In this document: one piece after another, positions 1 through 64,000 of the stretch
How the letters are laid out: every line of letters starts with the position of its first letter
How positions within the stretch are numbered: the stretch's first letter is position 1
From: Desulfoglaeba alkanexedens ALDC
GTDB taxonomy: Bacteria > Desulfobacterota > Syntrophobacteria > Syntrophobacterales > DSM-9756
DNA: 64,000 nucleotides
Direction: 5' to 3'
Assembly (NCBI RefSeq): GCF_005377625.1
Contig: NZ_CP040098.1
Location: 2,411,501 to 2,475,500, forward strand
The notes under the pieces: model-generated
What the model saw: the letters and a program-made list of their open reading frames with translations, nothing else
What the model was told of the DNA's origin: nothing
Database searches by the model: none
Made by a program: the position numbers and the translations under genes

Positions 1-908
1 CCGATTTCTGGAAGATGAAGGTCTGTGAAGAGGACCGGGAACGCGTGTGGCCGCTCATGGAGCGCTGTCTGAGGGAGGGAACCGAGTTCAAAGCGGAATA
101 CCGTGTCTGCCACGCCGGCGGGCGATACGTGTACGTCCTGGACCACGCGCTCCCGGTGCTGCATGAAGACGGGTCGCTGCGTGTCGTGGACGGCTTCCTC
201 GTGGATGTGACCGACCGGCATCGCCTGCAGCAACAAATCATTCAAACCGAGGAATTGCGGACGTTGAGTGAAATCTCCGCCCGTTTGGCCCATGAAATCA
301 GGAACCCTCTGGCGGTGGCGGGAGGTTTTGCCAGGCGGCTCCTTCTGAAGCTTCCGGAAGACGATCCCAACCGGCGAAAGGTTTCGATCATCCTGGAGGA
401 AGTGATGCGGCTGGAAGGGATCCTGGAGCGAATTCTCGCTTACCTCAAGCCGGTGGAAGTGTCCCTGGAACGTATGGCCCTGAACGACGCCGTGGCCGAT
501 GTGATTCGCGACAACGCCCAGTATCTCTCCCAGGCCGGCGTAAATTATCAGTTGGAGTTGGCCGAAGGGCTCTGTTCCCTGATGCTGGATCGTGCCCTTT
601 TCAAACAGGCTCTGGAAACGCTGCTCCGGTCGGTGGTCGGGTTCGTGCGGCCGGAAGGAGGGCAGCTGCTGGTTCGCACCGGCTGCAGTGACAATAACGC
701 CCAATTGGAATTGATCGCCCGGGGCGTCCAGGTCTCGGAAGACGATCTGGACCATTTCTTCTATCCCTTCACGAGCCGCATGGACGAAACCCGGACGCTG
801 GACCTTCCCCTGGCGAAGATGATCGTCTACAAGCACGGTGGACTCATCCAGGTGTATCGGAAGGGCTCGGAGGAACTGCATTTGAGCCTCAATGTGCCGC
901 TGTCCTGA
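1..908 (+). CDS. PAS-domain histidine kinase-like protein, 5' truncated, degenerate ATPase domain
   Basis: The reading frame is open to the left edge, so the gene is cut by the window start. The N-terminal part is a PAS_3-type fold ending in the PAC-like stretch VDVTDRHRLQ. A dimerisation/phosphoacceptor helix with a clean H-box, AHEIRNPLA, follows. The C-terminal half aligns by position with a HATPase domain, but its key boxes are eroded. The N-box Asn is missing in FKQALETLLRSV, the DxGxG G1 box reads IARGVQ, and the glycine-rich G2 box reads TRTLDLPLA. Only the F-box-like FYPFTSRM survives. No membrane segment is visible in the part present. It may be a pseudokinase or dimerisation-only phosphotransfer protein. 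The stop lies 1 nt from the stop of the convergent downstream gene. Confidence 0.8.
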   Translation, partial: DFWKMKVCEEDRERVWPLMERCLREGTEFKAEYRVCHAGGRYVYVLDHALPVLHEDGSLRVVDGFLVDVTDRHRLQQQIIQTEELRTLSEISARLAHEIRNPLAVAGGFARRLLLKLPEDDPNRRKVSIILEEVMRLEGILERILAYLKPVEVSLERMALNDAVADVIRDNAQYLSQAGVNYQLELAEGLCSLMLDRALFKQALETLLRSVVGFVRPEGGQLLVRTGCSDNNAQLELIARGVQVSEDDLDHFFYPFTSRMDETRTLDLPLAKMIVYKHGGLIQVYRKGSEELHLSLNVPLS

Positions 909-909
909 T

Positions 910-1821
910 TTAGACGTGCTTTCCCTGGACCAGTCCGTGTTCCTTCATATAATGAAAGACGGCTTGGAGGTTTTTCTGCTTTTCGATGGCCCAGCGTGGA
1001 GCGGCCAGTTCCTCGGGATGAGGGTCTCCGGTGAGCCGCTGGACGATGATATCCGGGCGAAGGCGGGCGAGGAATTCCCCCGCACAGCGTGCATATTCGG
1101 CGCGGGTGAGGCAGCGGTGGCGCCCGGAATTCAGCCACTGTTCCAGGACCGTGCCCCGCACAACGTAGAGCAGATGGATTTTCACCGCCTGGATGTCCCG
1201 GGAAGACAGGAAGCGGGCGGTGGCCATCATGTCTTCAAAGGATTCGCCGGGGAGTCCGAGAATCACATGGGCGCAGACGGGCAGGGCCCGATCTCGGGTT
1301 CGCCGGACGGCGTCGTCAAAGGCCGCCACCGAATGGCCGCGCCGGATGCGCTTAAGCGTCGCGTCGTTGGCGGACTGCAGGCCGTATTCCAGCCAGACGA
1401 GGTGGTTGCGGGAGACCGCCGCCAGGTGATCGAGGACGTCGTCCGGGACGCAGTCGGGACGGGTTCCGATGGAAAGACCGACCACGTCGGGGTCGGAAAG
1501 GGCCTCGCCGTAGAGGCGCCTCAGGTGCTCCAAGGGAGCGTAGGTGTTGGTGTAGGATTGAAAGTAACCCAGAAACTTTTTGGCCTTGTAACGACGGGCG
1601 AGGACGGTCTTCGCCCTCTGAATCTGCTCGGCGATGGTCAGAGTGTCCGCGGCCCCGGTCCCCGAACCCCTCGCATTGCAGTAGATGCAGCCGTGGCGCC
1701 CGAGCGTGCCGTCGCGGTTGGGGCAGGTGAGGCCCGCGTCCAGGGAAATCTTCTGAACGCGGCAGCCGAACCGTTCCCGCAGGTAAGAAGGGTAATCGCG
1801 ATACAGCTTTTCGGAATCCAT
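910..1821 (-). CDS. TIGR01212-family radical SAM protein (YhcC-like)
   Basis: About 303 aa. The N-terminus has the cysteine cluster of the family, [17 protein letters not shown], which should bind the 4Fe-4S cluster used for S-adenosylmethionine cleavage. Downstream are SIGTRPDC and LEYGLQSAN, typical of the TIGR01212/YhcC branch of radical SAM enzymes. The substrate is not established from sequence; related proteins have been linked to RNA modification. The start at 1821 ([10 protein letters not shown]) is preferred over an in-frame Met at 1851 because AAGGAA precedes it at good spacing and the upstream Met would be less well supported. It is divergent from mnmG, with only about 55 bp between the two starts. 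Confidence 0.88.
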
Positions 1822-1876
1822 CGGTTCCTTGTCTCCCGTCTTCGGGATCATAGCGAAAGGTGAAGGAAGTGTGAAG

Positions 1877-3769
1877 ATGACTCCAGTCTACGATGTGATC
1901 GTGGTGGGTGCCGGACATGCCGGGTGCGAGGCGGCGCTTGCGGCCGCGCGCATGGGGTGCCGGACCCTCCTTTTTTCGATCTTTCTGGACACGGTGGCCC
2001 ACATGCCCTGTTCACCGTCGGTGGGCGGCATCGGCAAAGGCCACCTCGTCAAGGAAATCGACGCTCTGGGCGGCATGATGGCTCGCATCACCGATCGGAC
2101 CGCCATTCAGTTCCGCCGCCTGAACACCAAGAAGGGTCCGGCCGTCCGGGGCACTCGGACTCAAAACGACAAGGTCCGGTACCGGACCCTGATGAAACAC
2201 GAACTGGAATGCCGGGAGCGGCTGGATCTGAAGCAGTCCCTGGTGGAAGCGCTGGTGGTGGAAGAAGGTCGCGTGGCGGGAGTCATGGACCAAGCGGGCG
2301 CCTTTTTCAAGGCGCCCGCGGTGGTGCTCGCCGCGGGCACGTTTCTTCACGGGCTGGTCCATATCGGTCCCGCCAAGATCCCCGCCGGCCGCGCCGGGGA
2401 GTTTCCCTCCAACCGCCTTGCGGATCAGTTGCTGGATCTCGGTTTCCAACTGGGACGGATGAAGACCGGTACACCCGCTCGACTGCACCGGGCCAGCATC
2501 GACTTCAGCCGATTCGAGGAACAACGCGGCGATCCCGAACCGCGTCCTTTTTCCCTTTTTACGAACGCGGTGGCACTCAACCAGGTTTCCTGCCATCTGG
2601 GCCGGACCCATAGCCGCACCCACGAACTGGTGCGGCGCAACATCCATTTCTCCCCTTTATACAATGGAACGATCCAGGGCGTCTCGGCCCGCTATTGCCC
2701 GTCGCTGGAAGATAAAGTGATGAAATTTCCTCACAAGGAATTTCACCAGATCATCCTGGAACCGGAAGGGTTGGATACCGAAGAAATCTATGCCAGCGGG
2801 ACGGGCAATTCGCTTCCCTACGAAGTGCAACTGCAGTTGATTCATTCCGTGCCGGGTCTGGAAGACGCCGAAGTGATGCGCCCGGCCTACGCCATCGAAT
2901 ACGATTTCATTCAACCCACTCAGCTGCTTCCCACCCTGGAAACCAAGCTGGTCTCCGGCCTGTATCTGGCAGGCCAGGTCAATGGGACGTCGGGTTACGA
3001 AGAAGCCGCAGCCCAGGGCCTCTGGGCCGGAATCAACGCGGCGCTCAAAGTCCAGAAGAGGCCGCCCTTCCTTCTGGACCGGTCCGAAGCCTACATGGCG
3101 GTCATGGTGGATGACCTGGTGACGCGGGGTACCAACGAGCCCTACCGGATCTTTACGTCACGGGCGGAATACCGGCTGCTGCTCCGAGAAGACAACGCGG
3201 ACCTGCGGCTCCTCGAGAAAGGTTACCGGCTGGGACTCCATTCCCAGGACGCCTATCGGCAGCTGTTGGAACGGCGGCGGGCGTTGGCTGACGAATTGAG
3301 CCGACTCCGGACGACCAAGATCCGCCCCGAACCGCGGGTCAACCGGACGCTGGAATCCGCCGGCTCCAGGCCGCTGGAAGAAAGCATCCCCCTGGATCGG
3401 CTGCTCAAACGGCCGGAATTGACTTACGAGACCATTGAAACGCTTGCGCCGCCGCCGGAACCGCTCCAGGACCGGGTGAAGGAACTGGTGGAGGTGGAAT
3501 GCAAGTACGAAGGGTACCTGCGCCGGCAGGAAACGGAGGTCAAGAAGTTCAAGCAGCTGGAAAACTTAAAGATTCCAGAGGACTTTCCCTATGACCGGAT
3601 CCCGGGGCTTTCCAACGAAATCCGGCAGAAGTTGAGCGGGATCCGGCCCGTTTCCCTGGGGCAGGCTTCGCGGATCGCGGGGATGACCCCGGCGGCCGTA
3701 TCGGTGCTGATGGTTTACCTGAAGCGTTTCCAAGGGCAGGCGCCACCTGGGGAGGCGTCCGCCGCCTGA
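1877..3769 (+). CDS. mnmG: tRNA uridine-5-carboxymethylaminomethyl(34) synthesis enzyme MnmG (GidA)
   Basis: About 630 aa, the usual MnmG length. MnmG works with MnmE, FAD and methylenetetrahydrofolate to install the cmnm5 group on U34 of several tRNAs. The N-terminal FAD-binding motif [19 protein letters not shown] is intact, as are the family signature [23 protein letters not shown] and the conserved [16 protein letters not shown] block. The C-terminal helical region (about residues 540-625), which contacts MnmE/tRNA, is complete. The chosen start ([11 protein letters not shown]) has GGAAG just upstream; a longer in-frame start at 1829 would add 16 non-conserved residues. No mnmE is visible nearby. 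Confidence 0.97.
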
Positions 3770-3996
3770 TATGAATGAATTATCATTCATATTTTTCTTG
3801 GCACAGGCGGGTGGATTCGTGTATGTAGGACGAGTCTGCCCGCGAAGCCGGCGGGCGGCCGCTCAAAAGTGAACGGATCCGAAGGGTTGGCCGGGTCCGG
3901 GTGGTTTTTCATCCGCGAAAGCGGTGTGTCGAATGATCGGCGGCGGGTGTGGGATGCCGACGATTGGGAGCCGAACGAGGGAAAGGAGGAACTGAC

Positions 3997-4794
3997 GTGA
4001 ACATTGTGGTCCTGCTCAAACAGACGCCGGATACGGAATCGGTCATTCGCATCGCCGGGGACAAGCGATCCATCGTCACCGATGACCTCAAGTGGATCAT
4101 CAACCCCTACGATGAGTTTGCGGTGGAAGCTGCGCTCCGACTGAAAGAAAAGTACGGGGGAACGGTCACCATCGTCAGCTTGGGGCCGCAGCGTGTGGTG
4201 GAATCGATCCGCACCGCCCTTGCCATGGGCGCCGACAAGGGAGTCCTGATCGATGACGAAGTCTTCGAAGGCAGCGACAGCCTGGGCGTCGCCAAGGCCC
4301 TTGCAGCCGTCGTTCGGGAGATCAACCCTGACATCGTGCTGTGCGGCTCCCGGGCGGTGGATTACGACCTGGGCCAGCGCGGTCCCATGGTCGCCGAAAT
4401 CCTGAATTGGCCGCACCTGGGACTCGCCGTCTCGCTGGAATCCGACGGTGCCAAGGTCACCATCGAACGGCCCATTGAGGGAGGGAAGGTGACACTGGAG
4501 GTGGATCTGCCCGCCCTGGTCACCATGGGCGGTTCGCACGCGGTGTGGAATCCCCGGTACGCTTCGCTGCCCGGCATCATGAAGGCCAAAAAGAAGCCGT
4601 TGGATGTGAAAAAACTGGCGGATCTCGGCCTGGACGCCTCCGAAGTGAGCGGCGACGCGGCCAGGATCCGGATTACGTCGTTGGAGCCGCCCCCGGAACG
4701 GGCCGCCGGGCGCATCATCGACGGCGGACTGGACACCGCCGGAAAGGCGAAGGAACTGGTCCGGGCACTCCACGAGGAAGCCAAGGTCATTTGA
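3997..4794 (+). CDS. etfB: Electron transfer flavoprotein subunit beta
   Basis: 265 aa from a GTG start preceded by AAGGAGGA at ideal spacing. N-terminus NIVVLLKQTPDTE and the AMP-binding region (SLGPQRVVESIRTALAMGAD, then CGSRAVDYDLGQRGPMVAE) are diagnostic. EtfB pairs with EtfA to carry electrons between acyl-CoA or other flavin dehydrogenases and an acceptor. The C-terminal arm that wraps around EtfA is present. It is followed after 56 bp by etfA and the two are surely one operon. The 227-bp gap after mnmG holds no visible gene. An acyl-CoA ligase lies just downstream, consistent with fatty-acid oxidation, but no acyl-CoA dehydrogenase or ETF:quinone reductase is in the window. Confidence 0.95.
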   Translation: MNIVVLLKQTPDTESVIRIAGDKRSIVTDDLKWIINPYDEFAVEAALRLKEKYGGTVTIVSLGPQRVVESIRTALAMGADKGVLIDDEVFEGSDSLGVAKALAAVVREINPDIVLCGSRAVDYDLGQRGPMVAEILNWPHLGLAVSLESDGAKVTIERPIEGGKVTLEVDLPALVTMGGSHAVWNPRYASLPGIMKAKKKPLDVKKLADLGLDASEVSGDAARIRITSLEPPPERAAGRIIDGGLDTAGKAKELVRALHEEAKVI

Positions 4795-4850
4795 CCCTCA
4801 TCCGACCGGTGGGACCTGATACATACAGCGAGGACGACGAGGAGAGAAAA

Positions 4851-5837
4851 ATGGCTGATTGCGTTTGCGTTGTTTCGGAATTCCGCGCCGGGAACTTTCG
4901 ACGCGTTTCTTTTGAAGTGGCCAGTGAAGGCCGGCGGGTTGCGGACGCCCTGGGACTTCCGCTCTATGGTATCGCCGTGGGTTCGGGGGTTTCGGACAAG
5001 GCCGAAGAGCTGGGCTTCTACGGCGTGGACAAGGTTTTCGTGGCCGATGATGCGGCATTGGAACACTACGTGGCGGAGACTTACGTGCCGGTGATGGCCG
5101 AAATCATTCAGGGGCTCAACCCGGCGGCCATTCTGCTTCCGGCGTCGGTGGACGGCAAGGATCTTTCGGCCCGCCTGGCGGCGCGGCTCCAGGCCGGCCT
5201 GGCCCAGGACTGCACGGAGGTGGTCTGCGAGAACGGGGTGCTGAAGGCAAAGCGCCCCATTTTCGCCGGAAAATGCCTTGCCTGGTGCGAATGGTCCCAA
5301 GGCGCCCTTCCCATGATTTCGTGCCGACCGAACGTCATGGACTGCAAGGCCGCGGACGCTTCCCGCAAGGCCGCAGTCGAAAAAGTGGACGCGGCCGTTC
5401 CCGAAGCCCGGTCCCGGGCGCTTTCCGTGGACCTGGACACCAGCGGAAAGGTGGAACTCACCGAGGCCGAAATCATCGTCTCGGGGGGCCGTGGCATGAA
5501 GGGCCCGGAGAACTTCACCATTCTCGAAGAACTTGCAAGGGAACTGGGAGCCGCCGTGGGGGCTTCCCGGGCCGCCGTGGACGCCGGCTGGCGACCTCAT
5601 TCCGACCAGGTGGGCCAGACCGGCAAGGTGGTGAACCCCAATCTTTACATCGCTGTGGGCATTTCGGGCGCCATCCAGCACCTGGCCGGGATGGGATCCT
5701 CGAAGTTCATCGTGGCGGTGAACAAAGATCCGGAAGCGCCCATCTTTTCAAAGGCCGATTTCGGCGTGGTGGAAGATCTGTTCAATTTCGTTCCGGTCTT
5801 TACGGAAGAAGTGCGCGTGCTCAAGAGCACGTGCTAG
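4851..5837 (+). CDS. etfA: Electron transfer flavoprotein subunit alpha
   Basis: 328 aa. The start at 4851 ([10 protein letters not shown]) has GAGGAGAG upstream; a longer open frame to 4545 only overlaps etfB out of frame and is not used. The C-terminal FAD domain is textbook: [43 protein letters not shown] and [13 protein letters not shown]. It lacks an N-terminal ferredoxin domain, so it is the simple EtfA type rather than the iron-sulfur-fused type found in some anaerobes. Partner of etfB immediately upstream. Confidence 0.96.
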
Positions 5838-6220
5838 GAACTTGTCCGACAATAGGTTTCACGGCTCTTTTGTAGGAGCCGGCTTGCCGGCGACCCTTAT
5901 GCCCTTGTAGGAGCCGGCTTGCCGGCGATCGGAATCGCGGCCAAGGCCGTTCCTACAGGAACAAGGAACCTCAGAGCCGGGCTTTTATGAGCTTGTTTTT
6001 GGACACGCTCGAGGGGCGTTCCGGCGGGAAAACCGCTGAGACGCCCTTTGCTGGTCGAGGTCCCCGCCTTCCACGGCGGTGCGTTCCCTGGCCGCTCTGA
6101 TGCCGGGGCTTCGGTCGGCGGACTCGTAGGGCCTGGACGGGGGCCAAGCAGGGGGTCGGACTTTTAATCTGGACGACGCTCTAATGTGGAACATTAAACA
6201 AAATGGGGGCGGCGGTCGCC
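5838..6220. repeat. Intergenic stretch with REP-like (type C) palindromes
   Basis: No gene is visible here. Two direct copies of TGTAGGAGCCGGCTTGCCGG(CGA) lie at 5871-5893 and 5906-5928. An inverted half-copy follows (GGCCGTTCCTACA, about 5946-5958). This head-to-tail then inverted layout is typical of REP/BIME elements. The GCCGGC core can fold as a hairpin. The rest of the gap shows no recognisable signal. Confidence 0.65.
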
Positions 6221-7915
6221 ATGGAGCGAGTTTGGTTCGCTAACTACAACCACCGGGTGCCGCACACCCTGGAATACCCGGACAAGCCCTTGCCGGTGCT
6301 TTTGAGAGAAACGGTCGAAAAGTACCCTGAAAACATCGCCACGGAGTTTTTCGGCGCCAAACTCACCTACCGGGAACTGTGGGACCGGATTCAGCGGTTT
6401 GCCCACGCTCTTCGAGACCTAGGGGTCACCAAGGACACCAAGGTCGCCATCATGCTGCCCAACTGCCCCCAGACCATCATCGCCTATTATGCGACCCTCT
6501 GGGTGGGAGCCGTGGTGGTCATGACCAATCCCATGTACGTGGAACGGGAAATGGAACACCAGTGGTCCAACTCGGAAGCCGAGGTCGTGGTCGTTTTGGA
6601 CCATCTCTTTCCGAAAGTCCAAAAGGTGCTCCCCGAAACGCGGATTCGCAAGGTGATCGTGACCAGCCTCCGTGAATACCTGCCGGCCCCTGTCCGGTGG
6701 CTTTACCCTCTGAAGGCGAAGAAGCAGAAACTCTTTACGGCGGTACCCTACGACGGCAAGGACATCCTCAACTTCAGCAAGCTGGTCGAGAAATCGACGG
6801 CGGACAATCCCCCTTGCCCTGCGGCATTGGACGATTTGGCGCTCCTTCAGTACACGGGTGGCACCACAGGTGTTTCCAAAGGGGTGATGCTGATCCATAG
6901 AAACATCCTAGCCAACGTGGTACAGATCTGCGCGTGGTTTCCGGACGTGCGCCGGGGTTCCGAGCGGGTGGTGGCGATCCTGCCCTTCTTCCATGTCTTC
7001 GGCATGACCGTTTCGATGAACTTGGCGCTTTACGCCGGCAGCACCGTCATTTTGGTGCCGCGATTCGAAGTGAACGAGTTCCTGAAGGTGCTCCACAAGA
7101 GCCGTCCCACACTTTTTCCCGGGGTGCCGACCATTTACGTGGCCATCGTCAATCATCCCAAGATCAAGGACTTCGATATCTCGTCCATCCGCTACTGCAT
7201 CACGGGTTCGGCTCCCATGCCCGTGGAAGTGCTGAAAAAATTCGAGCAGATCACGGGCGGGGTCATCGTGGAAGGCTACGGACTTTCCGAGGCGGGCCCC
7301 GTGACTCACGTGAATCCCTTTGTGGGCAAGCGAAAGCCGGGCTCCATCGGGATTCCGCTGCCGGACACGGACTACCGGATCGTCGACTTGGAAACCGGGA
7401 CACAGGTCCTGCCTCCGGGGGAGGAAGGTGAACTCGTGGTCAAGGGTCCCCAAGTGATGCTGGGCTACTGGAAGATGCCGCAGGAAACCGAAGCTACGCT
7501 GCGGAACGGCTGGCTGTACACCGGGGACATCGCCAAGGCCGACAGCGAGGGCTATGTGTTCATCGTGGATCGAAAAAAGGACATGATCATTGCGGGCGGC
7601 TACAATATTTACCCGCGTGAAATCGATGAAGTTCTTTATGAACACCCGAAAATCCTCGACGCGGTGACCGTCGGGGTGCCCGATCCCTATCGCGGTGAAA
7701 CCGTCAAGGCCTTCGTGGTGCCGAAACCCGGCGAAACAGTGACGGAAAAAGAGGTCATCGATTTTTGCAGAACGAAGCTTGCGGCTTACAAGATCCCGCG
7801 CGCCGTTGAATTCCGGGAATCGCTGCCGAAGACCATGGTCGGAAAGATCCTGAGGAAGGATCTGCGAGCGGAAGAGTTGCGAAAGAAGGAAGGGGAGTCC
7901 AGGGGGGGACCGTGA
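6221..7915 (+). CDS. Long-chain fatty acid--CoA ligase (AMP-forming)
   Basis: About 564 aa of the ANL adenylating superfamily. Core motifs are in order: the P-loop YTGGTTGVSKGVML, the acyl-pocket GYGLSEAGPVTHVNP, GWLYTGDIAKADSEGY with the ribose-binding Asp, DRKKDMIIAGGYNIYP at the hinge, and the catalytic Lys near the C-terminus in PKTMVGKILRKDL. It should activate a free fatty acid to acyl-CoA for oxidation or lipid synthesis. Residue-level similarity is to FadD-type enzymes; chain-length preference cannot be read. An alternative ATG at 6203 adds six residues; neither start has a strong Shine-Dalgarno, and GGGGGCGG before 6221 is slightly better. Its neighbourhood with etfBA fits fatty-acid metabolism. 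Confidence 0.93.
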   Translation: MERVWFANYNHRVPHTLEYPDKPLPVLLRETVEKYPENIATEFFGAKLTYRELWDRIQRFAHALRDLGVTKDTKVAIMLPNCPQTIIAYYATLWVGAVVVMTNPMYVEREMEHQWSNSEAEVVVVLDHLFPKVQKVLPETRIRKVIVTSLREYLPAPVRWLYPLKAKKQKLFTAVPYDGKDILNFSKLVEKSTADNPPCPAALDDLALLQYTGGTTGVSKGVMLIHRNILANVVQICAWFPDVRRGSERVVAILPFFHVFGMTVSMNLALYAGSTVILVPRFEVNEFLKVLHKSRPTLFPGVPTIYVAIVNHPKIKDFDISSIRYCITGSAPMPVEVLKKFEQITGGVIVEGYGLSEAGPVTHVNPFVGKRKPGSIGIPLPDTDYRIVDLETGTQVLPPGEEGELVVKGPQVMLGYWKMPQETEATLRNGWLYTGDIAKADSEGYVFIVDRKKDMIIAGGYNIYPREIDEVLYEHPKILDAVTVGVPDPYRGETVKAFVVPKPGETVTEKEVIDFCRTKLAAYKIPRAVEFRESLPKTMVGKILRKDLRAEELRKKEGESRGGP

Positions 7916-8235
7916 CGCCAGAGGGACCTTCGTACACTGGGTGTCTTCCGCCCGCCTGAGCCGCCCGGCAGTCCTCGGATTGTCGGGCGCTCGCGTTTTT
8001 CGCCGATGGTGGATCGTTTCACCTTGTTCCCAAGCTCCAGCTTGGGAACACAAGTGTGCAGAAGCTCCAGCTTCGATTCCCATGAGGCCGTTACCAAGCC
8101 GGAGCATGGTAACGAGGGAATTACCGGTTTTACGGGTCGCGGGCAAGCCCTCTCCTACCGATAACGGAACACCTGGCCGATCGCCTGTAGGGATCGACGG
8201 CACCCGCGGGCGGCGCTCAAATCGATCCCGACGGC
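7916..8235. repeat. Intergenic region with one type A triple-hairpin repeat
   Basis: The copy at 8026-8113 shows three palindromic units: GTTCCCAAGCTCCAGC continuing to TTGGGAAC, then GAAGCTCCAGCTTC, then a diverged GTTACCAAGCC unit ending GGTAAC. The same composite recurs about eleven times in the window. About 8128-8155 also holds a scrap (ACGGGTCGCGGGCAAGC) of the type C associated sequence seen near 37.7, 38.0 and 59.1 kb. No gene is visible. Confidence 0.7.
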
Positions 8236-8970
8236 ATGTGGGCTGAAAGAATGGAAGAGTTCACCATCGGCGATCCATTTTCGGGAGATGCGCAGGGCCG
8301 GCAAGCGGTCTTTGCGGCGGCTGCGGATTTCTATCGCTTCCAGAATTTCGGTTACCCTCGGAAGTCCGCGCTGGAGTGGGTTGGAAACCGCCACGGGTTG
8401 AACGCGGCGGACCGCCAGCTGCTGCATCGGGGAGTCTTCTCACGGGAACGTGCGCTCATGAGGCTGGGGAAGCGATGCCGAGGTGCGAGCTGGCGCTCGG
8501 AACCGGTGGTGGTGGACGGGCACAACGTGCACATCACGCTGGAAAGCGCACTTTTGGGCCGCCCCCTGGTACGTGCCAACGACGGGGCTTTGCGGGACAC
8601 CGCGGGACTTTCGGCGCGCTTTCGCGTGACGGATGCCACTGAAGCCGCGGTCGCGCTGCTCTTTCATTGCCTGAAGGCCTTTTCACCCAGAGAAGTCGTC
8701 TTCCTTTTCGATGCGCCCATGAGCCACAGCGGCATCCTGGCGGCATGTTACCGTGAGGCGCTGGCGTCGTTCGGAATCCCGGGTGAAGCCCGAACGGCAA
8801 GGGTTCCGGAGAGGGAGTTTCCTTACGAGCGGGCGGTCGTGGCGGGAAGCGACCGGGCTGTTCTCGACCAGGCGCGCCGCTGGCTTGACCTGGCGTCTCT
8901 GGCGTTGGGCTTTGCGCGGTGCCCACACGTGTGCGTCGATTTTTTCGCGTTCCTCGCCCCCCGCACTTGA
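8236..8970 (+). CDS. DUF434 domain-containing protein
   Basis: 244 aa. The N-terminal half resembles DUF434 (helical, with LNAADRQLLHRGVFS). The centre has VVVDGHNVHITLESALLG followed by RANDGALRDTAG, an acidic arrangement reminiscent of PIN/NYN-like nuclease folds in the DUF434/DUF5616 proteins. Other acidic residues sit in VVFLFDAPMSHSG and VVAGSDRAVLDQA. Biochemical function is not known; a metal-dependent nuclease is a structural guess only. Start alternatives are 8236 and 8251 (MEEFTIG); neither has a clear ribosome binding site. It stands alone between repeats and the DUF1015 gene. Confidence 0.75.
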   Translation: MWAERMEEFTIGDPFSGDAQGRQAVFAAAADFYRFQNFGYPRKSALEWVGNRHGLNAADRQLLHRGVFSRERALMRLGKRCRGASWRSEPVVVDGHNVHITLESALLGRPLVRANDGALRDTAGLSARFRVTDATEAAVALLFHCLKAFSPREVVFLFDAPMSHSGILAACYREALASFGIPGEARTARVPEREFPYERAVVAGSDRAVLDQARRWLDLASLALGFARCPHVCVDFFAFLAPRT

Positions 8971-9144
8971 GACACGGTATCCGCCGTCGCCCTTGCTTGC
9001 CAAACGCGTCCGGCTGTGCTAGGGAAAATCGCTCCGATGGCGGGCTCCGGCGATGGCGGACCCCGGCGGCCGTGACCCTCCCGCCGTCCGGCGATTCAAG
9101 CTGAATATCCCGTTCCCAGGCGATTGAAAGGAAGAGACATTTTC

Positions 9145-10491
9145 ATGGCCGAGATCGCTCCTTTTAGAGGGCTCCGCTACAATCCCCTGCGCGTCGCGGA
9201 TCTTAACCAGGTGGTCATTCCGCCCTACGACGTCATTTCTCCGGAGGAACAGGATTTCTTTCACGCCCTGAGCCCTTACAACATGATCAATCTGGAGCTG
9301 GGCAAGGCTTCGCAGGAAGACACCGAGGGGGAAAACCCTCACACCCGGGCCGGGTGTTTGCTGAACGCGTGGCGCTCGGAAGGGGTGCTCATCCGAGATG
9401 AGGTACCGAGCCTCTACCATTACGAGCTGGATTACACGCTGGGATCCCGGAGGCTTACACGCAAGGGCTTGGTGGGACTTCTCCGGCTGGAAGATTTTTC
9501 GACGGGGCGGGTGCGCCCCCACGAAAAGACCTTCAGCAAGGTGAAAAGCGAGCGCTTGGGGCTGATGCTTTCCTGTCATGCCAATCTGAGTCCGGTGTTC
9601 GCGCTTTACAGTGATCCGGAGGGGCGGGTGGAAGCGCTGTTCCAAGACCGGGAAGTGTCGCCCTGTGCGTCTTTTCGTGACCGAAACGGGTTCGATCACC
9701 GGCTCCGGCGGGTCACGTCTCCGAACGTTTTCCGCGAACTGCGCCGGCTTATGCAGGATCGGATGATCTTCATCGCGGACGGCCATCACCGGTACGAAAC
9801 GGCGCTCAAGTTCCGGGATATTCTGCGCGAACGGCATCCGGGTGCGGGTCCCCGGGCCCCCTTCGAATTCGTCATGGTTTATCTGTCGCCCATGGAAGGG
9901 GAGGGATTGAGCATTCTGCCCACGCATCGGCTTCTCAAGCATGTGGGCAGGGACGCCTTTGAACGGGTGCTCCCGGCGGCTGAAGCATTCTTTCAGGTGA
10001 CGCCTTTCGAGGCGACCGAGGAGCGGGACAGGCGGCGTTGGATGGCGCGGCTTTCCGAGGCGGCTGAAGCGAGGCGGACGGCGGTGGGCGTGGCCGTGCA
10101 CGGCGGATCGAAGCTTTTTCTTTTGACTGCGAGGGACGATCGAATCCGGCGGTTTTTGGATGATCAGGGTGTTCCCGGGGTTCTCCAGTCCCTGGACGTG
10201 GTGATCCTGGACCGGGTCGTGCTGCGCCGCATTCTCGGTCTTTCGGAATCGTTTCTGTCGGACCCCCGGAACATCCAGTTCAGCCACGATCTGGACGAAG
10301 GCCTCACTCGTGTCCTTTCCGGAGTCAACGATTTGGGGTTTTTTGTCAACCCGACCCGCGTCGACCAGGTGCGCGACGTGGCTTCGGCCGGGCTGATCAT
10401 GCCCCACAAGGCCACGTATTTTTACCCCAAGGTTTCTAGCGGCTTGGTTCTGCATCCCATCGATGTGAACGAGGAGGTGCCGCTTTTTTGA
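9145..10491 (+). CDS. DUF1015 domain-containing protein
   Basis: About 448 aa. N-terminus AEIAPFRGLRYNP and VVIPPYDVISPEEQ are the family hallmark. Further conserved pieces are RPHEKTFSKVKSERL, the histidine-rich IADGHHRYETALKFRD, and a C-terminal LFFV-like GFFVNPTRVDQVRDVASAG with MPHKATYFYPK. The family is widespread, mainly in anaerobes, often near amino-acid metabolism or phosphoenolpyruvate genes, and its reaction is not established. Start 9145 is supported by AAAGGAAGAG at proper spacing; an in-frame TTG at 9124 is rejected. The next gene starts 55 bp downstream on the same strand. Confidence 0.9.
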   Translation: MAEIAPFRGLRYNPLRVADLNQVVIPPYDVISPEEQDFFHALSPYNMINLELGKASQEDTEGENPHTRAGCLLNAWRSEGVLIRDEVPSLYHYELDYTLGSRRLTRKGLVGLLRLEDFSTGRVRPHEKTFSKVKSERLGLMLSCHANLSPVFALYSDPEGRVEALFQDREVSPCASFRDRNGFDHRLRRVTSPNVFRELRRLMQDRMIFIADGHHRYETALKFRDILRERHPGAGPRAPFEFVMVYLSPMEGEGLSILPTHRLLKHVGRDAFERVLPAAEAFFQVTPFEATEERDRRRWMARLSEAAEARRTAVGVAVHGGSKLFLLTARDDRIRRFLDDQGVPGVLQSLDVVILDRVVLRRILGLSESFLSDPRNIQFSHDLDEGLTRVLSGVNDLGFFVNPTRVDQVRDVASAGLIMPHKATYFYPKVSSGLVLHPIDVNEEVPLF

Positions 10492-10546
10492 GGCGCCGGG
10501 ATGTGTGGCGTTTTTGGGGCGTCCCAAGGGAGAGGCTGTGGCCGTG

Positions 10547-11320
10547 ATGGACTGTGTTCCTTCATGCGGCAAGCCCGAATCGGCGGACAGCGGCGGGCGC
10601 GAGACGACCTGTGATACGCTCTTCGGGGGCCGGCTGGTGCTCCGCCAGGACAAGACCGGTTACCGCTTTTCCATCGATTCCGTGCTCTTGGCGGGCCTTA
10701 CGCGGGTGAAACCCGCCGACCGCGTGGTGGACCTGGGAACCGGCTGCGGCGTGGTTCCCTTGATCCTGGCTTTCCGCGGGCGGGGCCGGGAATGGATCGG
10801 GGTGGAGATCCAGCGTGAACTGGCGGAACTCGCCCGCGAAAACGTGAGGCGGAACGGCTTCGGCGGCCGCGTCGCCGTCGTGGAAGCGGACATGAGGTGC
10901 CTGGGGGACCTCGTGATCCCGGGGAGTGTCGATCTGGTGGTGAGCAACCCGCCTTACCGGCGCCGAGGTTCGGGACGGGTGAACTCCGACCGGCAGCGCG
11001 CGCTGGCCCGGCATGAATTTGCGGGATCCGCCGCCGACGTGTTCGAAAGCGCATCGGGGCTCCTCCGAGAGGGGGGCCGTCTGGCCCTCATTTATCCAGC
11101 GAGCCGCCTGGAAGAGCTGATGGGGCTCGGCGACCGGTGGGGGTTTCGAGCCAAGCGGCTGACTATGATCCACTCGGATCCTGGAAGCCCAGGATGCCTG
11201 GTGCACCTCGAATACCGAAAGGGTGGCGGACCGGACCTGTCGGTGGAGCCTCCCTTCTTCATTCACGATGGTCGTGGCGGTTACAGCGAAGCCGCGAAGT
11301 GCTTGTACGAAGTCCCTTGA
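10547..11320 (+). CDS. tRNA1(Val) (adenine-N6)-methyltransferase-like SAM methyltransferase
   Basis: About 257 aa class I methyltransferase. SAM motif I is VVDLGTGCGVVPLILA and the amino-methyltransferase catalytic motif is SNPPYR, so the target is probably an exocyclic amine of adenine or glutamine. The preceding FSIDSVLLAGLTRVKPADR block is characteristic of the TrmN6/YfiC family that methylates A37 of tRNA1(Val). The start is ambiguous among ATG 10547, GTG 10544 and GTG 10538; AAGGGAGAGG at 10526-10535 favours 10544/10547. It is followed 16 bp later by an SDR gene on the same strand. Confidence 0.82.
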   Translation: MDCVPSCGKPESADSGGRETTCDTLFGGRLVLRQDKTGYRFSIDSVLLAGLTRVKPADRVVDLGTGCGVVPLILAFRGRGREWIGVEIQRELAELARENVRRNGFGGRVAVVEADMRCLGDLVIPGSVDLVVSNPPYRRRGSGRVNSDRQRALARHEFAGSAADVFESASGLLREGGRLALIYPASRLEELMGLGDRWGFRAKRLTMIHSDPGSPGCLVHLEYRKGGGPDLSVEPPFFIHDGRGGYSEAAKCLYEVP

Positions 11321-11335
11321 GAGAAGGGAGCGGAA

Positions 11336-12127
11336 ATGGATCTGGGAATCAACGGCAAGGTGGCGTTTGTGGCTGGTGCCAGCCGGGGACTCGGAAAGGC
11401 GGTGGCGTTGGAATTGAGCCGGGAAGGAGCCAAGGTGGCGATCTGTGCCTTGGACGATCCCGAGCTTCCCGGGGCCGTGGAAGAGATCAAGGCGGCCACG
11501 GGAGGCGAAGTGATCGGTATCCCCAGCGACGTGACCGACGCGGATCAGGCCAAGGGCTTCGTCCGAAAGGGACTCGAACATTTCGGCACCGTGGATATCC
11601 TGGTTAACAATGCCGGCGGGCCCCCTTCAAGGACTTTCATGGAAATCGACGACGACCTGTGGACCTTCGGATTCAAGCTGAACCTCATGAGCACCATCGT
11701 CATGACCCGGGAAGCGGTCCCGGTCATGAAGGAGAAACGTTGGGGGCGCATCATCAACATGACATCGGTGGCGGTCAAGCAGCCCATCGACGGTTTGATT
11801 CTCTCGAATACGATGCGTTCCGGGGTGATCGGACTGGCCAAGACCCTTTCCAACGAACTGGCGCCTTACAACGTGACGGTCAACAACGTGTGTCCGGGCT
11901 ACACCATGACGGAACGCGTGAGGAATCTGTCGGAATTCCTGGCGGAGAAGCAGCATACAACGCCGGAGGCTGTGATCCGGAAATGGGAATCGGAAATCCC
12001 CATGGGGCGCCTCGGAACCGTCGGCGAATTTTCGGCCCTGGTCGCTTTTCTGGCGTCGGAAAGAGCGGGATTCATCACGGGGACTTCCATCCAGATCGAC
12101 GGGGGCTATTACCGAGGGATCCTGTAA
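11336..12127 (+). CDS. SDR family oxidoreductase with non-canonical active site
   Basis: 263 aa Rossmann-fold short-chain dehydrogenase. The cofactor motif GASRGLGKA and the structural NNAGG are present. The catalytic Tyr-x-x-x-Lys of classical SDRs is replaced: the expected YSASK position reads SNTMR, and the motif continues SGVIGLAKTLSNELAPYNVTV in perfect alignment. This matches the 3-oxoacyl-ACP-reductase-like SDR subgroup (CDD cd05344) known to lack the canonical tetrad, so the loss is a family trait and not decay. Activity is uncertain. AGAAGGGAG precedes the ATG. fabH starts 40 bp downstream on the same strand, so an acyl-chain substrate is a fair guess. Confidence 0.88.
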   Translation: MDLGINGKVAFVAGASRGLGKAVALELSREGAKVAICALDDPELPGAVEEIKAATGGEVIGIPSDVTDADQAKGFVRKGLEHFGTVDILVNNAGGPPSRTFMEIDDDLWTFGFKLNLMSTIVMTREAVPVMKEKRWGRIINMTSVAVKQPIDGLILSNTMRSGVIGLAKTLSNELAPYNVTVNNVCPGYTMTERVRNLSEFLAEKQHTTPEAVIRKWESEIPMGRLGTVGEFSALVAFLASERAGFITGTSIQIDGGYYRGIL

Positions 12128-12167
12128 GAAGCAGGCCTCAAGGATCATCAGATTGGAAGGACGTACC

Positions 12168-13184
12168 ATGCCACAACGCACCGCCGTCATCCGCTCTGTG
12201 GGGCGCTTCCTCCCGGAACGACGCCTCACCAACCAAGACCTGGAAAAGATGGTGGACACCACCGAGGAGTGGATCCTCACCCGAACCGGCATCCGCGAAA
12301 GGCGCATCCTGGAACCCGGCCTGGGGTGTTCGTACATGGCGGCGCGGGCGGCCGCCGATTGCCTGGAGCGTGCGGGGACGCCGGCTTCCGAAGTGGACGC
12401 CATCATTGTCGGGACGGTGACGCCCGACATGTTTTTCCCTTCGACGGCGTGCCTGGTGCAACGGGAGATCGGCGCGAGCCGGGCCTGGGGATTCGATCTT
12501 TCCGCCGGCTGCTCCAGCTTCCTGTTTTCGCTCACCGCCGGAGTCCAGATGATCGAATCGGGACGCTACGACAAGGTGTTGGTGATCGGGGCCGATGTCA
12601 TGAGTTCCATCATCGACTACCAGGACCGGAACACCTGCGTGCTCTTCGGCGACGCCGCCGGGGCCGTACTCCTGGAGCCTTGTGAAGAGGAGGGGTACGG
12701 TGTGCTGGATTTCATTCAGCGGATCGACGGAATCGGCGAACCCTACCTGCACATGAAGGCGGGCGGCAGCCGCAAGCCCGCGAGTCTTGAGACGGTCCGC
12801 AACCGCGAGCATTACGTTTACCAGGAAGGAAAGCGCGTCTTCAAATTCGCGGTGACGGAAATGGCGGATGTGGCCGTAGCCGTTTTGGACCGGAACGGAA
12901 TCAAGGGAGAAGATCTCGCCCTTTTCATTCCGCACCAGGCCAATCTTCGGATCATCGAGGCCTGTGCCAATCGCATGAACATCCCCATGGACCGCGTGGT
13001 GGTGAATATCGACCGATATGCCAATACCACCGGAGCGACCATCCCACTGTGCCTTTACGAAGCCGTTGTGGAGCAAGACCGACTGAAGCGGGGCGATTAC
13101 CTGGTCATCGCCACCTTCGGGGCGGGATTCACGTGGGGGAGCGCGCTGGTGCGCTGGCACCGGACCGGTCCGCCCCGGCCGTGA
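12168..13184 (+). CDS. 3-oxoacyl-ACP synthase III family protein (FabH-like)
   Basis: About 338 aa thiolase-fold KAS III. The catalytic triad is complete: Cys115 in DLSAGCSSF, His in IPHQANLRI, and Asn in YANTTGATIPL. FabH condenses an acyl-CoA primer with malonyl-ACP to start fatty-acid synthesis; relatives make specialised beta-ketoacyl products. The N-terminal signature VDTTEEWILTRTGIRERR is canonical. Start 12168 has GGAAGG upstream. It lies beside an SDR and away from any acpP/fabD/fabF, so it may be a dedicated paralogue and not the housekeeping FabH. This is inference. Confidence 0.92.
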   Translation: MPQRTAVIRSVGRFLPERRLTNQDLEKMVDTTEEWILTRTGIRERRILEPGLGCSYMAARAAADCLERAGTPASEVDAIIVGTVTPDMFFPSTACLVQREIGASRAWGFDLSAGCSSFLFSLTAGVQMIESGRYDKVLVIGADVMSSIIDYQDRNTCVLFGDAAGAVLLEPCEEEGYGVLDFIQRIDGIGEPYLHMKAGGSRKPASLETVRNREHYVYQEGKRVFKFAVTEMADVAVAVLDRNGIKGEDLALFIPHQANLRIIEACANRMNIPMDRVVVNIDRYANTTGATIPLCLYEAVVEQDRLKRGDYLVIATFGAGFTWGSALVRWHRTGPPRP

Positions 13185-13543
13185 CGCGAACCGCATGCTG
13201 ATCGCGGCGAGGGCGCCGCTCCCCTCGTTCCCAAGCTCCAGCTTGGGAACGCCCTGCCCGGGAAGCTCCAGCTTCCCTCCTGCTACAACTGAAACGCGCT
13301 GTCTTTCTAGGGAGCTCGCCAGGATCTCGAAGTGGTCTTTCTCCTCGTTTCCAAGCTCCGGCTTGGGAACGGCCTCACCGAAGCTGGAGCTTCTGCACAG
13401 TTGTATTCCCAAGCTGGAGCTTGGGAATAAGAAGCAAAAGATCTGCACCAATTATTGTTGTGGGGATGCGGCATGCCAGCGTAGGGGCACGGTATGCCGT
13501 GCCCTTACACTTATTTCATTCTCGTTAAAGCAATCATTTGTCA
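13185..13543. repeat. Intergenic region with two type A repeats and one type D palindrome
   Basis: Type A units at 13227-13276 (two hairpins) and 13347-13428 (three hairpins). The second is followed by AAGAAGCAAAAGATCTGCAC, which also follows the copy at 43.65 kb, so the repeated unit is longer than its hairpins. A perfect type D palindrome, GTAGGGGCACGGTATGCC ending GGGC, lies at 13481-13508. No gene is visible. Confidence 0.7.
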
Positions 13544-13882
13544 TCATGATTTAAAATCTTCAACGGCTTTAAAAGCTAACTGTGCATGCATGAGTGCCGG
13601 TCCTCCACCCATCAAAACAGCCACAAGGCAGGTCTCCATTATTTCGTTTTCAGTCGCGCCGGCTTCAAGGGCTTGATGTACGTGATGAGCAATGCACCAA
13701 TGACATTGTTTGGAAATTGCTATTCCAATGGCTACCAACTCTTTTGTTTTTCGCGAAAGATCTCCATCCGTAGTTGCACATTCCATCAATCCGCCCATAG
13801 CTTGCATAAACTTAGGCTGTAATTTGCTCATTCTTGCCATACTTTCATTAACTTCCTTTACAGCCTTTTTCATGTCTTCCAT
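13544..13882 (-). CDS. Carboxymuconolactone decarboxylase (AhpD-like) family protein
   Basis: About 112 aa, all alpha. The family's redox motif is CHWCIAHHVH (CxxC plus following histidines), preceded by KTKELVAIGIAISKQ. Small CMD proteins of this kind are thiol peroxidase-like or unknown. Start 13882 (MEDMKKAVKE) has AAAGGAGA upstream on the coding strand; the longer frame to 13930 is rejected. First-strand neighbours are all on the minus strand, and the coding sequence is distinctly richer in A+T (many AAA, AAT, ATT codons) than flanking genes, which suggests horizontal acquisition of the 13.5-16.1 kb block. Confidence 0.87.
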   Translation of the reverse strand: MEDMKKAVKEVNESMARMSKLQPKFMQAMGGLMECATTDGDLSRKTKELVAIGIAISKQCHWCIAHHVHQALEAGATENEIMETCLVAVLMGGGPALMHAQLAFKAVEDFKS

Positions 13883-13962
13883 AATTATTCTCCTTTCATA
13901 CACGGCATGGCCATCATAGGCCGCATCCATGACATCGTAGAGCTAGTCGACCCTGGCTCGCC

Positions 13963-14679
13963 TCATTTGCAAGAGGCTCCCAATACATATTCGTTACCTG
14001 GATCAAGAACCAAAACCTCAGCCTCGGGCACCTCCTTCTTCATAATTTCCGTAAAAGGCAAGGCATCCTGTTCCAGAAGGGGAAAGGTCTTATAATGCAT
14101 CGGTATAACCTTTTTGACTTGAAGCAATTTCGCGGCCATGGCGGCCTGAATTGGATCCATGGTAAATACGCCTCCTATAGGCAATAAGGCCAAATCAATA
14201 TTATAGAGCTCGCCGAGGATCTTCATCGAATAAAACACGCCGGTATCACCCGCATGGTAGACAGTGAAACCGTCTTCCAATTTTATGATATAACCTGCCG
14301 GGTTTCCTTTTTCGCAAGAATGATAAGCCTGAGTCATGGTTATTGCTACCCCATCGATATGGGCCGTACCGCCAATATTCATACCCATTCCGAATACTAT
14401 CTGGGAATCCGGGATGCCTGTATCTTCTTTCAGTTTACCAACGACCTCAGGCATGCCGACCAGCGTGGCGCCGGTGGCCTTTACGATCGGGCCGACATCC
14501 GCTATGTGATCAAAATGGTCATGCGTCACCAAAACCATGTCTGCCTTCACGATTTCTTCTACCTGACAGGCGGCCGATGGGTTGCCCGTCAACCATGGAT
14601 CAATAATTATCACCTTTTCGTTTTTGGTTGTGATTTGAAATCCTGCGTGACCTAAGTATTTAATAGTACTATTCGCCAT
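13963..14679 (-). CDS. UPF0173-type metal-dependent hydrolase (metallo-beta-lactamase fold)
   Basis: 238 aa. The metal-binding motif is VTHDHFDHIAD, with further ligands in AYHSCEKG, YHAGDTGVF and the C-terminal IPMHYKTFPLLEQD. The N-terminus IKYLGHAGFQI is typical of UPF0173/YtkL-like hydrolases. The substrate is unknown. AGGAGG-like TACAACAGGAGGTTG precedes the start on the coding strand. It is an AT-rich member of the minus-strand island; gaps to neighbours are 80 bp and 18 bp, consistent with one transcript. Confidence 0.9.
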   Translation of the reverse strand: MANSTIKYLGHAGFQITTKNEKVIIIDPWLTGNPSAACQVEEIVKADMVLVTHDHFDHIADVGPIVKATGATLVGMPEVVGKLKEDTGIPDSQIVFGMGMNIGGTAHIDGVAITMTQAYHSCEKGNPAGYIIKLEDGFTVYHAGDTGVFYSMKILGELYNIDLALLPIGGVFTMDPIQAAMAAKLLQVKKVIPMHYKTFPLLEQDALPFTEIMKKEVPEAEVLVLDPGNEYVLGASCK

Positions 14680-14697
14680 TTTGACAACCTCCTGTTT

Positions 14698-15168
14698 CTA
14701 TTGTTCCTTTGGTTCTCGTATAGCCGTGTAACGTGTTTCACAACAGCCGTCATTTGCGGCAACACTTTTAACGATCTCCATTCTTATGGCTTGGCCGGTT
14801 GCCGCCTCAAAGATTCCGTGATCTATACCCATCATTGCTTTGCAAATATCCCGGCCTTTGTTATTCAAACCGAGACCGCAACGGTAACCTTCTTCGGTTG
14901 TAAGATGAAAAACATGATCCGATTTCTCAATAATTTGGATCTTGGTTCCCCTTTTCCGAGCAGCATCCACAAACGCCTGCCCAACATTGCTCAGACTAGC
15001 ATCAGTGAGACCCTCTCTCATTTTTGACCCTATCGCCCTGCCGAGCTGATAACAAACATCTTCAATCAAGGGAAGAGCAGTTTTGCCGAACTTTTCATAA
15101 AACCTAAGGCTTAGAACCGCCAGGGCATCTCGTGGAGTTAGTATTTTCAAGTAGTTGTCTTCTGTCAT
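14698..15168 (-). CDS. Hypothetical protein, V4R / ATC-hydrolase-like
   Basis: About 156 aa from MTEDNYLKIL. The C-terminal half (EEGYRCGLGLNNKGRDICKA, then RMEIVKSVAANDGCCETRYT) has the Glu...Lys-x-x-x-Ala...Cys spacing seen in V4R and L-2-amino-thiazoline-4-carboxylate hydrolase-like domains, which may bind metal, haem or small ligands. This is a weak pattern call. A longer frame to 15252 is an artefact: its first 28 residues are translated from a type A repeat. AAGAAGGAA precedes the chosen start. Member of the AT-rich island; function unassigned. Confidence 0.6.
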   Translation of the reverse strand: MTEDNYLKILTPRDALAVLSLRFYEKFGKTALPLIEDVCYQLGRAIGSKMREGLTDASLSNVGQAFVDAARKRGTKIQIIEKSDHVFHLTTEEGYRCGLGLNNKGRDICKAMMGIDHGIFEAATGQAIRMEIVKSVAANDGCCETRYTAIREPKEQ

Positions 15169-15192
15169 TGCTTGTTTTTCCTTCTTCCCCTC

Positions 15193-15243
15193 GTTCCCAA
15201 GCTCCGGCTTGGGAACGGCCTGCCCGGGAAGCTCCAGCTTCCC
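15193..15243. repeat. Type A palindromic repeat inside the AT-rich operon
   Basis: Two hairpin units (GTTCCCAAGCTCCGGC and GGAAGCTCCAGCTTCC) lie in the 99-bp gap between the crotonase and V4R-like genes. Its GC-rich sequence contrasts with the AT-rich genes around it, so the repeat probably inserted after the island arrived. Confidence 0.7.
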
Positions 15244-15267
15244 TCCTGCCACACCTGCCTTAGCAGA

Positions 15268-16047
15268 TCAGTTCCCCGTAAATACCGGCCTTCGTTTCTC
15301 CAGCATCGCCTTGATCCCTTCTTCTGCATCCTTGCTCCGGTTTATCTCATCTACGTGAAGACGTTTGAGTTCCTCTTCTAATATCGGATCGAGGGGGTTT
15401 TCTTCGAATAATTTTCTTATAGTTGATTTGGTGATCCTTACCGCTATCGGAGCTGTTTCTTCTGCCAGTTCATTTGCGAGGGAATAGGTAACGGACTCCA
15501 GCTCATCAGGGCTGACTACCAGGTTCACCAGATCGATCTCTTTAGCCCTCTGTGCATCAATCAATCTTCCGCCAAGAAGTATCTCTTTGGCCGGCCTTAT
15601 GCCAACCAACCGGGTTAAACGTTCTATCTGCGTATAATAATAGGTCCTTCCCAATCTAACCAAAGGCGCGCCGAATCGAGCGCCTTGCGCTGCAAGACAG
15701 AAATCTGAAAGTACGCAAAGATCAAGTCCGATACCTACGGCTGGACCATAGACCATGGAAATAACGAGCATAGGATAACGGATAAGGCTGTCAAGACAGT
15801 ATTCCAGCCCCTCGATAGTCCTTTTGAATTCTTTCTGCCCCCCGGCAAGGTCGACGCCAGATGAAAAAGCCTCTTTACCGCTCCCCCTCAAGACAATGAC
15901 CCTGATACTGCCTTTCTTTTCTATTTCTTTGATCACATCACCCAGAGCAAAAAGGGCGTCTGCATCTAAGGCATTCTTCTTGTCAGGCCTGTCTATGGTA
16001 ATCGTGCTGACATAGCCTTTATCTTCTCTGATGATTTTTTTTTCCAT
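15268..16047 (-). CDS. Enoyl-CoA hydratase/isomerase (crotonase) family protein with altered catalytic residues
   Basis: About 259 aa. N-terminus STITIDRPDKKNALDADAL and the oxyanion-hole regions (SSGVDLAGG; VYGPAVGIGLDL) are crotonase-type. The two catalytic glutamates of true hydratases are both changed. The first, in the usual GGGCEL, is Asp in GIGLDL; the second, in FGQPE, is Leu in FGAPLVRLG. Hydratase activity is therefore unlikely. An isomerase, lyase or CoA-thioester hydrolase-like reaction is possible. The start at 16047 is preferred; the extra 75 residues of the longer frame have no crotonase similarity. First gene of the AT-rich minus-strand island. Confidence 0.85.
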   Translation of the reverse strand: MEKKIIREDKGYVSTITIDRPDKKNALDADALFALGDVIKEIEKKGSIRVIVLRGSGKEAFSSGVDLAGGQKEFKRTIEGLEYCLDSLIRYPMLVISMVYGPAVGIGLDLCVLSDFCLAAQGARFGAPLVRLGRTYYYTQIERLTRLVGIRPAKEILLGGRLIDAQRAKEIDLVNLVVSPDELESVTYSLANELAEETAPIAVRITKSTIRKLFEENPLDPILEEELKRLHVDEINRSKDAEEGIKAMLEKRRPVFTGN

Positions 16048-16441
16048 ACCCGTATGCTTTGTTGTTAATTGTTGTCTGTTACATGGCTCCCGGATGGTAT
16101 TCTCCAAAGACCTCGTACATCGCCTGGCAAATCCCCTGCAAAGCAGCATGAGAGTTAACATATTTTGTGACAAACGGCATAAGGTTCGCAAGACATTTTT
16201 TGCCGTTTCATTGCTTTTTGAGTTGAGCAAGCGCGGACTTGCGCCGTTTCTCGGCCGTGGCCATGAATCCACAAAATCTTCTTTATTTTCAATGCGCTTT
16301 TGTCTTTCCTACGCGCTTTTTGCCATTGCCTGAAATGCTCGGAGAAGGAGTCTCGATGAGATCGGCGGGATGAAAAGAAGAAAAAGAGAGCAAAACCACA
16401 CAGGTTGGGAGCCCACGGGATCTGCTCTCGAGAGTGGCCGG
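16048..16441. other. Intergenic gap upstream of the AT-rich island
   Basis: AT-rich sequence between the crotonase start and the end of the PxxKW gene. It should contain the promoter of the minus-strand island, but no convincing -35/-10 pair was identified. No repeat of the window's families was seen. Confidence 0.4.
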
Positions 16442-16729
16442 CTACTTACGCTTACCGGTGCGCTTGGAAGCCTTGAGCGGGTTGATCTTGGCCTGCTGCT
16501 GAGCCGAAGTCTCCGCTTTTACGTGCGTGGCGAAGTTACAGAAGCCGGTCCTCCACTTGATGGCCGGATTGGGGCAGGTCGCGCAGAACCTTCCGGTCGG
16601 AAGTTCGACGATCCGCTGACAACCTTCACATTGTTCCACCACCGGGTAGCAAGAGCCCCCGTTGAAACCACACCCCGTCTTCGTCATGAAGGCGCATTCT
16701 TGCCCCGCCTTCACCGTTTGGCATATCAT
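16442..16729 (-). CDS. PxxKW family cysteine-rich protein
   Basis: 95 aa with ten cysteines in spaced pairs (CGFNGGSC, CEGCQR, CATC) followed by the naming motif PNPAIKW and a basic Lys/Arg-rich tail. The family occurs mainly in deltaproteobacteria and its role is unknown; the cysteine spacing suggests zinc or iron-sulfur binding. It is GC-rich again, so it lies outside the AT-rich island. It is divergent from pilB. Confidence 0.88.
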   Translation of the reverse strand: MICQTVKAGQECAFMTKTGCGFNGGSCYPVVEQCEGCQRIVELPTGRFCATCPNPAIKWRTGFCNFATHVKAETSAQQQAKINPLKASKRTGKRK

Positions 16730-17006
16730 GGCGACTACCTCCCGTTTCGTTGAAATTCAGCCCTCATCGCAACAGCGGCAATCATATTCATCCGTTTTTC
16801 GGTGTCAAGAGAATTTGGAAAAGATTTTGCGCCCGCCCGATGCCCCCTTTCCGAGGAATCGTTAAAGTTTTTCCCTTTTCTGGCGATTCCCTAGGTGTGT
16901 CTGGTTGCATGGTGTCGGAAGTGTTCCAGGCCGGCCGCGGCGGAGTCTTGCCTGCGGCATGCCGGAGTATCGAATCTTGTCTTGTCTCTCGGGGAATTCG
17001 AACCGG

Positions 17007-18707
17007 ATGCGAAACAAAATCGGGCAGATGCTCATCAATGCCGGTCTCATCAGCAAGGAGGACCTGGATCTGGCCCTGGAAGAACAGCGCCAAAGCGGGG
17101 AGCGGATCGGGGCCATCCTGATCCGGAGGGAACTCCTTGACGAAGCCACCCTGGTGGAGTTCCTTTCCAAACAGTTCAGCGTGCCCGTGGTCAATCCATC
17201 CAAGCTGAACATATCGAAGGCCGTAACGGGACTCATTCCGGTAAACGTGGTGCAAAAATATCAGGTGGTTCCCTTCGGCCTTGTGGGCAACACACTCCAT
17301 GTGGCCATGTCGGATCCCGGAAACCTCTTCGTCATTGACGACATCCGATTCATCACCCAAAAGAATGTTCAGATCCACGCGGCCCCGGAAAGCGCCATCA
17401 AACGGGCCATCGAACGTTTGTATGCGTCCAACGCCAACGAGAGCCTGGAAGAGGTTATGGGGATGATCCGCGAGGAAGTGGACGTGGACCTCGTGGACAC
17501 CTCGGACGAAATCGAGCTGAGTCAGTTGGAAGACGCCGCCGGGGAAGCCCCGGTGGTGAAGCTGGTGAACCTGATCCTTCTTGACGCCATTCGCAAGCAG
17601 GCGAGCGACATTCATATCGAGCCTTACGAGAAAAAGATGCGGGTGAGGTTCCGCATCGACGGCATGCTCTATGAGGTGATGCGCCCGCCGCTCCAGATGA
17701 AAAACGCCATCATCTCGCGCCTCAAGATCATGAGCCGGCTCGACATCGCGGAACGCCGACTGCCTCAGGACGGACGCATCAAGTTGAAGACCAAGGGAAG
17801 CGAGATGGAGTTTCGCGTGTCAGTGCTTCCCACCCTGTTCGGCGAAAAAGTGGTCCTGCGACTCCTGGACAAATCCAACCTGCAGCTCGACATGACGAAA
17901 CTCGGGTTCGAGGAGGAACAGCTCAAGGCCTTCCGGGAAGCGATCTACAGCCCCTACGGCATGGTGCTGGTGACCGGTCCGACGGGAAGCGGCAAAACCA
18001 CCACGCTCTACAGTGCCCTTTCGGAACTGAACAAGATTCACCACAACATCTCCACGGCGGAAGACCCCGTGGAATACAGTCTGGTGGGGATCAATCAAGT
18101 CCAGGTGCACGATGCGATCGGACTCAATTTTGCCGCGGCTTTGAGATCGTTTCTCCGGCAGGACCCGGACATCATCATGGTGGGGGAAGTCCGGGATTTC
18201 GAAACGGCCGAAGTGGCGATCAAGGCCGCCCTGACCGGGCACCTGGTGTTGAGCACGCTCCACACCAACGATGCTCCAAGCACCGTGAACCGCCTGCTCA
18301 ACATGGGCGTCGAACCCTTTCTGGTGTCTTCGGCGGTGAACCTGGTGCTGGCCCAGCGGCTGGCTCGCAAGGTCTGCCCGGAATGTAAGGTGGTGGAAGA
18401 TGTGCCGCCGGAGGCACTCCTGGAACTGGGGGTCGGCGAAGACGAGGTGGGAACGTTCCCCTGCTATCGGGGAAGGGGATGCCCGGCATGCAGCGGTACC
18501 GGGTACCGGGGACGGATCGCCCTCTACGAAGTGATGCCCATGAAGGATGAAATCCGGGAACTGGTTCTGGTCGGGGCTTCGGCCTCCGAACTGAAACGGG
18601 AAGCGATCCGGCTGGGCATGACCACCCTCAGGCGAAGCGGCATCAATAAACTCAAGGAAGGCGCCATATCGGTGGAAGAGGTGCTCCGGAGCACCATAAA
18701 GGACTGA
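17007..18707 (+). CDS. pilB: Type IV pilus assembly ATPase PilB (GspE/PulE family) with MshEN domain
   Basis: About 566 aa. Residues about 5-57 form a MshEN module: two 24-residue motifs (starting KIGQMLINAG and RIGAILIRRE) with a 5-residue spacer RQSGE, a known c-di-GMP-binding architecture. The second motif has Glu where Gly is usual. The ATPase core has Walker A GPTGSGKTTT near residue 325, the Asp-box AEDPVEY, Walker B-region IIMVGEVRDFETAE and a His-box. A tetracysteine zinc site (about C457/C460 and C492/C495) is intact, as in extension ATPases and unlike PilT. It powers pilus extension at the inner membrane. Start 17007 (MRNKIGQ) is preferred; its Shine-Dalgarno is weak. pilC and pilS follow. 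Confidence 0.94.
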   Translation: MRNKIGQMLINAGLISKEDLDLALEEQRQSGERIGAILIRRELLDEATLVEFLSKQFSVPVVNPSKLNISKAVTGLIPVNVVQKYQVVPFGLVGNTLHVAMSDPGNLFVIDDIRFITQKNVQIHAAPESAIKRAIERLYASNANESLEEVMGMIREEVDVDLVDTSDEIELSQLEDAAGEAPVVKLVNLILLDAIRKQASDIHIEPYEKKMRVRFRIDGMLYEVMRPPLQMKNAIISRLKIMSRLDIAERRLPQDGRIKLKTKGSEMEFRVSVLPTLFGEKVVLRLLDKSNLQLDMTKLGFEEEQLKAFREAIYSPYGMVLVTGPTGSGKTTTLYSALSELNKIHHNISTAEDPVEYSLVGINQVQVHDAIGLNFAAALRSFLRQDPDIIMVGEVRDFETAEVAIKAALTGHLVLSTLHTNDAPSTVNRLLNMGVEPFLVSSAVNLVLAQRLARKVCPECKVVEDVPPEALLELGVGEDEVGTFPCYRGRGCPACSGTGYRGRIALYEVMPMKDEIRELVLVGASASELKREAIRLGMTTLRRSGINKLKEGAISVEEVLRSTIKD

Positions 18708-18807
18708 AGGGCATCGCGGCGAAGCACACATTGTTGAAGCCGCGAAAAAACCGAACGGATGCAAGGCCGGCCCACGTTTCAGGCGCGGCCCGGCGGCGGA
18801 GTGAATC

Positions 18808-20025
18808 ATGCCGGAATTTCTATGGCGGGGAATCGATCGTAAGGGAAAAAAGATCAAGGGTGAAATCGAAGCCGACAACGCAGCCATCGCTCGGCAGCTG
18901 CTGGTTCGCCAAGGCGTTGATATCCAGTCGCTCAAACCCAAACCCAAGGATATTCTGGAGTACATCCCTCTCCTGCAGCCAAAGGTCCAGGAAAAGGACC
19001 TGGTGCTCTTTGTCCGACAGTTCGCCACCATGATCGATGCGGGGCTTCCCATCATCCAGTGCCTGGAAATCCTCAGGGATCAGACGGAAAACAAGGCTTT
19101 CCGGAGGGTGCTCAAGGACATCCGAAAGAGCGTGGAAGAAGGGATGACCTTCTCGGAATCCTTGATGAAACACCCCAAGGTCTTCGACAAGCTCTTCGTC
19201 AACCTGGTGGCCGCCGGGGAAGCCGGAGGCATCCTGGACGTGACGCTCAACCGGCTTGCCGCTTACCTGGAAAAGGTGGCCAAGCTGAAAAAGAAGGTCA
19301 AAGGAGCCATGACCTACCCCGCGGTGGTGGTGGGAATCGCGGTGATTGTGATCGCCGTGATCCTGATCTACGTTATCCCCGTCTTTGCAGGGCTCTTCCG
19401 CGACGCCGGCGCACCCCTTCCGACTCTGACCGTTGTCGTGATCACCGCCAGTGAGTTCGTGCAGAACTATTTCCACTGGATTCTGGGCGGCGTCTTCCTG
19501 GCGGCCGTCGGCTTCGGTCGTTTCCGCAAAACGGACAAAGGCCGCCATCTCACCGACAGGATCTTTCTCAGGCTACCCGTCTTCGGGATGCTCCTCAAGA
19601 AGGTGGCCCTGGCGCGGGTTTGCCGCACCCTGGGCACCATGCTGGGAAGCGGGGTGCCCATCCTCGACAGCATGGACCTGGTCGCAGCCACCGCGGGGAA
19701 CACGGTGATCGAGCGTGCCATCCGCCGGGCCCGGGACGCGGTGTCCCAAGGCCGGCCCATCGCCGATCCGCTGGCCGAATCCGGCATGTTCCCTCCCATG
19801 GTCATCCACATGGTGACCGTCGGGGAAGCCACAGGCGCCCTGGACAACATGCTCGAAAAAGTGGCCGACTTCTACGACGAAGAAGTGGACACCACCGTGG
19901 AAGCCCTCACCTCCCTGCTGGAACCGCTCCTCATTGTGTTTCTCGGCGTCACCATCGGAGGACTCCTGGTGGCCATGTACCTTCCGATCTTCCAGATCGC
20001 CGACGTGGTCTCCCGCGGAGCTTGA
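18808..20025 (+). CDS. pilC: Type IV pilus inner-membrane platform protein PilC (GspF family)
   Basis: 405 aa. Two tandem GspF domains, each beginning with the family pattern (VLFVRQFATMIDAGLPIIQCL and ARVCRTLGTMLGSGVPILDSM). The three hydrophobic segments are near residues 170-190, 215-235 and 370-400, ending LIVFLGVTIGGLLVAMYLPIF. PilC anchors the assembly motor and coordinates it with pilin insertion. It lies 100 bp after pilB, with no pilT between, unlike the common pilB-pilT-pilC order. Confidence 0.94.
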   Translation: MPEFLWRGIDRKGKKIKGEIEADNAAIARQLLVRQGVDIQSLKPKPKDILEYIPLLQPKVQEKDLVLFVRQFATMIDAGLPIIQCLEILRDQTENKAFRRVLKDIRKSVEEGMTFSESLMKHPKVFDKLFVNLVAAGEAGGILDVTLNRLAAYLEKVAKLKKKVKGAMTYPAVVVGIAVIVIAVILIYVIPVFAGLFRDAGAPLPTLTVVVITASEFVQNYFHWILGGVFLAAVGFGRFRKTDKGRHLTDRIFLRLPVFGMLLKKVALARVCRTLGTMLGSGVPILDSMDLVAATAGNTVIERAIRRARDAVSQGRPIADPLAESGMFPPMVIHMVTVGEATGALDNMLEKVADFYDEEVDTTVEALTSLLEPLLIVFLGVTIGGLLVAMYLPIFQIADVVSRGA

Positions 20026-20027
20026 AG

Positions 20028-21737
20028 ATGGCGGCCGGAGAACTCCGTTCCACCTTGCCCGCCGTTGCCGGTGCGGCCGCCCTGCAGAGGCGGATCCAGG
20101 GACTTCTGTTCTACCGACTTCTCATGGCCGTCTTTTTCCTAACCCTCACCCTCCTGTGCGAGTTCCGAGGGCGGGAAAGTCCGGCCTCCTCCCCGTTGGA
20201 ACCCCTCTACGTCTTCTCAGGGGTGCTATTCGTCTTCACCCTCGTGGGCGTGGTGAGCCTTCGCCGCGTCCGCCGTCTCGAAACCTTCGCCTACGCTCAG
20301 CTCTTCTTCGACGTGGCGGCGGTCACGGCCGTGATCCTTCTCACCGGCGGGGTGGACAGTTCCTTTTCCTTTCTTTACATGCCCGTTATCATCAGCGCCG
20401 CCGTCCTGACGCAACGCCGCGGAAGCCTCTGGATCGCGTCGGCGACCTGCCTCGCCTACGGCCTGGTGATGGACCTCCAGTATTTCGGATGGCTCACACC
20501 CTACGCTTACTTCGTGGACGGCGCACCTCCGCGCGACAGCGGCGCCTTCTTCTACGCGCTTGTCATGCACATGGCCGCGTTCTTTCTGGTGGCGTTTCTC
20601 AGCGGATATCTGGCGGAAGAACTTCAGAAGTCCAGCCGGGAAGTGAAGCGCCAGAAGCGCGACCTCTGTCGCATCGAAGCGCTCTACCGGAGCATCGTGA
20701 CCCGGATGGGAAGCGGGCTGCTAGGGCTCGCAACCGACGGTACGGTCCAGTACGGCAACCGCGCCGCCGAGGAAATCCTCGGCCGCCCGTTGGGAACCCT
20801 CATCGGCCGGCACGTGAGCGAGATCTTTCCTTCGCTGAGAGCGGACGTGGAAACCAAGGTCGAACCGGAAGAGACGGGAACGTCCTCCCGGGGGAAGGAA
20901 TTGCGCTACGACGCCCCCGACGGGCGGTGCGCCCACCTGGCCTACACGCTGTCGAAGCTGCAGCCCGGTGAAGGCGAAAACGGCCTGGAGGGTTGGATCT
21001 TGATTTTTCAGGATCAGACCGCTTACAAGGCCTTGGAAGAACACCTCCGGAGACTGGAACAACTGGCGTTTGCGGGAAAGATGGCCGCGGAAGTGGTCCA
21101 TGAAATTAAAAACCCGCTCGCCGCCATCAGCGGAGCGGTCCAAATCCTCCAGGCGGACCTGGAAGACGATCCGTTGAAGGCGCGGCTCGGCGCGATCCTT
21201 ACGCGGGAAATAGATCGCGTGAACGAGCTGGTGAGCCAGTTCCTGTGGCTTGCTCGCGAACCTCAGAAGGCAGGGTTCAAGGAGTCTGTGGCGGTGACCG
21301 AAGCGATTGAAGAGGTGCTGGCGGGTTTGGAGCGCGAAGGGCGGCTTCTGCCGCAGCATCGGGTGCACGTGGCGGTCGGCCCCGATGAATGCGTCGTCAT
21401 CAACCGGAGCCACTTCCGCCGGGTTCTTGAGAATGTGCTTTTGAACTCCCTGGAATCGATGCCGGGTGAGGGAACGGTTACCATCCGTTCGATTCGTGAA
21501 GGGTCGAAGGGAAACGGGACCGCCTTTCTTCGACTCGATGTTCAGGACACCGGCACCGGTATCGCCAGGGATGCTACAGACAGGATCTTCGAACCCTTCT
21601 TCACCACCAAGGAAAGCGGCCTCGGGCTGGGTTTGAGCATCGTCTATCGCCTCATGGAAACCGCCGGGGGGCGGGCCGAAGTGCGGGGCACCTCGCCGCA
21701 GGGCACCTGTTTTTCCCTCCTTTTTCCTCTTTCCTGA
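20028..21737 (+). CDS. pilS: Two-component sensor histidine kinase, PilS-like
   Basis: About 569 aa. Six hydrophobic helices fill residues about 25-200, the PilS arrangement for sensing pilin in the membrane. A PAS domain (about 225-335) follows. The kinase core has H-box VVHEIKNPLAAISG, N-box VLENVLLNSLESM, G1 DVQDTGTGIA and G2 GLGLGLSIV, all intact. Start 20028 is 2 nt after the pilC stop, implying translational coupling. The expected partner pilR, a sigma-54 activator, does not follow: the next gene is groES. A sigma-54 promoter does precede the pilin gene at 29.4 kb. Confidence 0.88.
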   Translation: MAAGELRSTLPAVAGAAALQRRIQGLLFYRLLMAVFFLTLTLLCEFRGRESPASSPLEPLYVFSGVLFVFTLVGVVSLRRVRRLETFAYAQLFFDVAAVTAVILLTGGVDSSFSFLYMPVIISAAVLTQRRGSLWIASATCLAYGLVMDLQYFGWLTPYAYFVDGAPPRDSGAFFYALVMHMAAFFLVAFLSGYLAEELQKSSREVKRQKRDLCRIEALYRSIVTRMGSGLLGLATDGTVQYGNRAAEEILGRPLGTLIGRHVSEIFPSLRADVETKVEPEETGTSSRGKELRYDAPDGRCAHLAYTLSKLQPGEGENGLEGWILIFQDQTAYKALEEHLRRLEQLAFAGKMAAEVVHEIKNPLAAISGAVQILQADLEDDPLKARLGAILTREIDRVNELVSQFLWLAREPQKAGFKESVAVTEAIEEVLAGLEREGRLLPQHRVHVAVGPDECVVINRSHFRRVLENVLLNSLESMPGEGTVTIRSIREGSKGNGTAFLRLDVQDTGTGIARDATDRIFEPFFTTKESGLGLGLSIVYRLMETAGGRAEVRGTSPQGTCFSLLFPLS

Positions 21738-21747
21738 TTTTTACCCC

Positions 21748-21776
21748 TTGCAAAGCGCCGCCGTTGGGATTATATA
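21748..21776 (+). promoter_or_regulatory. Sigma-70-type promoter of groESL
   Basis: TTGCAA (21748-21753), a 17-bp spacer, and TATATA (21771-21776). The -10 box overlaps the left arm of the CIRCE operator, so repressor binding would block initiation. Confidence 0.75.
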
Positions 21777-21800
21777 GCACTCGTTTTCAACGAGTGCTAA
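21774..21800 (+). promoter_or_regulatory. CIRCE operator (HrcA binding site)
   Basis: ATAGCACTC, nine bases, GAGTGCTAA: a match to the CIRCE consensus TTAGCACTC-N9-GAGTGCTAA with one change. This implies heat-shock control of groESL by HrcA, whose gene is not in the window. Confidence 0.93.
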
Positions 21801-21867
21801 CAGACGGACGCGTGCCGGTGAAAGCCGGCGACTCCAAACCCCAAGATGGACGAAAGGAGTGAAGCCT

Positions 21868-22158
21868 ATGAACCTCAAGCCCCTCAATGACCGTGTCATC
21901 GTGAAACGGATCGAAGAGGAAGAAAAGACCGCCGGCGGGATCATCATTCCGGACACCGCCAAGGAAAAACCCATCCAGGGCGAAATCCTCGCCGTAGGAA
22001 GCGGAAAGCTCATGGAAGACGGCAGCCGCCGCCCCTTGGACGTCAAGGCCGGCGACCGCGTTCTTTTCAGCAAGTACGCCGGCACCGACGTGAAGGTCGA
22101 AGGACAGGAACTCCTCATCATGCGCGAAGACGATATTCTCGCCATCATCGAAAAGTAA
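21868..22158 (+). CDS. groES: Co-chaperonin GroES
   Basis: 96 aa. [20 protein letters not shown], the mobile loop [15 protein letters not shown] and the C-terminal [19 protein letters not shown] are canonical. It caps GroEL. Start 21868 has AAAGGAG upstream; an in-frame GTG at 21859 overlaps that site and is rejected. It is controlled by the CIRCE operator and followed by groEL. Confidence 0.97.
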
Positions 22159-22196
22159 TCGGCTGCCGAGGTTGTGGCCTCAGTCCAACCCAATGA

Positions 22197-23864
<1,668 letters not shown>

Positions 23865-24381
23865 ACATCGGCTTCAAACCGAAGGAAACCGGTCGGCACC
23901 GCGCTTCCAGGCGTGGTGCCGAAGCGAACCACACCCCGGAGGGCGCAGAGGAAGGCCTTTTCTCTGCGCCCTTGGTGTCTCTGCGGTGGTTTCTCTCTTC
24001 GCCGACTTTCCTCCTCGTTCCCAACCTCCAGCCCGGGAACGGCGTCATGGGAATCGAAGCTGGAGCTTCTGCACAGTTGTGTTCCCAAGCTGGAGCGTGG
24101 GAACAAGGTCAAAAAATCCCCCTCTCCCTTGATGGGAGAGGGTTGGGGTGAGGGTGAGAAAATTAACGTATGTCAATCAGTTACGTTCCCCTCCCCTTAA
24201 TCCCCTCCCACAAGGGGAGGGGATTAAGGGGAGGGGGCGCCGACTTTTCCTGGAGCGGATGTCGCGAACTCCGTCTTGACTCCGAGTCGGGCTGTGCTAA
24301 AAATATCCGTTCTGTTTTCGGACGGTTGCAGGCGCGACTATTCCTTCGGTTACGGCTCGGCATCAAGGAGGCGTTGGCGGC
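23865..24381. repeat. groEL-ileS intergenic repeats
   Basis: An imperfect hairpin GCACCGCGC/GCGTGGTGC lies at 23896-23919. A 10-bp perfect inverted repeat follows, GGGCGCAGAG at 23941-23950 against CTCTGCGCCC at 23962-23971. It could end groESL transcription but lacks a T-run. A type A triple hairpin is at 24017-24104 and type B pyrimidine-rich hairpins at about 24110-24238. No gene is visible. Confidence 0.65.
24276..24303 (+). promoter_or_regulatory. Candidate sigma-70 promoter of ileS-lspA
   Basis: TTGACT (24276-24281), 16-bp spacer, TAAAAA (24298-24303), about 80 bp before the ileS ATG. No T-box leader was recognised. Confidence 0.45.
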
Positions 24382-27201
24382 ATGGGAAAAACCCAAGGCA
24401 AAACCCTGAATTACAAGGATACTCTGAATCTTCCGAAGACCGCGTTTCCCATGAAGGCGAATCTCGCGAAGCGAGAACCGGAAATCCTCGCCGCATGGGA
24501 AGCAATGGGTCTCTACAGGGAGCTGCGAACGCGGAGCAAGGGCCGGCCGCGCTACATTCTTCATGACGGCCCGCCCTACGCCAACGGCCACATCCACCTG
24601 GGGACCGCTCTCAACAAGATTTTGAAGGACATGATCGTCAAGAACCGCCAGATGAGCGGTTTCGATGCCGTCTACGTTCCCGGCTGGGACTGTCACGGGC
24701 TTCCCATCGAACACCAGGTGGACAAGGAACTGGGCGAGCGGAAAAAGGACATGACCCAGGTGGAAATCCGCCGGCACTGCCGTCGCTACGCAGAAAGGTT
24801 CATCGACATCCAGCGCGAGGAGTTCAAGCGCCTGGGGGTTCTGGGGGAATGGGAAAACCCATACCTCACCATGTCCTACGATTACGAAGCCACCATCGCC
24901 CGGGAGCTGGGACGGTTTTTCGAACTCGGGAGTGTGGTGCGGAGCAAGAAGCCCATCTACTGGTGTGCTGACTGCCGCACGGCGCTGGCCGAAGCGGAAG
25001 TGGAATACCGTGATCACCTGTCGCCTTCCATCACGGTGAAGTTTCCCATGGAAGCGGAAAGCGCGGCGAAATTCCCGGAACTTTCCGGACGCGAGGTCTC
25101 CGTCCTGATCTGGACCACCACCCCGTGGACCCTCCCCGCGAACCTCGCCATCACGCTGCATCCTGACTTCACTTACGTGGCCGTGGAAGCGGGCGGGGAA
25201 ATCTTCATCCTGGCGGAAGGACTCCTGGAAACGTGCATGAGCGCTTTCGGCATCAGCGATTTCAAGGTCCTTCGAACGTTCCGGGCCGGGGAACTCCAGG
25301 GCCTTCGCTGCCGTCATCCCTTTCTGGATCGGACGTCTCTCATCGTTCTGGGCGCCCATGTGACCCTGGAAGCCGGGACGGGCTGCGTGCACACGGCTCC
25401 GGGACATGGCCGGGAAGACTACGACATGGCCCTGGAATACGGTTTGGATGTGTATTCGCCCGTAGACGATGAAGGGCGCTTCCTCGATGAGGTCCCCTTC
25501 TTTGCCGGCATGCGCGTTTTCGAAGCCAACAAGGCCGTCAATGCCAAGCTGCGGGAAATGGGGCGGCTGGTCCATGAAACGGAAATCGAGCACAGCTATC
25601 CTCACTGCTGGCGGTGCAAGCAGCCGGTTATTTTCCGAGCCACCGAACAGTGGTTCATTTCCATGGAAAAGAACGATCTGCGGCAGAAGGCGCTTCAGGC
25701 CATCGACGAGGTGCAGTGGGTTCCAACCTGGGGCCGGGACCGCATTTACCAGATGATCGAGAACCGGCCGGACTGGTGTATTTCCCGTCAGCGCGCGTGG
25801 GGGGTCCCCATCACCGTCTTCACCTGTTCCCAGTGCGGAGGACTCCTGGCATCCCCCGAAATCTTCGCTCACGTGGTGAAGCTTTTCGAAGCCGAGGGGG
25901 CGGACTGTTGGTTCGATCGGCCGGCGGATCAACTGTTGCCGGAAGGGACGGTCTGCCCGCAGTGCGGCGGCCGAACCTTCGCCAAGGAAAACGACATCCT
26001 GGACGTCTGGTTCGATTCCGGGGTGTCTCACGCGGCCGTGCTTGAAAAGCGGCCGTATCTTCGGTGGCCCGCCGATCTCTACCTGGAAGGAAGTGACCAA
26101 CACCGCGGCTGGTTTCATTCATCGCTCCTGGCGTCGGTTGGAACCCGCGGCCGTGCGCCTTACCGAGCGGTCCTGACCCATGGGTTCGTGGTGGACGGGC
26201 AGGGCTACAAGATGTCCAAGTCGCTGGGGAACGTGATCGTGCCCGACGAAATCATCCGAGACTACGGGGCTGAGATCTTGCGGCTCTGGGTTTCCGCGGA
26301 AGACTACCGGGACGATATCCGGATTTCCCCCGATATCCTGAAGCGGTTGAGCGAGGCCTACCGGCGCATCCGAAACACCTGGCGCTTTCTGCTCGGCAAT
26401 CTCCACGACTTCGATCCATCGAAGGATTCCGTTCCCTACGGTGAGATGGAAGAACTGGATCGCTTCGCTCTGCATCAGCTCCAGGAACTGATCGAAAAGG
26501 TTCGGCGGGCTTACGACCGTTTCGAATTCCACCGCGTGACCCACGCCGTTCACAACTACTGCGTGGTGGATCTCAGCGCGTTCTACCTGGATGTTCTGAA
26601 AGACCGGTTGTACACGTCGGCTGCCAAAAGCGCCGAAAGACGTTCCGCTCAGACGGCTCTGCACGCCATCCTCACGGCGCTTCTTCGCCTGATGGCCCCC
26701 ATCCTTTCCTTTACGGCGGAAGAGGCCTGGTGGCATCTTCCGGCAAAGGGCTCGGCGAGCGTGCATATGGAGGTTTTTCCGGACCCGGATCCGGCCCTGA
26801 AGGACGAGGCCCTGAACCGGAGATGGCAGAAGATTCTGGCGATGCGTAGCGATGTGAGCCGAGCCCTGGAAGCCGCGCGCCGCGAAAAGATCATCGGCCA
26901 CCCCCTGGACGCCCGTGTCCGATTGCGGCTTCCCCCGGAACTCCAGGAGGAGTTTGCCGGCCAGGAAGAATTGCTCCGGACCGTTTTCATCGTTTCCGCC
27001 GTGGAGTGTACGGATGACGCGGCGCGGCTCTCCGAGCCGCCGGCCGGTGAAGCCGTTCCCGGACTTCTGGTGGGAGTCACCCCGGTGGACGCGCCGAAGT
27101 GTGAACGCTGCTGGGTCAGGTCACCAACGGTAGGGGATGCGGCCGAACACCCCACGGTGTGCGGGCGTTGTGTGCGGGTGCTGGAAGGGGACGGAGCCTG
27201 A
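24382..27201 (+). CDS. ileS: Isoleucyl-tRNA synthetase
   Basis: 939 aa class Ia synthetase. The HIGH motif is [12 protein letters not shown] near residue 60 and KMSKS is YKMSKSLGN near residue 612. The CP1 editing domain lies between them, with the editing-site THAPGH-like [14 protein letters not shown]. The C-terminal zinc finger CERCWVRSP...CGRC is intact. AAGGAGG precedes the ATG. lspA starts 1 nt after its stop, the common ileS-lspA pair. Confidence 0.97.
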
Positions 27202-27202
27202 A

Positions 27203-27709
27203 ATGCTTCGAAAAGCGTCCGGCCCGAAGGAAACATTCCAGTCTCCCGCCGGGTTGCTGGTCGCCCTGGCGGGTGGAACCCTTCTTCTGGACCAGGTGAC
27301 AAAATTTGTCATCGCCCGGTTTCTCCCGCTTTACACGCACCAGGAGGTCGTTCCGGGGTTCTTCAACCTGGTCCACGTGCGAAATACCGGGGCGGCTTTC
27401 AGTTTTCTCGCCGGTTCCCCGACGCTGGGGCGGCAGGTCTTCTTCATCGGAGTCGGAGTTGTGGCGGCGGGGGCCTTGCTGTACCTCTATCGGACGACGG
27501 GAGGGCGGGAAAAGGCGAAACGGGCCGCTTTGGCTCTCATCTTGGGGGGAGCGCTGGGAAATCTCGTCGACCGGCTCCGGTTGGGCGCCGTGGTGGATTT
27601 CCTGGACTTCCATATCGGTCCGTACCATTGGCCGGCTTTCAACGTGGCCGACAGCGCCATCACGGTAGGGGCCGGCATCCTCCTCATTTCCATTCTTCGA
27701 TCACGATGA
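27203..27709 (+). CDS. lspA: Lipoprotein signal peptidase (signal peptidase II)
   Basis: About 168 aa with four transmembrane helices. The two catalytic aspartates sit in GNLVDRLRLGAVVDFLDF and FNVADSAITVG, and the conserved VRNTGAAFSFL is present. It cleaves the signal peptide of diacylated prolipoproteins in the inner membrane. Start 27203 directly follows the ileS stop and lies downstream of GGAAGGGG. Convergent with the PilP-like gene. Confidence 0.95.
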   Translation: MLRKASGPKETFQSPAGLLVALAGGTLLLDQVTKFVIARFLPLYTHQEVVPGFFNLVHVRNTGAAFSFLAGSPTLGRQVFFIGVGVVAAGALLYLYRTTGGREKAKRAALALILGGALGNLVDRLRLGAVVDFLDFHIGPYHWPAFNVADSAITVGAGILLISILRSR

Positions 27710-27739
27710 CCGGGCGCTCGACGTTCGCCGCCTTTTCGA

Positions 27740-28396
27740 TCATTGTTTGGCCGTTTCCTCTTTTTTCAACCAGACAGAAGCCGTCTTGTAGGACCAGTCC
27801 CGGGCGTCGCTATCCCAAAACCGCTCCTGGATCACCAAGCGGTCCGGGAGGATGTCCACCACCACGCCGTCGTTTTTGCCCATGAGCGTCCCCACCTGAA
27901 CGATGTAGCCCTTCCCCGCCGCGTCTTCCACCAAGGCGCGCTTTCCCATCTCGCCCAGTAGAATCGCCCGTAGTCCTCTTTCGATCTCGTCGAGGCTCAT
28001 TTTCTGAAGCGGCGTGAGGGGGCGTTGAGGCCCGGGCGGCAGGGTGCCTTCATCCATGGGTGCAAACTCGGGAGCGGTGGTTCCAGGCGTAATGAACGGA
28101 ACGAACGGATTCAGCATGCCCCGCGGATGGTAGTGGAACGCATCGGAAAGCAACGCTTCAAGCTGCCGTTTCCTGAGGACCAGCATCTCCTCCGGGGACA
28201 GTTCCTCCGTCGCTTCGGAAGGTTCGGGCTCAAGCACCTCCGATGCTTGGGACGTGAGCGGCGCTTCCTGGGACGGTACTTCGGCCGGAGGCGTTTGCTG
28301 AGCGAAGGCGTCGCAAGGCGCGAAGGGCATGCCGGCCGAAAACACCAGGATCAGTGAAAGGGCCAGGATCATCGCCCGTCCTCCTGCGCATTTCAA
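27740..28396 (-). CDS. PilP-like pilus assembly lipoprotein/periplasmic protein
   Basis: 218 aa with a hydrophobic signal sequence (residues about 9-30). A Pro/Glu-rich linker (about 32-70) follows, then a C-terminal beta domain: MLNPFVPFI, LTPLQKMSLDEIERGLRAIL, ALVEDAAGKGYIVQVGTLMG, NDGVVVDILPDRLVIQE. This order matches PilP, which connects the PilMNO alignment complex to the secretin PilQ. No Cys is placed in a convincing lipobox. pilM, pilN, pilO and pilQ are absent from the window, so it is an orphan here. The start has AAGGAG about 13 nt upstream. Confidence 0.7.
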   Translation of the reverse strand: MKCAGGRAMILALSLILVFSAGMPFAPCDAFAQQTPPAEVPSQEAPLTSQASEVLEPEPSEATEELSPEEMLVLRKRQLEALLSDAFHYHPRGMLNPFVPFITPGTTAPEFAPMDEGTLPPGPQRPLTPLQKMSLDEIERGLRAILLGEMGKRALVEDAAGKGYIVQVGTLMGKNDGVVVDILPDRLVIQERFWDSDARDWSYKTASVWLKKEETAKQ

Positions 28397-29242
28397 GGCG
28401 CACGCTCCTTGACGCGTGGAGTCCGTCCTTTTCCCGCTTCCTTATACACGTTTTTCCCCTCGTTCCCAAGCTCCAGATTGGGAACCGCCTCATGGGAATC
28501 GAAGCTGGAGCTTCTGCACAGCTGTGTTCCCAAGCTGGAGCTTGGGAACAAGAAGAAAAAAACGGAATGCGGTGGTACGAACCTGCCGGAACCCCGCCCG
28601 CCTTCAAACGGAAGGCGTCTATGGCCTTTTATCGGCCGTTTTTTCGGATGTATTGAGTGTTCGTTGCCTTGTTTCCCCGGCGATCTTTGGCCCCTGTGCC
28701 GTGCCCGAGGCGCGAAACGGCCGGCGGAAAAATCCCCCTCTCCCCCCTCCCCTTAATCCCCTCCCACAAGGGGAGGGGAAATAGGATTGCCCTCGTTCGC
28801 AAGCTAGGGCTTGCGACCAAGGTCAAAAAATCCCCCTCTCCCCCCTCCCCTTAATCCCCTCCCACAAGGGGAGGGGAAATAGAACTCCCCTCGTTCCCAA
28901 GCTAGGGCTTGGGAACAAGGTCAAAAAATCCCCCTCTCCCTTGATGGGAGAGGGTTGGGGTGAGGGTGAGAAAATTAACGCTTGTCAATCAGTTACGTTC
29001 CCCTCCCCTTAATCCCCTCCCACAAGGGGAGGGGAAATAGAATTCCCGTCGTTCCCAAGCTCTGGCTTGGGAACAAGGGGGAACGGTGTTCCACGCCCGA
29101 AAGTCGGCGCCGCAGCAGGTTGTCCCGAAACTGACAAAAAACGTCACCTGCCTTCCCGGATTCGTCAGTCGGCCGGGGACGGTCTCTCGGTCCGGCGTAG
29201 CCAAGTGGTTGAAACGTCATGCCTATTTCTTTCGCCGTTTGG
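28397..29242. repeat. Repeat-dense intergenic region upstream of the pilin gene
   Basis: Type A triple hairpin at 28462-28549. Then at least three blocks of type B hairpins (about 28725-28790, 28823-28880, 28920-29045) alternate with single short palindromes of the GTTC(C/G)CAAGCTAGGGCTTG kind (28797-28822, 28890-28917, 29050-29077). No gene of credible length or composition was found in about 850 bases. Confidence 0.75.
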
Positions 29243-29258
29243 TGGCGCATGCATTGCT
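29243..29258 (+). promoter_or_regulatory. Sigma-54 (RpoN) promoter of the pilin gene
   Basis: TGGCGCATGCATTGCT: GG at -24 and GC at -12 separated by exactly 10 bases, close to TGGCAC-N5-TTGC. The predicted start would be near 29270, giving a leader of about 135 nt before the pilin ATG. Sigma-54 control of pilA by PilS/PilR is the established pattern. Confidence 0.72.
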
Positions 29259-29405
29259 TAAGTGAAAATCCGGAACGGCCGATTGTGTAGGCGAAGGATC
29301 GACCCATTTTGAACCGGGAAAGGAGGGCTGTTCCAAAAAAGGCAGGGGCGAAACCGTGTGTGAGGAAGACATCCCGAAAGCAGGCAACTCAACGGAGGAA
29401 TCACC

Positions 29406-29882
29406 ATGTTCATCAAAATGAAGGAGAGTAAAGGCTTCACTCTGGTGGAACTCATGGTCGTGGTGGCCATCATCGGCATTTTGGCCGCCGTGGCCATTCC
29501 TGCCTACCAGCGCTACGTTGCCAGGGCCCGCTTCCAACAGCTAGTGATTCCGGGTGTGCGCGGCATCCTCACTGGTCTCACGACTTACTACAGCGTGAAG
29601 GGTGACTTACCGACCGGCGACACCACACTGGAGAATATTACCAGTGACGCCGACTCGAGGTGCTTTAATGTGACTTGGCCAGCCGACTGGGACTCTAACG
29701 GCTCCTTCACCGTTACTTTGGACCCTGACGGAGCGGGTACCTGCACACCTCTCGCCAAACTCAAGAAGTCAGGAAGCGACGCCGACACTCTCTCGTTTAA
29801 CGTCGTCGCGGACACCCAGGGAGGCAAAGGTCTCATCTGGCATTACAGCGGTGACCTGGCCGAAGAAATGGGTTTGGAATAG
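29406..29882 (+). CDS. Type IV pilin (PilA-like major pilin candidate)
   Basis: 158 aa. A short charged leader ends in Gly before [20 protein letters not shown], the class III signal cut by prepilin peptidase; Glu5 of the mature protein is present. The C-terminal domain has two cysteines (SRCFNV and GTCTPL) that could form the disulfide loop. The length is larger than the truncated pilins of Geobacter-type electroactive species. GGAGGAATCACC precedes the ATG. A sigma-54 promoter upstream and a membrane/TPR gene downstream suggest it is the main fibre subunit, though this is inference. Confidence 0.88.
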
Positions 29883-29988
29883 CGCTGCATCGGCCAAGAC
29901 CCTTGGCTCGTGAGACCACGGGGCGCCCGGATGGGTGCTCCCCGGTTCCATCCATGGCAGGCGGTTCACGACGGAGCCGGCGACGGAA

Positions 29989-32394
29989 ATGAAAAAACAC
30001 AATATCTATACCGCGTTTCTCTTTCTGCTCCTTCTCTTTTCGGCTTACAGCAACACCTTCAGCGCAACGCCCGCATTGGACGATTTTCACACTTTCGTGA
30101 GGAACCCTTCAGTCCATATCGATGATCTTTCGCCGGCCTCCATTCGAGAGGTCATGGACTCGCATTTTGGGCTGCCGCGATTCATCCCCATGCTGACTTT
30201 TGCCTTGGACTACCATTTCGGCGGCGGGAAACTGGTGTCCTTTCATGTCACCAACCTCCTGATCCATGCGCTTTGCGCCCTGGCGGTCTATTCTCTGATC
30301 AGCCAGCTGTTTCAGGTGGCGCTCTCGCGCGATTCGGATGCGCCGGGTCCCGGTGTGAGCCGCTTTCTGGCCTTGTGCGCCACGGGGATCTGGGCCTTGA
30401 ACCCGGTGCAGACCAATGCGGTGACGTATCTGGTTCAGCGCATGGCGGCTCTTCAGGCGCTCTTTTTCATCTCGAGCGTCAGTTTCTATGTGGTCGGTCG
30501 GAGGCGGCGGATGGCCGCGGGAACGTCGAAAGGAGCGGGGTGGTGGTATGCGGCGTCGCTTCTTGCAGGGACGGCGGCTTTCCTTTCCAAGGAAAACTCG
30601 GCCATGCTTCCCTTTATGCTGGTATTTACCGAAATGTGGCTGTTTCGAGGCGAACTTGTCCTCAAGGCGTGGAACGGACTGAGAAGGCGGCCCGGATGGG
30701 TCCAGGCGGTTCTGGCGCTCTTGGTGCTTGCCGTCTGCATTGAGGCTGCGTCGGTGGCATTGGGAATGGCCCGCGGCTACGGCGGGCGTCATTTCACGCT
30801 GGAAGAGCGCCTGCTGACCCAGACGAGGGTCGTTCTCTGGTACGTGGGGCTGTTCTTCCTGCCCTTGCCGAGTCGGCTGTCCCTTGAGCACGATGTCGTC
30901 CTTTCCCGCTCCCTTCTGAACCCGCCGACCACGTTGCTCAGCCTTGCCGCCATCGTGCTGGCGCTTTTTCTTATCATCCGATTCCGCAAGAAGCACGTCC
31001 TCCTGACCTTCGGAGGCCTATGGTTCTTCGTGAACCTGGTGATCGAGTCGACCTTTGTCCCTCTGGAACTGGTTTTCGAACATCGACTGTATCTTCCGTC
31101 CGTCGGTTTGGTCGTGACGGCGGTGATCCTCCTTTACAGGTCGGTCCAGTGGATCTTCAAGAATGCGGGGCACCGGGAGCAGGTCAAGGTGGTCTGGGCG
31201 GCCTGTTCGTTGCTGTGCGCGCTCCTCTCTCTGATGACTTATGCGAGAAACGAGGCGTGGGCCACGCCCCTTTCGATCTATGGCGATGCCGTGGCCAAGG
31301 CTCCGGAGCATCCCAGGGCGCGGGCCAACCTGGCCATGTCCCTGGTGAGGTACGGGCATCATGACGTGGGAATCGAGCAGGCGGAAGCGGCCATCGCACT
31401 GATGCAGAAAGGCTTCGAGAAGTATTACGTGGCCGGGACGGCGATGCTCCTGGGTTATCTCAGCGAAGACCGGTATCAGGAAGGCATCGAGCGGGGCCGG
31501 TCACTGCTTCAGGAGGTGCCGCAGGGGTCCGATGCGGCCAGCCTCCCCAATTTCCTCCTTGCGCTGTCGGAGTGCCATCGGAAGCAGGGAGAACTTCGCG
31601 AAGCCTTCGATCTGACGATCAAGGCGCTGGAGACGATGAATCACCTGCCGGCCAGACTGTCGAAGAAATGGCTCGTAGCGTGGCAGCTGAAAAAGATCGT
31701 GGAAGAGGCGGCAGATGAGGGGATCGACCTGGATGGAGACGGGAGACCCGATCCGGGACAGCTGACCGCGGGGGCCTGGGTCGGCGCACTTCTCTTTTCG
31801 TTGAACGAAACCAAGGAAGCGGTCGAAGTCCTCCAGGCCGCTTCGGCGGAAAACCCGGATCAGCACGAGGTCCAGCGCCTGCTTCAACTGGCCGTGCTCA
31901 CCGAGGAGAAAAATCGAATTCAGGCGGCCCGGTGGTCCTTTACCCGAAAGTACCTGAAAAATCCCTTTTCGCCTTTCAATGCGCTGATGGCGGGAGCCCT
32001 GTGGATTCAGAGAGAACCTTCGCTCCGGTGGTTCGAACCCTTGGGGATGCGACTGCTGGAGGGTGCTCTGGCTCTCGATGAAACGGCCGTGGACGCGCTC
32101 CTGTTGAAGGGGTGGTACGCCTACGAGCGAGGCGACGTCCATGAGGCGGTGGATGCAGCGAAGCGGGCCATCGAAAGGGATCCTCAGTACGCCAAGGCCT
32201 GGCTCGGACTGGGATTCTTCGCTTCCGGGGCCGGTTCCTTTGAAACGGCCAAGGCCGCCTTTGAACAGACATTGGAACTCTACCCGGGATATCCCAAGCG
32301 AGCGGCCGTCGAGGGCATGATCCAGGGCCTGGTGGCTCGAATGAGGGAGGACGCCGAGCAGACGGTTTCGTTCGAGCGGCTTCCCCAGGGATGA
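29989..32394 (+). CDS. Multipass membrane protein with C-terminal TPRs, candidate GT-C glycosyltransferase (TMTC-like)
   Basis: About 801 aa. Residues 1 to about 440 contain roughly ten hydrophobic helices. An early luminal acidic/His-rich loop is present (LDDFHTFVRNPSVHIDD, then FGLPRFIPMLTFALDYHFGG), in the style of GT-C/TMTC O-mannosyltransferase-like proteins. Residues about 440-801 hold TPR repeats (for example ARANLAMSLVRYG and AKAWLGLGFFASGAGSFETAKAAFEQTLELYPGYPK would read as one, taken in pieces). It follows the pilin gene by 106 bp on the same strand and may glycosylate pilin. The reaction is not shown by sequence alone. Start 29989 (MKKHNIYTAFL) begins the first helix; an upstream frame to 29935 is not supported. 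Confidence 0.72.
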   Translation: MKKHNIYTAFLFLLLLFSAYSNTFSATPALDDFHTFVRNPSVHIDDLSPASIREVMDSHFGLPRFIPMLTFALDYHFGGGKLVSFHVTNLLIHALCALAVYSLISQLFQVALSRDSDAPGPGVSRFLALCATGIWALNPVQTNAVTYLVQRMAALQALFFISSVSFYVVGRRRRMAAGTSKGAGWWYAASLLAGTAAFLSKENSAMLPFMLVFTEMWLFRGELVLKAWNGLRRRPGWVQAVLALLVLAVCIEAASVALGMARGYGGRHFTLEERLLTQTRVVLWYVGLFFLPLPSRLSLEHDVVLSRSLLNPPTTLLSLAAIVLALFLIIRFRKKHVLLTFGGLWFFVNLVIESTFVPLELVFEHRLYLPSVGLVVTAVILLYRSVQWIFKNAGHREQVKVVWAACSLLCALLSLMTYARNEAWATPLSIYGDAVAKAPEHPRARANLAMSLVRYGHHDVGIEQAEAAIALMQKGFEKYYVAGTAMLLGYLSEDRYQEGIERGRSLLQEVPQGSDAASLPNFLLALSECHRKQGELREAFDLTIKALETMNHLPARLSKKWLVAWQLKKIVEEAADEGIDLDGDGRPDPGQLTAGAWVGALLFSLNETKEAVEVLQAASAENPDQHEVQRLLQLAVLTEEKNRIQAARWSFTRKYLKNPFSPFNALMAGALWIQREPSLRWFEPLGMRLLEGALALDETAVDALLLKGWYAYERGDVHEAVDAAKRAIERDPQYAKAWLGLGFFASGAGSFETAKAAFEQTLELYPGYPKRAAVEGMIQGLVARMREDAEQTVSFERLPQG

Positions 32395-32420
32395 CTTCTT
32401 TCGCCCGGGCGCGAAAGAAA

Positions 32421-32680
32421 TTGGTAGCGTTCTAAAGTGGAGACCTTAAGCAAAAGGATAACGAGGGTGAAAAAATCCCCCTCTCCCTTGATGGGAGAGG
32501 GTTGGGGTGAGGGTGATAAAATCAATGTATGTCAATCAGTTACATTCCCCTCCCCTTAATCCCCTCCCACAAGGGGAGGGGAAATAGAATTTCACCTTGT
32601 TCCCAAGCTCCAGCTTGGGAACACAAGTGTGGAGAAGCTCCAGCTTCGATTCCCATGAAGCCGTTCTTAAGCCGGAATCG
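32421..32680. repeat. Truncated TTGGTAGCG element followed by a type A repeat
   Basis: Left end TTGGTAGCGTTCTAAAGTGG at 32421, then type B hairpins to about 32592. The right terminal repeat is missing: a type A element (32599-32680) takes over directly after GAAATAGAATTT. The gene gap 32395-32792 holds nothing else recognisable. Confidence 0.7.
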
Positions 32681-32792
32681 GGAAGGTTTGCACCTGATTA
32701 TTGAAATGTTAGGACGGTGCGTGCATGGGCGGAGGGACCCTTCGGCGGTATCGGCGGGTATCCAAGGGCGAGGGCAACCAGATGGGGGCACC

Positions 32793-33284
32793 ATGGTGAC
32801 AGCCTCACAGGGAAGATCTTTCGGAGCGGGGGACAAAACGAGCGGACGAGCCGGTTTCACGCTGGTTGAACTCATGGTCGTTGTCGCGATCATGGGAATC
32901 CTGGCTGCCGTTGCGGTTCCACACTACTTCAACTACGTGAACCAGTCCCATCAGAGCGAGCCGGTGTGGCGGCTCATGAATGCCAAGATGGATCAGGAAA
33001 TCTTTTGGGAAGAAAACAATCGATATGCCGGAACCATCGGTTGTCTCGCATCGTTCGGGAACGACTGCGGCATCACGGCCTACAGCACTCAAAACGGCTA
33101 CGAGATCACGATAACCTCCGCGGGGACGACTTCGTATACGATCGAGGCTAAAAAGAAGGTCTACGATTACGCTCCGACGGATATCATTCGGCTCGAGGTG
33201 ACCGCCGAGACGCCCGATGCGTTGCCGGATGTCGTCAATCCCGAGGCCATTGAATTTTCGGTGTTCAAATGGATTCTCGAGTGA
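32793..33284 (+). CDS. Type IV pilin-like protein (minor pilin, PilE/PilA-type)
   Basis: About 163 aa. Leader of about 21 residues ending AG before [20 protein letters not shown], with Glu5 present. The C-terminal domain has a Cys pair (GCLASFGNDCG). The start at 32793 (MVTASQGRSF) gives a normal leader; the longer frame to 32529 is translated from repeats. It heads a tightly packed minor-pilin operon: lipoprotein, FimT-like, PilV-like, PilW-like and PilX-like genes follow with overlaps. Confidence 0.86.
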   Translation: MVTASQGRSFGAGDKTSGRAGFTLVELMVVVAIMGILAAVAVPHYFNYVNQSHQSEPVWRLMNAKMDQEIFWEENNRYAGTIGCLASFGNDCGITAYSTQNGYEITITSAGTTSYTIEAKKKVYDYAPTDIIRLEVTAETPDALPDVVNPEAIEFSVFKWILE

Positions 33285-33289
33285 GGTCC

Positions 33290-34060
33290 ATGGCATTCAG
33301 GGGATGGAATATCGCCGTCGTCGTTTTTGCGGCCGTGGCCGGGTTTCTGCTGTTTGGATGTTCCGCTGACCCCCGGGAAGACGCGGGCGTTCAGTCCCGC
33401 GGGAAGCATTCCGATACCCCTCGATCCGAGGAAGGTGTCCGGACGGCGGAATCGGCAAGCGTTCCGGCGAGGCGGGCCGAAGGATCCGGGTTGCAGGAAC
33501 GGGTTCGGATCGAGGCCATAGCCTTTGAGCCTTCGGTGCCGGTTACAGGCGACCGGCTGCGGGCGACCGTTGAGCTCGACAATCCGGATGGCGCCGATGT
33601 CCGGCTCATCCATCGCTGGAAGGTCAACGGCGAGACGGTTTCCGAGGCTGAGAGCGACACCCTGGAGCACCCGCTGAGGTTCGGCGATTTTGTGGAACTG
33701 GAGGTGGTTCCGGTGACCGCGGCCGGCGAAGGCCGGCGACTCAGTGAATCCATCTCCGTCGCCAATGCGCCGCCGTTCATGAAACTGACAGGGCAGGAAG
33801 TGGATGGAGCGTCCACGTACACGGCGGGGCTCGAGGTGGAAGATCCTGAAGGCGACGCAGTGGTTCTGGAGTTGCGGGAAGGACCGGAAGGCATGCGGCT
33901 GGATCCGTCAATGGGGCGGCTGATCTGGCCGATTCCTGAAAACGTGGAAGGGTCGTTTGATGTGGCCGTTTCCGGCCAGGACACCCATGGAGGGGAGTCT
34001 CTTCTGAGGTTTCAGGTGAAGGTCTCGAGAATGCCGAATCCGGCGGGGCGGAACCCATGA
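33290..34060 (+). CDS. Putative lipoprotein in minor pilin operon, Ig/cadherin-like
   Basis: About 256 aa. Signal peptide with lipobox LFGC at residue about 24, then a low-complexity linker. Two beta-rich repeats follow that look like bacterial Ig/cadherin-like modules (IEAIAFEPSVPVTGDRLRA; and LEVEDPEGDAVVLELREGPEGM). It starts 5 bp after the pilin-like stop and ends with an ATGA overlap into the FimT-like gene, so it is part of the operon. No known pilus protein is recognised; an outer-membrane anchor or tip-interacting protein is possible. Function unassigned. Confidence 0.75.
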   Translation: MAFRGWNIAVVVFAAVAGFLLFGCSADPREDAGVQSRGKHSDTPRSEEGVRTAESASVPARRAEGSGLQERVRIEAIAFEPSVPVTGDRLRATVELDNPDGADVRLIHRWKVNGETVSEAESDTLEHPLRFGDFVELEVVPVTAAGEGRRLSESISVANAPPFMKLTGQEVDGASTYTAGLEVEDPEGDAVVLELREGPEGMRLDPSMGRLIWPIPENVEGSFDVAVSGQDTHGGESLLRFQVKVSRMPNPAGRNP

Positions 34061-34527
34061 CCCGGAGACGATCCAAAGCCCAGGACGGCATGACCCTGGT
34101 GGAACTGATGGTGGTGGTGGCACTCGTCGCCACTCTCTTGGCGTTGAGTGCCTGGGGACTGGGCGGTCCCATCGGCGAAGAACGCCTGCGTTCGACGGCG
34201 CGTTTACTCGTTTCACACCTGGAAGAAGCGAAGATGCTGGCCCGGGAAAAAGGGATCGACCACACCGTTGTCTTCAATCCCAACAACCGAGAGTACCGGG
34301 TTTTTCGCGACAGCAATGAGGATGGGAACCTGGACGGCGGGGAAACGGTTGTCCGAACGGTTCAGCTGCCGGAAGATGTGACCATTTCAAGTAATAAGCC
34401 CTTCCTGCGGTTTAATTCCCGGGGCAGGGCTGAAGTCACATTGGCGACCATCACCGTCAAGTCCACTAAATCGGATTCTGAAATGACGGTCTCGGTTAAT
34501 CTCCTCGGGCGAGTAGAATTGAAATGA
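34057..34527 (+). CDS. GspH/FimT-family minor pseudopilin
   Basis: 156 aa. Leader RRRSKAQDG is followed by [20 protein letters not shown] with Glu5. The next segment, RSTARLLVSHLEEAKMLARE, is the GspH/FimT hallmark. It would prime pilus assembly at the inner membrane. The ATG overlaps the lipoprotein stop (ATGA) and its own stop overlaps the PilV-like start in the same way. Confidence 0.87.
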   Translation: MTRRRSKAQDGMTLVELMVVVALVATLLALSAWGLGGPIGEERLRSTARLLVSHLEEAKMLAREKGIDHTVVFNPNNREYRVFRDSNEDGNLDGGETVVRTVQLPEDVTISSNKPFLRFNSRGRAEVTLATITVKSTKSDSEMTVSVNLLGRVELK

Positions 34528-34922
34528 CCCACCGGCCTTCGGAAGGTTTTACGCTCATCGAGGTCATGGTGTCGCTCATGATCCTGGGGGTGAGTCTTTT
34601 GAGCCTCTGGGGCTTTCACTGGACTTCCCAGCCTATCAATATGAAGAACAGCAGGGAAACCACGGCGCTCTTCCTGGCTGAAGACAGGCTCGAGAATTTT
34701 CGGGCTGCAGCCGAAGGCGGCATTGCTCTTCCCGCAGGAACCACCACGGAGAGCCTGCCGTTTGGAAACATAAATTTTGTCAGAACATCCACCGTGACCC
34801 AAGAGTATCCCTCCAACATTGAGATCAAGGTGGAATGGCAGGAGAAGTGCGCTATGCAAGGCTCGGTTGTGCTCCGGACCTTTATTGTATTGCCCAGTGA
34901 CCTTGCGGGGGAAGGGGCGTGA
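34524..34922 (+). CDS. PilV-like minor pilin
   Basis: 132 aa. HRPSEG precedes FTLIEVMVSLMILGVSLLSL, the PilV-type N-terminus with Glu5. The remaining domain is short with one cysteine (EKCAMQG). Overlaps the FimT-like gene by ATGA and the PilW-like gene by GTGA, showing translational coupling. Confidence 0.85.
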   Translation: MTHRPSEGFTLIEVMVSLMILGVSLLSLWGFHWTSQPINMKNSRETTALFLAEDRLENFRAAAEGGIALPAGTTTESLPFGNINFVRTSTVTQEYPSNIEIKVEWQEKCAMQGSVVLRTFIVLPSDLAGEGA

Positions 34923-35911
34923 AACGATCTTCGGTTGAACCCATGCGCCGATCCATGGGCATGACGTTGGTTGAGCTCATGGTTTCTTTGTGTATCCTCG
35001 CCATTGTCATGGTGGCGGTCGTGGGTATCTTCGGTGCACAATATCGAAACATGGGGCGGGATCACGGTATCAAGGAAGCAACCCGGGAAGGCCAGATCAT
35101 TTTTGAATTTCTCAGGCTGGATCTCATGGAGGCCGGATGGTCGGTGGCGCCGGAGATGTCCTTTTACTTTGAAGATGGCGGAACGGGGCGCAGTGACAAG
35201 ATTTACATCAATGATACGGCGCTCATCGATATTGACGAGGACGAGCACATGGATCAGCTGATTTCGGAAGACTGTCCCGGCTGCAGCCGCATTGAGGCGG
35301 GTTCGGGAACGAGTTCGGTCACCGTGAACGAGCTGGATGTCAATGGGGACGGTAAAAATGATTTTCGGGGTGCCGCCTATCAATTTGTGATTTCGGACGA
35401 CGGTCTTTCCAAGGTAGCCAAAATTAACACGGTTTCCGGTAACCAGCTCAACCTGGAAGTTGAGCTCGGCGGCACCTGGCTGGCTCCCGCCGTCTACTAT
35501 TGCGTCGACGACGGCAACGCGGACTGCCACCCTGATTCTTCTACGGACCCCCTCTGGGTGTTGCGGCGAAGCGATCGAAGTTCCGGGGGGCGTCAAGTGG
35601 TTGCGGAAAACGTGGTGGACCTGCAGGTCGCCTACCGGGATGCCGACGGAGAATACTGGTACGGTGAGGCGGGATGTGATGGAAGCGGCACGGGTCCTGG
35701 AAAATGCGAGATGAGCCCCTTCGATCCTCGAAGTATCGATCTCGTGCGCCTCACGCTGGTGGTGCGGAGCAGGCATCAGAGTCGCGATCTTCTGGGGGAT
35801 CCCCGGTATTGCCGCCCGGCGGTGGAAAACCGCGAGGCGGGCGTCGGTCCGGACGAATGCGGCCGCATCTACCAGGTGTTTTCCATGATGATCCATCCCC
35901 GGAACAACTGA
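34919..35911 (+). CDS. PilW-like minor pilin
   Basis: 330 aa with GTG start inside the PilV-like stop. Cleavage motif G before MTLVELMVSLCILAIVMVAV with Glu5. The large C-terminal domain carries a dense acidic stretch (DTALIDIDEDEHMDQ; VNGDGKNDFRG) that resembles calcium-binding loops, and paired cysteines. PilW is part of the tip complex with PilV, PilX and PilY1. Confidence 0.85.
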   Translation: MKRSSVEPMRRSMGMTLVELMVSLCILAIVMVAVVGIFGAQYRNMGRDHGIKEATREGQIIFEFLRLDLMEAGWSVAPEMSFYFEDGGTGRSDKIYINDTALIDIDEDEHMDQLISEDCPGCSRIEAGSGTSSVTVNELDVNGDGKNDFRGAAYQFVISDDGLSKVAKINTVSGNQLNLEVELGGTWLAPAVYYCVDDGNADCHPDSSTDPLWVLRRSDRSSGGRQVVAENVVDLQVAYRDADGEYWYGEAGCDGSGTGPGKCEMSPFDPRSIDLVRLTLVVRSRHQSRDLLGDPRYCRPAVENREAGVGPDECGRIYQVFSMMIHPRNN

Positions 35912-35940
35912 GAAGAACGCCTTAGGATTTGGAGTGAACC

Positions 35941-36462
35941 GTGCGTCGGTCCATGTCTGAAATGGTCGGGAACCAGGACGGGCTCGCCATGGTCCTGGCG
36001 ATGTCGCTTGTCGCCCTGCTTTCCGTTCTGGGCATCTGGATGATTGTGGAAAGCGGAAACACCTACCGGATGACTCAATCGGTCGAGCGCAACGCGGTCA
36101 CGTTCAACCTCGCGGAGGGAGCATTGGAACTGAGCTGGCAATACCTTCTAGAGAAATCCAACGAAGACCTTCTCAGGAACGTGAAGGACGTCCGGCAACA
36201 GCAAGAAGTGACGCCGACCGGTATCGCGTATATGGCTTCCGACCAAGAGGTGGTCCCAGGGCATCCGGAATCAGGGATGGTGACCCCGGTGCTGATTTTC
36301 GAGGATTCAAGGGTCCTTCCGGGTTGGGACATCAGCAAGTTTCGAGGCTACTACTACCGGGCCGAAGGGAAAGGCGTCAAACCTTTGCCCGGAAGCCGCG
36401 GCGACGCCAAGACGGAGGTACTCAGAGTCGTCCAAAAGATAGGCCAGGTCCGCCCGCGTTGA
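35941..36462 (+). CDS. PilX-like minor pilin assembly protein
   Basis: 173 aa. N-terminal QDG before LAMVLAMSLVALLSVLGIWM, the PilX_N pattern in which Phe1 and Glu5 are not conserved. The conserved ATFNLAEGALE-like segment reads AVTFNLAEGALELSWQY. It starts 29 bp after the PilW-like stop with weak ribosome-binding sequence. In other genomes pilY1 follows; here PilY1 lies 2 kb away on the other strand. Confidence 0.82.
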   Translation: MRRSMSEMVGNQDGLAMVLAMSLVALLSVLGIWMIVESGNTYRMTQSVERNAVTFNLAEGALELSWQYLLEKSNEDLLRNVKDVRQQQEVTPTGIAYMASDQEVVPGHPESGMVTPVLIFEDSRVLPGWDISKFRGYYYRAEGKGVKPLPGSRGDAKTEVLRVVQKIGQVRPR

Positions 36463-36843
36463 ATCAGGGCTTCCACCTTGTTCCCAAGCTCCAGCTTGGG
36501 AACACAGTTGTGCAGAAGCTCCAGCTTCGATTCCCATGAGGCCGTTCCCAAGCCAGAGCTTGGGAACGAGTGGAATTCTATTTCCCCTCCCCTTGTGGGA
36601 GGGGATTAAGGGGAGGGGAATGTAACTGATTGACATACGTTAATTTTCTCACCCTCACCCCAACCCTCTCCCATCAAGGGAGAGGGGGATTTTTTGACCT
36701 TGTTGCCAAGCTGTACCTTCCACCTTGTTCCCAAGCTCCAGCTTGGGAACGAGGGGAAACGGAGCTGATGCGCTTGCTGCTTCAAGGCCATCTGGTTCTA
36801 CCTCAGAGGGTCACCCTGGATGTCGTTCTAAAAGATCCGCACC
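36463..36843. repeat. Intergenic repeats: type A, type B and a 117-bp duplicated element
   Basis: Type A triple hairpin at 36480-36567, type B hairpins at about 36580-36700, then a 117-bp element at 36727-36843. That element recurs in inverted orientation at 46289-46405 with a single mismatch. Its inner edge touches the stop codon of the dsbC-like gene. No gene is visible. Confidence 0.8.
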
Positions 36844-37614
36844 TTACTCCTTGAGCCGCTGCAACAGTCTTTCTTTCGACATCACGCCCAGGTGGTAAGT
36901 GCCGTCGGGAAATATGTAAGCCGGTGTACCCGCAATGCCTTTGCTTGAAAGGAAACCGACGGTTTCTTCGATGAGCCTGCGGCCTTCGTCGCACTGGTTG
37001 TCCGACTGGTATCCCGAACGAAATTCGTGCATGCCCTTCTTGTCGCAAATCACTGAAATGCACAGTTCCTTGGCGCCCTTGTGGGAGGCGAGGGGAAAGA
37101 AGAGAATCTTGGCCGACAGGTCCCCGTTTTGCGCCATATCTTCCAGGATCTTTTCGGCTCGAGCGCAATAAGGACACTGAGGATCCGTGGCCAGGTAGAC
37201 CACCGGTTCCTGGTCTCCCAGGCGCAAAGCCGCCAGATCTTCCAGCTTCTTCATTTCTTCGGCGGTAAATCGGTTGCCGGCTTCCGTGGCTCGGCGCGTC
37301 AAGTTGACGCCGCGCTCAACGTCGATGATTTCACCCAGAAAGAAAAAGGCACCGTCTTTGTCCACGTAAAAGATACGCTGCTGCCCCTTGAAGAGCACCT
37401 GCACTTCGCACCAGCCGGATACGGGAGCCGGCTGCACGCTTCTGATTTCGGCCTCTTTTGGGAAGACTCTGGAGGCGAGGCTTCTCACATGCTCCAGATC
37501 CGGGCAATCCCCGGAAGTCCCTTCCGTCTGCGGCGGAGCAGCGGCGGCCGCCGCGAAAAACAAGAGGACCAAGAGGCACAGACATCGCCGGAAACGTAAG
37601 GTACCTGATCTCAT
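36844..37614 (-). CDS. DsbC/DsbG-like periplasmic thiol:disulfide oxidoreductase
   Basis: About 256 aa. A signal peptide (residues about 1-27) precedes a DsbC-type N-terminal dimerisation region and a thioredoxin fold with the CPYC active site at residues 147-150 (TDPQCPYCARAEKIL). The cis-Pro loop is GIAGTPAYIFPDG. DsbC isomerises wrong disulfides in secreted proteins. Start 37614 (MRSGTLRFRR) has GGAAGGGG upstream; the longer frame runs into repeats. It lies between the minor pilins and the Cys-rich PilY1, both likely clients. Confidence 0.88.
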   Translation of the reverse strand: MRSGTLRFRRCLCLLVLLFFAAAAAAPPQTEGTSGDCPDLEHVRSLASRVFPKEAEIRSVQPAPVSGWCEVQVLFKGQQRIFYVDKDGAFFFLGEIIDVERGVNLTRRATEAGNRFTAEEMKKLEDLAALRLGDQEPVVYLATDPQCPYCARAEKILEDMAQNGDLSAKILFFPLASHKGAKELCISVICDKKGMHEFRSGYQSDNQCDEGRRLIEETVGFLSSKGIAGTPAYIFPDGTYHLGVMSKERLLQRLKE

Positions 37615-38348
37615 TGCAGCTTCCCCTTCCTTCTCTTGGTGGAGCGCCCTTGCCCGCGACCCGTAGAACCGGCAATCCCGCGTTGACCTTGATCGCCGGC
37701 AAGTAGGGGCGCAGCGCCGCTGCGCCCCTACAGGGGATCGGCCCGGTTCCACCTTCTCCCCCCTCCCCTTAATCCCCTCCCACAAGGGGAGGGGAAATCG
37801 AATTCCACCTTGTTCCCAAGCTCCAGCTTGGGAACACAACTGTGCAGAAGCTCCAGCTTCGATTCCCATGAGGCGGTTCCCACGCCAGAGCTTTTGGGAA
37901 CGAGGGGAAAGTCAAAAAATCACCCCCTCCCCTTAATCCCCTCCCACAAGGGGAGGGGAAATCGAATTCCACCTTGTTCCCAAGCCCGCGACCCGTAGAA
38001 CCGGCAATCCCGCGTTGACTCTGGTCGCCGGCAGGCCGGCTCCTACAAAAGGGTGCGGGTCACGCGTTTGTCGTCCGATCGGCGGGCGGGAGCGCCGCCG
38101 ACACCAGCCGGACCGTCAATGTCTTGCCGTTTTCTGGATGAAACGTATTCTCGGACACGCTCCTATAGATCGAACCCATGGGATGTTCACGGCGCAGAGA
38201 TTGCGAAAACGGACACGGGGTTCCCGCCCGCGTCGGCACTTCGTTTCCGGTCAGCGATCACGAGCGGGAACCCCGGCATTATCGGTGCTTCGGTTCTAAA
38301 TTGCAATGCGCTGTGCAGCAGTCTCGGCGTTCTTTTCACCAGATGTGG
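37615..38348. repeat. Intergenic repeats between dsbC-like gene and pilY1
   Basis: Type D palindrome GTAGGGGCGCAGCGCC ending GCCCCTAC at 37703-37731. Type B hairpins at about 37758-37800 and 37920-37962. Type A at 37811-37901. A 52-base segment at about 37652-37703 is repeated nearly exactly at 37984-38035 (CCCGCGACCCGTAGAACCGG onward), the second copy ending in an inverted type C unit (to about 38047). The remaining 300 bases to pilY1 show no supported gene. Confidence 0.65.
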
Positions 38349-41300
38349 TCATTTGACCTTCCAGCCCATCGCTTTGACGGTCGGCCCCACATCCACATGC
38401 AGCCAGTGAATGGCTGTGCCACTGGTCTGCACGATTAATTCTCCGGACGAATTCATGACGGGGCGGCTTGGCATGCCTTGACCGATCTTCAGTACATAAG
38501 CCGTGACCTTGTCGCCCTCGACCACCGCCGTGTACTCGCCCGTGTCGAGCTGATCCGGAGTCGTCGTGACTTCCGTGAAACTGGAGTCTTCAAAGGAGTC
38601 ACGCTTGGGGACGCCGCACAGGTAGTCCACGGCGTAGAGAAACGCGTCGCCGCCCGCCGAACACGGATCGTTTTTGGGAACGAAGGTTGTGAAAAAGACG
38701 GTGCCTCCGGCCACCAGGGCCGAGTCCACCACGCGTTCTCCGGGAGACAGGAGGTCGTAGACGCAGTTCCAGCAGCCCGACGGGCAGACACTTTCACAGC
38801 AATCCGGCGATCCATCCGATTGCAGCCACGAGCAGCCTGTTTCGAAGGTGGAGGTGAGGCAATGGAAATCAGCCTTCACGTCCAGGCCTCCGGGGGTGGT
38901 GAACCCACCGGTGAAGTCGCTGGGCCTCAATGTGCTATCTTTCAGGCCGTAAAAGGACATTCGGGCCGGGTCGGTCTTGTCGTCACTCGATCCCAGGATG
39001 TTTTCGAACTTCCCCGTGCCGAAGAATAGTCGGAGATTCCTGTGCTCGTCGAAAGCCGCCACAGGCATCACGGTCACCGGTTGCCGGTCAGAGCGGAAGA
39101 GGTTGCTGGTATCGGAGAGGTCCTTGGTGCGCCACACGTCGAGCTTGAGTCCTTTTGCGCTTTCGAGGTTGAATTTCAAGCCGTAGAAATTCCCGTTCAG
39201 GTCGCCAAGGTAAATGTGATCGATGGAGCCGTCGCTCAGTACCGCGCCGACTTGATTCCAGACGTCCAAAACGACCGGGTCTCCCATGGCATAGGGTATG
39301 GTGTTGCTTCCCGAGGTCTTGTCCGGCCATTTCTCGGACCAGTGGTCGAGGATCTGGGGCCAGAGGAACTGAAAGACGTTGATGCCCTTTTCGATGTCGA
39401 TGGTCAGAAGATAGGGTTTAAGAGTGGCCCGTTTCTGGTCGTCGGTGAGGGCTGCGGGGAAATCGTCGAGGTTGAAGACGCGGGTTCCCGATCCCATGAA
39501 AGCGAACCAGCCGCTCAGATCCGATGCTCCGCGCGCCCGGTTTGCGGACACCGAGGGTAGCCCCGGTTCCAGGGGTTCAACTCGATCGTCCGCGGCAAGA
39601 GTGAGGCTGCTGGGGAGGGTCAGGTGTCCCACGTAGGGTACCGACCAGGAAACCGGAAGTGTCTTCGCGTAGTTATACACATCCAGGTTCCGGAAAGGCG
39701 TCTCCGCCGCATCGCTTCCGGTGGCGGGCGGAAGAAACAAGTTCCTGAGCACCGAATATTCCCACAGGACCTGCGGGCTGTCAGGGTCGGTGACGTCGAT
39801 CGCGAAATAGACATCGCCGCCCCCGCGTTCGCCGCCGATGATGACCGTCCGCCATTCGCGGCTCCCGTTTCCGTCATGGTCGATGAAGACTTCCCAGGCC
39901 GTGGGTGAAAGATCCACCATGGTGCGGTGAGCGCAGCCCGACGGTGTGCCGTAGCCGGCTCGAGCCAATTCCTTGACTTCCGAAAGGAGGTTGCCCGGGA
40001 TGTAGGCCCACCGTTCCTTTCCCACTTCAGCCTTCCCGGTGCATGGCTGGCCGTCGCATCGGCTGTCCGGTTCATTGGGATCGTAGATCCAGTGGCTTTC
40101 GTCGGCCGAACCGTCGCTGTCGTTGTCTGCCGCCGGGTTCGGGTCCTCCCACCACACGCCGGCGGTGAAGGCGTGGAGCATCCCGTCGTTTGCGCCCACG
40201 TAGACCACTTTCGGTCTGTCCGTTTGTACGGTTCGGTAGCAGTAGAAGCAGGTCTTTTCACAGTCCGTGTCAACGCCGCATTCACAGGAACAATCTCCGG
40301 CGATGTTCGGGTCGACGGCGCCCACCGAAGGCGGTCCTACGACCACCGGACTGGAATAGACGATATCGCCCAGCAGCCACCCCTGCCGGTCCCTGGCGAC
40401 GCCGGTCCACGAACCGTCCCAGACGCCGTGCATCCAGTCGATGAGCGACTCGGCGTCGGAACCGTCGACCGTTCCATCGCCGTCGAAGTCGATGTCGTTT
40501 TCCAGTGCGCTCACTACGGTGGATTCCGTGGCCTTGAGATCCTTTTGCTCGCCGTTGATCATCGTGAAAATCTTGCGACCGGAGGAGGTGAGGTATGTTC
40601 CGGCATCCCAGCAGTGTCCGCCCGTGTGCCCGGCGTCGGCACAGAACTTGCCGATGTTTACATCCTTTTGAAAGCTGTAGATTTCGCCGATACACTTATC
40701 TCCGAACCATTTACACCCGGCGAGCTTTTCGCAAGCGGACTGGTCCGTGTAGTCGGAGCAGCCTTCGTACGGCCAGTAGGCTTCCAAGTGGCCCTTCCAC
40801 AGGTATCGGCTGGGGTCATCCTCGTAGGTGGTGAACGCGCCGCGGATGACCAGGTCCTCCCCCAGGACTTCCTGGATGACGGTGGCCACGGCCCCCGCGC
40901 TGCCTCCCTTGGATGGAATGGCCACGAAGGCTTCCTCCAGTTTTTCTTCCAGTTTCAGTGGGTTGGCGACATAGCTGTCCGGGATGCCGTCCCCGTCCTT
41001 GTCCCATTCGGCCTGGAGGTCGGGCACATCGTTGCCGTTGATGTCATCGAAACCGCCCCACTTGGCCGCGTACCACAGAGGATTCTTCAAGACCCCCGAG
41101 GGGCTTCCGGAAAGGGTGAACGTCTTGGGCCAGGTGCGGTCGTCCTCCAGCGACGACACGGCGGAAGGCGTGTCGCTGTCCTCTTCGCTGACATCTTTGT
41201 CTTTGACCGGCAAAAAGACACCGTCCTCGGTGGTTCCGGAAATGATGAATCCCAGGACCTGGTCGATGGAGCCCGCAGCGTCGTCCGAAGTCAGAGAAAC

Positions 41301-43400
41301 CTTGACCTGCCCGTCTCCGACAGCAGGTTGAACTTCGTAGATCACCATGGCATCCATATCGTGGTCGGCGCCTTGTTCGACATCTTCAAAGTTGATGCGG
41401 AATTTCGCAGAAGTCATGTTCCCGTCAGCATCATAGGTGATCTCATCCACGTAGAAATCGACGATCTGATTGGAAGGGCAATAGGCGTCTGCGGCGCAGT
41501 CGGAGATGTGCAGGCCGTCGTCGTCTTGAGTGATCGTGCACCGATCGGCACAGGCGGCTTTCACTCCGTGGGATCCGCTCACGGATTTCCCGATGGGGAT
41601 GATTCGCGCGAAACCGCTTCCCGCCTTGATGTTGATGTCGGGAACCGGCGAAGAAATGGGGACCACGTAGGTGGTCACATCTTCCATCCCTTCGGCTTCG
41701 GCGATCTTCGTCTTGCCATAATAAGCCACGGCCGCCGAGTAATAGCTTCCCTGCTTGGTCGGCTCTTCAGGGCACAATCCCCGAATGGACGACAGGTTGG
41801 CGACATTTTTGGGCGTGCAGATGAAATCGTAGACCGATCCGCTTTCTCCGATGAACCAGGAACCTCCCGCCAGCGATTCGTGAGTCCCGATGGTATTCAC
41901 CAGCTCGCTCACGTCCAGGTCTTCCAGGTCGCCCGTGAAGGACCCGAAATCCGGGTCGGCCCCCGGCACCTGGTCCGAATCGTAGCTGGGGTTGATATCG
42001 CTCAAGACGATGAGCGACGGTTTGGCGCACCACGGGAAGATGTCATAGGGCTGGAGATAATCAGCACCTTTACGAATGCCCCAATCCGGCTTCGAAAGTT
42101 TGAGACCCGCGTCGTCGTCGTTGGTGGTGTAGTTGAACGCATCGGTGGGAGACCCTTTCCCCGAGAGGTACCGGAGTGCTTCGTACATCATCTCGGCCAC
42201 GGGATTGCCCCACATACGGCATTCGCCCTCGCTCAGCGGCCGATCCGTGATCCAGCCGCAGGTGCTACCGTCCGAGTCCCCGTAGGAATAGTCCGAATAG
42301 CTAAATCCCACGGGCCTGAGCCGATCCAGCGTCATGATGATGTTGCCTCGATCGCTTTCCGACGTCTGAAAGATTCCCGATTGGGCATCGATTTCATCCA
42401 GCACGCTCCAGATGTTTTTTCGAAGCACGCCTCCGCTCAGGTTCTTGGTGTTCGACCCGGTGAGCAGTCCGAAGTAGAGGGGCGCTCGTTCCACGCAGAT
42501 CCCGTCGTTCGGGCCGCAACCGGCATCCGTCTGACATGGGATCGATGTCTTCGAGCAGACCTTCGATCCATCGCCTTCCCCGTATTTCTGGAGCAGCCCG
42601 ATGGGTTTCGCTACACCGCCACCCCCGGGATAGACTTTGCAATAATGTTGCTCCAGCCCTTTGTCCGCGTCCACGCTGCACACCTGGACCCGAACGAAGC
42701 GGTAGTAATCGGGAGTCACCGGCCCGCTGCAGACCGGGCGTTCGGTGGTCGCCCAGTCCCAGACCCTGTGGGAATCGTTTAATGCCACGAGGATCTTGTG
42801 GGCCTCCCCTTCATTAAGGCTGGTGACACAGAAAAGATGCCGGTTTCCCGAGGTAGGTGCTTCATAAGGCGTGAGCCGGCGGGTATCGTCTCCGGCGTAT
42901 TCTTTTCCCCAGCTGTGGGAATCCTGCGGGATATAGACCCCCTCCAGGACGGTTTCACTGGTATTGTCGGCGATCCGTTGGCCGCCGTAGAGCACGCGCT
43001 TCAGGATATCCATCCGCGACATGGAGAGCCAGTTCAGGAAGTTGCCGCTCCATTCGTCCGTGCCGCCGCAGTACTTGTCCGCCGTATACCGTTCCGGAAT
43101 GAACCGTTCTGTCCCCGTGGTCGTGTACGTATAGCACTTGTAAGGATCGAAATATCCATAATAGTCAATGGAATGCTTGTAGCCCACGTCGATCTTGCCG
43201 TCTTCGTCGAGATCCTGAGCGTCGTTGTAGGCTTCATAGTAGAGCTTGTGGTCTCGTCCCATGATCAGCATGACCATGGGGGATGCGCCCGCGGAAATGA
43301 ACGGCGGCGGATCGCATTGCCCCGCGAGGACATCCGGGGCCCCACCGGGTGAGACCAGGAAGGTAAAAATGGTGAGAGAAACGATGAAGCGTCTTTTCAT
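38349..43400 (-). CDS. PilY1-like pilus tip/adhesin protein
   Basis: About 1,683 aa with a signal peptide ending near LAG (residue 27). The N-terminal part has the PilY1 start VMLIMGRDHKLYYEAYNDAQD with an acidic DLDEDGKIDVGY calcium-loop-like motif. The C-terminal half is the PilY1 beta-propeller: YVGANDGMLHAF, RWAYIPGNLL and GGERGGGDVYFAIDVTDPD, plus EF-hand-like DIDFDGDGTVDGSD and DHDGNGSREW. It is longer than Pseudomonas PilY1 and unusually rich in cysteine throughout, including CSCECGVDTDCEKTCFYC. PilY1 acts in pilus extension control, adhesion and surface sensing. Start 43400 (MKRRFIVSL); the longer frame is repeat-derived. Confidence 0.9.
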   Translation of the reverse strand: MKRRFIVSLTIFTFLVSPGGAPDVLAGQCDPPPFISAGASPMVMLIMGRDHKLYYEAYNDAQDLDEDGKIDVGYKHSIDYYGYFDPYKCYTYTTTGTERFIPERYTADKYCGGTDEWSGNFLNWLSMSRMDILKRVLYGGQRIADNTSETVLEGVYIPQDSHSWGKEYAGDDTRRLTPYEAPTSGNRHLFCVTSLNEGEAHKILVALNDSHRVWDWATTERPVCSGPVTPDYYRFVRVQVCSVDADKGLEQHYCKVYPGGGGVAKPIGLLQKYGEGDGSKVCSKTSIPCQTDAGCGPNDGICVERAPLYFGLLTGSNTKNLSGGVLRKNIWSVLDEIDAQSGIFQTSESDRGNIIMTLDRLRPVGFSYSDYSYGDSDGSTCGWITDRPLSEGECRMWGNPVAEMMYEALRYLSGKGSPTDAFNYTTNDDDAGLKLSKPDWGIRKGADYLQPYDIFPWCAKPSLIVLSDINPSYDSDQVPGADPDFGSFTGDLEDLDVSELVNTIGTHESLAGGSWFIGESGSVYDFICTPKNVANLSSIRGLCPEEPTKQGSYYSAAVAYYGKTKIAEAEGMEDVTTYVVPISSPVPDINIKAGSGFARIIPIGKSVSGSHGVKAACADRCTITQDDDGLHISDCAADAYCPSNQIVDFYVDEITYDADGNMTSAKFRINFEDVEQGADHDMDAMVIYEVQPAVGDGQVKVSLTSDDAAGSIDQVLGFIISGTTEDGVFLPVKDKDVSEEDSDTPSAVSSLEDDRTWPKTFTLSGSPSGVLKNPLWYAAKWGGFDDINGNDVPDLQAEWDKDGDGIPDSYVANPLKLEEKLEEAFVAIPSKGGSAGAVATVIQEVLGEDLVIRGAFTTYEDDPSRYLWKGHLEAYWPYEGCSDYTDQSACEKLAGCKWFGDKCIGEIYSFQKDVNIGKFCADAGHTGGHCWDAGTYLTSSGRKIFTMINGEQKDLKATESTVVSALENDIDFDGDGTVDGSDAESLIDWMHGVWDGSWTGVARDRQGWLLGDIVYSSPVVVGPPSVGAVDPNIAGDCSCECGVDTDCEKTCFYCYRTVQTDRPKVVYVGANDGMLHAFTAGVWWEDPNPAADNDSDGSADESHWIYDPNEPDSRCDGQPCTGKAEVGKERWAYIPGNLLSEVKELARAGYGTPSGCAHRTMVDLSPTAWEVFIDHDGNGSREWRTVIIGGERGGGDVYFAIDVTDPDSPQVLWEYSVLRNLFLPPATGSDAAETPFRNLDVYNYAKTLPVSWSVPYVGHLTLPSSLTLAADDRVEPLEPGLPSVSANRARGASDLSGWFAFMGSGTRVFNLDDFPAALTDDQKRATLKPYLLTIDIEKGINVFQFLWPQILDHWSEKWPDKTSGSNTIPYAMGDPVVLDVWNQVGAVLSDGSIDHIYLGDLNGNFYGLKFNLESAKGLKLDVWRTKDLSDTSNLFRSDRQPVTVMPVAAFDEHRNLRLFFGTGKFENILGSSDDKTDPARMSFYGLKDSTLRPSDFTGGFTTPGGLDVKADFHCLTSTFETGCSWLQSDGSPDCCESVCPSGCWNCVYDLLSPGERVVDSALVAGGTVFFTTFVPKNDPCSAGGDAFLYAVDYLCGVPKRDSFEDSSFTEVTTTPDQLDTGEYTAVVEGDKVTAYVLKIGQGMPSRPVMNSSGELIVQTSGTAIHWLHVDVGPTVKAMGWKVK

Positions 43401-43772
43401 GGCGTTCCGTCCGCGGATGAAGAAGCGTTGGCTGGGAAAGCGTTTGAGGCGACCCTGGCTTGAGTGCGCCTCCGATCTTTCCCGAGGTTGGGCATGGTTG
43501 TTGCGTAAATCACAAGACAAGAGGATGGCCGGTACGGGCGCAATACAACTCAGGTTGTGGATCGACCCCTCGTTCCCAAGCTCCAGCTTGGGAACGCCCT
43601 TACCGAAGCTGGAGCTTCTGCACAGTTGTGTTCCCAAGCTCCAGCTTGGGAACAAGAAGCAAAAGATCTGCACGAATACAACTTCAGGTTATGAATCGGA
43701 AGGTTCCATGCTTCTCTTTAGAAGATTCCGGGCGGGACGGCGGGAAAAGCGGTCGAGCGTGCAAGGAGCGTC
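43401..43772. repeat. Intergenic region with a type A repeat
   Basis: Type A triple hairpin at 43572-43653 followed by AAGAAGCAAAAGATCTGCAC, the same tail as the copy near 13.43 kb. No gene is visible. It should contain divergent promoters for pilY1 and the GT2 gene, not identified. Confidence 0.65.
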
Positions 43773-44633
43773 ATGAGCAAGGTGTCTATTGTCATTCCTG
43801 CCTACAATGAGGCGCTGAACATCGGGAACACCATATCGGAAATCCGTGAGATTCTTCCCGATGCGGAAATCCTCGTGGTGGACGACGGTTCTACGGACGA
43901 CACGGCCGAAGCGGCTCGAAAGGCCGGAGCCTATGTTTGGAGCCACCCGTACAACATCGGCAACGGGGCTGCCGTGAAAACAGGTATCCGGCTGGTTTCC
44001 GGAGACAAGGTCGTTCTCATGGACGGCGACGGCCAGCATCATCCGGCCGACCTTCCCAAGCTGCTCGAAGCCGCGCAGAAATTTGACATGGTGGTAGGGG
44101 CGCGGCTCTCCGACGGGCATGCCAACGGTTTCCGCCGATGGGCCAACCGGTTTTACAACACGCTAGCCCGGTACGCCACCAAGTTTCCCGTCAAGGACCT
44201 GACATCCGGCTACCGCGTTTTCGACCGGGAGACGGTGCTACGCTACCTTTATCTACTGCCCAACACCTTTTCCTATCCCACCACCATCACCCTGGCTTAC
44301 TTGAGGAGCGGCCGCACGGTCTGTTACGTCCCCGTCCGGGTGAGGCGCCGAAAGGGGAAAAGCAAGATCATGCCCGTTCGCGACGGCATGCGTTTTTTTC
44401 TCATCATCTTGAAGGTCACGACGCTTTTTTCGCCCCTTCGGATCTTTCTGCCGGTGAGCCTGGCTTTTTGGGGCCTGGGTCTTCTGAACTACGCCTACAC
44501 GTACGTCACCGCGGGCCGCTTCACCAACATGTCGGCGCTTCTCATGACCACTTCCATCATCCTTTTCATGATGGGCCTCATCAGCGAACAGATCACCCAG
44601 CTCCGCTACGACCGGGTGGAAAACGGAGGGTGA
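43773..44633 (+). CDS. Glycosyltransferase family 2 (polyprenyl-phosphate sugar transferase-like)
   Basis: 286 aa. The GT-A core has VSIVIPAYNEALNIG, VVDDGSTDDT and the DxD-type MDGDGQHHPADL, then SGYRVFDRE and a basic RRRKGKSKI motif. Two hydrophobic segments near the C-terminus (about 225-275) anchor it to the membrane. This resembles DPM1/ArnC-like enzymes that move a sugar to a lipid carrier. It begins a surface-glycan cluster. Confidence 0.88.
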   Translation: MSKVSIVIPAYNEALNIGNTISEIREILPDAEILVVDDGSTDDTAEAARKAGAYVWSHPYNIGNGAAVKTGIRLVSGDKVVLMDGDGQHHPADLPKLLEAAQKFDMVVGARLSDGHANGFRRWANRFYNTLARYATKFPVKDLTSGYRVFDRETVLRYLYLLPNTFSYPTTITLAYLRSGRTVCYVPVRVRRRKGKSKIMPVRDGMRFFLIILKVTTLFSPLRIFLPVSLAFWGLGLLNYAYTYVTAGRFTNMSALLMTTSIILFMMGLISEQITQLRYDRVENGG

Positions 44634-44692
44634 ATGGGAAACAGGCTTGAATATTTTCTGGTGTCGAGAAGCAGGCGTGGCAAGCTAAGTCT

Positions 44693-44904
44693 TTGGTAGC
44701 GTTCTAAAGTGTAGACTTTAAGCAGTAAGGTTAACGAAGGTCAAAAAATCCCCCTCTCCCTTGATGGGAGAGGGTTGGGGTGAGGGTGAGAAAGTTAACG
44801 TATGTCAATCAATTACATTCCCCTCCCCTTAATCCCCTCCCACAAGGGGAGGGGAAATAGAATTTGGCATCAAATATTAGGTCTATTATTTTCTACGCTA
44901 CCAA
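44693..44904. mobile_element. Complete 212-bp miniature inverted-repeat element (MITE-like)
   Basis: Left end TTGGTAGCG and right end CGCTACCAA are perfect 9-bp inverted terminal repeats. The flanks repeat a short target, GTCT immediately outside both ends (or AGTCTT if the terminal T/A belongs to the flank), which looks like a target-site duplication. Internally it carries TCTAAAGTG(T/G)AGAC, TAACGAAGGTC and two type B hairpins. There is no coding capacity. Partial copies occur at 32421, 53571 and (inverted) 59636. Confidence 0.8.
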
Positions 44905-44941
44905 GTCTTTGTGGTCACGCTGTAAATGAGTCAAGGCGGCA

Positions 44942-46087
44942 TTGCGAAAGAGGTTAAGAAACTTGTCCCGAAGTGTCTTGGTCATAACCCGCAATTTGCC
45001 TCCCCTGGTGGGTGGTATGGAGCGTCTCGGGTGGCACATAGTGAAGGCATTTTCCGAGTCGTTTCATGTTCATGTGATCGGTCCGGAGGGATGCGGCAAG
45101 TATCTGCCCCGCAAGGTGACTTGTACTGAGGTTCCCCTGCGACCACTGGGAATCTTCTTGGGGAAGACAGCACTTAACGCACTCCGGCAGGCGGTTGGGT
45201 TTAAGCCTGAAATTACTTTTGCTGGAAGCGGCCTTACAGCGCCGATGGCGTTGGTTGCCGCCCGCCTATCGAGGTCAAGGTCTTACGCCTATGTCCATGG
45301 CCTGGATCTCGTTGTCCCCCGTACGGTGTACCGTTGGTTTTGGTTGCCTTGTCTTCGCTTGTTGGATGGAATCATAGTCAACAGCCGCGCCACATTTGCA
45401 ATAGCTGAGCGAGCAGGGATTGCTTCTGAGCGGATCCGAGTGGTGCATCCAGGAGTGACGATGCTCGAACTGGAAGCCCGAGCCGCGTCCTGGTTCCGCT
45501 CGGCCTACGGGGTGGGAGATCGACCCATGCTGCTTTCTGTGGGGCGCCTTACCCGTCGGAAGGGACTCATGCACTTTGTGGCTCGAGTGCTCCCAACGAT
45601 AGTTCGAAAAAAACCGACCGCCTGCCTCTATATCGTCGGCGACGTTCCTAGAGGTGCACTGATGGCGGAGGCTGAGGAACCCGAAGACATTCTTCGCGCA
45701 GCCCGTTCTGCAGGGGTTTCGAAAAATGTTTGCTGGCTCGGCCACCTGCCGGATGAAGCGCTGCAGAAAGCCTATGCGGCTTCCGACGTCCATGTTTTTC
45801 CGGTCCAAGATCTCCCAAACGATCCTGAGGGTTTTGGAATGGTTGCTTTGGAGGCTGCCGCCTTTGGGACGCCGACCGTGGCCTACGCCGTGGGAGGCGT
45901 TGTGGATGCTGTAGCGGATGGTGTCTCCGGGTTCCTTGTGGCGCCGGGAGATACTGCGGCTTTGGCCGAAGCCGTGCTGAGCTTGATGGATAAGCCGATG
46001 CCCAGGGAGAAGGTTCGCCGATTTGCAGAAGGCTTTGCGTGGCCTCGGTTCAACAAAGCCATCGTGCGTGCCGTTGGAGCGGATTGA
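44942..46087 (+). CDS. Glycosyltransferase family 4
   Basis: 381 aa GT-B enzyme. N-terminal SVLVITRNLPPLVGGMERL and the C-terminal nucleotide-sugar site (SVGRLTRRKGLMHF; PEGFGMVALEAAAFGTPTVAY) are typical. No ATG is suitable: TTG at 44942 or TTG at 44963 (after AGAGGTTAAG) are the candidates. The stop overlaps the ATG of the following truncated methyltransferase by 1 nt. The MITE ends about 40 bp upstream, so its promoter may be displaced or supplied by the element. Confidence 0.85.
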   Translation: MRKRLRNLSRSVLVITRNLPPLVGGMERLGWHIVKAFSESFHVHVIGPEGCGKYLPRKVTCTEVPLRPLGIFLGKTALNALRQAVGFKPEITFAGSGLTAPMALVAARLSRSRSYAYVHGLDLVVPRTVYRWFWLPCLRLLDGIIVNSRATFAIAERAGIASERIRVVHPGVTMLELEARAASWFRSAYGVGDRPMLLSVGRLTRRKGLMHFVARVLPTIVRKKPTACLYIVGDVPRGALMAEAEEPEDILRAARSAGVSKNVCWLGHLPDEALQKAYAASDVHVFPVQDLPNDPEGFGMVALEAAAFGTPTVAYAVGGVVDAVADGVSGFLVAPGDTAALAEAVLSLMDKPMPREKVRRFAEGFAWPRFNKAIVRAVGAD

Positions 46088-46329
46088 TGAATCGGCGCCC
46101 CCATGCGGTTGGTGACCTCTCTTCCCGGTATCTCAAGGCGCAGAAGATCGAAAGGCTCTTGGGCCTTACGCAGCGCTGTAGGCCGATCCGGCTTCTCGAC
46201 ATCGGGGCTGGTTCCGGGGGGATCGCACACTACTTCGCCACCCGGGCATGTGGAGAATACACCGTAACCGCTGTGGATGTGGTGGATGGGTGCGGATCTT
46301 TTAGAACGACATCCAGGGTGACCCTCTGA
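46087..46329 (+). pseudogene. Truncated SAM-dependent methyltransferase
   Basis: Starts on the overlapping TGATG of the GT4 stop. About 65 residues are a normal class I methyltransferase beginning (LSSRYLKAQKIERLL, RLLDIGAGSGGIAHYFA, TVTAVDVVD). The frame then enters a 117-bp repeat at 46289 and stops after about 13 foreign residues. No remaining methyltransferase motifs are found downstream, so the 3' part is lost. Confidence 0.8.
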
Positions 46330-46405
46330 GGTAGATCCAGATGGCCTTGAAGCAGCAAGCGCATCAGCTCCGTTTCCCCTCGTTCCCAAGCTGGAGCTTG
46401 GGAAC
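46289..46405. repeat. 117-bp repeat copy interrupting the methyltransferase
   Basis: Inverted copy of 36727-36843 with one mismatch (GGTAGATCC here versus the complement of GGTTCTACC). Its outer end is a single GTTCCCAAGC palindrome of type A. Sequence 46406-46578 after it holds no recognisable gene. Confidence 0.85.
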
Positions 46406-46578
46406 GAGGGGAAAATTCACCCCCGAAACCCCCTTCGGAGCCCGAAATCACCCCCTGGGTTCGCGAAAACCAAATCCTTCAATGCCCGGTTTTCAAGGCT
46501 TTACAGGGGCTCCGGAAATTGCTGTTGAGGAACAAACCGGGCATCTGCCCAAGAACTCCATTTCACCTTCGTGCCAGG

Positions 46579-47874
46579 TCAAGGCAGGCATTGATCAGCT
46601 CCTGTTGGTTGAATCCTTTCCGTGGCGTTTGCGGGAATGTTGAGAAGTAAAACAAGCATGGTCACAGCCATCCCTGCTTCCGCTGCATAGGTTGCCAAGG
46701 CTGCACCTTGCCAGCCCCATACTGGTATCCAGTAACAATTGAGCAAGATGTTCAATCCTCCGCCCAAGACGACGGCAACCATTGCAGTGCCTTGGCGGCC
46801 GCTTGTTGCCAAGGCATACTGCATCAGCAAACGCGGGGTGGTGGCAAGAGGTAGCCAGGCCAGCCAGCGCGTGGTAACAATGGTGTGAGAGTAATCGCCA
46901 CCGAGCAGCCGTGCCATCCAAGGGGCACCGAGAAAAAGTGCAGAACCAACGGCCAGGGCGTAGCCCAAAGTCCAGGGCGCAAGCGGAAGCACGGCACGCC
47001 GAGTGCCTTGGAGGCCTCTTATTCCGATGTGGAAAAGCCTGGGGGCTGCGGCATTGAGGAGTGCATGGAGCGGCAGGAAGGCCATACCGGAGAATCGATA
47101 GCCTGCGGCATAACTGCCTGCGTGGGTAAGGGAATCCATGCGGGCTAGCATGAACTTATCCGCATCCCCATACAAGCTCTCGCCGACGCCCCAGATACTA
47201 AACGGTAAGCCGTCGAAAAACCATTTTTGGAGCAATGATCGGGCCGGCATGCTGGGCTTGCCCAGATCCTGTTGGATCAGACGCAGGGCATACATCGCCG
47301 CAACAAGGCTTGCCCCAGCGTAACAATAGGACCACAAGACGAGGGGGGGTTCAACTGAGGGCTGTGTAGTGCTCCACAGGAGGAATCCCGCGGCCGCCAC
47401 CAGTCGGAAGAAAACGGGGGTCGATTGCAGTCGGGCCGCTCTTCCCATCCGCTGAAAGCCTCGGTAGGCGTAGGAAGCGGCATTGGCCGTTGTGCCGAAA
47501 ATCAATTCCCCAAGCCCCACGGCGACCACGGCCGAGTAAGGAACAGAGGGAATGGGTAGTGTCCAGGCAAGTACCAGATAAACCAGCATCAAGAGGGGCG
47601 TGCTAAGCCCAAGCAGCGCCAGGGTGGCTCCCCACGCCTGTGGAAAGCTGGACGGTTCTCGGGCAACATCTCGCACGATTAATACATGGCCACCGAAGCC
47701 GGCAAAGCAACCGACGAAACAGGCCAGAGCAATCAATGCAGTGAAAGCACCATAATCTTCCACTCCCAATGTTCTGGCGAAGATGATAAAGATGAGTGCC
47801 TGCCCCAGCGCGCGCAAACCGAGTCCAAGTCCCATTCTCGCCGTATCGCCCGCCAGTCTTCCGGGTTGCCACAT
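46579..47874 (-). CDS. Polysaccharide biosynthesis flippase (MATE/MOP superfamily, Wzx-like)
   Basis: About 431 aa with about 12 predicted transmembrane segments. The N-terminus has LGQALIFIIFARTLGVEDYG, typical of Wzx/RfbX proteins that flip lipid-linked oligosaccharides. Start 47874 (MWQPGRLAGD) follows AAAGGACC and lies 4 bp past the stop of the upstream GT4 gene; a start at 47931 would overlap that gene. Part of the minus-strand glycan genes. Confidence 0.86.
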   Translation of the reverse strand: MWQPGRLAGDTARMGLGLGLRALGQALIFIIFARTLGVEDYGAFTALIALACFVGCFAGFGGHVLIVRDVAREPSSFPQAWGATLALLGLSTPLLMLVYLVLAWTLPIPSVPYSAVVAVGLGELIFGTTANAASYAYRGFQRMGRAARLQSTPVFFRLVAAAGFLLWSTTQPSVEPPLVLWSYCYAGASLVAAMYALRLIQQDLGKPSMPARSLLQKWFFDGLPFSIWGVGESLYGDADKFMLARMDSLTHAGSYAAGYRFSGMAFLPLHALLNAAAPRLFHIGIRGLQGTRRAVLPLAPWTLGYALAVGSALFLGAPWMARLLGGDYSHTIVTTRWLAWLPLATTPRLLMQYALATSGRQGTAMVAVVLGGGLNILLNCYWIPVWGWQGAALATYAAEAGMAVTMLVLLLNIPANATERIQPTGADQCLP

Positions 47875-47878
47875 GGCT

Positions 47879-48946
47879 CTATTGGTCCTTTTGCCCTTCC
47901 AAGCATTTGAAATAAATGGGCAGGTAACCATTTATCATGGAGTTCAAGGAAAAGTGTTTCAAAGCTCTCTCACGGGCTTGCCGCGCCATGGTCTGCCACA
48001 ATCCTGGGGACAAAGACAACTCTCGGCTGGCCACGGTGAATGCTTCTATGTCGTTCACCGGACAGAGGATTCCCGTCGATCCATTTCCCACCACTTCCGG
48101 CAGTGACGAAGTCCGTGAGGCGATGACCGGCAAACCGCATGCCATCGCCTCAATCGGTGTCAAGGGCAGTCCTTCCGAGCGGCTGGGGAACAGGAGTGCA
48201 TCGGAGGTACGGTAGGCCTTTACCAGTGCCAGTGTGTTCAGCCTTGCTATGCCCCTTGAATTGGATGGTAGTGTATACCGACCATGTGCACCGGACCGAT
48301 CCGCCGTGTAAAGAAGCTCGAAATCCGGCCCCAGTTTCTCAAGAATGGGGGCCAAGAGGTCCACACCTTTGCGCTTCATCCAGTTGCCCACATAGACCAG
48401 GCGGAACGGGTGGTGAGGCTCACGCTCGGGTCCCGGGGTGAAAGTGTGTTCCACATCGATGCCGTTGGGAATGACGACTACGTCCCTACGGCCGGACAAC
48501 TTCTTCACCTGAAGCGCTACGTGCCGGCTGACGGCCGTAACGACGTCGGCACGCTTCAAGTTGCGTGCTTCTATCGGCCGGATCCAGATACGGTGATAGA
48601 TCTTTTGCGGCGGGGTCTTATATGGCATGAAGGCTTGGTCGTGCACGCTGTGGTGGACCGTCACCACGGTACGGAGGTTCTTGGGGACAAATCGCGGGTG
48701 CAGCCAGGAGTTAGTGTGGACGACGTTGGCCCAGGCAGGGGGCTTCGGTATGGGCACCGTCCAGGGGGCGTACTCGGCGCGCAGGGGTAACCAGGTGATG
48801 CCGGCTCGGATGCCACGGCGGCTTAATCCTTCCGCGAGGCGCTCCGTGAAAACATCCGTGCCGCTGCCGGCACGGACCGTCGGAAACCAGACGGCGGGTT
48901 GAGGAACGTTCTTTTTAATCATTCCTTTGTCTTGTGTGTGATTCAA
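47879..48946 (-). CDS. Glycosyltransferase family 4
   Basis: 355 aa. GT-B C-terminal signature SRSEGLPLTPIEAMACGLPVIAS with the acceptor/nucleotide Glu, plus VVVIPNGIDVEHTF and LVYVGNWMKRKGVDLL. The N-terminal half has TDVFTERLAEGLSRRG and VVHTNSWLHP. Start at 48946 (MNHTQDKGM) or the inner Met 48922 (MIKKNVPQPA). Probably cotranscribed with the flippase. Sugar specificity is not readable. Confidence 0.87.
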   Translation of the reverse strand: MNHTQDKGMIKKNVPQPAVWFPTVRAGSGTDVFTERLAEGLSRRGIRAGITWLPLRAEYAPWTVPIPKPPAWANVVHTNSWLHPRFVPKNLRTVVTVHHSVHDQAFMPYKTPPQKIYHRIWIRPIEARNLKRADVVTAVSRHVALQVKKLSGRRDVVVIPNGIDVEHTFTPGPEREPHHPFRLVYVGNWMKRKGVDLLAPILEKLGPDFELLYTADRSGAHGRYTLPSNSRGIARLNTLALVKAYRTSDALLFPSRSEGLPLTPIEAMACGLPVIASRTSSLPEVVGNGSTGILCPVNDIEAFTVASRELSLSPGLWQTMARQARERALKHFSLNSMINGYLPIYFKCLEGQKDQ

Positions 48947-49037
48947 GCTGGGATCCTCCAGTCTTTAGTCGAACGGTGCCCAGCGACTGGATCTTCTGAT
49001 TTCAAGTTTCTCCTGACAACCGGGTCAGAAGCAATTT

Positions 49038-49479
49038 TTACTTCTCCTCGGCTTGGTTGCGGTCAAAATGACAGTGCGCCCATTTTCTTCCGCAGTCGGA
49101 ATGATCTATCATGAGATTGTGCCTGGTTAGCGCCGTGCAGGTTACTTCAGCGAGGGAAGGGCTTTGCCCGGGGGAAACCGCGCGGCCGGTTTCCCCGTTG
49201 CCAATGACGTCCCGGGTAGCGTGAAGATCGGAGGCGATGACGGGGCAGCCGCAGCCCATGGCTTCCACAGCGGCGGACGGTCATGCCCTGCATGGGTTCG
49301 GACCGCCTGGCTCCAGGGGTGTGGGGCGCCACCACATGAACCTCAAAGGTGTCGGAAAGGCGCCGGCACAGATCATGCGCAAACCTCGGCTCCCGGTCCC
49401 CAGGCCACCGTGGAAAGGTGGAGGTCAAGACCATCAGGCGTGGTGGATTGGCCGATCGGTCTCGGTTTCTTGCTGCCAT
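49038..49479 (-). pseudogene. Internally deleted glycosyltransferase family 4 remnant
   Basis: On the minus strand the N-terminal piece (LMVLTSTFPRWPGDREPRFA, then VHVVAPHTPGARR) is a normal GT4 start. About 70 residues in, near 49275, the frame shifts straight into a C-terminal GT4 piece (EAMGCGCPVIASDLHATRD, VIGNGETG), which itself ends early. About 200 central residues are missing. This is a decayed paralogue of the neighbouring GT4. Confidence 0.75.
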
Positions 49480-50500
49480 GGCGTGCTTTGCCCGGGTTTT
49501 GATGGCATTCCTACTGTGGGCGCGGTTCGCGAACCGCCCCTGCGGTCATGCTCTCCTCCTCAGGAAGACTCGATCGTGCCAATCGGAGCGAGCCGTCACG
49601 GCTGTCGCCCTGGAAAGGTCTTAGCGAAAACTGCTTTGCAATATTTGGGCCTTGGAAGCGTGACGACGAAAAGGCGATCGGCCACCATGTGCCGCCGCAA
49701 AGTGCATTCCGTCAGGGGTCGGGTTCTGGAATGAGGGCATGGCAGAGGATGTCGCGTCTTCCTCGGACCTACTCCCGGGCTTCCCGACCGAGGCTTCCAG
49801 AGGCGTAGAAGCTCGCATGTCATAGAACTGACACAAGAACGGCAGGCCTGACAGCCGGTCAGCCTCTCCGGCATCGGCCCCGATGGATGGATTCCTTTCT
49901 CCTGGCGCTATTTTGGCGCATCAGGCTGAAACTTGGGATCTAAAGGGGCCTGACATGGGCGCGCTCCGAGATGTCATTCTGGAAGGGCTCTAAACGCAAA
50001 GGGCTGGACCTCATTTTTTACCGTGAAAATACACCCCCTCACCCTGACCCTCTCCCCCCGCTGGGGGGAGAGGGGATGATTTTCATGAGCGGGGGTGACC
50101 AAATCCCGGTCATCATGGTTTGGGCCGGATGCGGTCGGCGGGGAGCGGACGTCGGAACCGGCGGGCTGAACCGGTGACGCTCGCGCAGGCTGAAGCAGGG
50201 GGATCTATCCGGCGACGGCTGGGTGTTCCTGGAATGTCGGCCGCATGTTTCGTTTCCGTTACAGCGTCCATAAAAAGTCATTTTTAAAAAGGTGTAAATA
50301 ATCATATTCTTCTTGGCAAGTGATGGAGAGCGTGGCATGTATAAATGCGTTCAGGGGTAGTCTTCGGAAGATTTTCAAGTTGATCCTTCATTGCGCCGAT
50401 GAAAAGAACGCGGGTTATCCCTTCACGATCCTGCGGGGTCCTGGTTTCATGAGATCCGACGGCCGGCCGGAACAGGCGGCGGTTCGTGACATACTGATTC
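49480..50500. other. About 1 kb without a supported gene
   Basis: Short overlapping frames on both strands have no recognisable domain. A type D-like palindrome (GGGCGCGGTTCGCGAACCGC) lies near 49518-49537, and a diverged type B hairpin (CTCTCCCCCCGCTGGGGGGA) at about 50050-50072. It is probably the decayed end of the glycan island. Confidence 0.55.
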
Positions 50501-51373
50501 ATGGGGGAGACTGTGGGGCATCTTTCGGCGCATCAAGCGGACATCCGTCACCGTGTTCTGGAAGTGGACGACCCCCCGCCGCTGGGCGAGGGGCTTGAAC
50601 GGTTTCTGCAAACGCTCAACGACGATCAGCTCACCGCCGAACAACTGGAATCCGCCATCGGCCACGACCAAGGATTGGCCGCGAGGATCCTCAAAATGGC
50701 CAATTCCGCCTTCTATGGATACCGCGGGTCCATTCGAACCCTATCCAGCGCCATCGTCACGCTCGGTTTTCCCGAAGTGAAATCCCTTTGCCTTTGCGCC
50801 TTGTTGGTGGACCGGTTCGACAAGGCTCAGCATCTGAGCCGTGAAGAAAAGGACACGCTCTGGAAGCACGCTTTCCTGACCGGGACGGTCGCCTGGGCTC
50901 TGGTGAAGAAGCGCCCCTGGATTCAGGAGAGCGAAGCGTATTTCCTGGGGGTCCTCCATGACGTGGGAAGACTGGTCCTGGCCGCCCACTTCTATGACGA
51001 CTTCCAAGCCATCTCGGTTCAGTCTCATTTGGATGGCCTTTCTCTCTGGGAGACGGAGCAGCGTTATGGGATCACTCATACGGACATCGGCCAATGGGTT
51101 GGGACACACTGGGGGTTTCCGGAGGAATACGTGCGGGTGCTCGGCCATCACCATCGGCCCGACCGTGCGCCGTCCTGCCGACCTGAATGCCAATTGGTAT
51201 TCGTGGCGGACGGCCTCGCCCATGTGAAGTCCGCACCGCAGTGGGCATGGGAGCCGTTTACGCTTTCCGTCCGCCGGGATTTGTACATCGGCGAGGAAGA
51301 ATGGGCCGCGGCGGTGGACGGAATGGATGCCTTGGTCGAACAGGTGGAAGGCTTGTGGAACGCGCTTCGATAA
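50501..51373 (+). CDS. HDOD domain signalling protein
   Basis: 290 aa. The HDOD core has LESAIGHDQGLAARILKMANSAFYG, IRTLSSAIVTLGFPEVKSL and the HD-like LGVLHDVGRLVLAAHF. HDOD proteins act in signalling networks without a firmly known general activity. The start lacks a clear ribosome binding site; a GTG at 50513 is possible. A hybrid kinase starts 11 bp downstream, so the two are an operon. Confidence 0.88.
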   Translation: MGETVGHLSAHQADIRHRVLEVDDPPPLGEGLERFLQTLNDDQLTAEQLESAIGHDQGLAARILKMANSAFYGYRGSIRTLSSAIVTLGFPEVKSLCLCALLVDRFDKAQHLSREEKDTLWKHAFLTGTVAWALVKKRPWIQESEAYFLGVLHDVGRLVLAAHFYDDFQAISVQSHLDGLSLWETEQRYGITHTDIGQWVGTHWGFPEEYVRVLGHHHRPDRAPSCRPECQLVFVADGLAHVKSAPQWAWEPFTLSVRRDLYIGEEEWAAAVDGMDALVEQVEGLWNALR

Positions 51374-51384
51374 GGAGGGTGGAG

Positions 51385-53502
51385 ATGAATGGAGCGGCTC
51401 AGGAACTCCTCCGGGTGGAATTTTCCAACTTGCGGCACCAGCGTGAAGAGATGATCGCGGTTCTCGGCATGATCCAGCGATTCTCACAACTGGTGCCCGC
51501 AAAGACGAGCTTGCAGGAAATCTGCAACCACCTGGTCCGGATCCTCATTGAACTCACCGACTTTGAACGCTCTTCCATCAGCCTGTGGGACGATAAAGGT
51601 GGCTTCCTGCGCCTGGTTTCCTCGTTCGGTTTTGAGGGACTGCTGGAAGACTCCGGGGATCCTGTGTACCGGTGGTCGGAGAGCCACGCTTTCAACGACA
51701 AGGTGACCCGCCGGGTTTTTGACACACGGGATGCGCTCTTTGTGGAGGACATGCGGCGGGACCCGGTGCCGGTGAAAGCGGACGCCGTCATCCTGCCGGT
51801 TTCTCTGGTATGCCTGCCGCTGCTGGACGTGGGGGTGCTGCTGCTCAGCGCGGGGCAGCCCCGGCAGTTTTCCAGTCAGACGCGGCGGAACTGGATGCTG
51901 GTGAGCGACATCATCGGCCACCTGATCCTGGGAACCAGTCTGAACGACCGCCTGAATGCCGCCAACCATTCGCTTGCGGTGGAGGTGGATCGAAAGACCC
52001 GGGCGCTGGAAGAAAAGACCCGGGCGATGGAAGCGGCCAACACTTTCCTGGAACAGGTCCTGGATCACACGCCTCAGGGCATCTGCATCCTGGACAATGA
52101 AGGAAAGATCGACCGCATCAATGCGGTCATGGAACGGCTGCTGGGGAAACCGGTAGGGGAGATCCGGCGGCGGTCGGCCGGGATTTTCTTCGAAGATCCG
52201 GAACGTTGCAAGGAGCTTCTGGAGAAGGCACGAAAGGGTCAGCGGATCCGACTGAACGATGTCGTGCTTGTGAATGCCGCGGGTTGCCGCTATCCCACGG
52301 ACATTTTTTTGAGCCCTATCGAAGGAGACGATTCCGACCGCTGCGGGTATCTCCTCATGGTCGAGGATATCACCGAGAAAAAGACCTTCGCGGATCAGCT
52401 CATGAGAACGGAAAAACTGGCCGCGTTGGGAACCATGGCGGGCGGCGTGGCTCACGATTTCAACAACATCCTTATGACCATCCTGGGAAATACGCAACTT
52501 CTGGTGCAGCACCTAGGGTCAGGGGACCCCGAAATCGGTCGAAGGCTTCAGCACATAGAGCAGGCGGTGAACGACGGGGCTCACATCGTGCGCCGACTCC
52601 AGAAATTTACGGAAAAGGACCGCGATCCGAATGCTGAGGAAAACCTGTGCGATGTCAGTGATGCCATCAAGGACGTTGTCGAACTGACTCGACCACGCTG
52701 GAAGAATGCGGCGGAAAAAAACGGTGCGAAGATCGAGGTGAGACTGGAAACGCAGCCTCGGTGCCGTGCGGCCGTTCATCGTTCGGATCTCCGGGAGATT
52801 CTGACCAACCTGGTTTTCAACGCCATCGATGCCATGCCGGATGGCGGGGAGCTTGTGCTTTCCAGCCGCACCGAAGGCGATTGGGTGGTGATCGAGGTTG
52901 CCGACTCCGGGGTGGGAATGGACGAAGAGGTCCAGAAACGGATCTTCGACCCGTTCTACACAACCAAGGGAGTGGGGAATTCGGGGTTGGGTCTGAGTGT
53001 CTGTTGGAGTCTGGTGAAGCGCTACGGTGGTGATCTGGTGGTGCGGAGCCACCCCAGAAGGGGAACGACTTTCGTGATCCGCCTTCCCGGAGCCGGCGAG
53101 GCGGAGACAGCGTGCGGGATTCAGAGCGGGTCGAGCCGAAAGATAGGAGGGTACCGACTTCTGGTCGTGGACGATGAAAAGGAAATCCTGGACCTTCTGG
53201 GTGACATGCTGCGGCTCATGGGCCACAAGGTCACGGCCGCGCACGATCCCGGCGAAGCCCTGTCCATCCTGGAACGAGACCACTTCGATCTGGTGCTTAC
53301 CGACCTCGGTATGCCGGTCATCAGCGGATGGGACATCGCCCGGAAGTCAAAAGAAAGGCTTCCCCAGATACCCGTGGTGCTCGTGACCGGTTGGGGGGCT
53401 CAATACGAAGACGAAGACCTCACGGGGCGGGGAATCGACCTCGTCGTGTCCAAACCCTTGAGTTATCAAAAGCTCATGGGAGCACTGGAAAAGTTCCTGT
53501 AG
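51385..53502 (+). CDS. Hybrid sensor histidine kinase: GAF-PAS-HisKA-HATPase-REC
   Basis: About 705 aa, no membrane segment. GAF-like domain (about 25-185), a short coiled coil (RKTRALEEKTRAMEAANTFLE), PAS (about 220-335), H-box GGVAHDFNNILMTILGN, N-box LTNLVFNAIDAMPDGG, G1 VADSGVGMD, G2 GNSGLGLSV, and a C-terminal receiver with acceptor Asp in LVLTDLGMPVISG. All catalytic boxes are intact. AAGGAGG precedes the ATG. Follows the HDOD gene, which may supply or modulate its signal. Confidence 0.9.
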   Translation: MNGAAQELLRVEFSNLRHQREEMIAVLGMIQRFSQLVPAKTSLQEICNHLVRILIELTDFERSSISLWDDKGGFLRLVSSFGFEGLLEDSGDPVYRWSESHAFNDKVTRRVFDTRDALFVEDMRRDPVPVKADAVILPVSLVCLPLLDVGVLLLSAGQPRQFSSQTRRNWMLVSDIIGHLILGTSLNDRLNAANHSLAVEVDRKTRALEEKTRAMEAANTFLEQVLDHTPQGICILDNEGKIDRINAVMERLLGKPVGEIRRRSAGIFFEDPERCKELLEKARKGQRIRLNDVVLVNAAGCRYPTDIFLSPIEGDDSDRCGYLLMVEDITEKKTFADQLMRTEKLAALGTMAGGVAHDFNNILMTILGNTQLLVQHLGSGDPEIGRRLQHIEQAVNDGAHIVRRLQKFTEKDRDPNAEENLCDVSDAIKDVVELTRPRWKNAAEKNGAKIEVRLETQPRCRAAVHRSDLREILTNLVFNAIDAMPDGGELVLSSRTEGDWVVIEVADSGVGMDEEVQKRIFDPFYTTKGVGNSGLGLSVCWSLVKRYGGDLVVRSHPRRGTTFVIRLPGAGEAETACGIQSGSSRKIGGYRLLVVDDEKEILDLLGDMLRLMGHKVTAAHDPGEALSILERDHFDLVLTDLGMPVISGWDIARKSKERLPQIPVVLVTGWGAQYEDEDLTGRGIDLVVSKPLSYQKLMGALEKFL

Positions 53503-54275
53503 AGCGTGACGATGTGCGTTATATCGCTTCCGTCCGATGCGTGACCGTTTCGAAAACCGCACGTAACATCTTGGTAGCGTTCTAAAGTGGAGACCTTAAT
53601 CAAAAAGGTTGACGAAGGTCAAAAAATCCCCCTCCCCTTAATCCCCTCCCACAAGGGGAGGGGAAATAGAATTTGGCATCAAATATTAAATTTATTCCAC
53701 CTTGTTCCCAATCTCCAGCGTGGGAACACAACTGTGCAGAAGCTCCAGCTTCGATTCCCATGAGGCCGTTCCCAAGCCAGAGCTTGGGAACGAGGGGGAG
53801 AAATCCCCTCTCCCCCCTCCCCTTAATCCCCTCCCACAAGGGGAGGGGAAATAGAATTCCACCTTGTTCCCAAGCCGGTTTCGGTTCAGTCGCCATGCGC
53901 TTGCCGGCTTCAATCGGAGGGGAAATAGAATTCCACCTTGTTCCCAAGCCGGCTTGCCGGCGACGGGGGGCTTGCCGGCCTCGTCGCGGTTCGGAGCAAC
54001 CTTCCGCATCAAGCCTGCCTTTTAAGGAAACAACGCTCCCCGCCGAATTATAGAACAAGACATTCAGGTGAGCTCCTGGGCGGGAGCCGTGACCTCCATG
54101 GCGGCCGCAGCGGAAGCCTTTGATGGGATGCGGGTGGTTTGGCGCGTGGATGTTCAAGATTTTGTCGGTTTCTCTTTTCGCCGGAATTTTTTCGGGCATC
54201 GGCTGCGCAGAAGATTGCCGGAAAGTCGGGCAGGGAGACGGTTGAGGTTCTCGGACACGATAGGGGGTGGTCCTC
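53503..54275. repeat. Intergenic repeats upstream of flaG
   Basis: Truncated TTGGTAGCG element from 53571; it has the inner GGCATCAAATATTA of the complete copy but loses its right end near 53696. A type A triple hairpin (53704-53790) follows. Type B hairpins lie at about 53807-53850. Two scraps of GAAATAGAATTCCACCTTG (about 53850 and 53920) are present, with a type C core near 53946. No gene is visible to 54275. Confidence 0.7.
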
Positions 54276-54677
54276 ATGGAAACAAAAGTTGAAAACATCA
54301 AGCCTTTGGTGGCGGAGTCGTGGGTGAGGCAGGATCAGAGCTGGGTTCAAAGGGAACTGGTTCGCCCGGTGCCGAAAGACGAAGGCATCTCGTCGGCGCA
54401 GGCCAAAAAGGAGGAGAAGCCGCCTTCTGACGACATGCGTCTTGCTAAAGAGCGGCCTGAGGAAGTCAAGACGCTGGTTGAAGAGGTGCAGTCCTATCTG
54501 GAGGATTTGAACATCCGGTTGAAGTTCATCGTGCATGAAGAAACCGGGGACGTGGTGGTGCGGGTTCTGAACAAGGAGACGGGCGAGTTGATTCGCGAGA
54601 TTCCTCCGGAAGAGCTTTTGAAGCTGCGCCAAAAACTGGAAGAACTCCGGGGGGTCCTTTTCCACGGCGAGGTCTAG
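54276..54677 (+). CDS. flaG: Flagellar protein FlaG
   Basis: 133 aa. The C-terminal half has the FlaG pattern LNIRLKFIVHEETGDVVVRVLNKETGELIREIPPEE read in pieces: KFIVHEETGDVVVRV and ETGELIREIPPEELL. The N-terminal half is charged and variable. FlaG influences filament length and usually lies beside fliD/fliS; here neither follows. GGGGGTGG precedes the ATG. Confidence 0.88.
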   Translation: METKVENIKPLVAESWVRQDQSWVQRELVRPVPKDEGISSAQAKKEEKPPSDDMRLAKERPEEVKTLVEEVQSYLEDLNIRLKFIVHEETGDVVVRVLNKETGELIREIPPEELLKLRQKLEELRGVLFHGEV

Positions 54678-54727
54678 CCGCGTGTCCGACTCGGATCGAC
54701 GAAATCGCGATCGCGACGCGTAACGCC

Positions 54728-54963
54728 GTGGACAAGGTCCGAATTCTCCGGGAGCGGGCGCGCCTCCTGGAGGAACTGGAAAGGGCCTATCGCCGGCTCC
54801 GCATCCCCCTTCTTTATTGGAATTCCGCTCCACGGATTCCGGCCGAATCATTTCGGAACTGGAGCGGCTGAAAGATCTGCGACGTGAAGGGATGCTGGAT
54901 GAGGCGGAATTCGAACGCCTCAAGCGGCAGATTTTCGCGAGAAGGGAATCGTCCGCCGAATGA
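54728..54963 (+). pseudogene. Possible frameshifted small coiled-coil/SHOCT-like gene
   Basis: One frame from GTG 54728 gives a strongly charged coil (VDKVRILRERARLLEELERA). A second frame ending at 54963 gives a SHOCT-like end (LERLKDLRREGMLDEAEFER, LKRQIF). Joined by a frameshift near the C/T run at about 54804-54815 they would form one protein of roughly 78 aa overlapping the next ATG. It could be a sequencing error, a real frameshift or two chance frames. A FliT-like role is possible from position only. Confidence 0.35.
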
Positions 54964-56549
54964 AAATTCTTATCATTGAAGACGACATCTTCCTGGGAGA
55001 CATTCTCCAAAGCTACTTGCAGCAACTGGGGCACGAGGAGGTGAGGGTCTGTCCTCGTGGACTGGAGGCGGAGGCTCTCCTGGAAAAGAGGACTTTCGAT
55101 TGTGCTTTTATCGATCTGAAGCTCCCCGATATTGACGGTCTCAGTCTGCTGGAGAGAATAAAGGGGCGCGACCGGACGCTGCCCGTGATCATGATGAGCG
55201 GTTTTCCCACCATGGAGTCGACCATCCAGGCCATGCGGAAGGGGGCCTCCGATTTTCTGACCAAACCGTTCACCCTCCAGGATCTTGCGCTTTCTCTGGA
55301 ACGGGTGACCAAGGAACGAATTTTGCTCTTGGAAAACCTGGGCCTGAAACTGGAGTGTCAGGCTCAACGGCAACTGAAGGCGGTCAACGTGGAACTTCAG
55401 GAGAAGGTCCGGGAAAAGGAGCGGTTGTTTGAGATTTCCCGCCGGATCGATGAGGTGCGTTCCAGCGAAGACCTTTATGCGACGATCATCCAGCTGGCGC
55501 ATCGGGTGACGCAAGCGGACAGAGTGGGGTTTTTCGTGTATCTTCCCGAACACGACCGGATCGCCCTCATCTCGGAGAAAGGTTTCTGCGAAGCGGGCTT
55601 GACTCGGCCGGTCTTCAGCGTCGATGCTTCGAGGCTAAAAGAACGGGTCGGTTCCGGATCCAGGCCGGTGCTGGTCCGGCCCTGGGATTTCCTTCGGGGC
55701 TGGACCGGCTTGGATGATGAGCCCGGAGCGGGGGCGCCCGGTTCAGGCTCATTGTTTGCGCTTCCGGGCGGGGAGAGCGAGCGCGGGATGCTCCAGGCTT
55801 CCTACAGATGCTGGCCGCTGTGGATCCGCGGCGAGCTGTTCGGGTTACTGATGCTTTCGCAGAACAGCAAGAACGGGAGCCTGTCCGCTTCGCAGACGGG
55901 ACTCCTGGATTTCCTCATGCGCAAAGCGGCGCTCGCCGTGGAAAACATGGCGCTCTACGAGAGCTTGATCAGCAATTTCTACGGGATCTTGAAATCTCTT
56001 GTGAACGCTTTGGAAGCGAAGGATCCTTATACGGGCAAGCACTCGGAACGGGTCACCATCTTTGCGGTGCGCCTGGCCCGTGCCATGGGTTGCCGGCCGA
56101 ACGACATCGAAGTACTTCGGACCGTGGGCTACCTTCATGACATAGGCAAGATAGGCATTGCGGACAAGATTTTGAACAAACCGGGACGCCTGGATCCCGA
56201 AGAATACGAGATGGTTAAACGGCATCCGGTGATCGGGGAAGCGATTGTTAGGGAACTGGGTTTGAGCGCAGAAGAACGCGCGATCATTCGGCATCATCAC
56301 GAACGATGGGACGGCAAGGGGTATCCGGACGGGCTGAGCGGTACTGATATTCCGTTTCTGGCTAGGATCGTAACGGTGGCGGATGCCTTCGACGCCATGA
56401 CCTCCAAACGGGCCTACCGCGATTCGCTCCCCCTGGAACAGGCCAAGCAGGAAATCCGTGACAGCCGCGGCAGGCAGTTCGATCCTGACGTGGTGGATGC
56501 CTTTTTCGCGGTCATGGAAGAACGGAAGGGAAGCGACGGGGATGAATAA
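54960..56549 (+). CDS. Response regulator with GAF and HD-GYP (c-di-GMP phosphodiesterase) output
   Basis: 529 aa. Receiver domain residues 1-120 with acceptor Asp52 (AFIDLKLPDIDG), a coiled linker, a GAF-like domain (about 160-330) and an HD-GYP domain (about 345-525). HD-GYP signatures are complete: YLHDIGKIGI, HPVIGEAIV, RHHHERWDGKGYPDGLSG and VADAFDAMTSKRAYR. It should hydrolyse c-di-GMP when phosphorylated. A PilZ gene starts inside its 3' end (8 bp overlap), so effector and enzyme are coupled. Confidence 0.93.
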   Translation: MKILIIEDDIFLGDILQSYLQQLGHEEVRVCPRGLEAEALLEKRTFDCAFIDLKLPDIDGLSLLERIKGRDRTLPVIMMSGFPTMESTIQAMRKGASDFLTKPFTLQDLALSLERVTKERILLLENLGLKLECQAQRQLKAVNVELQEKVREKERLFEISRRIDEVRSSEDLYATIIQLAHRVTQADRVGFFVYLPEHDRIALISEKGFCEAGLTRPVFSVDASRLKERVGSGSRPVLVRPWDFLRGWTGLDDEPGAGAPGSGSLFALPGGESERGMLQASYRCWPLWIRGELFGLLMLSQNSKNGSLSASQTGLLDFLMRKAALAVENMALYESLISNFYGILKSLVNALEAKDPYTGKHSERVTIFAVRLARAMGCRPNDIEVLRTVGYLHDIGKIGIADKILNKPGRLDPEEYEMVKRHPVIGEAIVRELGLSAEERAIIRHHHERWDGKGYPDGLSGTDIPFLARIVTVADAFDAMTSKRAYRDSLPLEQAKQEIRDSRGRQFDPDVVDAFFAVMEERKGSDGDE

Positions 56550-57108
56550 CCGAGAGTTCCTGAGGGTGGAAGTTCCGGAGTTGAGGGTTCACTACAACCT
56601 GATTCCAGAGAACTGCTCCATTCCTCATTTGCTGGGCTTCGTGGAAAAGAGGGAACCGTCGTCCGGACTGGAACCGGAGGGCTGCGATCCCGTTCAGGAG
56701 ATGATACTCCGTATGGTGCGCCGTGTGGAATCCAAGCTGGACAGGATCCTGGGACACCTTGAGCGCGACGGGTACCGGCCGTCTTACGAATTCCAGGGAC
56801 AGGTGGTGAATATAAGCGGCGGCGGGCTGTCTTTCGCCACGGTGAACGACCACGCGGTGGGCGCCGTTCTGGAGCTGTGCATCTTTCCGCAGTTCGGTGA
56901 TCCCCGCCCCCTATTCGCCATAGGAAAAATCTGCTCGATTGAACCGTACTCTTCAGACGTGTATCCTGCGGCATCTCTGGTGGGAGTGAAGTTCGTGGAA
57001 ATTGAAGAGGAAGCGCGCGAAGCGATCATCCGGCTGGTGTTTCAGATGGAACGGAAACGAAAACAGCGGGATGTCGAAGAGGGGTGGAATCCGGGAGGGA
57101 AGACGTGA
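56542..57108 (+). CDS. PilZ domain protein
   Basis: About 188 aa. N-terminal NREFLRVEVPELRVHYNLI, a helical middle, and a C-terminal PilZ-like beta barrel with VVNISGGGLSF (the DxSxxG-type motif as NISGGG) and SLVGVKFVEIEE. The Arg pair needed for c-di-GMP binding is only partly clear (FLRVEV), so binding is probable but not certain. It overlaps the HD-GYP gene and its stop overlaps the GTG of the next kinase, indicating one transcript. Confidence 0.8.
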   Translation: MNNREFLRVEVPELRVHYNLIPENCSIPHLLGFVEKREPSSGLEPEGCDPVQEMILRMVRRVESKLDRILGHLERDGYRPSYEFQGQVVNISGGGLSFATVNDHAVGAVLELCIFPQFGDPRPLFAIGKICSIEPYSSDVYPAASLVGVKFVEIEEEAREAIIRLVFQMERKRKQRDVEEGWNPGGKT

Positions 57109-57956
57109 CGGTCGGCATCGCGAAGGAATCCGGGAAGGGGGACGGAGAAGGCGAAGCGTTGCGTCGAAGTCTGCCGGCCCATTGTCTCGAAGCGCTTTTC
57201 GTGAAAGATCGGTTGGCCCACACGGGGAGCCTGGTCCGGGGACTGATCCACAACTTGAACGGCCCGCTTCAGAACATGTCCATCCTACTGGAACTCCTGG
57301 TCAAGGGTTACGACCGCATGGACGAGGCGGCTCGGGACTTGTTCAAGGAAAATCCCGATCAGTGGGCAAGGCTTTACGGTAATCAGAGGCAGAGGGTTGA
57401 CCGATTGACCGAGCAGCTTGCGGTCTTTTCGGACATGCTTCGGGATTTCGTGGTGCTTCACGAAGTGGAAGTCGGGGAAGGGGAAGTCGATATCAATCTG
57501 GTGCTTTCGAAGCTTGCCAGGGTGTTTGTGGCCGACTTGTTTTTCAAGCACCAGGTGGAACTTGAACTGAAGTTTTCCCAAAGGTTACCCTTTGTCAAGG
57601 TGGCGGGCCGCCATTTGATTCCCACGCTGATGCATCTGTTCGACAACGCCGTGACGTCCCTCAAAGGTTGTCCGGTTCGAAGGATCACCGTGGAATCCAA
57701 GGCTGAGGCCGGCCGGGTGCGAGTCTTCATCCGGGATACCGGGTGCGGTTTCGATGGGCCGGAGGCACCGGATGACCTCTTCCGGCCGTTCCATTCCGCC
57801 TGGCCCGAATCGGTGCTGGTCCACTGCCACGACAAGGTCTTTCTGGGTTTTGGATTGTTTGCTGCAAGGCGGCTCCTGGAACCTTACGGCGGTTTGGTGT
57901 CGCTGTCGCGCGCGGAAGAGGAAACCGTGGCCGCCGTCGACCTTCCGGTTTCCTAA
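57105..57956 (+). CDS. Soluble histidine kinase with HNLNGPL-type H-box
   Basis: About 283 aa without transmembrane or sensory domain. The phosphoacceptor region is VRGLIHNLNGPLQNMSILLE, a non-classical H-box common in deltaproteobacterial cytoplasmic kinases. The N-box region is LMHLFDNAVTSLKG and G1 is IRDTGCGFDG; the G2 region FLGFGLFAARRLL is intact. GTG start at 57105 follows GGGAGGG and overlaps the PilZ stop. A phosphorelay to the REC-HD-GYP protein two genes upstream is a reasonable inference. Confidence 0.82.
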   Translation: MTVGIAKESGKGDGEGEALRRSLPAHCLEALFVKDRLAHTGSLVRGLIHNLNGPLQNMSILLELLVKGYDRMDEAARDLFKENPDQWARLYGNQRQRVDRLTEQLAVFSDMLRDFVVLHEVEVGEGEVDINLVLSKLARVFVADLFFKHQVELELKFSQRLPFVKVAGRHLIPTLMHLFDNAVTSLKGCPVRRITVESKAEAGRVRVFIRDTGCGFDGPEAPDDLFRPFHSAWPESVLVHCHDKVFLGFGLFAARRLLEPYGGLVSLSRAEEETVAAVDLPVS

Positions 57957-58116
57957 AGCGCGGCGCCGCCGTCTCCAAGCCGGAAACACCGCTGCTCAGC
58001 CTGCCGGCCCGGAAAATGGGACGATGGGCCGGCAAGTTTTTCCTTTCGGGGAAAAAAGTTGCCGCAGCGGATGGTCGGCGGAGCGGCGAGCTGAGGGAAT
58101 CTTGGTGCGGCTCGGT

Positions 58117-58132
58117 TGGCACGAACCTTGCC
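58117..58132 (+). promoter_or_regulatory. Sigma-54 (RpoN) promoter
   Basis: TGGCACGAACCTTGCC: a full match to TGGCAC-N5-TTGC with GG and GC 10 bases apart. The predicted start is near 58144, about 50 bp before the ATG at 58195. Sigma-54 promoters commonly drive class II flagellar genes. Confidence 0.82.
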
Positions 58133-58194
58133 CCGCTTCGGTCTGAAGGTCGAAACCGGCAAGGTGTGGTTCAACCAAACGGAAAGGCGCGATC

Positions 58195-58665
58195 ATGAAG
58201 ATTTCGGAAACGCAGCATCACGCCCCGCTTCAGAACGAAAGCGAAAGGAGCCGTCGAACCGGAACCGCCGGTTCTCCAGGCTTCCAGGAGATGCTTGATG
58301 AGGAGGCTGGGGCGTCCGTGTCGCCGGCCGTCTCGAGCCCCGGTGAAACCGAAGCCGTGTCCCCTGCAGGCGGCCTCGCTCCCTTCTCGAACCTGGAGGT
58401 TCCCACCGAAGGTCTCGGCGCTTCCGTTGAGGCGATCGATCATCTGATCGAAGGCTTTCATCGCCTGCAGCAGGGCCTTGAGTCGCCGGTGGTGACTCCC
58501 AGGGAAGTCGAGGGGCGGCTGGAGGCTTTGGCGCAGGAAGCCGAAGGGCTTCGCGGGCGGTTCGAGGACTTGCCCCGGGACCACGGGCTTCGGTTGCTTG
58601 CCGAAGAAATCCAGGTCCTGGGCTACGTGGAATCCGTCAAGTGGCGCCGGGGCGATTACCTTTGA
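58195..58665 (+). CDS. Hypothetical protein under a sigma-54 promoter
   Basis: 156 aa. No known domain recognised. The N-terminal half is polar and low-complexity (QHHAPLQNESERSRRTG; a GFQEMLDEEAG segment). The C-terminal half is predicted helical (IDHLIEGFHRLQQGLE; VEGRLEALAQEAEGLRGRF). No signal peptide. GGAAAGG precedes the ATG. Its sigma-54 promoter and position between flaG/HD-GYP and che genes suggest a flagellar assembly or chaperone role (inference). It pairs with the small secreted protein gene 21 bp downstream. Confidence 0.75.
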   Translation: MKISETQHHAPLQNESERSRRTGTAGSPGFQEMLDEEAGASVSPAVSSPGETEAVSPAGGLAPFSNLEVPTEGLGASVEAIDHLIEGFHRLQQGLESPVVTPREVEGRLEALAQEAEGLRGRFEDLPRDHGLRLLAEEIQVLGYVESVKWRRGDYL

Positions 58666-58686
58666 ACCTTTGAGCGGGAGGTGCCT

Positions 58687-59004
58687 TTGAAGTCACTTCC
58701 ATCGACGGGGAAAATCATTGCGATACTGGCGGTTTTGCACGGCTTCCTAGGGGGACCGGGGGTCTCGGTCGAGTGCCGGGAACCCCTTGGGCCTCCGATG
58801 CTCCTGGCCGAACTTCGTGAAAGCGACGAAGCCGTTGTCCACCGGGCCGTCCCGGAGCGTCCATCGTGTCTGGAAGAAGAAGAGTGGGAAAAGCAGGAGA
58901 AGGCGTGGAACATGCTGCAGGACATGATCCTCGACCTCGATTTCGAACGGAAGTCGTTTCGCCCCGTCGTTCCCCATGAGTCCCCTGAAAGACCCGGAAG
59001 GTAA
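58687..59004 (+). CDS. Small putative exported protein
   Basis: About 105 aa. Start is TTG 58687 after GGAGG, or GTG 58681. An N-terminal hydrophobic segment (IIAILAVLHGFLGGPGVSVE) looks like a signal peptide. The rest is acidic and helical (CLEEEEWEKQEKAWNMLQDM). No family recognised. Cotranscribed with the 58195 gene from the sigma-54 promoter; together they may form a flagellum-associated pair. Confidence 0.6.
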   Translation: MKSLPSTGKIIAILAVLHGFLGGPGVSVECREPLGPPMLLAELRESDEAVVHRAVPERPSCLEEEEWEKQEKAWNMLQDMILDLDFERKSFRPVVPHESPERPGR

Positions 59005-59170
59005 TCGCTTGTCCCAAAACAAGCTCGTGAAGGTCGGGCCGTGAGATTCCTTGTTTCTGTAGGAGCGGGCTTGCCCGCGACGCAAACCATCTGTAGGAGC
59101 GGGGCCCTCGCCGCGACTCGCAAAACAGGCAATGCCGCGTTGACCCTGATCGCCGGCAAGCCGGCTCCTA
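59005..59170. repeat. Cluster of type C REP-like palindromes
   Basis: TGTAGGAGCGGGCTTGCCCG at 59058, TGTAGGAGCGGGGCCCTCG at 59091, and an inverted CGCCGGCAAGCCGGCTCCTA at 59151-59170, with the GGCAATGCCGCGTTGACCCT spacer seen also at 37.7 and 38.0 kb. It abuts the tandem array. Confidence 0.7.
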
Positions 59171-59636
59171 TTCCCCTCCCCTTGTGGGAGGGGATTAAGG
59201 GGAGGGGAACGTAACTGATTGACATACGTTAATTTTCTCACCCTCACCCCAACCCTCTCCCATCAAGGGAGAGGGGGATTTTGTGACCTTTTCCCCTCCC
59301 CTTGTGGGAGGGGATTAAGGGGAGGGGAGTGTAATTGATTGACATACGTTAATTTTCTCACCCTCACCCCAACCCTCTCCCATCAAGGGAGAGGGGGATT
59401 TTGTGACCTTTTCCCCTCCCCTTGTGGGAGGGGATTAGGGGGAGGGGAGTGTAATTGATTGACATACGTTAATTTTCTCACCCTCACCCCAACCCTCTCC
59501 CATCAAGGGAGAGGGGGATTTTGTGACCTTTTCCCCTCCCCTTGTGGGAGGGGATTAAGGGGAGGGGGAGAGGGGGGATTTTTTTGGCCTTCGTTAACCT
59601 TTTTGCTTAAGGTCTCCACTTTAGAACGCTACCAAA
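59171..59636. mobile_element. Tandemly expanded TTGGTAGCG element with exact 120-bp period
   Basis: The unit TTCCCCTCCCCTTGTGGGAG starts at 59171, 59291, 59411 and 59531, a period of exactly 120 bp. Three full units and a partial fourth differ by a few bases (for example AACGTAACTG in the first unit versus AGTGTAATTG later). The array ends in the inverted left end of the MITE (CGCTACCAA at 59628-59636). The opposite terminal repeat is absent. Confidence 0.85.
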
Positions 59637-59887
59637 ATTTTAGCATCATACAATCAACACTTTACTCTGTGGACCTTAAGCTGCCACGGTCCGGACTTTC
59701 CTGCCCCATCCTTTGATGACTTCCAGCGAAGCCCTTCCGGAAGCACCGGCCTTGCCGCGCCCGGCAATGTTGACCGGCGTTTCGTGAGCCGGGGTGTGGA
59801 GATCCCTGGCTCGGCTGCCGAAAACCCGCTTTGCTATTGAGCTCTTCCCACTTTGGGTTCAAGGTGAACCGCCGATCCGCCGATCAT

Positions 59888-60793
59888 ATGGGTGAATTCA
59901 AGGGGACCATCGAGCGCCTTCGGCGCATGGCAACGATCGAACTCGGTGACAGCGGATCTTTTATGGCTCATCCCATGTCCGAAAGCCTGTTCCGCCAGTT
60001 CAGCGAACTGGTCTACGAACAGTGCGGGATCAATCTTCACGAAGGCAAGCGAACGCTCCTCGAGGCACGGCTGGCCAAGAGACTCCGGGCGACCGGCATG
60101 GACTGTCCCGAAGAGTACTACCGCTATATCACATCCGCGGAAGGTAGGGCCGAGCTCATTCATTTTCTGGACAGCGTTTCCACAAACCTCACCGCCTTCT
60201 TCAGGGAAGTGCAGCATTTCGAGTATCTGGAGCGCCATGTGTTGCCGGAAATCGTGGAACGAAAGCGGGCCGAGCGCAGGTTCAGGCTTCGTGCCTGGTG
60301 CGCTGCCTGTTCCACGGGTGAAGAGCCGTACAGTATCGCCATGACGGTCCTTTCCGTGCTGGACCGGCCCGAAACTTGGGATTTCAAGATCCTGGCGACG
60401 GACATCTCCACGAAGGTGCTGGCCATAGCCGAGCAGGGGCGGTACTCGAGAGAGCGCCTGGCCAAGGTTCCTGAAGCCTACCGGCGGCTGTTCTTTCGCG
60501 GGTCGCCCGGAGGGGGCTCGGCCGACACCTTCGAGGTGATTCCGGAAGTCCGCCGCATCGTCACCTTCCGGCGCCTGAACCTCAAAGATCCTTATCCGTT
60601 CCATGGACCGTTCGACTTCATCTTTTGCCGTAACGTCATGATCTATTTCGATAAGTCCACACAGGAGTCCCTGATCAACCGAATGGCCGCGTATCTGGCG
60701 CCCGGCGGATACTTCTTCGTGGGGCATGCGGAGAGCCTCACGGGGCTGAAACACCCGCTGATCTATGTCAAGCCGGCTGTTTACCGTAAGTAG
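59888..60793 (+). CDS. cheR: Chemotaxis protein methyltransferase CheR
   Basis: About 301 aa from ATG 59888; ATGs at 59927 or 59963 (MAHPMSESLF) are also possible because no start has a clear ribosome binding site. N-terminal helical domain with YEQCGINLHEGKRTLLEARL. The SAM domain has LRAWCAACSTGEEPYSIAM, ILATDISTKVLAIAEQGRY and FDFIFCRNVMIYFD. CheR methylates glutamates on chemoreceptors for adaptation. First gene of the che operon, directly behind the tandem repeat array. Confidence 0.92.
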   Translation: MGEFKGTIERLRRMATIELGDSGSFMAHPMSESLFRQFSELVYEQCGINLHEGKRTLLEARLAKRLRATGMDCPEEYYRYITSAEGRAELIHFLDSVSTNLTAFFREVQHFEYLERHVLPEIVERKRAERRFRLRAWCAACSTGEEPYSIAMTVLSVLDRPETWDFKILATDISTKVLAIAEQGRYSRERLAKVPEAYRRLFFRGSPGGGSADTFEVIPEVRRIVTFRRLNLKDPYPFHGPFDFIFCRNVMIYFDKSTQESLINRMAAYLAPGGYFFVGHAESLTGLKHPLIYVKPAVYRK

Positions 60794-60814
60794 CGGAAGT
60801 CGCTCAATCTCCTG

Positions 60815-61315
60815 ATGATCGAGAAACGAGGCATGCAACGAGTGATTATCAGAGTTGCGGACATGGCGGTGAGCAACCGCCCCGACGAGATCCTCATCAC
60901 CTACTCGCTGGGGTCCTGCATAGCGGTGGTGATTTACGATCCCAGGGTGAGGGTGGGAGGGATTCTGCACTACATGCTGCCGGAATCGTCCATGGATCCG
61001 GAAAAGGCCAAACGGAAGCCGGCCATGTTCGCGGATACGGGGATCCCGATGCTGTTCAAAGCCAGCTATGCGTTGGGAGCCCAGAAAAAGAACCTGACGG
61101 TGAAAGTCGTCGGTGGAGCTCATATCCTCGACGAAAACGGGGTGTTCAACATAGGAAAACGCAATTACATGGCGTTGCGCAAGATCTTCTGGAGGAACAA
61201 TGTGCTCGTTTCCGCGGAGCACGTCGGCGGGAGCGTGAACCGAACCGTCCGGCTGATGATGGATACGGGGCAGGTGATCCTGAAGGTGTCCGGCCTGGGA
61301 GAGATGGAGCTGTAG
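60815..61315 (+). CDS. cheD: Chemoreceptor glutamine deamidase CheD
   Basis: 166 aa (or 160 from Met 60833). The catalytic Cys lies in YSLGSCIAVV and His in GGILHYMLP; Thr/Ser motif in VKVVGGAHIL and the NIGKRNY block are conserved. CheD deamidates receptor glutamines and interacts with CheC-type phosphatases. It lies between cheR and cheY. Confidence 0.92.
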   Translation: MIEKRGMQRVIIRVADMAVSNRPDEILITYSLGSCIAVVIYDPRVRVGGILHYMLPESSMDPEKAKRKPAMFADTGIPMLFKASYALGAQKKNLTVKVVGGAHILDENGVFNIGKRNYMALRKIFWRNNVLVSAEHVGGSVNRTVRLMMDTGQVILKVSGLGEMEL

Positions 61316-61336
61316 ATTCCGGGGAGATCTATTGAG

Positions 61337-61759
61337 ATGTCGTACAATGTTTTGATCGTTGATGATTCGAAATCCATGCGAAGCGTCATCAAGAAGGTTC
61401 TTCGCATTTCAGGATTTCGCAGCGGAGAAATCCTCGAGGCGGAAAACGGGAAGGAAGCACTGGAGCTCCTGAAGGGCAACTGGGTTGACCTCATCCTCAC
61501 GGACATCTATATGCCCGTGATGGACGGGATCGAGTTCATTCGGAGGTTGGAGCAGGAAGAGACCTTGAAGGACGTCCCGGTGCTGCTTCTGACGACGGAA
61601 GGCAACGAAGAAAGACTGCAGGAGGCCATGGCCCTGGGAGCGAAGGCCTATCTTCGCAAGCCCTTTCAACCCGAAGCGATTCGAGCTTTGCTGAACCAGA
61701 TCCTTGGAGAGACCGATGGACGGGAACCTGAGGGATGTGATGAAGGATGCGATTTCTGA
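61337..61759 (+). CDS. CheY-like response regulator
   Basis: 140 aa single receiver domain. Acidic pair DD (residues 9-10), acceptor Asp56 (LILTDIYMP), Thr in LLTTEG and Lys in AYLRKPFQPE are all present. A short Cys/Glu-rich tail extends past the usual end. One of two CheY-like proteins in this operon; which one binds the flagellar switch is not readable. Confidence 0.92.
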   Translation: MSYNVLIVDDSKSMRSVIKKVLRISGFRSGEILEAENGKEALELLKGNWVDLILTDIYMPVMDGIEFIRRLEQEETLKDVPVLLLTTEGNEERLQEAMALGAKAYLRKPFQPEAIRALLNQILGETDGREPEGCDEGCDF

Positions 61760-62171
61760 GGTGCTGACCACGATGTTTTTCGTCGAGGTGAGCTTCTCGG
61801 ATAACGGAACACCGGTCTTCGATGAAAGTATGGGAGCACGGATCACTCTGCACCGGAGGCGGGGCGGAAGGTCTTGTGCATGGATCCTCAGCTTTCACTT
61901 GTCGCGGGCCTTTGCGACCTTGATTTCAGCCAATCTCCTGGGCAAGGATGAATCGGATGTGTCCCATGACGAGGTTCAAGACGTGATGTTGGAGATGGCC
62001 AACATGATCGGCGGAAGCTGTGTCGCACGATTGCCGGAATCCGATTGGGTTCTGGGGCTTCCCGAATGGCTGGCGGACCCGTCGCCGCCGGTCCAGGAGG
62101 GGGAGACGCTGATTCTGTGCACATGGGAAGAACAGGTGGGTGTTGTCCGAATGGTCGAAACGCCCGTTTGA
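61716..62171 (+). CDS. CheX/CheC-like chemotaxis phosphatase domain protein
   Basis: 151 aa. Overlaps the upstream cheY by 44 bp in another frame; GGAGAG precedes ATG 61716. The helix DEVQDVMLEMANMIGGSC carries the E-x-x-N phosphatase signature of CheX/CheC. N-terminal DVMKDAISEVLTTMF is typical of the fold. It probably dephosphorylates one of the flanking CheY proteins. Confidence 0.82.
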   Translation: MDGNLRDVMKDAISEVLTTMFFVEVSFSDNGTPVFDESMGARITLHRRRGGRSCAWILSFHLSRAFATLISANLLGKDESDVSHDEVQDVMLEMANMIGGSCVARLPESDWVLGLPEWLADPSPPVQEGETLILCTWEEQVGVVRMVETPV

Positions 62172-62244
62172 AATCCCTCTGACGCCGGGGAGCCGCCTGT
62201 TGGGCTCATCCGGCAACGGACAGGAACGGACAGGGAGGAAGGCT

Positions 62245-62628
62245 TTGGAGTACGGGAAGATGACGGTTCTGGTGGTGGATGACTTCTCCACGATGCGCCG
62301 CATTATACGGAATATCCTGAGGGAATTGGGCTTCAAGAACATATTGGAAGCCGAAAACGGTGCGGCGGCGGTGACGGTGCTCAAGAACCACGATGTGGAC
62401 CTGATCGTCGCCGACTGGAACATGCCTGAAATGACGGGCCTCGAGCTGCTCAAATGGGTCCGGGGCAACGCCCGGACCAAGGACCTGCCGTTTCTCATGG
62501 TGACAGCGGAGGCACAGAAAGAAAACATCGTGGAAGCGGTCAAGGCCAAGGTCAGCCATTACATCATCAAGCCTTTTACCGCGGCGACGCTTCAGGAAAA
62601 GCTGCAGAAGATACTTCCTCAAGAGTGA
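62245..62628 (+). CDS. cheY: CheY response regulator
   Basis: 127 aa from TTG 62245, which has GGGAGGAAGG at ideal spacing; ATG 62260 lacks one. The sequence is close to classical flagellar CheY: VVDDFSTMRRIIRNILRELG, acceptor Asp57 (LIVADWNMPEMTG), LMVTAEA, and HYIIKPFT. It is the better candidate for the switch-binding CheY. cheA starts 15 bp downstream. Confidence 0.94.
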   Translation: MEYGKMTVLVVDDFSTMRRIIRNILRELGFKNILEAENGAAAVTVLKNHDVDLIVADWNMPEMTGLELLKWVRGNARTKDLPFLMVTAEAQKENIVEAVKAKVSHYIIKPFTAATLQEKLQKILPQE

Positions 62629-62643
62629 TCCAGGAGATCGAAC

Positions 62644-64000
62644 ATGACAAAGAATGGGGATGTGCATGGCATCGCACTGGAGATCCTCAACCGTTTGACG
62701 AACGGGGTGGTCATGGGCGCCGATGATCTCATGGGCATTGGAGACTGTCTGAACCTTTTGGACGAACTCGAAGGACGCCCGGATCTGCCGGAGGAATGGT
62801 CGGAGACGATTCAAGAGGTCAAAAAACGCTTCAACCGGATCATCCTCGAAGAATCCCCTGACGTGGACCATGATTGGCGAGCCATCCAGGAGATGCTCAG
62901 CGATCTGGCGGGTGAGGGGCAATCCCAAGACCGAGGTGCGGACTTGGGCGGGTCGACCGGCGAGAATGGGTCCGTATCCCTCGGTGGGGCACCCGCGGAG
63001 GCGGAAGCGACTTCCGCTGTGTCCGAAATCCTGGAAAGCCAGGCGCCCGAGGCCGGATCGGAAGAACTGGAAGTTCAGGATCCCGAACTTCTTCGCGACT
63101 TTGTTGAAGAGGCCAAAGAGCATCTGGCGTCAATCGAGATCAACATGATTTCCCTGGAGGCCGATCCGGACGACAAGGAAGCCGTCAACGAGGTGTTCAG
63201 ACCCTTTCACAGCATCAAGGGCGTGGCCGGCTTCCTGAACCTCAAGGGAATCCACGAGTTGACCCACGAAGTCGAAAACCTCCTGGACGAAGCCCGTTCG
63301 GGGCATATCAAGATAACGGACGCCCTCATCGACCTGGTCCTAAACGCCGTGGACATCCTCAAGGTGCTGCTCGGCGAACTGGAGGACGCGAGCTCGGGGC
63401 GGGAGGGAGCCGGCATTTCGATGCACCTGGTCCGCGGCTTTATGGAGAGAGTGCGTCGCTTCCGGCCGGACGCGGAAGGGAAAGCGTTGCGGGAGGTTCC
63501 TCAAATTGGAAAGATCTTGGTCGATCAAGGGGTGATCGAACCGGAGCGCCTCGAGGAGGCGGCCGAAAGGAGTCGTCGCAGCAACCGGAGGATCGGGGAA
63601 GAACTGGTTTCGGAAGGTCTGGTGGCACCGCAGGACTTGGGACGTGCCTTGAGGCAGCAGCGGCACCTGAAGGAAGGAGCGGCTTCGGTTCGGGTCGACA
63701 CCATGAAGCTCGACGGCCTGGTGGACATGGTGGGCGAACTGGTCATCGCGCAATCCATGGTGCTTCAGAATCCTGAGGTGCAGGGGATCAAGGATCAGAA
63801 ATTCCAGAAGGACGCCGTTCAGCTCCGCCGGATCACCGCAGAACTGCAGCGGATCAGCATGTCGCTTCGCATGGTGCCCATCAAGAGCACCTTTCAGAAA
63901 ATGATCCGCCTGGTACGGGACCTTTCCCACAAGTCTGGAAAAGAAGTGACTTTGGTCATGCGCGGCGAGGAGACGGAAATCGACCGCAACATGGTGGAGG
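62644..64000 (+). CDS. cheA: Chemotaxis histidine kinase CheA, 3' truncated, with internal MshEN-like domain
   Basis: 452 codons present; the window ends inside the gene. A helical N-terminal segment (about 1-85) and acidic linker precede the P1 Hpt domain, whose phosphoacceptor is His189 in FRPFHSIKGVAGFL. At about residues 287-340 are two 24-residue motifs, beginning QIGKILVDQG and RIGEELVSEG, joined by the 5-residue spacer RRSNR: the MshEN layout. The H-dimerisation domain starts near residue 348 (RVDTMKLDGLVDMVGELVIA) and the kinase domain begins at the window edge (SGKEVTLVMRGEETEIDRN). No P2 domain is recognisable between. CCAGGAG precedes the ATG. It should receive receptor signals via CheW and phosphorylate CheY. 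Confidence 0.93.
   Translation, partial: MTKNGDVHGIALEILNRLTNGVVMGADDLMGIGDCLNLLDELEGRPDLPEEWSETIQEVKKRFNRIILEESPDVDHDWRAIQEMLSDLAGEGQSQDRGADLGGSTGENGSVSLGGAPAEAEATSAVSEILESQAPEAGSEELEVQDPELLRDFVEEAKEHLASIEINMISLEADPDDKEAVNEVFRPFHSIKGVAGFLNLKGIHELTHEVENLLDEARSGHIKITDALIDLVLNAVDILKVLLGELEDASSGREGAGISMHLVRGFMERVRRFRPDAEGKALREVPQIGKILVDQGVIEPERLEEAAERSRRSNRRIGEELVSEGLVAPQDLGRALRQQRHLKEGAASVRVDTMKLDGLVDMVGELVIAQSMVLQNPEVQGIKDQKFQKDAVQLRRITAELQRISMSLRMVPIKSTFQKMIRLVRDLSHKSGKEVTLVMRGEETEIDRNMVE

What the first reader, a model, noticed from the sequence alone, without database searches (positions are those of the whole stretch)
44693..44904. Complete 212-bp MITE-like element with TTGGTAGCG terminal repeats and target duplication
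Perfect 9-bp inverted ends, duplicated flank (GTCT/AGTCTT) and four related copies in 64 kb show a mobile non-autonomous element. Its cargo is the type B hairpin pair that also occurs alone, so the hairpins may spread through this element.
Basis: seen in the sequence. Interest (0 to 1): 0.6.

Follow-up and report, generated by a model that had tools for sequence, protein, structure and literature searches.

The report
Miniature transposon carrying a triplex-hairpin pair
A short, gene-less jumping DNA element, repeated dozens of times in this bacterial genome, bears the insertion signature of a little-known transposase family (ISH6) and carries a pair of triple-helix-type DNA hairpins that it has helped to multiply.

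Summary
The genome (3.37 Mb) holds 142 such ends (control 7). Of 37 independent two-ended insertions, 11 have exact and 24 have at least 7/8 matching 8-bp duplications (shuffle means 0.4 and 1.6); target AAnnnnTT. A related empty site in the same genome has one target copy. The same ends occur in other phyla; one pair flanks a 411-aa transposase matching NCBIfam ISH6 (E 9e-55, below its curated cut-off), and published ISH6 targets are AANATNTT. No ISH6-type transposase was found in this genome. So: a non-autonomous ISH6-type MITE, its partner lost or absent. The cargo is an inverted pair of G/C-rich hairpins; one fits the published triplex motif TM_ECO exactly (at least 100 exact copies here). 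About half of the motif's loci lie by a recognisable MITE end; the rest sit among other palindromes, mostly with MITE-type borders. The MITE spread the hairpins, but not alone. New variant of a known kind.

The parts
44687..44694 (.). left copy of the 8-bp target duplication, AAGTCTTT
44695..44902 (+). the MITE, 208 bp, GGTAGCG...CGCTACC, no gene
44695..44718 (+). left terminal inverted repeat (L type), consensus GGTAGCGTTCTAAAGTGGAGACCT
44879..44902 (-). right terminal inverted repeat (R type), consensus GGTAGCGTAGAAAATAATAGACCT
44752..44786 (+). hairpin 1, exact match to the published triplex motif TM_ECO
44787..44819 (+). spacer between the hairpins, conserved among pairs in and outside the MITE
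44820..44854 (-). hairpin 2 in opposite orientation: purine hairpin plus third G-rich tract, related to but outside the exact TM_ECO pattern
   Evidence: only hairpin 1 is matched by the pattern
44903..44910 (.). right copy of the 8-bp target duplication, AAGTCTTT
32423..32451 (+). left MITE end followed by a hairpin pair; right end not seen, other palindromes follow
53573..53601 (+). left MITE end followed by a one-hairpin form broken near its right end
59605..59633 (-). left MITE end beside a tandem array of hairpin pairs (59173-59567)
24120..24222 (+). hairpin pair without MITE ends
28932..29034 (+). hairpin pair without MITE ends
36584..36686 (-). hairpin pair without MITE ends

Best explanation
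The element is a miniature inverted-repeat transposable element whose ends are those of an ISH6-type insertion sequence (Mutator superfamily of DDE transposases). SHOWN: fixed ends, 8-bp target duplication at AAnnnnTT, many copies, a related empty site, the same ends around an ISH6-like transposase gene in another bacterium, no such gene found in this genome. INFERRED: an ISH6-type transposase, supplied by a lost or never resident full-length copy, bound the two ends, cut them and joined them with an 8-bp stagger into AAnnnnTT sites; gap filling made the duplication. The inverted pair of triplex-type hairpins was taken up between the ends before or during the burst and was multiplied with the MITE; later deletions inside the hairpins and insertions of other palindromes gave the 145-148-bp and the 237-668-bp forms, and pieces of the MITE core gave, or were joined from, the solo hairpin pairs.
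For: 54 matches to the element in the genome; 142 ends against 7 control; 123 against 0. 41 two-ended copies of different length, each between an L and an R end. TSD: 13 of 41 exact at 8 bp, 0 or 1 at every other length from 2 to 15; after merging shared flanks 11 of 37 exact and 24 of 37 with 7 or 8 matches, shuffled pairing means 0.38 and 1.57, largest of 10,000 shuffles 4 and 8. Target A 38, A 36, T 36, T 37 of 41 at positions 1, 2, 7, 8. Paralogous empty site of equal length without the second 8-mer. Foreign ends: 50 stretches, 49 of 50 with the next base T and 41 of 50 with AA six bases before TT, neither demanded by the pattern. L148 carries both ends 1632 bp apart and a 411-aa protein that hits NF041731 ISH6 at E 8.8e-55, best of four families; L187 has the same kind of end and a protein 48% identical over 211 aa. 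Foreign miniature copies L145, L166, L169, L174 have exact 8-bp duplications, read by eye. PMC3942029 (passages and sections 11, 12 read): ISH6 duplicates AANATNTT, found also for ISDesp5 of Desulfobacterium; superfamily IRs 18-39 bp, DRs of 8 or 9 bp.
Against: The L148 protein scores 186 bits, below the NCBIfam cut-off of 240, and Pfam has no family for it over its cut-off. The flanks of L148 itself (AAATTATT, AATTTCTT) are not identical. The middle of the published target (A at 4, T at 5) is only weak here, 15 of 41 each. 13 of 37 independent copies have fewer than 7 matching TSD bases, some from one-base errors in placing the end. No transposase with these ends was found in the genome, so present activity is not shown. 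The search with the L148 protein had no positive hit anywhere to prove its sensitivity. L172 and L149, two other foreign candidates, show no matching duplication.
Confidence: 0.9

Rival explanations
1. The MITE is moved by the resident IS256-family element, the only intact Mutator-superfamily transposase seen in the genome, whose ends begin with GGTAGTGT or GGTGGTGT.
For: Two copies 99.8% identical over 1375 bp with a 412-aa transposase; ends share GGTRGYGT with the MITE. IS256 and ISH6 are related families of one superfamily (PMC3942029).
Against: Inner parts of the ends differ (TTGTGTAAATTC in the IS, AAAnnnnAGACCT in the MITE). PMC3942029 reports no target motif for IS256, whereas the MITE has a strict AAnnnnTT target. 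The same inner motif surrounds an ISH6-like gene elsewhere.
Confidence: 0.06
2. The repeats are REPINs or BIMEs moved as single strands by a REP-associated tyrosine transposase, and the common ends are only a conserved border.
For: The core is a palindrome pair, and solo pairs and tandem arrays exist. The genome has Y1_Tnp genes (6 matches), and a truncated frame that I read by eye as Y1-like lies beside a hairpin in L092.
Against: Y1 transposition leaves no target duplication (recalled); here an 8-bp duplication is plain. None of the six Y1_Tnp loci is flanked by MITE ends or by either hairpin; one has the other, type A palindrome.
Confidence: 0.04

Closest known systems
ISH6 family insertion sequences (p-MULT 2, Mutator superfamily); nearest named bacterial example ISDesp5 of uncultured Desulfobacterium
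   Same: 8-bp duplication of an AA....TT target; ends starting GG (terminal C on the other strand); same ends around an ISH6-like transposase in L148
   Different: The element is 208 bp and has no transposase gene; the nearest transposase scores below the curated ISH6 cut-off; the sequence of ISDesp5 was not compared
Intrastrand triplex motif TM_ECO (PIT elements; Holder et al. 2015, PMC4666352)
   Same: Hairpin 1 fits the published pattern exactly; two motifs in inverted configuration as described for five sites in E. coli
   Different: Here the pair has a fixed spacer and sits inside a transposable element with ends and target duplication; triplex formation was not tested
REPINs and BIMEs with RAYT transposases (PMC3116915, PMC2817692; search listing and start of abstract only)
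   Same: Palindromes in inverted pairs, many copies, intergenic mosaics
   Different: DDE-type ends and 8-bp target duplication; no RAYT found beside the hairpins

Membership tests
MITE | short, terminal inverted repeats, no transposase gene | tested here: met
   208 bp; 24-bp imperfect repeats; no ORF of 80 aa or more inside
MITE | target duplication of fixed length in independent copies | tested here: met
   11 of 37 exact, 24 of 37 at 7 or 8 of 8; empty site
MITE | many dispersed copies | tested here: met
   142 ends; 41 two-ended copies among 90 loci read
MITE | autonomous partner with the same ends in the same genome | tested here: not met
   none found; partner-like IS in other organisms (L148, L187). 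Not a requirement if the partner is lost
ISH6-type ends | 8-bp direct repeat | tested here: met
ISH6-type ends | target AANATNTT (PMC3942029) | tested here: met
   outer AA and TT strong, middle A and T weak; paper read
ISH6-type ends | same ends around a transposase of the ISH6 family | tested here: inconclusive
   L148 protein: best family NF041731, E 8.8e-55, 186 bits against a cut-off of 240
ISH6 insertion sequence | encodes an ISH6 transposase | tested here: not met
   no gene in the element; so it is a MITE with ends of that type, not an IS
TM_ECO triplex motif | pattern CCCTCNCCC-N3-6-GGGNGAGGG-N3-GGGNGAGGG | tested here: met
   hairpin 1 exact; hairpin 2 does not fit it (pattern)
TM_ECO triplex motif | forms an intrastrand triplex | not testable with these tools
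   needs CD, NMR or footprinting
REPIN/RAYT | RAYT gene flanked by the same palindrome | tested here: not met
   6 Y1_Tnp loci, none with these hairpins

The most novel reading that the evidence does not exclude
ISH6-type MITEs recurrently carry pairs of triplex-capable purine hairpins because these help the element (for example by exposing single strands, halting replication forks or holding the ends together), so that Mutator-type MITEs are a general vehicle by which intrastrand triplex motifs become abundant in some bacterial genomes and not in their relatives. Support: another deltaproteobacterial genome (L151, L174) has MITEs with the same ends and its own pair of purine hairpins, and a Nitrospinota MITE (L145) has a long purine hairpin; purine-arm stems are 14 bp in the window element, 9 in L174, 11 in L151 and 13 in L145, against shuffled maxima of 9, 8, 8 and 9 (30 shuffles each). 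Against: all three 99-bp MITEs of Planctomycetota and Brocadiaceae that were tested have none (6 bp, within their shuffles).
Probability: 0.15. Interest if true: 0.65.

Novelty: new variant of a known kind. Interest (0 to 1): 0.45.

Why it matters
Triplex motifs of the TM_ECO kind are reported in 262 proteobacterial genomes with very uneven numbers (PMC4666352), and the passages read give no vehicle for their spread. Here a transposable element with defined ends, target and transposase type carries them in dozens of places, which makes the question testable. It also widens a small, mainly archaeal transposase family (ISH6) to MITEs in several bacterial phyla. I found no description in print of an ISH6-type MITE or of a triplex motif inside a MITE in the searches, which cover open-licence papers only.

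Tried and rejected
Rfam: no match in the window. The first end pattern was misaligned by one base and nearly empty; corrected. IS256 as partner: examined and disfavoured. An end-like site at G000:C1:1923811 (L112) lies in a region whose ORF list shows, by eye, no transposase. The third ISH6-model hit in the genome (G000:C1:1704861) matches only positions 32-164 of the model; I took it by eye as another Mutator-type remnant and did not study its ends. A tree of 145-221-bp copies was star-like with low supports, so whether the 148-bp form arose once is unresolved. ISH6-like protein on plasmids: none; solved structures: none; defence families: none. Promoter and terminator scans gave 2 promoter-like and 1 terminator-like site (shuffles 0.5 and 0.5) and were not followed. 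Empty sites in close relatives could not be used: no same-genus genome was among those searched, and none of the 38 other genomes of the order has such ends.

Rows dropped or limits: identical cores were counted once; only the first 100 of 142 ends are listed; 61 of the 62 new sites were fetched; one search scored 40 of 190 candidates, so 54 matches is a lower bound.

Full report
CHECK OF THE OBSERVATION. The 212-bp stretch 44693-44904 with exact TTGGTAGCG/CGCTACCAA ends is there. It lies between a glycosyltransferase family 2 gene (43773-44633) and a gene with glycosyl transferase group 1 and family 4 domains (44942-46087). The whole strand folds far better than its shuffles (-41.2 against -21.3 kcal/mol, z -6.6). 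The window is G000:C1:2411501-2475500 of a 3,365,583-base single contig.

COPIES. A search of that genome with the element gave 54 matches, with only 40 of 190 candidates scored. The 24-base end pattern gave 142 places with up to 3 mismatches, against 7 for the reversed control; with the target included, 123 against 0. I read 90 loci (30, 60); 86 had at least one end and 41 different copies had both, always one L and one R end. Sizes: 10 of 145-148 bp, 18 of 195-221 bp, 13 of 237 bp or more, up to 668 bp.

BOUNDARIES AND TARGET. Exact direct repeats next to GGTAGCG...CGCTACC were found at 8 bp in 13 of 41 copies (0.2 expected from cross-pairing), against 0 or 1 at every other length from 2 to 15. 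With shared flanks merged, 37 independent insertions remain: 11 exact, 24 with 7 or 8 matches; 10,000 shuffles of right flanks gave means 0.38 and 1.57 and maxima 4 and 8. The target is AAnnnnTT (A 38, A 36, T 36, T 37 of 41). For the copy in question the duplication is AAGTCTTT.

EMPTY SITE. Several copies share one insertion inside another repeat. The joined flanks of copy L020 were searched in the genome: one place, G000:C1:2276139-2276237, runs through the insertion point without the element. Over the 16 bases around it the place is equal in length to the joined filled site and has a single 8-mer there, with base changes.

WHICH TRANSPOSASE. Within the order, 0 of 38 other genomes has the ends. 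Across species genomes, the exact pattern TTGGTAGCGTNNNAAANNNNAGACC found 50 stretches in other organisms, among them Desulfocapsa, Lentisphaeria, Brocadiaceae, Planctomycetota, Nitrospinota, Deltaproteobacteria and Dehalococcoidia; records of this genome may be left out there. 49 of 50 have T next, and 41 of 50 have AA in place, though the pattern asks for neither; L146, L158 and L165 look like chance. L148 (Lentisphaeria) has both ends 1632 bp apart around a 411-aa gene, best NCBIfam family ISH6 (E 8.8e-55; 186 bits, cut-off 240). L187 (Dehalococcoidia) has the end and a 226-aa frame 48% identical to it over 211 aa. Miniature copies with the same ends occur in L145, L166, L169, L174 and L184. 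PMC3942029 (sections 11 and 12 and passages read) reports the ISH6 target AANATNTT, also for ISDesp5 of Desulfobacterium. In this genome the L148 protein finds nothing, and the ISH6 model finds only the two IS256 copies and one 320-aa frame matching a third of the model. PMC9208149 (passages) describes ISH6 as mainly archaeal, so these bacterial copies widen the picture.

CARGO. Hairpin 1 matches the TM_ECO triplex pattern of PMC4666352 exactly (outline, sections 15 and 16 and passages read). The genome has 116 such motifs with up to one mismatch, control 0; the 100 listed are exact. The paper's highest count is 143, in Enterobacter asburiae. Hairpin 2 is of the same kind in opposite orientation but outside the exact pattern. 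The 100 listed motifs form 69 loci; 35 have a listed MITE end within 250 bp. Of 16 stretches read next (L233-L248), 15 have no end; of those, 11 have the MITE-type left border, 12 the right, 9 both (borders seen). Among 40 genomes searched (own included), the 11 others with a match have only the hairpin part, single or paired, in those listed with other spacers and no such ends. So the motif is older than this MITE, the fixed pair with this spacer and these borders was seen only here, and the direction of exchange between solo pairs and MITE is not settled. The 148-bp form lacks 60 bases between the first C tract of hairpin 1 and the start of hairpin 2, at a CCC micro-repeat (and inspection).

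NESTING. Larger copies hold other palindromes (GTTCCCAAGCTCCAGCTTGGGAAC) and a second miniature element with GGGTGCAGATCTTTT ends and 9-bp duplications (5 of 8 exact), for example inside L078. An IS256 element lies beside a hairpin-type sequence in L139.

JUDGEMENT. The finding is a real ISH6-type MITE, now inactive or without its partner as far as the searches show, that took along a triplex-type hairpin pair. Being a MITE is ordinary; its family and its cargo are not.

Noticed in passing
L078:1324-1648; also L024, L052, L062, L083: A second MITE family with GGGTGCAGATCTTTT inverted ends and a 9-bp target duplication (5 of 8 copies exact), carrying GTTCCCAAGC...GCTTGGGAAC palindromes; in L078 it is nested in the ISH6-type MITE.
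   Followed up: partly
G000:C1:93492-103495, 3126079-3126613; window 59173-59567: Tandem arrays of the hairpin pair, periods near 109-125 bp, some with five or more units in a row.
   Followed up: partly
L151, L174 (JACRNJ010000032.1, JACRNJ010000015.1): ISH6-type MITEs in another deltaproteobacterial genome with their own pair of purine hairpins in the reverse arrangement.
   Followed up: partly
L027 and L029 (G000:C1:3351771 and 12943): 3176 identical bases near both ends of the contig: probably an uncut circular overlap of the assembly, so some copies are listed twice.
   Followed up: partly
L139, L140: IS256-family element, 1375 bp, 412-aa transposase, ends GGTGGTGT/GGTAGTGT; in L139 next to a hairpin fragment, in L140 beside a truncated frame that looks Y1-transposase-like.
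   Followed up: partly
L052 (G000:C1 near 31044): A palindrome of about 44 bp made of two L ends back to back, perhaps a minimal derivative of the MITE.
   Followed up: no

Follow-up and report, generated by a model that had tools for sequence, protein, structure and literature searches.

A conserved MshEN_N module with one degenerate c-di-GMP half-site between the Hpt and dimerisation domains of CheA in the Syntrophobacterales

Among the nearest known counterparts of the module reported here is MshEN_N from V. cholerae MshE (Wang et al., 2016; PDB 5HTL), in which two 24-residue motifs separated by a 5-residue spacer fold into a four-helix bundle. In that study (PMC5013675), the 53-residue MshEN_N binds c-di-GMP on its own, with one guanine (Gua1) held by R9, L25, L29, L39, the G11/D12 amides and Q32, and the other (Gua2) by R38, L54, L58, L10, the G40/D41 amides and Q61, and loss of any one of the conserved hydrophobic residues weakens binding more than 10-fold. 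In GSPII-B of T. thermophilus PilF, exchange of the motif I glutamine (Q190E) weakens the KD from ~6 nM to ~500 nM, changing both glutamines abolishes binding, and Lys at the first motif position is harmless (PMC11731258). The companion domain GSPII-A pairs one good with one degenerate motif (PMC11731258, PMC12002112); this natural degeneration has cost it binding, which was regained only with both glutamines plus an arginine (PMC12002112). A further case is ND0 of X. citri PilB, an MshEN_N-like domain without the c-di-GMP motifs, which is part of an N-terminal fragment that binds a PilZ protein (PMC8389850; 7lkm). CheA itself was already counted among the partners of MshEN in 2016 (Wang et al., PMC5013675); the available sections of that text name the fusion without a functional test, and without the one-sided loss described below, and our literature search found no published functional test of an MshEN–CheA fusion. 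Where c-di-GMP is known to reach chemotaxis, it does so by way of adaptors or receptors, for example MapZ, which acts on CheR1, or chemoreceptors that carry PilZ.

A fusion of the same kind as those of Wang et al. is encoded in the window, by which we mean the whole 64,000-nucleotide stretch of Desulfoglaeba alkanexedens DNA that was analysed. The features concerned are:

17016–17174, + strand: MshEN_N of PilB, both half-sites complete (NF053729, 65.8 bits), our internal comparison
54960–56549, + strand: REC-GAF-HD-GYP, a response regulator of the c-di-GMP phosphodiesterase type, upstream of the che genes
56458–57108, + strand: PilZ-domain protein (PF07238, E=9e-10), with REFLR and NISGGG c-di-GMP motifs recognised by eye
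62644–64000, + strand: 5′ part of cheA, running off the window (Pfam Hpt, H-kinase_dim, HATPase_c, CheW)
62656–62934, + strand: N-terminal four-helix region of CheA, aa 5–97 (AlphaFold2; no Pfam family)
63085–63354, + strand: Hpt domain (P1), aa 148–237 (PF01627, E=1.1e-14), with His189 in FHSIKG
63502–63573, + strand: MshEN motif I, aa 287–310, a degenerate half-site (R9 to Q, L29 to A, Q32 to S, MshE numbering)
63574–63588, + strand: spacer RRSNR, 5 residues, aa 311–315
63589–63660, + strand: MshEN motif II, aa 316–339, every contact kept (R38, I39, G40, E41, L54, L58, Q61)
63682–63864, + strand: P3 dimerisation domain, aa 347–407 (PF02895)

The complete CheA, for which the gene was taken from the genome (L002:9145-11376), is a 744-aa protein of the flagellar type, with Pfam matches to Hpt (148–237), H-kinase_dim (347–407), HATPase_c (456–593) and CheW (599–728). 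It carries the set of parts by which a CheA is recognised, namely an Hpt domain with its phospho-His and the dimerisation, HATPase_c and CheW domains; His189 is invariant in our CheA alignment (A3), and the P3–P4–P5 fold agrees with that of T. maritima CheA. The N-terminal region, conserved and confidently predicted without a Pfam match, comprises helices 5–20, 29–43, 50–67 and 74–97 (AlphaFold2 pLDDT ~80–92 for aa 11–90). The surrounding genes run CheR, CheD, CheY, CheX, CheY, CheA and an Hpt–CheZ fusion, and flagellar-type ORFs, recognised by eye, follow farther downstream. The CheZ with its N-terminally fused Hpt (L002:11339-12571) lies directly past the window end, after cheA, and together with the CheX phosphatase it places two phosphatase types beside two CheY proteins. 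Rfam returned no match.

The 159 bases at 63502–63660 translate to QIGKILVDQGVIEPERLEEAAERS-RRSNR-RIGEELVSEGLVAPQDLGRALRQQ, that is, 24+5+24 residues at aa 287–339 of CheA, the very layout of two 24-residue motifs and a 5-residue spacer that an earlier sequence-only reading of this DNA had noticed and likened to MshEN. NCBIfam NF053729, a curated model of the MshE-related c-di-GMP motif (MshEN_N) with 53 positions and a cut-off of 38 bits, aligns with this segment over positions 1–53/53 at 51.7 bits (E=5e-14, far above chance), and is matched by 27/27 aligned CheA orthologues. Run blind against the whole genome, this model exceeded its cut-off only in PilB and this CheA, and the CheA match fell exactly on window 63502–63660. 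A profile built from the orthologous segments matched, in the PDB, PilF at E=7.9e-22 and V. cholerae MshE at E=7.8e-10. The segment is a genuine MshEN_N module between Hpt and P3, where the sequence-only reading had placed it, and PilB has the same arrangement, also as that reading had stated. Pfam PF05157 (“MshEN”), the search it had put forward as a check, gives no match in CheA even at E=1. In PilB, PF05157 spans residues 91–175 and the two motifs lie before it, at 38–90; the Pfam model covers only MshEN_C, the subdomain that follows both motifs, and therefore its miss in CheA does not count against the assignment. What the miss does report, taking PF05157 as the criterion, is that CheA lacks the MshEN_C subdomain.

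Two other identities were tried and rejected. DUF4388 reached E ~5e-4 at best, below cut-off and over one hairpin only, and the C-terminus of fumarase C gave weak Pfam matches in 18/27 members (best E 5e-4), far weaker than those to MshE and PilF. A 730-aa open frame of FapA-type appearance (L139, G000:C1:2163069-2163242, − strand) carries N-terminal MshEN-like tandem hairpins that score 26.6 bits, below the cut-off.

The predicted structure of the module agrees with the sequence assignment. AlphaFold2 folds it into a four-helix bundle (pLDDT 89.9). In Foldseek, this bundle comes closest to MshE bound to c-di-GMP (TM 0.78, rmsd ~0.9 Å over 56 columns; with a chain of this length E is only 0.02), the comparison that the sequence-only reading had suggested, and next closest to the c-di-GMP-bound GSPII-B of PilF; 7lkm is also among the fold matches. 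VIA-align gives Z 10.5 to both MshE and PilF GSPII-B and ~7 to unrelated fumarases. Since fumarases score up to Z 7.1 among the fold matches, the hairpin also occurs outside MshEN; and because chance alone can give helical bundles Z values of this kind, it is the sequence evidence that carries the argument for identity.

What, then, is the state of the predicted c-di-GMP site? We tabulated 32 CheA orthologues, the window protein and 31 others of the same order (NCBI Syntrophobacterales). Position Q32, at the end of motif I, is S in 16, A in 11, G in 3 and T in 2, and Gln in 0/32; position L29 is A in 21, V in 8 and I in 1, the leucine surviving in 2 and being replaced in 30/32. On the Gua2 side, K/R38, G40, E41, V/L54 and Q61 are each present in 32/32 and L58 in 30/32, and position 10 is always V, L or I. 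The 5-residue spacer is kept in 31/31, and the stretch A57-L58-R59-E60-Q61 is more uniform in this order than in other MshEN-CheA proteins. In the window protein, the motif II contacts R38, I39, G40, L54, L58 and Q61 agree with the consensus R, L, G, L, L, Q, and the motif I contacts Q, I, G, L, A and S depart from it. The aberrant end of motif I (AERS) was correctly picked out in the sequence-only reading; Gln at R9, where 24/32 orthologues have Lys, and Ala at L29 are further deviations. That the degeneration is limited to the window species was considered and ruled out, the motif I loss being shared by the whole order. The CheA module thus resembles that of MshE in its motif lengths, spacer, four-helix bundle and motif II contacts, and differs from it in being fused to CheA instead of a pilus/T2SS ATPase and in a motif I without R9, L29 and Q32. 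Relative to PilF GSPII-A the asymmetry is reversed, with motif II degenerate there and motif I here. ND0 of X. citri PilB likewise has the MshEN fold without the full c-di-GMP motifs, but it has lost them altogether, whereas the CheA module keeps motif II.

These observations bear directly on whether the kinase could be a canonical sensor, binding c-di-GMP from both sides at physiological concentration and tuned by it directly, as the sequence-only reading had proposed. The REC-GAF-HD-GYP and PilZ genes that it had reported upstream are present. The genome has four GGDEF matches, and this organism probably makes c-di-GMP, since two of them keep intact GGEEF/GGDEF motifs (diguanylate cyclases). 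Of the genomes compared, two from the same family keep HD-GYP and PilZ next to the che genes and one from another family keeps HD-GYP alone; neither was found there in three others. Because the linkage is kept in some genomes and not in others, the neighbourhood argument is suggestive only. Synthesis and other receptors encoded in the genome, the conserved linkage in the two own-family relatives, a score beyond the cut-off of a curated c-di-GMP motif and the compatibility with binding of the Lys that most orthologues have at the first position (PMC11731258) would all suit a canonical sensor. Against it stand the missing Q32 throughout the order, the near-universal replacement of L29, the Gln at R9 in the window protein, the more than 10-fold cost of hydrophobic mutations in MshE (PMC5013675) and the need of PilF GSPII-A for both glutamines before binding became measurable (PMC12002112), and we regard such a sensor as unlikely. 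Of the earlier proposal, the MshEN domain in CheA stands, and the direct tuning is weakened by a half-site in which the Gln is absent from 32/32 orthologues and the Leu from most; c-di-GMP may control chemotaxis directly here. Canonical tight binding is unlikely, although a strong scaffold could keep binding in the micromolar range, and a changed response to nucleotide, or a role in docking a protein, appears more likely than a canonical clamp.

The distribution of the module suggests how the asymmetry might have arisen. CheA relatives were sought in 84,980 named genomes, and most of those found have the same module directly ahead of P3. Within the order they come from Desulfacinum, Desulfosoma, Desulforhabdus and Syntrophobacteraceae MAGs, and by hand count an orthologue occurs in ~34/38 same-family or same-order genomes; farther afield they come from Desulfarculus, Desulfamplus, Desulforapulum, Desulfobotulus, Desulfotignum, Planctomycetes/Phycisphaerae, KSB1 and Acidobacteria MAGs. 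The survey of CheA proteins that the sequence-only reading had suggested finds the insert in the order, in other Desulfobacterota, in Planctomycetes and more. Outside the order-wide orthologue set, MshEN-CheA proteins have Q32 in 46/48, L29 in 40/48 and Q61 in 48/48. In a tree of P3–P5 only (FastTree, midpoint rooting, with some deep forks weak), the order's orthologues form one clade with a support of 100, all non-Q32 and nested among Q32-bearing CheA, and on the simplest reading the Gua1 half-site would have been lost once, in the order's ancestor. A second CheA clade (L033–L044), from the order and another class, has both motifs complete to the Gln (one with Arg) and a 1-residue spacer instead of 5. 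In one orthologue (L051, from G027), the module has given way to a low-complexity linker rich in Ala, Pro and Thr; at least one species can thus dispense with it.

That linker, together with the contacts gone from motif I, would fit a decaying, functionless remnant serving as a mere spacer between P1 and P3. Neutral decay would not, however, conserve fold-forming positions, spacer and motif II contacts across three families of the order as is seen here, which makes a remnant very unlikely.

In other CheA proteins, P2 is the usual occupant between P1 and P3. In the full-length model (mean pLDDT 76.6), the module forms a separate bead on two linkers (aa 278–283 and 345–353, pLDDT <50) that are probably flexible as judged from the prediction, and it sits where P2 sits in other CheA proteins; a helix 4 running straight into P3 was ruled out by the low pLDDT of aa 345–353. 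No Pfam match to P2 was found in the window CheA or seven relatives (8 MshEN-CheA proteins), P2 being a divergent family that sequence searches can miss. The module may therefore be imagined as a docking site for a protein, CheY or CheB in P2's stead or a PilZ-like or other partner, with nucleotide binding lost. The absent P2 match, the P2-like suspension on flexible linkers, the precedent of the ND0-containing fragment of X. citri PilB and its PilZ protein (PMC8389850), the uniformly small residues of motif I (S/A/G/T) and the extra uniformity of the 57–61 stretch, as for a contact face, are all compatible with docking. Yet P2 could have escaped sequence detection, and the motif II residues kept are exactly the c-di-GMP contacts of MshE, which docking would not require; we consider loss of nucleotide binding in favour of docking possible, if on the improbable side.

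We lean slightly toward a broader reading, in which the half-site-lost module is a regulatory input with weak or one-sided nucleotide binding or a docked partner. The four-helix MshEN_N module, suspended in P2's place between P1 and P3 by linkers that are probably flexible, would descend from an ancestral CheA module with both c-di-GMP half-sites, a state still found in most relatives outside the order. In the order's ancestor, the Gua1 half-site (R9, L25, L29, Q32) would have been lost or remodelled to small residues, and the other half-site (L10, R38, G40, E41, L54, L58, Q61) would have stayed under strict conservation. Rather than a canonical high-affinity, two-sided clamp, the module would then be an inherited input to the kinase, presumably for c-di-GMP originally, that may act by binding nucleotide weakly (in the micromolar range) or from one side, or via a partner docked on the retained face, altering the access of P1 to P4 or the activity of P3/P4. 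Several points temper this regulatory-input reading: the invariance of motif II could stem from packing or folding and not from a ligand, the nanomolar scaffold of PilF GSPII-B still binds at ~0.5 µM without its motif I Gln contact, which leaves some room for canonical c-di-GMP binding, and the L051 orthologue does without the module.

CheA is a homodimer and c-di-GMP is two-fold symmetric. Since half-site II is kept while half-site I is lost, each of two CheA protomers might grip one guanine, with c-di-GMP bridging the CheA dimer or array, an idea to which we give little probability indeed.

The fusion of MshEN with CheA has been known since 2016 and its motif has a curated family; the order-wide, one-sided loss is new as far as we have searched. 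NF053729 matches in L004–L032 show that proteins with half of the c-di-GMP site missing still exceed the curated cut-off, and the label “cyclic di-GMP-binding” overstates the sequence support where the site is incomplete. A c-di-GMP module within the kinase itself would constitute a direct link to chemotaxis, and nature has set up an experiment in which intact-looking MshEN-CheA proteins (Desulfarculus, Desulfamplus) can be compared with those of the half-lost order for the role of each half in the kinase.
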